DNA from: a virus
IMG/VR virus record: IMGVR_UViG_3300033156_000755
Location: 1 to 26,044 of that record
Reading direction: 5' to 3' (one strand)
DNA: 26,044 bases
Both the position numbers and the translations under genes were made by a program. Position 1 is the stretch's first letter, and each line of letters starts with the position of its first letter. The notes under the pieces were generated by a model that worked only from the letters and a program-made list of their open reading frames with translations, ran no database searches and was not told the DNA's origin. Shown here piece after piece: positions 1-26,044 of the stretch.

Positions 1-1
1 C

Positions 2-1141
2 GCTCTCGCTCCGACCGGCTTTCGCTTGGTCGAGCTATGGAACGATTCATCATCGGATTTCGAAATCACCGTAGTCGATCCCATGCGAAGCAAGACCGAA
101 CCCGACTTCGAGCTGGTTGGAGGTTTCTCCTCCCGCAGGCTTTCTGGTTCGGAGGCGGACGTGCGGACCTACGTAGCAGTCGCTTATCGGGACTTTGAGC
201 GGAAGGAGGAGCGATACGTCTGGGCCGAAGCCGACTCCTCGATTGTGGCCAAGTACGGCATACCGGACGGCTCAGGCGGACGCAAGCACCGCAAGATGGT
301 GTACAAGACCCAAGACCGGAGCCTGATCGATTCGGAATCCGAAGCTCGCGAGCTGGCGGCCTTGATTCTTCACGATCTCCAGGAGCCAACGCCAGACTGT
401 GAGATCACCTTGCCGTATCTTGACCCACGGTTCGAGCCATTTGACTTAGTGCGTTTCACAGGCGAATACTCGGTCGACGTGGGCGTTATGAGCGTGCGCG
501 AATCCTGGTCCTTTGAGCGCCAAGTCGGCGAGACCGTCATCTCAGGCACGGCAAACAAGATCATCGGCGCGAAGCAACTCTGGCTTTCGAGGGACGCCAA
601 ACGCCAGCCCCCGGCCGAGAGGAGACTCCAGGACATGCCCGGAAGCCCTCCACCGCAGCCCCCTGCTCCGGAACTCGATCCGGCTTGGTACGTGGGTCCT
701 GACGGCACGCCGCAGCCGGTCGTGGATGCAGTTTTCCCAGGACCGGTTCCTTGGTGGGCCAAGGGCAGAGTCGTAGCGATTGGCAAATTCAAAGTCATGG
801 CTACCGGGACGGCCACGGGAGGGACTGTGGATTACCTTGAGGACTCGGACAAGAGCTGGGAGCCGGGCCAGTTCTCCGGCAAGTCACGGGATTACCTCTA
901 TATCTCATCCGGTACCGGGGCTGGCCAAACTAGGAGAATCAAAACGAATACTGCAACTAGGATCTACGTGGAGACAGCATTCGACACGGCCCCGAGCTCG
1001 GATTCCGTTTATGTTGTCTTGAGGCGCCTTCGGAATCGGAAGCAGGAGAACATTGATCTCTCGCCATTTTACAGGGTGAGGGAGTTTGAGGAAGGGAGTT
1101 ACGTCTTTGTTGAGTGTTCATGGATCCCCTCGGGGCGCTAG
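2..1141 (+). CDS. Phage tail hub/tip-like protein, 5' end cut off by the window
   Basis: The frame is open from the first bases of the window, so the true start lies upstream; the first in-window start candidates are not preceded by a ribosome binding site. About the first 190 visible residues are beta-rich, with a stretch like the hub domain of tail tip/baseplate proteins (ELAALILHDLQEPTP, then ITLPYLDPRFEPFDLVRF). A Pro-rich linker (PGSPPPQPPAPELDP) follows. The last third has the pattern seen in phage fibre and tip proteins: TGTATGGTVDYLEDSDKSW, then SSGTGAGQTRRI and a VETAFDTAP-type strand. It probably joins the tail tube tip to the fibres encoded downstream. Phage tail origin is well supported by composition and neighbours; the exact role (hub, tip or fibre attachment) is inferred. 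Confidence 0.65.
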   Translation, partial: ALAPTGFRLVELWNDSSSDFEITVVDPMRSKTEPDFELVGGFSSRRLSGSEADVRTYVAVAYRDFERKEERYVWAEADSSIVAKYGIPDGSGGRKHRKMVYKTQDRSLIDSESEARELAALILHDLQEPTPDCEITLPYLDPRFEPFDLVRFTGEYSVDVGVMSVRESWSFERQVGETVISGTANKIIGAKQLWLSRDAKRQPPAERRLQDMPGSPPPQPPAPELDPAWYVGPDGTPQPVVDAVFPGPVPWWAKGRVVAIGKFKVMATGTATGGTVDYLEDSDKSWEPGQFSGKSRDYLYISSGTGAGQTRRIKTNTATRIYVETAFDTAPSSDSVYVVLRRLRNRKQENIDLSPFYRVREFEEGSYVFVECSWIPSGR

Positions 1142-1143
1142 CC

Positions 1144-1172
1144 TTGATTTCTCTTTATAGGTCCGGTATAAT
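1144..1172 (+). promoter_or_regulatory. Sigma70-type promoter ahead of the GGCNN array
   Basis: A TTGATT -35 box (1144-1149) and a perfect TATAAT -10 box (1167-1172) are separated by 17 bp, directly after the stop codon of the tail-tip gene. A transcript from it would begin near 1179 and carry the whole pentamer array as its 5' leader before reaching the fibre gene at 1333. Confidence 0.6.
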
Positions 1173-1197
1173 CAGTTTAGGGAATTCGATGTCGCCC

Positions 1198-1282
1198 GGC
1201 GAGGCCCGGCAAGGCGTGGCAAGATGTGGCTAGGCGTGGTTAGGCGAGGTCCGGCGGGGTACGGCACGGCGAGGCATGGGCT
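1198..1282 (+). repeat. Array of 17 pentamers of the form GGCNN
   Basis: Exactly 85 bases read as 17 consecutive 5-base units. Sixteen begin with GG (the exception is GATGT) and most have C third, while positions four and five vary freely (GGCGA, GGCCC, GGCAA, GGCGT, GGTTA and so on). Stop codons break the reading frames, so it is not coding. The strict 5-base spacing of GG pairs could allow two-tier G-quadruplexes in the plus-strand RNA. It fills the gap between two tail genes, just downstream of a promoter. The function is unknown. Confidence 0.85.
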
Positions 1283-1295
1283 TGTCTAAAAAGTC

Positions 1296-1323
1296 TTGAA
1301 CTCACTTCGGTTCAGATTATCCT
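1296..1323 (+). promoter_or_regulatory. Possible weak promoter next to the fibre gene start
   Basis: TTGAAC (1296-1301) and TATCCT (1318-1323) are separated by 16 bp. The start would fall within a few bases of the ATG at 1333, a gene that has no recognisable ribosome binding site, so a nearly leaderless message is possible. The boxes match the consensus only partly. Confidence 0.3.
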
Positions 1324-1332
1324 CATAGCACA

Positions 1333-3339
1333 ATGGCGCTTTATCGAAAGTGGACCTCTACGATCTTGGTCAATGGGCAGCCCGAGCCCAATGTCCGCGT
1401 CTTTGTCTTCTCGCCGGGTAGCACCGATCAAATCCCAATTTATGAAGATGAAGGCGTCACTCCGATAACCCAGCCTATCCTAACAGATTCGCAAGGGCGC
1501 TATGCCTTCTTTGTCGATGTTGATACGTATCCTGAAATCAGACTGTACCTGGAAAAGGACGGAGTGGACTTTTCCGAGGCCAATGAGGACCTCGATGGCG
1601 TTCCGGTTCCTGGAGCGTCTGCGGCAGCCGGAACTTTCCTTGCTCTCAGCGACACGCCTTCAAGCTACGTCGGCAGAGGTGGCGATGTAGTCTTAGTGAA
1701 AACTACTGAGGATGGAATAGAAACTCAGCCTTGGCCTGTCACAGGCTCAACTTTGAATTTCTTCTTAGGCGATGATGCTGCCGACATCGGAAGCTACTAC
1801 TACATGTATCCCACAGAAAGCGGCAACGGTTACTCAGAGCTCACAAGTCCCAGCCTCTCAACCGGAGATGACCAGCTTCTTTGGAGCTTCGCAACTGAAG
1901 CCGGAGAGCCTGGCGTTGAGGTCCTTGCACTAGGAGCCTACACCACGACGTTCTTTCTAAAGAAGACTGGCAATAAAGATGTGCGGGTGTACTGGAAATT
2001 ATTCAAGCGCGACTCCGGAGGGACCGAGACCGAGATCCTGCAAAGCGCAGTAAGTGACTACCTTACATCAGACAACAGCCAATACCTGATTTCGGCGTAC
2101 CTGAATGAAGACCAGACTTTAGACTCCACGGATCGCCTCGTGCTCAAGTTGTACGCGAACGTCTCGGGAACCGGCACGGATGTAACCGTAACCCTGACGA
2201 TGGAAGGCGATTACGATAGTCGGCTCACGATTAATGTCCTGAGTTCTGCGTTCAACCTGGATCGGCTCTCCGACGTGACTGTCACCTCGCCTGCGGATAA
2301 TGAGCTTTTGGCCTACGATTCCGGATCTGGAAAATGGATCAATCAAACGCCAAGTGAAGCTGGAATTCTTGCTGCGGACGGTTCGGTGCCCCTTACTGCC
2401 GATTGGGACATCGGTGACACGCGCAAGATTCTGGCCGACGAAATCCGAGCGAGAGATGCGGCGGGTCTTAAGCTGTTCGATGATGCCGGTAACGGGATCT
2501 TCATACAGGATGGTGGGTATCTCGGGGTCGGAACGATACCGGAAGTCGACTTCCATTTTGCAAGTTCTGAGAGCATCGCTAACCTCTATATCGAATCAAC
2601 AGCTTCCGCAGCAACAGAGAATGCAGTTATGTGGGAAGCTAGACTGAAGACAGACTGGGGGACGAGAACTCCTTTCGCGATAAGCAGCTCTTTTTCGGAT
2701 ATAACAGATGCATCACGGACATCGTTAGTAGAATTTAGGACTGCTGACTCGGGCGCATTTGGTACACGGATGACTATAAGGGGCAGCGACGTCGGCATCG
2801 GACCCACCTCTCCAGGATACAGGCTAGATGTTGCGGGAGACATCCACTGCACCGGCAAATTGACGAGCGATGGCGGCAATGACCCATCCTATGTGCTTTA
2901 CAACTACGAGTCCCGGGCCTCCATCATTGAACGCGTTAAAAGGGAGGTCTTGCCGGACAAGCTAAACGGCGCGGTCTTGTTCTTCAACGGTGATCAAGAT
3001 CGGTTAGAGCTATTTCTACCCAGCAAGGGCGAGTTTCGATCTTTGGATGGGAAGATTTTGGAGACAGTGGAGCCTATCACCCAGACATTCAAAACCGAGG
3101 ACCGCTACTACTTCGATGAAAACACAGGCAAAATCAAGAGCTACAAGGTGAGGAAGCCAGCTCGGAAGTATCGCCTCAAACCGGATCACGAACTGGATCC
3201 CAAAACCGGGAAGGTCAAGCGCAAGATCAAGGAAAAGAAGAAAGATCCAAAGACGGGGAAGGAGATCGAGGAGATAGTTGGGGAAGAAGAAGTCACACCG
3301 GAAGAGGCCATCGAGTTAGTGAAAGAAGATGGCAGATAA
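1333..3339 (+). CDS. Tail fibre protein
   Basis: A 668-residue fibre-type protein. The N-terminal ~95 residues form an Ig/carboxypeptidase-regulatory-like beta domain (ILVNGQPEPNVRVFVF, then TDSQGRYAFFVD, then PEIRLYLEKDGV) of the kind that anchors fibres. The middle is beta-rich with low-complexity Ser/Thr/Asp stretches and short fibre signatures (LADEIRARDAAGLKLFDDA, GGYLGVGTIPE, YRLDVAGDIHCTGKLTSDG). The last ~120 residues are different: highly charged, Lys/Glu-rich, with a repeated DPKTGK motif (twice), possibly a flexible tail or chaperone-like segment. The ATG at 1333 lacks a Shine-Dalgarno sequence, which is unusual for this window. The stop overlaps the next gene by 11 bases. The fibre role is inferred from composition and position; the receptor is unknown. 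Confidence 0.7.
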   Translation: MALYRKWTSTILVNGQPEPNVRVFVFSPGSTDQIPIYEDEGVTPITQPILTDSQGRYAFFVDVDTYPEIRLYLEKDGVDFSEANEDLDGVPVPGASAAAGTFLALSDTPSSYVGRGGDVVLVKTTEDGIETQPWPVTGSTLNFFLGDDAADIGSYYYMYPTESGNGYSELTSPSLSTGDDQLLWSFATEAGEPGVEVLALGAYTTTFFLKKTGNKDVRVYWKLFKRDSGGTETEILQSAVSDYLTSDNSQYLISAYLNEDQTLDSTDRLVLKLYANVSGTGTDVTVTLTMEGDYDSRLTINVLSSAFNLDRLSDVTVTSPADNELLAYDSGSGKWINQTPSEAGILAADGSVPLTADWDIGDTRKILADEIRARDAAGLKLFDDAGNGIFIQDGGYLGVGTIPEVDFHFASSESIANLYIESTASAATENAVMWEARLKTDWGTRTPFAISSSFSDITDASRTSLVEFRTADSGAFGTRMTIRGSDVGIGPTSPGYRLDVAGDIHCTGKLTSDGGNDPSYVLYNYESRASIIERVKREVLPDKLNGAVLFFNGDQDRLELFLPSKGEFRSLDGKILETVEPITQTFKTEDRYYFDENTGKIKSYKVRKPARKYRLKPDHELDPKTGKVKRKIKEKKKDPKTGKEIEEIVGEEEVTPEEAIELVKEDGR

Positions 3340-5065
3340 AGCAATCGGAGTCCATCTGAAAGACTGGCACATCGTCCAGGGAGTCCGCACCGGAAACTCC
3401 CCTTGGTCTCCCATCGCCATCGCTCAAGTGCCGGTCAAGGAACCGGCTCCGTCCGCTCCCACCATCGAGTCAGTGACCGCGCCGGAAGCCTCGGCGGGCG
3501 TCCTGGAGATCAAGGTCAACTTGCCAGAAACGAACGCAGATGGCACGGCGCTGGCCAGGGCGGAACTGGTCAGGCTCAGGCTGCACCATTCTACCAGCCC
3601 GGGCGTAGACGAATCCGATCCTTACGTCGATTTCCCGCCGTCCGAGACCCTGCTCTGGGCCCCGAACGACACGGTCACACACTATGTGCGCGTGCGCGTC
3701 CAGGACTCGCACGGGCTGTGGTCCGAGCTTTCGAACGAGGCGTCCGGCCAGGCCAATGCCGCTCCTGTACCGCCTCAAGAGGACTCGGGCTTGTGGGCTC
3801 ACCGGCTCGGGGTCGAGTCGATCTTTACAAACGATTCGCCAGATCCTGGCTATGTGTCGTGGTCAAACGTGGTGCTGTACTGGAGAGACAACAAGTACGA
3901 GATAGCAGATGGAAGCACAAACAAGAAGTACATTTGGTGGGATTATTCGGTTTCCACGACAACTTTCCAAACCTCCGACACGCGGCCGGAACTAGAGCTC
4001 GAGGACGTGATCATTGGCTATAACGACAACGGAACCTGGCGGCTCATGTGCTACCAGCCAACGGTCATGGCGGACTACGTAAGGGCTGGGGTCCTGCAGA
4101 GTTCAAACTGGGGCGCCACGACGGGCTCGCAGCTCGACCTCGACAACGGCACGCTCAAGCTTGGCGGGTCCGACTCGCCAAAGTTCCAAGTGGATGCTGA
4201 TGGTGTGTTGCACGCGACGGGCGCCGTCATCTCGGGAGCGCTCACCGCCGGACCGGGATCGTCTATTGATGGCGTCTATATTGAGGATGCTACCATCACT
4301 GACGCTAAGATAGCCAGCCTGAGCGCGGACAAGATCACGACGGGCACGCTGGATGCGAGCCAGGTTAACGTCATCAATTTGAATGCAGACAACATCACGG
4401 CGGGCACGCTTACAGGACGCACGGTTCAGACGGCCGTGTCTGGCTTGCGTGCTCGCATGATAACTAGCGGGACTCATGCGCATTCTTTTGCTATCGAGAA
4501 AGACAGTGACATACTAGCGCTCATGAGCGGCACAACCGATGGGGAAAGTTTTCTAGACCTTGCCTACTTCGGAAACGGAAGAGTGGCTTTGCAGGGTCTG
4601 TCCGATGGCGGGAAAATCCTTCTTTTCGGAACAAATCCTGCAATTGAGTACCATAGTGCAGGCTATATCCAGGGACTGTCTTTAATTGATCCCATATTCA
4701 TTAATAACGCATGTCTCGAAACTGTCACAGGCCGGTTCTCTTACTCTGGCGCCCAGATCTTCTCTGGCAACTGTCCTACTTCATGGACAGATCGTGACCT
4801 TTCCTCTTACGTAGGGAGCAGGAGAGCACTTGTCTTCCTCAAGATTAAGAATAATGCTGGAATCGATAAGGCTTACGCCTTTAGGCCTAATGGGGATACA
4901 GATGAGTATACTCAGCCAGCTGACTATCCACATTCTTCGAAATGTGTAGTCAAACCTGGAGAGTGTGGAACAGTCTGGGTCATGACTGACGCTTCCGGTG
5001 TCATCGAATGGAAGTCAGGTTCTTCCACATCCACGACTATGTGGCTCCTAGCCTACATCACCTGA
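3329..5065 (+). CDS. Tail fibre / tail tip protein with FN3-like domain
   Basis: A 578-residue protein whose start overlaps the end of the preceding fibre gene, indicating co-translation. Residues ~35-145 resemble a fibronectin-III-like beta sandwich (APTIESVTAPEASAGVLEIK, then THYVRVRVQDSHGLWSELS). Around residues 285-370 there is a motif common in phage fibres and J-type tip proteins: FQVDADGVLHATGAVISGAL, followed by two repeats of ADKITTGTLDASQV / ADNITAGTLTGRTV. The C-terminal ~110 residues form another beta domain ending in a Ser/Thr-rich tail, likely the receptor-binding end. It closes the tail operon, and its last 8 bases overlap the convergent gene on the opposite strand. Confidence 0.7.
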   Translation: MADKAIGVHLKDWHIVQGVRTGNSPWSPIAIAQVPVKEPAPSAPTIESVTAPEASAGVLEIKVNLPETNADGTALARAELVRLRLHHSTSPGVDESDPYVDFPPSETLLWAPNDTVTHYVRVRVQDSHGLWSELSNEASGQANAAPVPPQEDSGLWAHRLGVESIFTNDSPDPGYVSWSNVVLYWRDNKYEIADGSTNKKYIWWDYSVSTTTFQTSDTRPELELEDVIIGYNDNGTWRLMCYQPTVMADYVRAGVLQSSNWGATTGSQLDLDNGTLKLGGSDSPKFQVDADGVLHATGAVISGALTAGPGSSIDGVYIEDATITDAKIASLSADKITTGTLDASQVNVINLNADNITAGTLTGRTVQTAVSGLRARMITSGTHAHSFAIEKDSDILALMSGTTDGESFLDLAYFGNGRVALQGLSDGGKILLFGTNPAIEYHSAGYIQGLSLIDPIFINNACLETVTGRFSYSGAQIFSGNCPTSWTDRDLSSYVGSRRALVFLKIKNNAGIDKAYAFRPNGDTDEYTQPADYPHSSKCVVKPGECGTVWVMTDASGVIEWKSGSSTSTTMWLLAYIT

Positions 5066-5498
5066 TCGGGAACCCCAGTTCTATTAGTGGCCAAATCGCC
5101 CAGCCTTCACCATGCCAAGTAAAAATCTGCCCTCCTCTCGCAAACTTTTCATCCTTTTCCCAACCAATCCACCAGCCCCATAGTTGCCATACCTCGGTGT
5201 CTTTCAAAGTCAAGTGGTGCCGAGTATCTATTATATCATCCACGATCAGATTAATCCGGGCGCCCAGCATGAAGGCCCAGTTTTCTTCCCGGACCTCAAC
5301 CCAAGCGAGATAAATGGAGCGGCCATCACCATAGCCGGTTCCATTTCGCATGAGGCCTACAGCCGAAACTCCATTTGCAAGATAGATGAAAGGAGCAAAC
5401 CCACCGTCATGCCATAGCGCTCCTACCTCGAACCAAGTCGCACAGAATGCCGGGATGCTCAGGATCACTCCTAACAGTACGCACATGATTCTCTTCAT
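5058..5498 (-). CDS. Secreted beta-rich protein, function unknown
   Basis: A 146-residue protein with a clear signal peptide (MKRIMCVLLGVILSIPAFCA, cleavage probably after the Ala). The mature part is aromatic and Gly-rich with alternating hydrophobic strands (GALWHDGGFAPFIYLANG, MLGARINLIVDD, LWGWWIGWEKDEKFARGG). That pattern resembles a small outer-membrane barrel or extracytoplasmic beta protein. A strong GGAGG site precedes the ATG. It is the last gene of the leftward cluster and overlaps the convergent tail gene by 8 bp. With the second secreted protein and the holin-like gene it may act in lysis, envelope change or superinfection exclusion; this is inference only. Confidence 0.65.
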   Translation of the reverse strand: MKRIMCVLLGVILSIPAFCATWFEVGALWHDGGFAPFIYLANGVSAVGLMRNGTGYGDGRSIYLAWVEVREENWAFMLGARINLIVDDIIDTRHHLTLKDTEVWQLWGWWIGWEKDEKFARGGQIFTWHGEGWAIWPLIELGFPIR

Positions 5499-5530
5499 GA
5501 CTGCCTCCTTTCAAGTCCGACTTTAGTTTT

Positions 5531-5585
5531 AGGGAGGGCCAGGCCCATCGCTTCTAGACCACCTCCTTCTAGCCTGGCCCTCCCT
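5531..5585. repeat. Perfect 14-bp inverted repeat with a 27-base loop
   Basis: The arms AGGGAGGGCCAGGC (5531-5544) and its exact complement (5572-5585) lie between the holin-like gene and the secreted protein gene. Neither strand has a T-run after the stem, so it does not look like an intrinsic terminator. On the minus strand the loop exposes an AGAAGGAGGT ribosome-binding sequence. A 17-codon frame starting at 5548 ends by overlapping the ATG at 5498, so the structure could control translation. Confidence 0.7.
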
Positions 5586-5591
5586 CCTTGC

Positions 5592-5819
5592 CTACTGCTC
5601 TCGCTTCTTAGTCAAGGGATACCAGGCCGATGCAGTCGCGAAAATCGTGGTCCATGCAGCGGTTATGGCCTCAAGGCACTTGAGCGGGTCGGTGATGTCG
5701 AACTCGAGCCCCGCGAATCCGCCGGTGATGAGGTTGTACCCGACCGCGACCAGGAGCGAGACTATGATGATGACCCAGCGCAGCAAAGTCCCTATTACGA
5801 CGCCAAAGCCTACATCCAT
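5592..5819 (-). CDS. Small membrane protein, holin-like
   Basis: A 75-residue protein beginning at the ATG at 5819, 8 bases after a GGAGG site (a GTG three codons upstream overlaps that site and is less likely). A hydrophobic segment runs from about residue 5 to 32 (TLLRWVIIIVSLLVAVGYNL) and a second weaker one covers ~50-65 (AITAAWTTIFATASAWY). The C-terminus is short and basic (PLTKKREQ). Size, membrane topology and charged tail fit phage holins, but no endolysin is visible in this window, so the call is tentative. Long inverted repeats flank the gene on both sides. Confidence 0.5.
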   Translation of the reverse strand: MDVGFGVVIGTLLRWVIIIVSLLVAVGYNLITGGFAGLEFDITDPLKCLEAITAAWTTIFATASAWYPLTKKREQ

Positions 5820-5852
5820 GTCAAGCACCTCCTCTGTCTAGATATCGGACAT

Positions 5853-5916
5853 AAGGGTCCGCCTGGCCAATGGACGTAGCGGGTTTCTATTCACCTCCGT
5901 GCTCAGGCGGACCCTT
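5853..5916. repeat. Perfect 13-bp inverted repeat with a 38-base loop
   Basis: The arms AAGGGTCCGCCTG (5853-5865) and its exact complement (5904-5916) occupy the gap between the second secreted protein gene and the holin-like gene. There is no T-run on either side. As in the hairpin at 5531-5585, the minus-strand loop carries a GGAGGTG sequence. The two structures share layout but not arm sequence. Confidence 0.7.
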
Positions 5917-5929
5917 CTTCCCTGCATGA

Positions 5930-6388
5930 TTATAGCCCAGACTTTGCCGGTGCCCAAAAGCTATCAAGGTACAGTCTGGCTCCAATCGACAGCGATGGGG
6001 CACCGAAAGGCTCGTCTTCCGCGAGCACGCCGAAATAGCAGAGCTTGCCAAATACGTCGAAGCTCCCGAAAGAGCCTGAGACTAGGAAGTAAGGTCCCCA
6101 GACCGAATCGATCAAGCTCCAGTCGTGCCATTCGATGAGCAAAAGGACGCCCGCGCCGAAACTGACGTTCCTGAGCCCAGCGATTCGCGTCGCCGCTTCT
6201 CCGCCGAAGCCCCACCAACCGGAAAGGGTGTAAGGGGTCCACTTGATCATGTAGATCGACAGCCCGTAATCAGAGACCCCGGCTTCGAACCCCAGTTTTC
6301 CAGCCGTGGCTTCCACCCCTGCGAAGGGCGAGGCGGCAGCCACGGCAGCCAAGGCCATCAAGGCCACTACTCCTAACGTGATGCGCAT
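5930..6388 (-). CDS. Secreted beta-rich protein, function unknown
   Basis: A 152-residue protein with a signal peptide (MRITLGVVALMALAAVAAA, cleavage probably near Ala-Ser). The mature protein has Gly/aromatic strands (GVEATAGKLGFEAGV, YTLSGWWGFGGEAATRI, SFGAGVLLLIEW, LSIGARLYLDSFW) that look like a small beta barrel. It resembles the other secreted protein (5058-5498) in style and in a short C-terminal 'GAR-L' strand, but no clear sequence homology can be claimed by eye. An AGGAGG site sits 6-7 bases before the ATG. Export signals on two phage proteins next to a holin-like gene suggest an envelope role. Confidence 0.6.
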   Translation of the reverse strand: MRITLGVVALMALAAVAAASPFAGVEATAGKLGFEAGVSDYGLSIYMIKWTPYTLSGWWGFGGEAATRIAGLRNVSFGAGVLLLIEWHDWSLIDSVWGPYFLVSGSFGSFDVFGKLCYFGVLAEDEPFGAPSLSIGARLYLDSFWAPAKSGL

Positions 6389-6402
6389 AAGTCACCTCCT
6401 AG

Positions 6403-6681
6403 TTATTCACCAGAATTTTCCAATTCTTTCCTGCTCTCTCTCAAGCTCTTCTCTGGAACTTCCAAGCCCTTGAGCTGGAAGTTCTCAAAGACAGGTCTTA
6501 CCGATGCAAGATCTATATTCACCTCCTCCCTTTCAAGAGTGTCTTTCACTACAGAGCTGATTTGCCCTCCGAGAGCATCTCGCTCCTGGATCAGGCGATT
6601 GATCTCGCGCTGGAGCAACTCCAGTCTGAGATACATCGCCTCCAACTTTACCCGCTTTTCCTCTTCTAGTCTGAGCAGCAT
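6403..6681 (-). CDS. Coiled-coil protein, function unknown
   Basis: Up to 92 residues, strongly alpha-helical: residues ~1-50 have heptad-like spacing of Leu/Ile with Glu/Arg/Lys (LELLQREINRLIQERDALGG). The tail is acidic (KELENSGE). The start is uncertain. The first ATG (6681) has no ribosome binding site and comes 5 bases after the tRNA-like RNA. An internal ATG at 6636 follows a GGAGG, but only 3 bases away. It may be co-transcribed with the tRNA-like RNA. The secreted protein gene starts 14 bp downstream. Confidence 0.55.
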   Translation of the reverse strand: MLLRLEEEKRVKLEAMYLRLELLQREINRLIQERDALGGQISSVVKDTLEREEVNIDLASVRPVFENFQLKGLEVPEKSLRESRKELENSGE

Positions 6682-6686
6682 TTCTA

Positions 6687-6794
6687 GCCAGGGATGGAGG
6701 ACTCGAACCTCCAGGTCGGTCCTTCGCGTAAGGAGGGCGAAACCGCAAAGGCGTTGGGCCTTTGTACCCTACTCCCCGCACCATGCTCCCTGGC
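6687..6794 (-). tRNA. tRNA or tRNA-like RNA with oversized variable arm; identity unclear
   Basis: Read on the minus strand, the ends pair as an 8-bp acceptor-like stem (GCCAGGGA with TCCCTGGC). A canonical T arm (GGAGG stem, TTCGAGT loop) lies just before the 3' strand. A 4-bp D-like stem (GTGC/GTAC) encloses a G-rich loop. The next hairpin has a 5- to 7-bp stem (CAAAGGC/GCCTTTG). A long variable arm pairs CGGT-TTCGC with GCGAA-GG-ACCG, 9 bp with a GG bulge. Oddities: about 108 nt long, no encoded CCA, and the anticodon loop (CCCAACG) lacks U33 and a purine at 37. If forced, the anticodon would be CAA (Leu). It may be a degenerate class II tRNA, a tRNA mimic or an attachment-site remnant. 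Confidence 0.5.
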
Positions 6795-6825
6795 CGCGCG
6801 CGCTTTATCTGGCATCGCCAGCTTT

Positions 6826-6853
6826 ATTTTAGCTCCTTTGCTTCTCGGGTCAA
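6826..6853 (-). promoter_or_regulatory. Promoter for the tRNA-like RNA
   Basis: On the minus strand TTGACC (6853-6848) and TAAAAT (6831-6826) are 16 bp apart, placing transcription start near 6819, about 25 bases before the tRNA-like fold. A small hairpin (CTGGC-GAT-GCCAG, 6809-6821) lies at the very start of the transcript. Confidence 0.5.
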
Positions 6854-6854
6854 T

Positions 6855-7121
6855 CTAAGTAGCTTCCCACCCATCCTTCAAGAGGTCGTTTATAGTGGCC
6901 TGAAAATCTTTTGCTGTAAGGATATAGATAGGATGGAAGGTTATATACAGTTTTTCTGTTTGGAGGTCGTAGTACACATCTTCAACTTCTAGCTCATAGC
7001 CCTGAGCAACCAGGCATTTAAGGTCCAGAAAGGGAGAAAACTTCAGTTCCGTTGTTTTCTGAAATTCCCGGCTCTCCGTCGGGCCTTCGATCTTTGCAAA
7101 AAAGACAACCTGCTGCTTCAT
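6855..7121 (-). CDS. Small hypothetical protein
   Basis: An 88-residue alpha/beta protein. The sequence suggests strand-helix-strand packing: QQVVFFAKIEG, KCLVAQGYELEVEDVYYDL, KLYITFHPIYIL, then a C-terminal helix ending LLKDGWEAT. An AAAAGGAGG site precedes the ATG, and the start overlaps the stop of the upstream gene (ATGA). It is the last gene of the leftward early operon. No family recognised. Confidence 0.7.
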   Translation of the reverse strand: MKQQVVFFAKIEGPTESREFQKTTELKFSPFLDLKCLVAQGYELEVEDVYYDLQTEKLYITFHPIYILTAKDFQATINDLLKDGWEAT

Positions 7122-7531
7122 TCCAAACCTCCTTTTCCTTCAAGTCTTTTCTTTCCCATCATCTGAGCGGGTGTCTGAGGTTCCGTAAGCAGATTTCTGA
7201 GCAACCGCGCTTCTTCCAGAGTCAGCTTTCGTTTGCGGTGATGCAGCCGCCTGCCCAGCAAGAGTTCTAAGCGTTTTTTTCCGAGCTCCTGCATCGCTTT
7301 TTCGAAGACCGCTTTTAAAAGTACATCGTCTAAACGGTGCGCAGTGTTCTGATCCGCTATCTCTTGCCGGACTTGATCCGCCTCCGCTCTCAGCTGTACT
7401 TCTCTTTGCCAAGCTAGCTCTGCTTCCAGGTTCTGGGGCGGTCGGCGTGCGAATCTTTCGTTTGCCTGTCTCCGCTCCCTCTCTACATCAGGAGCTAAGA
7501 GAAGCGCTAAAAGTTCATTGTTTCTTTTCAT
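7118..7531 (-). CDS. Helical, charged hypothetical protein
   Basis: A 137-residue protein starting at MKRNNELLALLLAPD, behind an AAAGGATGG site. It is almost entirely helical and very rich in Arg, Glu, Gln and Lys (ERERRQANERFARRPPQN; EKAMQELGKKRLELLLGRRL), with coiled-coil potential. The basic C-terminal half (RRLHHRKRKLTLEEARLLRN) could bind nucleic acid. The start overlaps the stop of the zinc-finger/HTH gene by ATGA, so the two are probably translationally coupled. No family recognised. Confidence 0.65.
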   Translation of the reverse strand: MKRNNELLALLLAPDVERERRQANERFARRPPQNLEAELAWQREVQLRAEADQVRQEIADQNTAHRLDDVLLKAVFEKAMQELGKKRLELLLGRRLHHRKRKLTLEEARLLRNLLTEPQTPAQMMGKKRLEGKGGLE

Positions 7532-7884
7532 GATCCATCCTTTCCCGCAAGCTGTGTTATCCTCAGCGCACATTCTTTGCATAATCTAGTCAGCTTACCA
7601 TGCTCGTCTTTGACTAGTTCATCCGGACCGCATCTCCTTCCGCAGATCTTGCATCGCTTGAACTCCCTTTTCTCCATTCTGCACCGCGGACAATATTTCG
7701 CTCGGACGCGGCGAGTTCTAAAGACGGTCCCGCAATTCTCGCAGGTCTTGCGAAAGACCGGGACCTGACCGGCCTTCGCCACCAACTGGTGCGCTCGCTG
7801 CCTTGACACTCCCAACAGCTCGCCGATCTCCCGATAGGTCAAGCCTTTCAGGCGTAGCTTAAGAGCAAGCTTGCTCGCTGTCAT
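7528..7884 (-). CDS. HTH plus zinc-finger DNA-binding protein
   Basis: A 118-residue protein with two recognisable parts. Residues 15-35 (LTYREIGELLGVSRQRAHQL) form a helix-turn-helix like sigma-70 region 4 / LuxR-type domains. Residues 48-105 carry two Cys pairs of zinc-ribbon type, C48-x2-C51 with C65-x2-C68, then C78-x2-C81 (plus C85) with C102-x2-C105. It is very likely a zinc-stabilised DNA-binding regulator, perhaps of middle or late genes. The start overlaps the preceding RHH gene, and a GGAGAGG site lies upstream. The target is unknown. Confidence 0.7.
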   Translation of the reverse strand: MTASKLALKLRLKGLTYREIGELLGVSRQRAHQLVAKAGQVPVFRKTCENCGTVFRTRRVRAKYCPRCRMEKREFKRCKICGRRCGPDELVKDEHGKLTRLCKECALRITQLAGKDGS

Positions 7885-8020
7885 GAAGCCTCTCCTTCAA
7901 GGCCTGCCGTGCGAGTTCCTTGAAGGCTTTGCTTCGCTTTCCAGGTGGCTGGGCCTCAAGAAACAAGATCAGGTCTTGGTCTTCTTTCTCCGACAGATAG
8001 ATCGGACACACCCGCATCAT
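7859..8020 (-). CDS. Ribbon-helix-helix-like small protein
   Basis: About 53 residues (52 if the second of two adjacent ATGs is used; GGAGG lies 4 and 7 bases before them). The layout fits an RHH fold: an N-terminal strand (MRVCPIYLS), helix A (EKEDQDLILFLEAQ), a turn (PPGKRS), and helix B (KAFKELARQALKERL). Such proteins usually dimerise and bind operator DNA. The start overlaps the stop of the HNH gene and the end overlaps the zinc-finger/HTH gene, giving a chain of coupled small regulators. Confidence 0.6.
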   Translation of the reverse strand: MMRVCPIYLSEKEDQDLILFLEAQPPGKRSKAFKELARQALKERLHDSEQACS

Positions 8021-8862
8021 AATTCCTCCTTTCGGACGCCTCTCACCAGGGAACCGCCTTTCAAGACCCAAGCTCCGGGTGGCACCTCTTCCTCCCACTT
8101 GCCTTGAGGGTCGATTTCCACTTGCCTGATCTCGCCGGTCCCGATCCAGCCCTTGCGCTTTCTGGCCTTCCTAAGTTCGGTTTCGACCCAGCGCCAGAAC
8201 TCGGGTGGTGGAACCGAACTTGCGATGTCCAGGATCTCCTTGGCCCGGTCGGGATGCCTGCGTGCCAAGTCTACAACTTCGAAAGGTAGGTGCTGGACAT
8301 CTTCGATTTCATGCTCCTTCACGAAACGCACGCAACGGATCATCCGCTTGACCTCCGCGCTCGTGTAGCCGAGGTCGGCCCCGAAGTCGTAGACGTCCGC
8401 GCACGACCCTGTCGTGGCCGTTGGAAGGAGATGATCGGCTTGATGGAGTTCATAGAGGGCGGTGGCTAAAACCCACAGGTTGGCCCGAGCCTGGATAGAC
8501 TGGAGCATCGCCATGTTCATTGTATCCCTGACCAGGGAAATCATGCGCTTGCAGTAGTACCACAGCCGGTCCTTCGGAACCGGCTTGCCTCGACAGGAAA
8601 CAACTTCGAGGCCCTCGGGATCGCCCGGGATCCAGCGAGTGATCCTGTAAGCGCCTCGGCCGTGGAGTTTCATGTGGCAAGCATGGCACACCAGGATAAG
8701 GTTGTCGGGCTGGCTCAAGGGCGAGTCGGGCGAGTCCCCGCCCATGCCCTGGTGCCTGATGTGAGCAATCTCGCTCGCGGGGACCGGTTCTGTGTGGAAG
8801 AGCTGGCATTCCCCAGCGTCCCGTTCCCAGACTTCACGGCGGACGGTTTCGGAGATCGGCAC
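8017..8862 (-). CDS. HNH endonuclease with helical C-terminal extension
   Basis: A 281-residue protein starting with GTG, 8 bases after AGGAGG. The N-terminal ~70 residues are an HNH nuclease domain: EIAHIRHQGMGG supplies the first His (about H34), PDNL the Asn (N54) and CHACHMKLH the metal-binding and final His. The remaining ~200 residues are not recognised and look helical, with a stretch (DLGYTSAEVKRMIRCVRF) that may bind DNA. The domain cuts DNA with a metal ion. In this position it could be a free-standing homing-type nuclease, a restriction-like enzyme or a packaging/recombination nuclease. Flanking genes overlap it on both sides, so it is a regular operon member rather than an obvious insertion. 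Confidence 0.8.
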   Translation of the reverse strand: MPISETVRREVWERDAGECQLFHTEPVPASEIAHIRHQGMGGDSPDSPLSQPDNLILVCHACHMKLHGRGAYRITRWIPGDPEGLEVVSCRGKPVPKDRLWYYCKRMISLVRDTMNMAMLQSIQARANLWVLATALYELHQADHLLPTATTGSCADVYDFGADLGYTSAEVKRMIRCVRFVKEHEIEDVQHLPFEVVDLARRHPDRAKEILDIASSVPPPEFWRWVETELRKARKRKGWIGTGEIRQVEIDPQGKWEEEVPPGAWVLKGGSLVRGVRKEEL

Positions 8863-9097
8863 TGTTCACCTCCTGGAGCCCCATCGCTCTCAGGACGTTT
8901 TCGAACCAGAGCTTGGCTTCGGTCCAAGAGACTCCCTCGGCTTCTCTTGACGCGATGAGACGTTCCTCTCCTCCAGGCAAGATCAGGACCATCGCGTATG
9001 CCGTTTGGTTCGGAAAGGTCTGCTCCAGCCTCAAATCAAGTTGGACACCGGTTTCCAGACACATGACAGTACCATCTTCGGCCCTAATCCAAGTCAT
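8834..9097 (-). CDS. Small hypothetical protein
   Basis: An 87-residue protein with the start chosen at MTWIRAEDG, behind GGGAGGATC. It appears to be a beta-sheet followed by a helix: GTVMCLETGVQLDLRL, YAMVLILPGGEERLIA, then WTEAKLWFENVLRAMG. Its 3' end overlaps the HNH gene by 29 bases, and it lies 10 bp downstream of the SSB-like gene. Family not recognised. Confidence 0.7.
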   Translation of the reverse strand: MTWIRAEDGTVMCLETGVQLDLRLEQTFPNQTAYAMVLILPGGEERLIASREAEGVSWTEAKLWFENVLRAMGLQEVNSADLRNRPP

Positions 9098-9107
9098 CTG
9101 ATCCTCC

Positions 9108-9536
9108 CTAGAACGGCACCGCTTCCTCTTCCGCCTGTGCGCTTTCCACGCTCGGAGGCGCATAATCTACGACGTTGGCGTAGACCTGACCGTCTGGTCC
9201 TTTACGATGCTTGACCACGATGGTCAGGCCCTTGCCCGATTTCAGTTCCCGAATGAGCGTGTTGGCCGCGTCGCCGGGACTTTCGAAATAGGTGTCTTCC
9301 GGCACCCCCAACGCCTTGAGTGCTAGGCAGGCCCGAAAGATGCCCCGGTCAGTCACCACGAAATTGTCAAAAATCCGCGCACCAACGTAGTCACCCTCCG
9401 TGACCTCCCAAGTGACCTTGATCATGGGAGATCCAGATGACGCTTCCGCTTTGGTCCAGTCGGCCATCACGACCGAATACTCGCCTTCCGGTAACATCGC
9501 GCCTCGCTCTAGTTTTTCCTTTAGGGTAAAGCCCAT
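9108..9536 (-). CDS. DUF669-like single-stranded DNA-binding protein
   Basis: A 142-residue protein. Two adjacent ATGs (9539, 9536) follow AAGGAGG; the second has the better spacing, while the first makes an ATGA overlap with the ATPase stop. The pattern LPEGEYSVVMADWTKAEAS, IKVTWEVTEGDYVGARIFDN, then a C-terminal VDYAPP and an acidic tip ending EEEAVPF matches phage DUF669-type proteins. These sit beside Sak4/AAA ATPases and are thought to act like SSB. The acidic tip ending in Pro-Phe is typical of SSB partner-docking tails. It probably coats ssDNA during recombination or replication. Confidence 0.7.
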   Translation of the reverse strand: MGFTLKEKLERGAMLPEGEYSVVMADWTKAEASSGSPMIKVTWEVTEGDYVGARIFDNFVVTDRGIFRACLALKALGVPEDTYFESPGDAANTLIRELKSGKGLTIVVKHRKGPDGQVYANVVDYAPPSVESAQAEEEAVPF

Positions 9537-10312
9537 CATGCGCCTCCTTCCTTCTCTCCTCTCCGGTTCGCGCTTTCCTTCTCTTTGAACAAGGCCCGAA
9601 TGGCCTGAAAAGTCGGCGGGCACGAACCCGCAGCGGCCAGCACCGGGTGCCTAGACCCCGCTTCGATGGCGGGTCCGGGATTAAACACGAACTGGCGCTC
9701 AACTCCGCCCCCGGGCAACTCCTCAGCCTGCAAGTACATAGCATGGCTTACTACAGCCATAACTGCTCTCCCGAGCTTGCCAGGGAGATCAAGGATCTTG
9801 GCGCCCATCGAAAATTCAGGGTTGAAGCTGGCCGTGTGCGCCACGAGCACGAGATGTGTTGGGAAAGCCTGGAACTCTCGGATCAGGTTCAAGACCGCGT
9901 CCCTGTGGGCCGCGAAGTCCGCGCCGTAGACCCCAGCTTCCCCGAGTTGGGTTGCTCCGAACTTATGGGCGATCTCCTGTTCCAGCCACGAAGCGATCAC
10001 GTCGATGGTGTCGAGCACGATAGTTTTCCAGGGAAAGTCTCCTTTTTGCTCGGCGTCTTTGAGCTCCTTGTACACGTTCCGCAGCTGGGCTAAGGCCCTC
10101 GCCCAGCCGGGCTTGCCGTTTTTCGAGCGAGAATCTATTTCCACGATATAGCCTTCGATGTAGTCCGCGCCTCCCGGCTCGCACTCGATGATGAGGGGCT
10201 CGGGCCAGGTCGCGGCCGAGCAAGTCTTCCCGACCTTCGGTGGGCCGTAGATTAGCCAAGTTGCCTGTTCAGGAAATCCCAATTTCTTCTTTCTCTTTTC
10301 TTTAGGCAGCAC
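9536..10312 (-). CDS. Sak4-like / AAA_24 phage recombination ATPase
   Basis: A RecA-fold ATPase of about 258 residues. The likely start is the GTG at 10312, since AAGGAGG sits 7 bases ahead; an in-frame ATG at 10333 lies upstream of that site. The Walker A motif is GPPKVGKT at residues 23-30 and a Walker B-type strand is TIVLDTID. Further RecA-like features are LVLVAHTASF and a conserved DLPGKLGR stretch. Phage proteins of this family (Sak4, AAA_24) promote strand annealing or exchange with an SSB partner, here the gene directly downstream. Overlaps with both neighbours imply coupled translation. Confidence 0.75.
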   Translation of the reverse strand: MLPKEKRKKKLGFPEQATWLIYGPPKVGKTCSAATWPEPLIIECEPGGADYIEGYIVEIDSRSKNGKPGWARALAQLRNVYKELKDAEQKGDFPWKTIVLDTIDVIASWLEQEIAHKFGATQLGEAGVYGADFAAHRDAVLNLIREFQAFPTHLVLVAHTASFNPEFSMGAKILDLPGKLGRAVMAVVSHAMYLQAEELPGGGVERQFVFNPGPAIEAGSRHPVLAAAGSCPPTFQAIRALFKEKESANRRGEKEGGA

Positions 10313-10622
10313 CTTCCACCTCCTTAGCTTCATAAAACAGATCCTGCGCCACTACCGGATAATCGGAGAGTCCATCGCAGTAGCGGCACTCTATCTCTAC
10401 TAGACCGACTTCGCCTTGCGGATCCAGATAGCCAAGCACTTTCGCAACGGCGGCGAGCAGTTCCTTGAGCTTGGCTGTCGCTTCCCGCTCGTAATTGTCT
10501 GTGTAGCACCGCAAGACGATTTCGTTTGTCCAGTCCTTCCCAATGAGCTGGACCTCTACCTTTTCTTCCCGAATCTTCGCCTTGACCTTCTCGATCTCTG
10601 CAAGATCAATCGCAAGATCCAT
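10302..10622 (-). CDS. Hypothetical protein of the recombination operon
   Basis: A 106-residue protein starting at MDLAIDLAEIEKVKAKIREE, behind GAAAGGAGG. It is mixed alpha/beta, with two Cys close together (IECRYCDGLSDY) that might bind metal. It overlaps its neighbours by 17 and 11 bases. It shares its layout with the preceding protein (an N-terminal D-I/L-AEI/EAI start, a strand pair, a helix of K/E/L, a C-terminal tail), so the two may be distant paralogues. No family recognised. Confidence 0.65.
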   Translation of the reverse strand: MDLAIDLAEIEKVKAKIREEKVEVQLIGKDWTNEIVLRCYTDNYEREATAKLKELLAAVAKVLGYLDPQGEVGLVEIECRYCDGLSDYPVVAQDLFYEAKEVEGAA

Positions 10623-10941
10623 CCTGCCTCCTTTCGCTCTCCCATCTCTTAAAGAGAGCACATCCGTACTTCTCCCGCCTTTCCTTCGCGATCTCCGAAG
10701 CTAGCAGGATCGCCTCATCGATTGCGTTGCGTAATTTTGAAAGTTGTTTTTCGAGTTCGTCTTTCCATTCCAGAGGATGCTTCGGATGAAGCCACGTCGT
10801 CGCCTTGCCCGGGAGAGAGGCCCGGAGTTCGAATGCCCACTCAAGCTCTTCATAGCCTCCGATCACGCGGATCTTCAGGTTCTTGTCATCGACTTCTGCT
10901 CTCGCTTCGTAGATCGCTTCTATATCAACCAGAGTCTCCAT
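10606..10941 (-). CDS. Hypothetical protein of the recombination operon
   Basis: A 111-residue protein starting at METLVDIEAIYEARAEVDDK, after GGAAAGGAGG. Predicted strands (NLKIRVIGGYEELEWAFEL) lead into a helical segment (WKDELEKQLSKLRNAIDEAI) and a basic C-terminus. It overlaps the nuclease gene by 17 bases. Its 5' region and ribosome binding site resemble those of the next gene, which hints at an old duplication. Function unknown. Confidence 0.65.
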   Translation of the reverse strand: METLVDIEAIYEARAEVDDKNLKIRVIGGYEELEWAFELRASLPGKATTWLHPKHPLEWKDELEKQLSKLRNAIDEAILLASEIAKERREKYGCALFKRWESERRQDGSCD

Positions 10942-11761
10942 CCTGCCTCCTTTCCAACTTGCGGAACCCGAGGGCCTCGGCCCGGCTCGAGTCATCGCAG
11001 ATCAACTCGTAAGGGCAGGGCCAGGCCAGGCAGGCCCCGGGGTTCCGGTAGATCCGAGCCTCCTCCATTTCCTGAACCAGGACCGCGACGCGCTCAAGCG
11101 CGCGCTGGATCCGGTCCTGGGTCAGGACCACCGGGAACTGCGCGATGTACTTTTCCTTGTTTTTCCTGAGCTCCTCTTCCCACCTCCTCCTGAACTGAAC
11201 TGGGCTCTCACTCTTGCGTCCCCTGAGTGAAGTGCTCAAGGCCACCCACGCTGTCTGGATTTCTTCGCCAGGCCACAAGTCCATGGCAGCAGCCTGGTAG
11301 ACTGCCAGTTGATCGTCAAGTTCGCGCATGCGATCGCAGTTGGGGACCCGCGATACTGTTTTCCAGTCCAGGACCAAGATGTGATCATCTCGCTTGAGTA
11401 CCAGATCCAGCACCCCCACGAACTGGAACCGGACCCCGTCCACATCCCACTTGAGGCCAAAGCGATGCTCGACCCCTAGGATCTCGCCTTCCGGAATCTC
11501 GGTCGCCTCTACCAGTGGCAAAGCTTTAGCGGCGATCCAACGCCGCCGCTCTGGCGAAAGCGTAGACTCGGTTACGGCTTGGACGGTCGCCAGCTCTATT
11601 TCCTCCCCTTTCGCTTTCGCGGCTAGGCCAGCATGGACCGCCTGGCCCAGCACTAAGGGCTCGGGATCCTCTGGCGGGAGCCAGCCTTCCGTGTACCTTA
11701 GCTCCCAGCGCCTCCTGCACTGGGCGAACTTAGTCAGCTCCGAATAACTTACTTTGAGCAT
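10925..11761 (-). CDS. PD-(D/E)XK exonuclease, RecB/Cas4-like
   Basis: A 278-residue nuclease starting at MLKVSYSELTKFAQCRRRWE, 6-7 bases after GGAGG. The order of motifs fits the RecB/Cas4-type PD-(D/E)XK family: N-terminal Cys in QCRRRWELRY, an LGQAVHAGL His region, the catalytic FVGVLDLVL...ILVLDWKT (Asp then D-x-K), and QLAVYQAAA. Near the C-terminus, CLAWPCPYELIC gives three more Cys that with the first could hold a 4Fe-4S cluster. It probably resects DNA ends for the Sak4-like ATPase and SSB-like partner in the same operon. It overlaps the zinc-ribbon gene by 13 bases. Confidence 0.8.
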   Translation of the reverse strand: MLKVSYSELTKFAQCRRRWELRYTEGWLPPEDPEPLVLGQAVHAGLAAKAKGEEIELATVQAVTESTLSPERRRWIAAKALPLVEATEIPEGEILGVEHRFGLKWDVDGVRFQFVGVLDLVLKRDDHILVLDWKTVSRVPNCDRMRELDDQLAVYQAAAMDLWPGEEIQTAWVALSTSLRGRKSESPVQFRRRWEEELRKNKEKYIAQFPVVLTQDRIQRALERVAVLVQEMEEARIYRNPGACLAWPCPYELICDDSSRAEALGFRKLERRQDGDSG

Positions 11762-11898
11762 GACTGAGCCTCCGCGTACTCGGCTTGCTCGCGGCACCAA
11801 CTGGTCTTGGTCCAGGTATCGCAGGCCTTGCAGTAACACCAATCATGATCCATTTCTTTCACTTCAGCACCGCACCTTGGGCAGATCAGCTTCTTCAT
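11749..11898 (-). CDS. Zinc-ribbon miniprotein
   Basis: A 49-residue protein, MKKLICPRCGAEVKEMD followed by CYCKACDTW. Two CxxC pairs make a small zinc ribbon. It is the first gene of the leftward operon: GGAGG lies 7 bases before the ATG, and the promoter lies just upstream. It may help RNA polymerase or a partner in the operon; the role is not known. Confidence 0.65.
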   Translation of the reverse strand: MKKLICPRCGAEVKEMDHDWCYCKACDTWTKTSWCREQAEYAEAQSCSK

Positions 11899-11919
11899 CT
11901 CCTGCCTCCTTGCACCTAT

Positions 11920-11948
11920 AATATACACCTAGCGCTGTCCTTTGTCAA
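11920..11948 (-). promoter_or_regulatory. Leftward early promoter
   Basis: On the minus strand a perfect TTGACA (11948-11943) is followed after 17 bp by TATATT (11925-11920). Transcription would start near 11913, giving a short leader before the ATG at 11898. The spacer contains a GGACA half-site (11940-11936), matching the operators next door, so a repressor could block it directly. It should drive the whole recombination operon. Confidence 0.75.
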
Positions 11949-11955
11949 GAGCGGA

Positions 11956-11984
11956 GGGACAAATGTCCCTATGGACATCTGTCC
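11956..11984. promoter_or_regulatory. Tandem operators GGACA-N2-TGTCC
   Basis: Two inverted repeats lie between the divergent promoters: GGGACAAATGTCCC (11956-11969) and GGACATCTGTCC (11973-11984). Both have the form GGACA-N2-TGTCC, with centres 16 bp apart, about one and a half helical turns. A third half-site sits in the leftward promoter spacer. They are probably bound by the HTH protein encoded at 12029. Confidence 0.65.
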
Positions 11985-11991
11985 TGAGACC

Positions 11992-12020
11992 TTGCCCAGC
12001 GCCACCTTTCCGGTTATCAT
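11992..12020 (+). promoter_or_regulatory. Rightward promoter giving a leaderless repressor mRNA
   Basis: TTGCCC (11992-11997) and TATCAT (12015-12020) are 17 bp apart. Expected initiation is at 12027-12029, that is, at the ATG of the HTH gene, which has no ribosome binding site. This is the same arrangement as the leaderless cI message of phage lambda. Confidence 0.5.
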
Positions 12021-12028
12021 TAAGCGCT

Positions 12029-12220
12029 ATGAACGGTAAGGCACTGAAGCAGGCAAGGAGACGGGCTGGGTTGACCCAGGAGGAGCTGGCAGCGCGGCTA
12101 GGATGCTCGCGTCGCGCGATCGCCAGGTGGGAGAGAGGAGAAGTGAGGCCACTCAGGGTGTTCTGGGAGAAACTGGAAAAGGAACTGGACATCAACATAG
12201 GAAGGATTGTCAATGGCTGA
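12029..12220 (+). CDS. Cro/CI-type HTH repressor
   Basis: A 63-residue protein of the XRE/Cro-CI type: the HTH covers residues ~5-35 (ALKQARRRAGLTQEELAARL, then GCSRRAIARWERGEVRP), and a short helix ends the protein. There is no separate dimerisation or cleavage domain, so it resembles Cro or a minimal repressor. The start is fixed by the HTH consensus beginning at once. There is no Shine-Dalgarno sequence, and the promoter would put the mRNA 5' end at the ATG. It probably binds the GGACA-N2-TGTCC operators upstream and controls the divergent recombination operon. Confidence 0.8.
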   Translation: MNGKALKQARRRAGLTQEELAARLGCSRRAIARWERGEVRPLRVFWEKLEKELDINIGRIVNG

Positions 12221-12232
12221 GCAGGAGCAAGG

Positions 12233-12835
12233 ATGCAACGGCAACTAGAACTTGACCTGGGGTTACCCAAAGACTACGAAGCTCTTTATAAGAGGTTAGG
12301 CATCGATCCGAAGGCAGAGGAAAGAAGAAGGGCTTGCCTGGACTGGGAGAAGACAGCCTGTTTGTATTCTTTCCCACGCTTCACGAAGGCATCGTCACAC
12401 CTGACGGCATTCACTTGAAACTTGAAAAGAGAAATGTAGAAGATATCTGGAGAACCGATCGCTTTCATCGACCATGAGCAGAGAGTAACCCAAGACTTTC
12501 CTTTTACCCATCCGTGGGCAGACATCAATATCCCTTTGCATAGCCATCGATCGAATATAGAACAATGGAACCGCAGACCTTGGAGCCGTAAAGCCGAGTA
12601 TTATCGGAGGTGGCCAGAGCGATGCTTTCACTTAGTCAGGAGATCAAACTTAAAGGAGGCGATCTGTTGCCATGCTAAAGACTTTGTTCACTTGAAGCCG
12701 GTCTGGGATAAGGGCTATGGTGGCATGCTTGTCTGGAAAGCTCCAAGAGCGAAGGCCTGCTTTGGCAGGGAATATGAGCACGATATCGAAGATTGGGTCT
12801 TGCTCAAACTAGAAAAGGAGGGATTGCTAAGATGA
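12233..12835 (+). pseudogene. Gene split over two reading frames (twice shifted), unknown function
   Basis: An ORF begins at 12233 behind an AGGAGCAAGG site (MQRQLELDLGLPKDYEALYK) but stops at 12418. Protein-like sequence continues in the -1 frame (DSLFVFFPTLHEGIVTPDG) to a TGA at 12475-12477. From 12440 it is back in the first frame (EPIAFIDHEQRVTQDF, WNRRPWSRKAEYYRRWPERC, ending EYEHDIEDWVLLKLEKEGLL) to 12835. The last part has no plausible start with a binding site. The simplest reading is one gene of ~200 codons with two compensating frame changes, by decay, sequencing error or recoding. The end overlaps the methylase start (ATGA). Confidence 0.5.
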
Positions 12836-14208
12836 AGATCCGAGTTAACCAGATAGTAAAAGACGATGATATCTACCCACGGGTGCGAGTGTCGCGTGAG
12901 ACGATCAAAAGCTATGTGGAAGCCATTAAAGGAGGAGCCAAGTTTCCTCCGATTCTTGTGCAAAACGTAACGGAAAACGGCCAGGAAAAGACCATCTTGC
13001 TCGATGGCTATCATCGGCTCGAGGCTTATAAACTAGCTGGCTTGGAAGACATCGAAGCGACATTCTGGAAAAATGAGACCTTGGAGAAGAAGGAATGGCT
13101 TGAACGATTGAGAATTGTGAGCGGACAGGCTAACATCTCTCATGGCGATCGCCTTTCTGGAAGTGATCTACAGTTTCAATGTCTCAGGATCGTGAAGGAT
13201 AGGCCGTTAGAACGTCTTACCGGTATTGTAAAGGAGCTAGCTGCTGAGTTTGGCGTGAGCCAAAATTATATGTCCGAGTTGATCGGTGCCGAAGTTAGGC
13301 GCCGAAAAGCCACGCGAGACGCGCTGGCTTACAGGCTTTTTCTACTGGGCTGGACTCAAGAGGAGATCGGCAGAGTTATAGGGGTCGGCCAAAGTGCCGC
13401 TGCCAAAATTATGAAAAACCTCGATAGCGAACTTTTTCATAATGAATACCGATCTGGCCTTTCTCCCGAGCAGATAGCTGAACAACACAACCTAGACGAG
13501 CCTCTCGTCTGGGCAATCCTTCTAGAAGGCAAAGACGACATAGAGCGCTTCAAGCTTTTTGGGAAAAGCGAATACGGGAACGATCAACCAAAGCTATCCG
13601 ACTACTGGAAGTTCGCTAAGCGGGATCCGAGGCTCGGTCAGGCTAACTACCCTGGTAATCTTTACGGACAGGAGGCTATGAACATCATTTACCGCTTTAG
13701 CCGTCAAGGCGATCTCGTGGTGGACCCCATGGCGGGTGGAGGAGTAACGGTAGATGCTTGCCTGATCTTGAATAGGCGATGCCGGGCCTACGATATCGAT
13801 CCGAGCAAATCTGGCCGTAAAGACATCGAGCAGCATGACGCTCTTCAAGAATTTCCTCCGAGGGCACAGAATTGTGATCTCATCATTCTTGACCCACCTT
13901 ACTACAAAAAGAAGGAGCGAGAATACGAGTGTTTTGAATTCACAAAGGATCGCGAGACTTATCTTAATAACTTGGCTATTGTGGCAAGGAACTGCTACCA
14001 AGCGCTTAAAGAGAACGGATATCTAGCACTCCTTCATGGGCAGTATATCGATTATGATGATGAAGAAGCCTCGATCCTGAACTCACATCTGGCTAGGCTG
14101 TTTGAAGAAGTCGGCTTTCGACACATTCTTACGATCGAGTCTCCTTTGGATCCTTGGCGCATCCTGCCAGTCACAAAAGACTGGTATATCTTCAAGAAGA
14201 CCAAGTAA
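12832..14208 (+). CDS. ParB-like/HTH/DNA methyltransferase fusion
   Basis: A 458-residue protein starting at MKIRVNQIVKDDD, after AAAAGGAGG. Residues 1-100 form a ParB/Srx N-terminal-type domain (LLDGYHRLEAYK at ~56-67). Two HTH-like segments follow at ~135-150 (ELAAEFGVSQNYMSEL) and ~175-192 (TQEEIGRVIGVGQSAA). Residues ~275-458 are a Rossmann methyltransferase: the SAM-binding motif DPMAGGG (298-304) and the catalytic DPPY (354-357), which point to N6-adenine or N4-cytosine methylation. No partner nuclease is adjacent. It could protect phage DNA, regulate genes or mark replication origins. The ParB-like part may guide the enzyme to particular sites. Confidence 0.8.
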   Translation: MKIRVNQIVKDDDIYPRVRVSRETIKSYVEAIKGGAKFPPILVQNVTENGQEKTILLDGYHRLEAYKLAGLEDIEATFWKNETLEKKEWLERLRIVSGQANISHGDRLSGSDLQFQCLRIVKDRPLERLTGIVKELAAEFGVSQNYMSELIGAEVRRRKATRDALAYRLFLLGWTQEEIGRVIGVGQSAAAKIMKNLDSELFHNEYRSGLSPEQIAEQHNLDEPLVWAILLEGKDDIERFKLFGKSEYGNDQPKLSDYWKFAKRDPRLGQANYPGNLYGQEAMNIIYRFSRQGDLVVDPMAGGGVTVDACLILNRRCRAYDIDPSKSGRKDIEQHDALQEFPPRAQNCDLIILDPPYYKKKEREYECFEFTKDRETYLNNLAIVARNCYQALKENGYLALLHGQYIDYDDEEASILNSHLARLFEEVGFRHILTIESPLDPWRILPVTKDWYIFKKTK

Positions 14209-14231
14209 GCTTTCGGTCAAGAGAATGAGCG

Positions 14232-14257
14232 AAGGCCTAGCACTTGGGCTAGGCCTT
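14232..14257 (+). terminator. Probable terminator after the methyltransferase
   Basis: A perfect 10-bp stem, AAGGCCTAGC (14232-14241) and its complement (14248-14257), with a 6-base loop, lies 23 bases after the stop codon. The following bases (GCTCTTCC) are only mildly T-rich, so termination may be partial. The right arm overlaps the -35 box of the next promoter. Confidence 0.5.
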
Positions 14258-14283
14258 GCTCTTCCCAGCGGGAGCCTTATAAT
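14256..14283 (+). promoter_or_regulatory. Promoter for the replication genes
   Basis: TTGCTC (14256-14261) and a perfect TATAAT (14278-14283) are 16 bp apart, placing the start near 14290, just before the AGGAGG of the coiled-coil gene. It is nested against the terminator hairpin, so termination of the methylase mRNA and initiation here are physically linked. Confidence 0.55.
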
Positions 14284-14303
14284 CTCCCTCAGGAGGTGAT
14301 CCC

Positions 14304-14621
14304 ATGCAGGAGTATACTACAGAACAAGCAGAAAGGCAAGAGGGGAGGGTCCCTATCCTCCCTTTCTTTGTAGAACAGTTGGAGCCACTCCTAGGCGAGA
14401 TCCTGAAAAAGCTGACCTGGCTTTCGTTGCAGTATAACCGGACGGAACCTGCCATTGAAGAACAGCTGATCAGGCTAGAAGATGCGATAGGCAATCAAGC
14501 CGAAGACATATATAAGTTAAAGAAAGAGATCGAGGATTTGAAGCGAGAGCTAGGCCAGGCACACAGGGACCCGCCTCCTGAACCGAGAAAGAAGGTCCCA
14601 AAACCAAAAGGCTACATTTAG
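14304..14621 (+). CDS. Coiled-coil protein upstream of the replication ATPase
   Basis: A 105-residue protein behind AGGAGGTGATCCC. The centre (residues ~50-88: EEQLIRLEDAIGNQAEDIY, then KLKKEIEDLKREL) is a classic coiled coil, and the tail is Pro/Lys-rich (PPPEPRKKVPKPKGY). The N-terminal part has a hydrophobic PILPFFVEQLEPLL stretch. It sits 12 bp before the RepA-like ATPase, so it may be an accessory replication factor or oligomerisation partner; that is inference from position. Confidence 0.65.
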   Translation: MQEYTTEQAERQEGRVPILPFFVEQLEPLLGEILKKLTWLSLQYNRTEPAIEEQLIRLEDAIGNQAEDIYKLKKEIEDLKRELGQAHRDPPPEPRKKVPKPKGYI

Positions 14622-14633
14622 AAAGGAGTCTTT

Positions 14634-15785
14634 ATGGCGGAAGAAGGGAAAGCTATTTTTGAAGGGACAGGCACATCAGCGCTACTGCGCTTTTCTTCCG
14701 ATTCAGGCTTTGTGATACCGGGAAGCGGGCTTATCAACCTAGCAGCACCAAGGACTAGGGCCAGTCTAGCCAGAGAACTAGAAGCGGAATTCCCGACCGG
14801 GGTCTGGCCACATATCCTAGACGATCTCTACAATCGCCTCGAAACGCGCCTGTTAGAAGGCGAACCTGCAAGGTTGATCTACCCCGATGCTGAGTGCCTG
14901 GACCCTCCCTATCTAGTTGAGCCACTTTTACCTTTGGACATGCCGACTGTCTTTTATGGCGCTGGCGGTGTGGGAAAGGGATGGCTCGCTCTTTTAGTCG
15001 CTAAAGCTATCATCACAGGCGAATCTCCCAGAGGCCTGAACTTGACAGTGAAGCAGACGGGGCCTGTCCTGTATCTTGACTGGGAATCATGCTATGAGGA
15101 CCTGCATGCGCGCTGGACCAGGGTCTCAGCGGATCGCCTTAATGGGAGTCTAATTTACAGGCGCTGTGCCGGTCCGCTGGCGAATGATGTCGAATACATT
15201 CAAGGTCTGATCTTGGAAACGAACCCGGTGCTCGTGATTGTCGATTCGGCTGGTCTGGCTGCCGGTGGCGACCTTAACTCGGTAGAGTCTGCGACCGAAC
15301 TATACAGGGCTGTGCGGGAACTAGGCCGGACCACCCTGATCATAGCGCACTCTCCGAAGCATGGGAACTCGATCTTTGGGAGTGTGTACTTTTGGAACCT
15401 GGCCAGGATGGTCTGGGAGGTGAAAGCTGAACCAAAGGACAATGAAAATGAATTGGTGATCGGGGTGTCATGCGGGAAGTCAAACATCGGACCCAGGCAC
15501 AAGCCTTTTGGAATCTTACTGCGATTTGAAGGCGGTAGACTTGAAACTTACCCAGCTGAACTCCAAAAGACCTTTGGACTAGCCGAACTCGAAGGGACAA
15601 CAAAGCGCATCCTTTATTTTCTGCGCCATGAGGGAAAGGCGACTGTGGATGAAATCGCCGACAGTCTTGGTGTAGCAAAGAAGACAGTGCAAAACCATCT
15701 TTATGATCTTAGGCGATTAAAGGCGGTGATGAAGTTCCCAGATGGCAAATGGGGGATGCTGGTTGAAGAAGAAGCTCCCTTTTGA
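14634..15785 (+). CDS. RepA-like (AAA_25) replication ATPase with C-terminal winged helix
   Basis: A 383-residue protein behind GAAAGGAG. The ~85-residue N-terminal region is unassigned. A RecA/RepA-type ATPase domain runs from ~90 to 310: GAGGVGKG (109-116) as Walker A, VLYLDWESCYED as the Glu-bearing motif, VLVIVDSAGLAAGGDLNS as Walker B, and LIIAHSPKHGNSIFGS as the sensor-like region. Residues ~320-375 form a winged helix (ATVDEIADSLGVAKKTVQNH). The Walker A ends in Gly where Ser/Thr is usual. Hexameric RepA-like helicases use this fold; the added DNA-binding domain and the repeat-rich region right after it suggest an origin-binding helicase or initiator. Confidence 0.7.
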   Translation: MAEEGKAIFEGTGTSALLRFSSDSGFVIPGSGLINLAAPRTRASLARELEAEFPTGVWPHILDDLYNRLETRLLEGEPARLIYPDAECLDPPYLVEPLLPLDMPTVFYGAGGVGKGWLALLVAKAIITGESPRGLNLTVKQTGPVLYLDWESCYEDLHARWTRVSADRLNGSLIYRRCAGPLANDVEYIQGLILETNPVLVIVDSAGLAAGGDLNSVESATELYRAVRELGRTTLIIAHSPKHGNSIFGSVYFWNLARMVWEVKAEPKDNENELVIGVSCGKSNIGPRHKPFGILLRFEGGRLETYPAELQKTFGLAELEGTTKRILYFLRHEGKATVDEIADSLGVAKKTVQNHLYDLRRLKAVMKFPDGKWGMLVEEEAPF

Positions 15786-15808
15786 CATGCGCAAAATGGT
15801 TTTGAGTG

Positions 15809-15987
15809 TTGCCCGGGGCAAATGCCCAAATGCCCGGGCAAGGGTTGCCCCGGGCAATGCCCGGCGATCGGCGGAAATGCAGATAGGAACGATACCCTGT
15901 GCGGGCAACCCGGCGGGTATGACTTGCCCTGCCCTCCTAGGGTACCCTTTAGGGTACCCTAGGGCAAGGGCAAGGTACCCGGGGGCA
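15809..15987. other. Candidate replication origin or control region with GGGCAA/TTGCCC repeats
   Basis: The 268-bp gap between the RepA-like ATPase and the next operon has no gene. It holds about ten copies of the hexamer GGGCAA in either orientation. Several are paired as palindromes: TTGCCCGGGGCAA (15809-15821), TGCCCGGGCA (15831-15840) and TTGCCCCGGGCAA (15845-15857). Single copies lie at 15903, 15924, 15962, 15968 and 15982. The crowding of one short word next to an initiator-like gene is what iterons look like. A large regulator-binding site is the alternative. Confidence 0.5.
15936..15963. repeat. 28-bp perfect palindrome built from two AGGGTACCCT units
   Basis: Arms of 13 bp (CCTAGGGTACCCT and its complement) flank a central TT. 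Each arm itself contains the 10-bp palindrome AGGGTACCCT, so the same unit is present as a direct and an inverted repeat 12 bp apart. A third GGTACC lies at 15974-15979. It is inside the candidate origin region, about 40 bp upstream of the rightward promoter. Confidence 0.8.
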
Positions 15988-16000
15988 AATTAACAGGGTC

Positions 16001-16031
16001 TTGACAAGCGAGCGACAATGTTGTATATAAT
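16001..16031 (+). promoter_or_regulatory. Strong promoter for the small-ORF operon
   Basis: A perfect TTGACA (16001-16006) is followed by TATATAAT (16024-16031), giving 17 bp to TATATA or 19 bp to TATAAT. Transcription would start near 16037-16038, just before the AAGGAAAGGAGG of the gene at 16054. It probably serves the run of small genes that follows and perhaps the terminase genes. Confidence 0.7.
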
Positions 16032-16053
16032 AAGTGCAAGGAAAGGAGGCAGG

Positions 16054-16317
16054 ATGGAGTTTGTGAAAGTCTGGGATGCCGCGAAGTACTCGGTCGGGGT
16101 CAAAGGGCTTGCCAAAGATGAAGTTGCTGCCTTGGTTGCTGATCTTCCTGTCAAGGTTATCAAATCCCGCAAGTACAAGGGCGTGATCTGGGTGGACTAT
16201 ACTGGAGGCGCGAGAAGCTGGGAAGGGTACGCTCGCGGTCTACAAGTCTGTGAGGAGGTGAAGAAACGGATAAAGCAGGTCGCGGGTGAGGGCAAGGCGT
16301 TGGACGTTCTTATCTAG
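16054..16317 (+). CDS. Small hypothetical protein, first of the rightward operon
   Basis: An 87-residue protein starting at MEFVKVWDAAKYSVGVKGLA behind AAAGGAGG. It is alpha/beta with a central strand pair (KVIKSRKYKGVIWVDYTGG) and a Lys-rich C-terminal helix (CEEVKKRIKQV). It is the first product of a strong promoter, so it is likely made early and in quantity. The small size and basic nature would fit a host-takeover protein, but nothing in it is diagnostic. Confidence 0.7.
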   Translation: MEFVKVWDAAKYSVGVKGLAKDEVAALVADLPVKVIKSRKYKGVIWVDYTGGARSWEGYARGLQVCEEVKKRIKQVAGEGKALDVLI

Positions 16318-16362
16318 AAGGAAAAAAAAGAAGCTATCCGAGCGTGAAACATGGAGGTGGAG

Positions 16363-16584
16363 ATGGCCAAGATCAGCGCTAGAGGAGACCGGGAGCTGGA
16401 GCGAGTGAAGTTTGCGGACGGAGTGGCCTACATCCTCACAGAACAAGGTCGAGTTCTTCTCCGTCACAGCGATGGCAAGATAAATCTCCTAGCTACGCGC
16501 AAGCAAGTGCGCGACCCGCGGGACTACTTTAAGCGAATTGTGGCTACGCGAGCGCGGTATGTCGCGATAAAGGAGAGGATATGA
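16363..16584 (+). CDS. Small basic hypothetical protein
   Basis: A 73-residue protein. The start at 16363 is preferred because GGAGGTGG lies just upstream and overlaps the alternative ATG at 16351. It is rich in Arg and Lys, with strands VKFADGVAYILTEQGRVLL and a basic helical C-terminus (YFKRIVATRARYVAIKERI), suggesting nucleic-acid contact. Its stop overlaps the next start (ATGA). A run of eight A's lies in the 45-bp gap upstream. Confidence 0.6.
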   Translation: MAKISARGDRELERVKFADGVAYILTEQGRVLLRHSDGKINLLATRKQVRDPRDYFKRIVATRARYVAIKERI

Positions 16585-16865
16585 TGCACGAGCGAGATAT
16601 TCAAATTCTCCAAACGATCGAGAAGGAAGCTCCGATCGAGATCGGCATGGTGGCTAAGCAGTTGCGGGAAGCTCTGGAAAATTTTGACCGGGGATGGAAT
16701 TGTCTCCTTAACGCGGTCTGCGATCCCGAAAAGACTGGCAAGTTTGAAGGCGAGCCGATCGGCTTGGCTGTGACTAAAGTGAGTATTCTCTCTCGGACGT
16801 TGAAAGAGATGGCACAGGAGGCTTCAGAAGATATCCAGGCGAAAGTGGAGAAGCTGTCACTGTAG
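16581..16865 (+). CDS. Helical hypothetical protein
   Basis: A 94-residue protein with two adjacent ATGs after AAAGGAGAGG. It is mostly helical (RDIQILQTIEKEAPIEIGMV, KQLREALENFDRGWN, TLKEMAQEASEDIQAKVEKL), with one strand-like insert (EGEPIGLAVTKVS). The repeated Glu/Lys heptads suggest a helical bundle or dimer. It overlaps the preceding gene by 4 bases. No family recognised. Confidence 0.65.
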   Translation: MMHERDIQILQTIEKEAPIEIGMVAKQLREALENFDRGWNCLLNAVCDPEKTGKFEGEPIGLAVTKVSILSRTLKEMAQEASEDIQAKVEKLSL

Positions 16866-16874
16866 GGAGGGACA

Positions 16875-16973
16875 ATGCTTAGGTACACTCGCGAGGACGT
16901 CATTGTCGGCGGCTTGTGGCTCTTGAGCTTTCTCATGCTGGCCATCTTGGCTGGCCTGCGGCTGGCGAGTTGA
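16875..16973 (+). CDS. 32-residue single-pass membrane miniprotein
   Basis: A short frame behind AGGGAGGGACA: MLRYTREDVIVGG followed by one hydrophobic helix (LWLLSFLMLAILAGL). The binding site and operon spacing support translation. Phage miniproteins of this type often bind host membrane proteins; the target is unknown. Confidence 0.5.
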   Translation: MLRYTREDVIVGGLWLLSFLMLAILAGLRLAS

Positions 16974-16983
16974 GGAGGCAGAT

Positions 16984-17079
16984 ATGAAATGGGGATCCGA
17001 GTTGAAAGTTCCGTTTGAGCCTGGCGAGCTCGTACAAGTATCCTTGTTTACAGAATCTGCCCCTGGCCTCGGCGTTTGA
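16984..17079 (+). CDS. 31-residue hypothetical miniprotein
   Basis: A short frame preceded by GAGGAGGCAGAT: it starts MKWGSELKVPFEPGELVQVS and ends before another GAGGAGG that serves the next gene. Only the ribosome binding site and regular spacing support it. Confidence 0.4.
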   Translation: MKWGSELKVPFEPGELVQVSLFTESAPGLGV

Positions 17080-17089
17080 GGAGGCGGCT

Positions 17090-17290
17090 ATGTGGATAGC
17101 GATAGGTATTGCGCTATGGTGGTTGGGTTCCCTCCTGTCGTATATGTATTTAGCTAAGGAAGAGAAAGACACAGAAGCTGTGTTTTCTAGCCTTCTTTGG
17201 CCCGTATCGGCACCTGCCGCATTGATCGGATTGTCGATCATTCGCATTGGGGATTGGGTCCGTTATCGCTCAAGGAAGGAGGAGCCATGA
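17090..17290 (+). CDS. Two-pass membrane protein
   Basis: A 66-residue protein starting at MWIAIGIALWWLGSLLSYMY behind GAGGAGGCGGCT. One transmembrane helix covers residues ~2-21, a short charged loop follows (LAKEEKDTE), and a second helix (LLWPVSAPAALIGLSII) precedes a basic tail (RYRSRKEEP). Holin-like topology is possible, but the position in an early-type operon makes a host-membrane role equally likely. The stop overlaps the nuclease start. Confidence 0.6.
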   Translation: MWIAIGIALWWLGSLLSYMYLAKEEKDTEAVFSSLLWPVSAPAALIGLSIIRIGDWVRYRSRKEEP

Positions 17291-17592
17291 AATGCTTAAA
17301 AGAACTTGACCAGTTGACAGAAAAAGCCTTCCTCCAGCAAGTGCGGGACCTGGCGAAGCTGTGCGGCTGGTTGGTGTATCACACTCACGATTCGAGGCGG
17401 TCGCCGGAGGGCTTTCCCGATCTCGTCTTAGTCCGCGGAGACAAAGTTATTTTTGCGGAACTAAAGAGCGAGAAGGGGAGGGTGAGACCCGAACAACGGA
17501 TGTGGCTGGGTGCCTTGGAAAAGGTGCGGAAAGCGGAGGCTTGCCTGTGGAGGCCAAACGACTGGGATAGGATTGTGGAGGTTTTGCGGTGA
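17287..17592 (+). CDS. VRR-NUC domain nuclease
   Basis: A 101-residue protein starting at MKCLKELDQLTEKAFLQQ, after AAGGAGGAGCC. The compact VRR-NUC form of the PD-(D/E)XK fold is clear: GWLVYHTHDSRRSPEGFPDL holds the first catalytic Asp, then VIFAELKSEKGR supplies the E-x-K, and RPEQRMWLGAL the conserved Gln. The free-standing phage version is thought to act on branched or damaged DNA, for example as a Holliday-junction-type resolvase before packaging. It is the most confidently assigned gene in this cluster of small ORFs. Confidence 0.85.
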   Translation: MKCLKELDQLTEKAFLQQVRDLAKLCGWLVYHTHDSRRSPEGFPDLVLVRGDKVIFAELKSEKGRVRPEQRMWLGALEKVRKAEACLWRPNDWDRIVEVLR

Positions 17593-17608
17593 GAAAGGAG
17601 GTTGTGCG

Positions 17609-17992
17609 ATGGGCGTTTTGCTGATAGTTGCGGTCCCTTTTATCCTGGTGGCGATGTATGCGATATGGCAAACGAAAAGGCGCTATGGCGGAATGTCCTG
17701 CGGAACTGTCGGTCTTTTGGTTGCCTTAGGCATCCTTTTGGTGGCTGTTCTGTTCACCCTTGGAGTATGTCGCCTCGCGGTCAATGGGGACGTGAGGGAA
17801 TTCCTGGCATTGAAAGCCACTGTAAAAGCGGCGAGGCAGAATGAATACATCTCTGAGCTGGAACTGGCCGCGTTACAGCAAAAGATCATAGAAGCTAATA
17901 AGTGGCTGGCATCCACGCAGTATTATCGGCGTCTGTTCTGGACCAACATTTTCTACCCGCCTGTGGTGCTCGATTTGGAACCGATCCGATGA
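17609..17992 (+). CDS. Membrane protein with two N-terminal helices
   Basis: A 127-residue protein behind GAAAGGAGG. Transmembrane helices are at residues ~2-20 (VLLIVAVPFILVAMYAI) and ~33-53 (VGLLVALGILLVAVLFTLGV). A soluble helical domain follows (LALKATVKAARQNEYISELE, LAALQQKIIEANKWL), ending with an aromatic segment (FWTNIFYPPVVLDL). It sits just before the TerS-like gene. It could belong to lysis control or superinfection exclusion; no family recognised. Confidence 0.65.
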   Translation: MGVLLIVAVPFILVAMYAIWQTKRRYGGMSCGTVGLLVALGILLVAVLFTLGVCRLAVNGDVREFLALKATVKAARQNEYISELELAALQQKIIEANKWLASTQYYRRLFWTNIFYPPVVLDLEPIR

Positions 17993-18020
17993 ATCCTATG
18001 TGGAGGTATAATAGGCTGAG

Positions 18021-18623
18021 ATGGCTTGGGTGAAGTATGCAGCGCAAGTCGAAGTGGCGCGCCAGCGCTACATAGAAGATCCCCGGAAACCCACGATCCG
18101 GGAGCTGGCGGATGAGCTTGGCGTGCCTGTCGAGTCGCTCTACAAGTATTCGGCGAAGGAGAAATGGCGGGAAAAAAGGCGCCAGTACACCGAAAGGCTG
18201 CTGGCGGAAACTCGAACACAGTTGAAGCAAGAGACAGAGCAAGTCATAGCCCGGAGCGAGGATTCGCGGGAAAAGTCGCGGGAAATTTTGAAATTCTTGC
18301 GCGACGGACTGACGAAAGCTTGGCAGGTTGCGCTCGCCCACATGGTCATGCCCAAGGACGCCAGCCCGGAGGAAAAGGCGGCCATCCTTCGCAGGTGGGA
18401 AGAGCTTTCGCCGAACGAGCTCTTGCGGTTCATTCACCAGGCTCCGAAGGCGCTCACGGACATTATCAAGGCGTTGGAGCTCCTGGAAGGTGGACCGACC
18501 GAGAGGTCGGAGAGCACTTTCTGGATTGAGGGAGAAGTGAGGGAGAGGCTGACCGACAAGGAATTTCTCAAGGTGGTTGAGGAGTTCGCCAAATCACGCA
18601 AGCTGAAAGTGGGGTTGTCGTGA
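18021..18623 (+). CDS. Probable terminase small subunit
   Basis: A 200-residue protein with an N-terminal HTH (PTIRELADELGVPVESLYKY, residues ~24-45) followed by basic residues (EKWREKRRQYTERLL) and a helical, coiled-coil-like middle (TRTQLKQETEQVIARSEDS). This is the usual build of TerS proteins, which recognise the packaging site and form a ring that regulates the large subunit. The large terminase is on the same strand 2.4 kb downstream, with ten small genes between. GGAGG is 15 bases before the ATG, too far, and a TATAAT at 18007-18012 lacks a good -35 box, so its expression signals are unusual. Another HTH regulator is possible. Confidence 0.55.
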   Translation: MAWVKYAAQVEVARQRYIEDPRKPTIRELADELGVPVESLYKYSAKEKWREKRRQYTERLLAETRTQLKQETEQVIARSEDSREKSREILKFLRDGLTKAWQVALAHMVMPKDASPEEKAAILRRWEELSPNELLRFIHQAPKALTDIIKALELLEGGPTERSESTFWIEGEVRERLTDKEFLKVVEEFAKSRKLKVGLS

Positions 18624-18650
18624 GCGGGGTGAATGGAGAGAGGAGGACAG

Positions 18651-18935
18651 ATGCGAGTGTTCTACGCCTTGCAGGTTAAAGACATTGGGTTCTGCTGTTG
18701 CGAGATGGCAGATGCTTACGGAGAAGGCGTCATCACGTTCGGAGGCGAAGGAGAGTACATCGATGGCGCTCTTAGACTTGCCTTGGGCATCAAGGTGGCT
18801 GATATGCTGGGCGGAGAGTTCCAAGGCTGGCGCTTTATGCCGATAGACTTTTGTCCGTGGTGCGGGCGCAAGATCGAGTTGATTCGAGCTCCCTTTGATG
18901 TTGCGAAGGAAAAGAAAGGTGTCGGATGCTGGTGA
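18651..18935 (+). CDS. Zinc-binding-type hypothetical protein
   Basis: A 94-residue protein starting at MRVFYALQVKDIGFCCCEMA behind GAGAGGAGG. Beta-rich, with three consecutive Cys near residue 15 and a CPWCGRK knuckle near residue 72; together these could bind one zinc ion. A phrase like PIDFCPWCGRKI is common in small phage and bacterial proteins of unknown function. It overlaps the next gene by 10 bases. Confidence 0.6.
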   Translation: MRVFYALQVKDIGFCCCEMADAYGEGVITFGGEGEYIDGALRLALGIKVADMLGGEFQGWRFMPIDFCPWCGRKIELIRAPFDVAKEKKGVGCW

Positions 18936-19189
18936 AAGTCCACACTGCTTACGGGACATTCTGGAAGCAGACCGAGCTGGCGGAACTGATCCGCGAGGTG
19001 GATTCCTACAGAGGCAAGCCGAATCCCAAGATAGTGAAGAAACTGGCTGAGAAGTATGGCGATACTGAGGAGTATGTCTGGAGCTTGTTCCGGACCCGAC
19101 GTTTCAGGCAAGGCAAGAAGTGGAGGGAGCTGAGGGATCGAGCCCGGAAGGCTTTATCGTGTCGCAAGCGAGACGAAAAGAACATGTGA
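18926..19189 (+). CDS. Helical, HTH-like hypothetical protein
   Basis: An 87-residue basic protein. Residues ~30-55 (NPKIVKKLAEKYGDTEEYVW) look like an HTH, followed by a strongly basic helix (FRQGKKWRELRDRARKAL). The TGA stop is followed in the same frame by 55 more sense codons that end in another DNA-binding-like domain (annotated separately at 19211), so readthrough would give a two-domain protein. The AAAGGTG site is modest. Confidence 0.6.
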   Translation: MLVKVHTAYGTFWKQTELAELIREVDSYRGKPNPKIVKKLAEKYGDTEEYVWSLFRTRRFRQGKKWRELRDRARKALSCRKRDEKNM

Positions 19190-19210
19190 CTCAAGGAGGA
19201 GATCGAATTC

Positions 19211-19357
19211 TTGCTGGCCAACTGGCAGCGTATGACCGATGAGGAACTGGCTCGGACGATAAGCAACTTGCCTTGTAACCGAGCACGAGGAAAGGTGAGG
19301 AATCGCAACGCGGTAGCTAAGAAGCGGTCCGATCTTGGATTAAGGAAGCGGAGGTGA
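19211..19357 (+). CDS. Small HTH/SANT-like DNA-binding protein with TTG start
   Basis: 48 residues from a TTG that follows AAGGAGGAG at 9 bases. The sequence (NWQRMTDEELARTISNLPC, then NAVAKKRSDLGLRKRR) matches the small domain found at the ends of many phage nucleases and regulators, with a W-x-x-M-[ST]-D-E-E-[LI]-A helix and the terminal KR-x-x-LGL-x-KR. It is in the same frame as the upstream gene, separated only by TGA. Confidence 0.5.
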   Translation: MLANWQRMTDEELARTISNLPCNRARGKVRNRNAVAKKRSDLGLRKRR

Positions 19358-19369
19358 AGGAAGGTGATA

Positions 19370-19480
19370 ATGAAGCTTGAGGCGGTTCTGCAGCGGCTTG
19401 AGGAAGCTGAGGCTCAATGTGCGGTCATGCGGGAGGCTCATATGGGCTGTAGTGCGAAGAAAGGGAAAGGAGGAAGGTAA
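19370..19480 (+). CDS. 36-residue member of the 'LQRLEE' family
   Basis: A short frame behind GAAGGTGATA, beginning MKLEAVLQRLEEAEAQC and ending in a basic tail (KKGKGGR). The N-terminal helix and the DNA under it (GCGGCTTGAGGA) recur in the genes at 19949 and 20581, so these are relatives by duplication. This copy is a short form. Its stop overlaps the next start (TAATG). Confidence 0.5.
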   Translation: MKLEAVLQRLEEAEAQCAVMREAHMGCSAKKGKGGR

Positions 19481-19827
19481 TGGCGGTCAAGAGGCTTCCA
19501 GACAGGATCTACGTGACACCCCAAGAGTTCGGGCAAATGCGGCAAATAATTCTTGATTGTTGTGACCCATTCACTGGGGTTGTGAATGAATGGGAAGCGA
19601 AGAAAAGAATTGAAATGCTGCTTGGTATCAAGCTGGAGATGGGTTGCCCCAAGCGCTTGGTGGTGTTGTGGTGGGCCGATCATATTCCATGCGTTGCCAT
19701 GTTTAATCGGGGAACGGCAGAGGTAAGGCGTTCTTCACTCTGGGTGATAGAGGGTGAAGTGTCGCCTGAAGATGTTGAGCACAACGGCCGTGGTGTGAAG
19801 AAGGAAGCCTCAAAAGGAGGGCGATGA
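19480..19827 (+). CDS. Hypothetical protein
   Basis: A 115-residue protein behind AAAGGAGGAAG. N-terminal helices (TPQEFGQMRQIILDCCDP, WEAKKRIEMLLGIKLEMG) are followed by a beta part (RLVVLWWADHIPCVAMF, SSLWVIEGEVSP) and a Lys-rich end. Overlaps link it to both neighbours. Family not recognised. Confidence 0.65.
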   Translation: MAVKRLPDRIYVTPQEFGQMRQIILDCCDPFTGVVNEWEAKKRIEMLLGIKLEMGCPKRLVVLWWADHIPCVAMFNRGTAEVRRSSLWVIEGEVSPEDVEHNGRGVKKEASKGGR

Positions 19828-19943
19828 TGACTTTCGAGGAAATATTCAACCCGATCTTGACACCCTATAGCGGGCTGGTTTGGAAGCCATTCGGGGCATC
19901 TGCGGATGCTGGAGGGGGAAAAAAAAAAAGAAGAAGAGGGTGA
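19824..19943 (+). CDS. Small protein ending in a poly-A-encoded basic tail
   Basis: 38-39 residues (two adjacent ATGs after AAAGGAGGG): MTFEEIFNPILTPYSGLVW, then Gly-rich and Lys/Arg-rich codons made by a run of 11 A's. The A-run (19919-19929) is a potential slippage site. A -1 slip would carry the reading frame past the stop and directly into the next gene (19949), making a fusion. Confidence 0.4.
   Translation: MMTFEEIFNPILTPYSGLVWKPFGASADAGGGKKKRRRG
19919..19929 (+). repeat. A11 homopolymer after G5
   Basis: Five G's followed by eleven A's lie inside a small gene. Runs of this length promote polymerase or ribosome slippage and are also prone to sequencing error. A -1 change joins the frames of 19824-19943 and 19949-20062. 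Confidence 0.8.
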
Positions 19944-19948
19944 GGTCC

Positions 19949-20062
19949 ATGACGAATGACGAGATCTTAAAGCGGCTTGAGGAGATCGAGATCCTTGTTG
20001 ACATGGGCATTTCCAATCCTGACCAGTACTACCTGGCTATGCCAAGTTGTGCGACAACTTAG
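19949..20062 (+). CDS. Frame-truncated paralogue of the gene at 20581
   Basis: 37 residues beginning MTNDEILKRLEEIEILVDMG. The first helix matches the protein at 20581. Further on the DNA also matches that gene (CTGGCTATGCCAAGTTGTGC here against CTGGCTGTGTCAAGTTGTGC there) but is read in a different frame, so this copy ends early as PSCATT. Shifted by one base it would read TWLCQVVRQL, close to AWLCQVVREL of the intact copy. This is a decayed duplicate, possibly still translated. Confidence 0.5.
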   Translation: MTNDEILKRLEEIEILVDMGISNPDQYYLAMPSCATT

Positions 20063-20079
20063 CTGGAGGAGGTGAAAGT

Positions 20080-20433
20080 GTGAACTTTATGCTGTGGAAG
20101 CGTGAAGAATGGGAAAGGTATCCGGAAAATCTCCGCCCCAAGGCGGAGGATGTAATCCGTGACTTGTGTAACTGGCTAATCTGCGCTCTGTATGAACTGG
20201 ATGCAGAGCTGATCTTTCGAGTAGATAAAAATCGGCTGAATCAGTTCCTGGGCCTGGGGGGCGCGGCTGTTGACTGGGGCGATCTTAAGTGCTTCGATGT
20301 CGAGCGTAGAGGGTCTGTGTACGTAGCCTACGTCGATGAAGCCTCGCCTGACGGAGCGGATGCCTTGCGGGGCTATCTTGAGACATGGCTACAAGAGTGG
20401 GGCTGGCCTGTGACGATCAAGACAGAATGGTAA
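20080..20433 (+). CDS. Hypothetical protein with GTG start
   Basis: A 117-residue protein starting at GTG, 7 bases after GGAGGAGG. Acidic and Trp-rich, apparently alpha/beta (AEDVIRDLCNWLICALYELD, AELIFRVDKNRLNQFLGLGG, GSVYVAYVDEAS, LETWLQEWGWPVTIK). The fold looks compact and intact. It stands between two copies of the LQRLEE family. No family recognised. Confidence 0.65.
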   Translation: MNFMLWKREEWERYPENLRPKAEDVIRDLCNWLICALYELDAELIFRVDKNRLNQFLGLGGAAVDWGDLKCFDVERRGSVYVAYVDEASPDGADALRGYLETWLQEWGWPVTIKTEW

Positions 20434-20450
20434 GGAGGAATAAAGACGGC

Positions 20451-20591
20451 ATGGGCAATCTTGGGATCATATCTACCACATTCACGGTTCAGTTGAAACC
20501 GACGTTTCTGGTTCTCAAATTGAAGGGAATAAGAAGTCTCAGGCCTCGCGATAAGATGGAAGTTGAGAGGAAAGACAGTGATGGAGCCTGA
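20451..20591 (+). CDS. 46-residue hypothetical protein
   Basis: A short frame with an N-terminal strand-rich part (GIISTTFTVQLKPTFLVLKL) and a charged tail (KMEVERKDSDGA). A GGAGG precedes it but 12 bases away, longer than usual. It overlaps the next gene by 11 bases. Reality uncertain. Confidence 0.4.
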   Translation: MGNLGIISTTFTVQLKPTFLVLKLKGIRSLRPRDKMEVERKDSDGA

Positions 20592-20871
20592 GGTAATCCT
20601 GCAGCGGCTTGAGGAGATTGAGGATCACATGGAGGCTGCTAGGAGATTGGAATCTCCTCCCACAGGATGGCATGATACTGCCTGGCTGTGTCAAGTTGTG
20701 CGAGAACTGATTGCACGATCAGAACGGTTGGAGGCGGTAGCCGAGGCAGCACGGGCTTATGTGGCACTGGGAAGGCAGTTTGAAACAGTCGATCTGATCA
20801 GAGAGTCAGCCAAAAGGTTCCAGGCGCTTGAAGAAGCCCTCGCCACGCTGGAGGAGGTGCAGGATGTCTAA
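20581..20871 (+). CDS. Intact member of the 'LQRLEE' family, helical
   Basis: A 96-residue, almost fully helical protein: MEPEVILQRLEEIEDHMEAA, then WLCQVVRELIARSERLEAVA and FQALEEALATLEEVQDV. It is the full-length copy of a family with shorter relatives at 19370 and 19949. A GAGAGGAAAG site lies upstream. It probably forms a helical hairpin or coiled-coil dimer. Function unknown; position before the terminase genes may be incidental. Confidence 0.6.
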   Translation: MEPEVILQRLEEIEDHMEAARRLESPPTGWHDTAWLCQVVRELIARSERLEAVAEAARAYVALGRQFETVDLIRESAKRFQALEEALATLEEVQDV

Positions 20872-21004
20872 GACGCTTGAGCTGTTAGAAACGGTTAAGA
20901 AGAAATCGCTCGGCCGAGTGGTCAATGGGGACAAAGAGAGGACCGAACGAAAGCTCACTGCGCGCGAGTGGGCGAAGTGGGCTGGGTATGATTGCGGAGA
21001 GTAA
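20864..21004 (+). CDS. 46-residue basic protein ahead of the large terminase
   Basis: Starts at an ATG behind GGAGGTGCAGG and overlaps the previous gene by 8 bases. The sequence is Lys/Arg-rich (LLETVKKKSLGRVVNGDKER) and ends in a Trp-containing helix (AREWAKWAGYDCGE). It lies two bases before the terminase start, so it is certainly in the same message. Role unknown. Confidence 0.55.
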   Translation: MSKTLELLETVKKKSLGRVVNGDKERTERKLTAREWAKWAGYDCGE

Positions 21005-21006
21005 GA

Positions 21007-22401
21007 ATGACGATCACTGCGCCTGACCATCCGGTGCTTGACCTGATGGATCCCGCTTCCTGGATCCAGCGAGTCACTGGTGCTGAGCCATGGTCACGCC
21101 AAGAGGAAATTCTAAAAGAACTATTCCGTTCCCGTCGTCTTGTAGTCAGATCTGCGAACGCCGTTGGAAAATCCTGGACCGCGGCCCAAGCGGTCGTTTT
21201 GTTCGCCACCCACTTCCGGCCCGCCGTCGTGGTCACCACCGCGCCTACATTCAGACAAGTTCGTGACATCATCTGGCGAGAGATTCGAAAGACCTGGCGG
21301 GCCGCACTTAACCGAGGCTACAGGCTGGGAGAAGAGCCGCTCCAGACCACGTGGCGACCCGATCCCAACGTGTTAGTTACCGGAATCGCGGTACCTGATT
21401 GGGCGACCGCGAACTTGCAAGGCCTGCACGCCGAGCATGTCCTAGTAGTGGTTGATGAGGCTCAGGGGCTTTCGTGGGACGTGTGGACCGCATTACAGAC
21501 CCTTCTCCGCGGCCAGTTTTCCTACTTGCTTATGATCGGGAACCCGACGGTTCCGGAAGGACCGTTCTATGAAGCGTTTCGTGATCCGCGCTTTGCCAAG
21601 ATGAGCATCTCCGCTTTGGAGTGCCCCAATGTGGTGGAGGGCAAGATAGTGGTTCCCGGTCTTGTGACCAAGGAAGACGTAGAGGAGATTAGGCAAAGGT
21701 ATGGTGAGAATTCCTGGGAGTGGAAAGTGTGGGTCCTGGGCGAATTCGCGGAGCGGAGCGAGAACGTCCTAGTTGCGCTGTCTTGGGTAGAAAAGGCGGG
21801 ACTGAGGAACGAACCCGGGAAAGGAAGGGTGGAAGTCGGGGCGGACATAGCCCGTTACGGCGGGGACCACACGGTGTTCGTGGCCCGCAAGGGAGGCTGC
21901 GCTTTCGCGCTGCAGGAGTGCCCACCCGGAAGCACAATGGAGACGGCGGGCCGATTGATCGCTTTCGCGCGCAGGGTCAAGGCCGAGCTGATCAAGGTGG
22001 ACGTTACCGGCATCGGTGCGGGAGTAGTGGATCGCTTAAAGGAGCAAGGCTACCCGGTAGTCGGAGTGGAATTCGGAGGGCGACCGATAGAGAGGGAGCG
22101 TTTCGAAAACAAGTCGGCGGAGATGTGGTGGAACCTGGCCGAGATGCTGCAGAGGGGCGAGGCTTGGGGCCCTGTGTTCAAGGATAGGAATGTCGTGCGG
22201 GATCTAACCGGCCGGAAGTACAGCTACACCTCGGCTGGGAGGATAAAGCTGGAGTCCAAAGAGGCAATCCGAAAGAGAGGCATTCCTTCGCCGGACTGGG
22301 GGGATGCGGTCGCGTTGGCTTACGCGGCCGTGGACGCGCGGAAGCCGGAAGTGCCTTTACCGGTAGGTATAGGGCGGGAATCGCCATGGCGGAGAAGATG
22401 A
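21007..22401 (+). CDS. terL: Terminase large subunit
   Basis: A 464-residue packaging motor. The N-terminal ATPase has Walker A SANAVGKS (residues 49-56), a Walker B HVLVVVDEAQG with the catalytic Glu, and a coupling-motif region (YLLMIGNPTVPEG). The C-terminal RNase H-like nuclease has its first acidic residue in VGADIARYGGDHTVF, a second in IKVDVTGIGAG and the third in PDWGDAVALAYA. The protein cuts concatemeric DNA and pumps it into the prohead through the portal (start of that gene at 25659). The start chosen follows GGAGAGTAAG. The length is normal for the family and all key residues are present. Confidence 0.92.
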   Translation: MTITAPDHPVLDLMDPASWIQRVTGAEPWSRQEEILKELFRSRRLVVRSANAVGKSWTAAQAVVLFATHFRPAVVVTTAPTFRQVRDIIWREIRKTWRAALNRGYRLGEEPLQTTWRPDPNVLVTGIAVPDWATANLQGLHAEHVLVVVDEAQGLSWDVWTALQTLLRGQFSYLLMIGNPTVPEGPFYEAFRDPRFAKMSISALECPNVVEGKIVVPGLVTKEDVEEIRQRYGENSWEWKVWVLGEFAERSENVLVALSWVEKAGLRNEPGKGRVEVGADIARYGGDHTVFVARKGGCAFALQECPPGSTMETAGRLIAFARRVKAELIKVDVTGIGAGVVDRLKEQGYPVVGVEFGGRPIERERFENKSAEMWWNLAEMLQRGEAWGPVFKDRNVVRDLTGRKYSYTSAGRIKLESKEAIRKRGIPSPDWGDAVALAYAAVDARKPEVPLPVGIGRESPWRRR

Positions 22402-23321
22402 GGATTCGGTTTCTGGTGAGGAAAGGCAATTACGAGATTGTAGATCGGGCCCACGTCGAGCCGATCCTTAAGCACTTGGAAGAAGGCGAGATCGATTACG
22501 AATCTTCTTCCGCTGCCTTGAACGTGTCGCTGTCATGGGAAGTCTTTCCGAAGGCCGACGTTTTCATGTCCCATGGCTTAGCGGACAAGAACTGGCGGAA
22601 CGCGGACAAGATGTCAGGCTACGATCATGTCCTGGTCTCGGGCCCGGCATGGAAAGAAAAGCTAGTGGGCCAGGGCATGTCGCCAGATGCAATCTCGGTG
22701 GTGGGGTATCCTTTCCTTGACCCTGTTTGGGATCTAGAGAGGTCCCGCGAGCTCCTGGTCTGGGCCCCGACCCACAAAGCGACCTCCGACGTCACCACGG
22801 AGGGTAGGCTTTCGGAGACATTGCTGGACCGATTAAGAAAAGAATTCCCTTTGAAAATCGTCGCCCACCCCGTTGGTTCTAAGCGGCTGTCCAGGGACGT
22901 CTTGCCTCGGGCAGCGGTCGTGATAGCGGACGCTGGTTCGACTCTTTACGAGGCCTGGGCCTTTGGCGTTCCGGTTATCTTCCCGGACTGGCTCGTCAAG
23001 GAAGCTATCTTGAAAAAGTGGCCCGGCTCATTTGAAGCTTTGATCTATGAGCGAGGCTTGGGATGGCACGCCAACTCGGAGGGGGAGCTAGTGGATCTAA
23101 TTGGGATGATTTGGAAGACAGGCGAGCTAGGAACTGGCGTGGAGGAGTTCATGGAGGGTATACTTCCATCGGAGCTCCGAGGATGCTCGGGCGAAGTCGC
23201 GGCCAGGGAGCTGGAGAGGCTGCGCGATCTAAAGGTGGAGGTGAAGGTTGAAAGTTCTAGTGATTGGCTGTGGGGGGATAGGGAGTGCGGTGATAAAAGA
23301 GCTTGCAAGCCGAGGGGATAA
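22398..23321 (+). CDS. Glycosyl/glycerophosphotransferase-like GT-B protein
   Basis: About 307 residues from the ATG at 22398, which overlaps the terminase stop (ATGA) behind GCGGAGAAG; an ATG 12 bases earlier is also possible. Motifs by position: FMSHGLADKNW (~56-66), LVSGPAWKEKL, GYPFLDP (103-109), WAPTHKA (122-128), then ADAGSTLYEAWAFGVPVIF (177-195). This order is that of CDP-glycerol glycerophosphotransferases and related GT-B enzymes (TagB/TagF, UDP-GlcNAc epimerase fold). It lacks a large N-terminal domain. The last 25 residues overlap the next gene in another frame. It may modify capsid, tail, DNA or host wall polymers. Confidence 0.65.
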   Translation: MRIRFLVRKGNYEIVDRAHVEPILKHLEEGEIDYESSSAALNVSLSWEVFPKADVFMSHGLADKNWRNADKMSGYDHVLVSGPAWKEKLVGQGMSPDAISVVGYPFLDPVWDLERSRELLVWAPTHKATSDVTTEGRLSETLLDRLRKEFPLKIVAHPVGSKRLSRDVLPRAAVVIADAGSTLYEAWAFGVPVIFPDWLVKEAILKKWPGSFEALIYERGLGWHANSEGELVDLIGMIWKTGELGTGVEEFMEGILPSELRGCSGEVAARELERLRDLKVEVKVESSSDWLWGDRECGDKRACKPRG

Positions 23322-23799
23322 GATCGTGGCGACCTACAACACGAAGACATCGCAAGCGATTGAGCTGGAAAAATCTTTTGGAGTGAGGGTCTTCCGGTGC
23401 GATTTCAGCGATCCAGTCCAAACAGACATTCTCCTTGCTTCGTTCGAGGATCCGCTGGAGCCGTTCGAGGCGGCCGTCTGGACAGCCGGCGTGGTTTACC
23501 CTGGCAAACTCGAGGAGGTGAGCAGGGAGGAGGCACTGAGAACTTTTTCGGTCAATTTCTGGGGACCCTACCTTTTGCTCAGGCACGCTAGGAAGATTCT
23601 CCCGCAAGGTGGGAAGATAATCCTGTTCTCGTCTTCCACGAGCCTGAGAGCTTCGCCGGGCCTAGCGGCTTACGCGGCTTCGAAGGCCGCTCTGAATTCC
23701 CTCGCTCTCTCCGCTGCCGTGGTAGCCTTTCTTTTGTCGGAGGCCGGGGACGCTCTGTCCATGTTCCCGGTCAGGGTACATATGGGGCCATACGTTTGA
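23248..23799 (+). CDS. Short-chain dehydrogenase/reductase, internally shortened
   Basis: 183 residues starting at TTG, right after GGAGGTGAAGG, overlapping the preceding gene by 74 bases. SDR hallmarks are present: GCGGIGS (7-13) for NAD(P) binding, WTAGVV (78-83), N103 in SVNFWG, the FSSSTS serine and Y142-x3-K146 (YAASKAAL). Family members are usually ~240-250 residues. Here the helix after the active site (ALNSLALSAA) runs straight into VVAFLLSEAGDALS, which looks like the C-terminal segment of the family. The ~50-residue substrate-binding part in between is missing. It may be inactive, minimal or repurposed. Same message as the GT-like gene. Confidence 0.65.
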   Translation: MKVLVIGCGGIGSAVIKELASRGDKIVATYNTKTSQAIELEKSFGVRVFRCDFSDPVQTDILLASFEDPLEPFEAAVWTAGVVYPGKLEEVSREEALRTFSVNFWGPYLLLRHARKILPQGGKIILFSSSTSLRASPGLAAYAASKAALNSLALSAAVVAFLLSEAGDALSMFPVRVHMGPYV

Positions 23800-23811
23800 G
23801 GGAGGATTGGG

Positions 23812-23886
23812 ATGGGAATGCTTCTGCTGGCTGGGGTTCTTGCTCATTGGCAAGTACATTCTGAGGAAGTGAGAGCATGGCGGTGA
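23812..23886 (+). CDS. 24-residue miniprotein
   Basis: A short frame preceded by GGGAGGATTGGG: MGMLLLAGVLAHWQVHSEEV, then RAWR. The N-terminal half is hydrophobic. It overlaps the next start by 10 bases. Only the good binding site supports it. Confidence 0.35.
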   Translation: MGMLLLAGVLAHWQVHSEEVRAWR

Positions 23887-24113
23887 TTCCTTTGCGTGAC
23901 GGAGCTATCGTGAAAGTGCGTTGCGGGACATGTGCCTACTGGGCTCCCTGCGAAGGCTCTGCGTGGAGAGAGTCTGGGGACGGAGAGCGGATCGGAACTT
24001 GCTCGAAGTACGTCCAAGTCCCTAAGACTTATCATCGAGTGCGGTATATTCTTGAAAGCGACGGAGTGGACTGTCCATTCTGGGAACCGATCTTGAGCGT
24101 TTCGGACGATTAG
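23877..24113 (+). CDS. Cys-rich small protein
   Basis: A 78-residue protein starting at MAVIPLRDGAIVKVRCGTCA, behind GAGGAAGTG. Cysteines at CGTCAYWAPC, GTCSKY and VDCPFWE look like a zinc or iron-sulphur site. The pattern C-G-x-C-x-[YF]-W ... C-x-x-[YF] ... D-C-x-x-[FW] is common in short phage and bacterial proteins of unknown function. First of several metal-binding miniproteins here. Confidence 0.6.
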   Translation: MAVIPLRDGAIVKVRCGTCAYWAPCEGSAWRESGDGERIGTCSKYVQVPKTYHRVRYILESDGVDCPFWEPILSVSDD

Positions 24114-24121
24114 GAGGGAGA

Positions 24122-24328
24122 ATGAAGGAAGAAATTTTCGACGTCAGAGTGGAGAAGTGGGTCGAAGCAGCGCTGACAGGCAACTACCGGTGTCCTTACT
24201 GTGGGCGAGTCATGATCGTGATAGTAGGTCCAGTAAGTTATGCGTATTGTCCACATTGTGAGCGATACTTTGTGCCAGAGAGGCAGTGGATAGACTTTAA
24301 GGGAGGGATGGCCGATGAGAGATCCTAA
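24122..24328 (+). CDS. Zinc-ribbon protein
   Basis: A 68-residue protein behind TAGGAGGGAGA. CPYC and CPHC pairs 19 residues apart, with strands between (RVMIVIVGPVSYAY), form a rubredoxin-like knuckle of zinc ribbon type. It overlaps the next gene by 14 bases. Such domains can bind nucleic acid or a protein partner; target unknown. Confidence 0.65.
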   Translation: MKEEIFDVRVEKWVEAALTGNYRCPYCGRVMIVIVGPVSYAYCPHCERYFVPERQWIDFKGGMADERS

Positions 24329-24533
24329 AACGGCTTGGGAGCGGATGCAGGCGCGGGAGATCATTCGGGCTGTGCTGAAATCAGATTTCGTTCATTACGC
24401 CTGCGAGGGCCTGCTAAGTTTTGCTCTTTGGATTGTAACCTCAAAACTTCTCTTTTTGGGAATCGGAATCTTCTTCTTGGTAGCTGGTGTGTTGTCTTTC
24501 ATCCTGAAGGCAGGATGGTCATCAAGGCTTTGA
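24315..24533 (+). CDS. Membrane protein with 'MRDxKxxWERMQAR' head
   Basis: 72 residues behind GGGAGGGATGG. The first 14 residues (MRDPKTAWERMQAR) are nearly the same as those of the protein at 24776 (MRDLKSSWERMQAR), but the rest differs. Here two hydrophobic helices follow (LLSFALWIVTSKLLFLG and IGIFFLVAGVLSFIL). The shared head may be a targeting or interaction tag exchanged between small genes. Confidence 0.6.
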   Translation: MRDPKTAWERMQAREIIRAVLKSDFVHYACEGLLSFALWIVTSKLLFLGIGIFFLVAGVLSFILKAGWSSRL

Positions 24534-24547
24534 GGGGGGGAGGGAAC

Positions 24548-24766
24548 ATGTTTTTGTATAAGTGCGACAGATGCGGAGAACTCCTTCGAGATAAGGTCTT
24601 TAAGCTGCGTATCCAGCGTCTTGACCGAACCGGTGATAAAGGCGCTTTTACGTCACGGGACAGAATCGAGCTCGACCTTTGCGAAGCCTGTTATCATCGT
24701 CTCAAAGACTGGGGTATAGACGAGAAATATCTTCCTAGGTGGTGGCGAGGATCGGATGATCTCTAA
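24548..24766 (+). CDS. Zinc-ribbon-like protein
   Basis: A 72-residue protein behind GGGGGGAGGGAAC. MFLYKCDRCGELL begins with one CxxC; a second lies in LDLCEACYHRL, and strands between them (VFKLRIQRLDR) complete a small treble-clef or ribbon. The C-terminus is aromatic and basic (EKYLPRWWRGSDDL). Probably a structural zinc site. Role unknown. Confidence 0.6.
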   Translation: MFLYKCDRCGELLRDKVFKLRIQRLDRTGDKGAFTSRDRIELDLCEACYHRLKDWGIDEKYLPRWWRGSDDL

Positions 24767-24775
24767 GGAGGAACC

Positions 24776-25105
24776 ATGCGAGACTTGAAATCTTCATGGG
24801 AAAGGATGCAAGCGCGGTTTCAGGCCTACGCCAAGGCGCGGGAAGAATTCGGCAAGGAACTGGAGGCGTGCCTCAAGTCGGTCGCAAAGGACATCGAGCT
24901 TTTGCCTCATTGGGAAGAGGTGTGGCACGAGCCTTTGTTCTTTAGGCGTGAATCGCCGGAAGGTCGCCATCCTTTGGGAGAAGTCGTCAACGCGATATTC
25001 GGAAATTACATCGTGGAAGGCGGCGAAGCGCGGCTCACCGATGAAGAGAAGGGGAAGCTGGAGGAACTTCTCGCGAAACTCGGGTTCAGGAGGAAGCATG
25101 ATTGA
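24776..25105 (+). CDS. Helical protein with 'MRDxKxxWERMQAR' head
   Basis: 109 residues behind TAAGGAGG. The head MRDLKSSWERMQAR is shared with the membrane protein at 24315. The body is helical and charged (FQAYAKAREEFGKELEACLK), followed by a middle segment (PHWEEVWHEPLFFRRESPEG) and a final helix (LTDEEKGKLEELLAKLGF). The two genes diverge completely after the head, as if one N-terminal cassette had been joined to different bodies. Overlaps the next gene by 8 bases. Confidence 0.65.
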   Translation: MRDLKSSWERMQARFQAYAKAREEFGKELEACLKSVAKDIELLPHWEEVWHEPLFFRRESPEGRHPLGEVVNAIFGNYIVEGGEARLTDEEKGKLEELLAKLGFRRKHD

Positions 25106-25244
25106 TTATCTGGTCTTCTACCCTTTGGAGATTATAAGTCGCATTGTGACTAGCTGGTACCGGCGAAGGCTCAGGAATGCCGAGGCTAAATGGCTTGCTA
25201 GTCTAAACAAAAAGGATATCATCTGGAATGGTGAAAGACGATGA
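25098..25244 (+). CDS. 48-residue basic protein
   Basis: Starts behind CAGGAGGAAGC. A hydrophobic N-terminus (MIDYLVFYPLEIISRIVTSW) leads into a very basic helix (YRRRLRNAEAKWLASLNKK). It could lie along a membrane. It overlaps the following gene by ATGA. Function unknown. Confidence 0.55.
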   Translation: MIDYLVFYPLEIISRIVTSWYRRRLRNAEAKWLASLNKKDIIWNGERR

Positions 25245-25483
25245 GCCAGCGAGCAGCGAAAGCAGGGCCGGTTGTAGTTGTGCGTGATGATACCGAAAAA
25301 GGACCGGTGTTGCAACTGATCGCGATAGATGGGGACAGGGCAGTCAAAATCTTTAACCTTTATCAAACGCATCTGTGCAAGTCCCCGGAAGCTCTTGATC
25401 TTATTGAAAATTTTATCTCCGAAGCCCGAGGTATGGGAGCAGAACGACAGATCCAAGTGCAAGGAGGAAAACACAATGGATGA
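25241..25483 (+). CDS. Small hypothetical protein
   Basis: An 80-residue alpha/beta protein, start behind GGTGAAAGACG. Strands (AGPVVVVRDDTEKGPVLQLI, GDRAVKIFNLY) precede a helix (SPEALDLIENFISEARGM). The fold may be a small beta-alpha domain. It overlaps the next start by 8 bases. No family recognised. Confidence 0.6.
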   Translation: MSQRAAKAGPVVVVRDDTEKGPVLQLIAIDGDRAVKIFNLYQTHLCKSPEALDLIENFISEARGMGAERQIQVQGGKHNG

Positions 25484-25658
25484 GCAAATGTGGCCGTTTG
25501 GCGAAGGGACTGAATTCGAGGAGAACTTGGGCAAGTTCGCTCGCTTGCTTCGCTGTCTATTCGATGCCTTGAAGGACGCGGGCTTCACTGAGTCGCAGGC
25601 GTTCGAGCTGATAAAAGACTTTCTGAGGAGTTCGCTGGCAGCAGCGAAGGGCGTGTGA
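25476..25658 (+). CDS. Helical 60-residue protein upstream of the portal
   Basis: MDEQMWPFGEGTEFEENLGK followed by two helices (FARLLRCLFDALKDAGFTES, FELIKDFLRSSLAAA), start behind AAGGAGGAAAACACA. The last bases abut the portal start. The sequence looks like the small 'DAGFTESQAFELIK' helical proteins often seen in phages and plasmids; function unknown. Confidence 0.6.
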   Translation: MDEQMWPFGEGTEFEENLGKFARLLRCLFDALKDAGFTESQAFELIKDFLRSSLAAAKGV

Positions 25659-26044
25659 TGGCGGAGAAGAAGGAGCCGGATTTCAAGAGTCTGGGAGTCC
25701 CGGGTCTCTCGATCTGGTCCGGCATCTTGCGCGAGGAGTGGCTTTCCGAGCTCCAAGGGAAGAAGGGTCGGAAAGTCTGGCGCGAGATGCGGGACAATGA
25801 CTCGACTGTCGGCTCCATTCTCTTTGCCATCTCCCATATCCTGAGGGGCGCCCAGTGGTCCGTTGAGCCAGGCGGAGACTCCAGGGCGGATAGGGAAGCT
25901 GCTGATTTCCTTGAGCAGTGCCTCTATGACATGGAGACTCCATGGACCGAGTTCATCTCTGAGGTCCAGAGCTTTCTCGTTTACGGGTTCGCAGTGTTCG
26001 AAATCCTGTGGAAGGTCCGGGAAGGTCCGGATGCTCCTCCGTCG
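25659..26044 (+). CDS. Portal protein (N-terminal part; continues past the window)
   Basis: The first 128 codons of a portal protein, cut by the window edge. The start ATG lies directly after the previous stop, with no strong binding site of its own, so coupled translation is likely. VWREMRDNDSTVGSILFAIS, then HILRGAQWSVEPGG, then the FLVYGFAVFEILWKV region match the N-terminal wing of DUF935/gp29-type portals, where a 'D-x-x-V-[GA]-[SA]-[IL]' helix and an 'I-[LR]-x-[AG]-x-W-x-[IV]-x-P' strand are typical. The dodecameric portal is the DNA entry point at the capsid vertex and docks the terminase. Confidence 0.8.

Follow-up and report, generated by a model that had tools for sequence, protein, structure and literature searches.

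A tRNA-like RNA domain directly before a phage gene without a Shine-Dalgarno sequence: a possible 5' leader

What is a tRNA-like RNA doing immediately in front of a phage protein-coding gene? The question arises on the minus strand of a linear viral fragment, an IMG/VR record of 26,044 bases (the window) that encodes a terminase and a portal protein of the tailed-phage type, whose nearest relatives belong mostly to bacterial phages. An earlier note, made from this DNA alone, had placed a 108-nt RNA at 6794-6687 of that strand, a length that our analysis bears out. The RNA domain is real, with syntenic homologues and compensatory changes that keep it paired (Table 1).

With respect to its distribution, related records were gathered through the Sak4-like annealing protein and the terminase (85-93% identical), giving a set of 13 including the window. 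Syntenic copies of the RNA, 84-85% identical, lie at L003:13912-14019 and L004:7904-8013, and these two records are also the only ones besides the window in which the 92-aa gene behind the RNA is present. A fourth related record, L005, stops just short of the locus, and the RNA is present in all three of the phages whose sequence covers it. A covariance model (R1) built from the three RNAs scores them at 129-134 bits and gives at most 15 bits at any other site in the 318 kb scanned; it yielded no further copy in the ten other records of the set, which likewise gave no 92-aa gene. An RNA pattern search of viral contigs returned no distant homologue, and a DNA search of phages and plasmids returned only T-arm or chance matches. 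One additional pattern match, in L041, lies inside an ORF, scores only 14.8 bits and was rejected as a homologue. Prophage relatives were not found in species genomes (genome_contigs) with the Sak4-like protein or the terminase as query.

Table 1. Features of the RNA locus in the window; "all three" refers to the window, L003 and L004.
Feature	Position	Strand	Observation
tRNA-like RNA domain, 108 nt	6687-6794	-	Syntenic homologues and compensatory changes
Closing (acceptor-like) stem, 5' strand GCCAGGGA	6787-6794	-	8/8 pairs in all three
Closing (acceptor-like) stem, 3' strand UCCCUGGC	6687-6694	-	8/8 pairs in all three
T arm, 6-bp stem UGGAGG/CCUCCA, loop UUCGAGU (6707-6701)	6695-6713	-	18/18 cells paired
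Second acceptor-like 5' strand copy CGGGGAG, then UA	6772-6778	-	Strand used by ARAGORN with introns allowed
D-loop-like motif AGUAGGGUA	6765-6773	-	AGUAGGG invariant in all three (alignment)
Helix P3, 5' strand CCUUUGCG	6744-6751	-	24/24 cells paired; RNAalifold choice
Helix P3, 3' strand CGCGAAGG	6721-6728	-	24/24 cells paired; RNAalifold choice
P3 loop GUUUCGCCCUCCUUA, 15 nt	6729-6743	-	CCUCCUU (6736-6730) invariant (alignment)
Spacer UAGAA, 5 nt, RNA to AUG	6682-6686	-	UAGnnAUG in all three
92-aa helical protein gene	6403-6681	-	Directly downstream of RNA, conserved, 84-87% identity
Promoter-like site TTGACC-16-TAAAAT, 31 nt before RNA	6826-6853	-	10/12

In terms of structure, two elements already described in the earlier note, the 8-bp end stem and the consensus T arm, stand in both relatives. 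Specifically, the end stem is paired at each position in all three phages, with a two-sided A-U to G-C change in L003, and the T arm keeps its 6 bp and its UUCGAGU loop (of the UUCRANY type) throughout, with two two-sided changes in the stem (G-C to C-G and A-U to G-C). Closing stem and T stem together form 14 continuous base pairs, which constitute an acceptor/T branch.

The remainder of the earlier fold fared less well. The third hairpin that it had proposed, CAAAGGC/GCCUUUG, loses pairs in both relatives, and the D-like stem GUGC/GUAC loses one pair in L004; neither is confirmed as conserved structure. The bulged variable arm keeps 26 of its 27 cells but shows one-sided changes only. What the relatives keep best is not a class II cloverleaf in which a 9-bp variable arm accompanies a defined anticodon loop. 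A different helix, P3, forms 8 of 8 pairs in each of the three phages and includes one two-sided change, and on the strength of these three sequences, which fall short of proof, it is favoured over the variable arm. Taken together, the closing, T and P3 helices have 100% of their cells paired and carry four two-sided changes (shuffle mean 1.4), a number that 8 of 500 letter shuffles attain. Of 500 column shuffles, 1 equals the consensus energy given by RNAalifold. Covariation in relatives, which the earlier note had named as a check on its proposal, was thus found in the closing stem, the T stem and P3. The folding energy of the single sequences is weak (z of -2.0 for the window, 0.06 for L003 and -1.2 for L004) and by itself uninformative; the conservation evidence is stronger.

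The centre of the RNA, comprising AGUAGGG and the second acceptor-like strand, can be drawn in several ways. The CGGGGAG copy could compete for the 3' strand of the closing stem (6 bp), its second base being G, G and A opposite U, C and U in the aligned window, L003 and L004 sequences, and the second acceptor-like strand could switch with the first. Another drawing of the centre is a tRNA: when introns are permitted, ARAGORN reports tRNA-Arg(CCT) in both the window and L004, a reading that requires an 8-nt insert and gives U37.

Is the RNA, then, a tRNA? Scans of the kind proposed in the earlier note, with ARAGORN at default settings and Rfam at its gathering threshold, find no tRNA in the window, and the only call outside it is a poorly paired Arg in L003. 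The best sub-threshold Rfam match in the window is tRNA-Sec (RF01852) at 21.4 bits; L003 scores 17.3 bits and L004 gives no match, all three missing the gathering cut-off of 47 bits. No anticodon-like loop contains UCA, and alignment to the tRNA-Sec model deletes positions there. The branch of 8 + 6 bp, kept in the three sequences, is not the canonical arrangement of a 7-bp acceptor and a 5-bp T stem, and in place of a 7-nt anticodon loop with U33 and a purine at 37 the best-kept third hairpin has a loop of 15 nt. As the earlier note had stated, CCA is not encoded (GGC and then UAG follow in all three phages); an encoded CCA is not required in all bacteria. The RNA is not a normal tRNA, having no ARAGORN or Rfam call in the window under these settings, no CCA and no usable anticodon. 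Between a diverged tRNA and a tRNA mimic, both of which had been put forward, the mimic was the right direction, and the cloverleaf details attached to it are not what the relatives keep best. Since the RNA stops five bases ahead of the start codon of a small phage gene, we consider a leader that controls translation, or a decoy RNA released by processing, more likely than a tRNA.

A working but unusual tRNA, whether resembling tRNA-Sec, an allo-tRNA with a long acceptor branch or a tRNA-Arg(CCU) with an anticodon-loop insert, would account for the long acceptor branch, the sub-threshold tRNA-Sec scores and the ARAGORN reading with introns. We regard it as quite improbable, since the branch has 14 bp where canonical tRNAs have 12 and tRNA-Sec has 13 (PMC7609411), L004 has no tRNA-Sec match, the 15-nt P3 loop takes the place of a 7-nt anticodon loop, U stands where purine 37 belongs, the 8-bp version of the stem leaves no U8, and CCA is missing. 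With tRNA-Sec and the allo-tRNAs with non-canonical cloverleaves (PMC7609411) the phage RNA shares a lengthened acceptor branch and an extra-large size; it differs from them in the still longer branch, in having no anticodon loop, no UCA and no CCA, and in its sub-cut-off score.

The pattern of divergence bears on whether the domain is maintained. The window and L003 RNAs differ at 17 of 108 positions, as against 14 of 29 four-fold sites in the adjacent 92-aa gene (p=0.0007), and L003 and L004 likewise differ at 17 of 108, as against 13 of 27 (p=0.001). For both of these pairs, four-fold sites of the neighbouring gene have diverged more than the RNA. Between the window and L004, in contrast, the RNA is no better conserved than the third positions of the gene (16/108 versus 10/80), and the gene is 94% identical where the RNA is 85%, which weakens the argument from constraint. 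Phages swapping the RNA segment among themselves, or a higher rate of change in the RNA, would fit this last pattern. Within L004:7830-8020, the RNA is as distant from that of the window as the L003 copy is, despite adjoining a near-identical 92-aa gene, and the upstream flank is unrelated. Directly before the RNA, the window (6796-6803, minus strand) and L003 carry an 8-base G/C palindrome, GCGCGCGC; the corresponding palindrome before L004:7904 is GGGGCCCC, a different sequence in which the self-complementarity is kept.

These data also speak to a degenerating phage tRNA gene, perhaps a former Arg-CCU with its 3' half still intact. A stretch of 23 nt covering T arm and 3' stem, shared without mismatch with tRNA-Tyr of the T5-like phage SSP1, would suit such an origin, as would the tRNA-Arg(CCT) reading in the window and L004. 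We nonetheless hold decay to be rather unlikely: compensatory changes keep the pairing in all three phages, RNA divergence lies below that of silent sites in two of three comparisons, the closing stem is longer and not shorter than in a tRNA, and the odd features are common to all copies, hence not random decay.

The junction with the 92-aa gene was overlooked in the earlier account of the RNA. The spacing to the AUG is a constant 5 nt, and none of the three phages has a Shine-Dalgarno sequence before this start, whereas the same contigs have GGAGG-type or AGGAG sites before many of their other starts; judged by the starts listed, some other phage genes also have no clear Shine-Dalgarno. The encoded protein is modelled by AlphaFold with a long helix at residues 2-52, and a Foldseek search with this model gave no match. 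Between the window and L003, the 40 differences in the gene fall 5/5/30 over the three codon positions, and those in the frame continued through the RNA fall 8/4/7, which indicates that coding begins at the AUG after the RNA and not upstream. The same counts bear on the idea of a small protein encoded across the RNA, in a frame (ATGCCA...GGCTAG) whose UAG stop is separated by 2 nt from the AUG that follows and which might act by translational coupling. This frame is open for 43 codons in the window and L003, but it shows the 8/4/7 distribution in place of the 5/5/30 of a coding sequence, is disrupted by a 2-nt insertion in L004 and has no Shine-Dalgarno sequence. We give it very little credence and, on the codon-position counts and the L004 frameshift, rejected a protein-coding reading of the RNA. 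Within the 92-aa gene itself, codons 12-18 (6628-6648, minus strand; AAGUUGGAGGCGAUGUAUCUC) keep all of their third positions in the three phages, and this segment contains a GGAGG complementary to CCUCC of the P3 loop.

As for transcription, the TTGACC-N16-TAAAAT site noted earlier is present upstream, matching at 10 of 12 positions, and L003 has TTGACT-18-TACACT at the matching place, the two sites ending 30-31 nt upstream of the RNA. No promoter-like site was found at the corresponding place in L004. No terminator-like site lies between the RNA and the gene in any of the three phages, and in a consensus fold of the RNA with 80 additional nt the domain stays separate and the AUG unpaired.

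We tentatively read the RNA as a tRNA-like 5' leader that may control the mRNA of the 92-aa gene in a group of phages, and we do so with somewhat less than even confidence. The observations themselves concern conservation, structure and position, and from these we infer function. Several lines point to a leader: the syntenic homologues with their compensatory changes and a consensus energy better than that of 499 of 500 column shuffles; the constant UAGnnAUG spacing without a Shine-Dalgarno sequence in all three phages, unlike many other starts; the promoter-like sites in the window and L003, the lack of a terminator before the gene and the unpaired AUG; the start of coding after the RNA; the lower divergence of the RNA relative to four-fold sites in the window/L003 and L003/L004 comparisons; and the precedent of tRNA-like leaders that raised translation in vitro (PMC9142559). 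Against it stand the number of homologues, three only, the promoter-like site not found in L004, the window/L004 RNA being no more conserved than third positions, some other phage genes without a clear Shine-Dalgarno sequence, the several possible folds of the RNA centre, and the Shine-Dalgarno sequence that the precedent experiments retained and that is absent here (PMC9142559).

Mechanistically, a transcript from the promoter-like site at 6853-6826 would begin about 24 nt before the RNA and continue into the 92-aa gene. The GG of the D-loop-like motif would dock with the T loop to form an elbow, and the resulting tRNA-like body beside the start codon would control ribosome access. One route would be contact with the ribosome in cis, of the kind reported for the yjdF aptamer and for mRNA leaders into which tRNAs were placed; alternatively, a host tRNA 3'-end nuclease might excise the RNA, leaving a near-leaderless mRNA with 4-5 nt before the AUG. 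A bolder version of the leader, which we consider unlikely, is a Shine-Dalgarno-independent start element that would dock in the ribosome as a tRNA does and set the AUG 5 nt after the acceptor-like stem, as a bacterial counterpart of a viral IRES.

A known case of control by mimicry is the thrS translational operator of E. coli, in which the mRNA leader imitates the anticodon arms of tRNA and binds ThrRS. The phage RNA would resemble it as a putative tRNA-mimicking mRNA leader in control of the gene behind; unlike thrS, the phage gene is not a synthetase gene, and it is the acceptor/T half that is mimicked. Nearer in form are the yjdF riboswitch, which folds like a tRNA and acts in cis, and synthetic leaders with tRNA-like elements, which increased cell-free translation by a factor of 2 to 6.3 (PMC9142559). 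These share with the phage RNA a tRNA-like fold just before a gene, with D-loop-like and T-loop-like parts, in an mRNA leader that for the phage RNA is putative, whereas the phage RNA has no Shine-Dalgarno sequence, stands 5 nt from the AUG and precedes a phage gene. The yjdF Rfam model has no match in the window, L003 or L004 at E up to 10. Were the RNA to act as a cis leader, phages would offer a natural case of a gene without a Shine-Dalgarno sequence that is driven by a tRNA-shaped element, and with it a way to test whether bacterial ribosomes can start on a structured tRNA mimic.

The main rival to this leader is a separate, trans-acting tRNA mimic, excised by host tRNA-processing enzymes and serving as a decoy or antisense RNA, a reading that we consider doubtful. 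Its targets could be RNase P, tRNA-modifying enzymes, a tRNA-cleaving defence nuclease or, through the CCUCCUU loop, Shine-Dalgarno sequences. The best argument for it is that loop, which is invariant in the three phages, as is GCGGUUUC in the same alignment, and which is anti-Shine-Dalgarno-like while also providing CUCCUUA as in an Arg-CCU anticodon loop; the paired 5' and 3' ends, the T arm, the D-loop-like motif and a promoter-like site of its own, seen in the window and L003, would suit the mimic as well. A general Shine-Dalgarno blocker would, however, hit many of the phage's own genes with GGAGG sites, and a trans-acting RNA leaves the constant 5-nt junction unexplained. The likeness of the P3 strand and loop to the 16S 3' end is also weak: Smith-Waterman scores for GCGGUUUC..CCUCCUU were reached by 98, 655 and 51 of 3000 dinucleotide shuffles (1.7-22%), and we rejected 16S mimicry, keeping the likeness as a lead only. 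Phage T4 makes stable non-tRNA RNAs, C and D, of 100-140 nt, which are linked to tRNA-type processing and lie in a tRNA cluster; likened by description, the window RNA is of a similar size class, but it lies outside any tRNA cluster. If it is processed, the window RNA would represent a new tRNA mimic of phages whose anti-Shine-Dalgarno-like loop is exposed, and on either reading the domain is small and easily tested.

The earlier suggestion that the RNA is a host tRNA copy serving as an attachment site found no support, and we judge it extremely improbable. The 3' half is tRNA-like as such a site would be, but the 3' halves vary between the phages, and what lies syntenically within the gene block is a complete, full-length structured RNA and not a fragment. 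Neither a tyrosine integrase nor a serine resolvase was found in the 13 related records, some of which are fragments.

Elsewhere in the window, the interval between terminase and portal holds two plus-strand genes (23248-23799 and 22386-23321), one for a short-chain dehydrogenase/reductase (Pfam adh_short_C2, E 2e-25) and one that weakly matches UDP-GlcNAc epimerase; a related record, G002, encodes a wecB epimerase and a glycosyltransferase. A further plus-strand gene (12793-14208) encodes a single protein in which a ParB N-terminal domain, a helix-turn-helix and a DNA methylase domain are combined.
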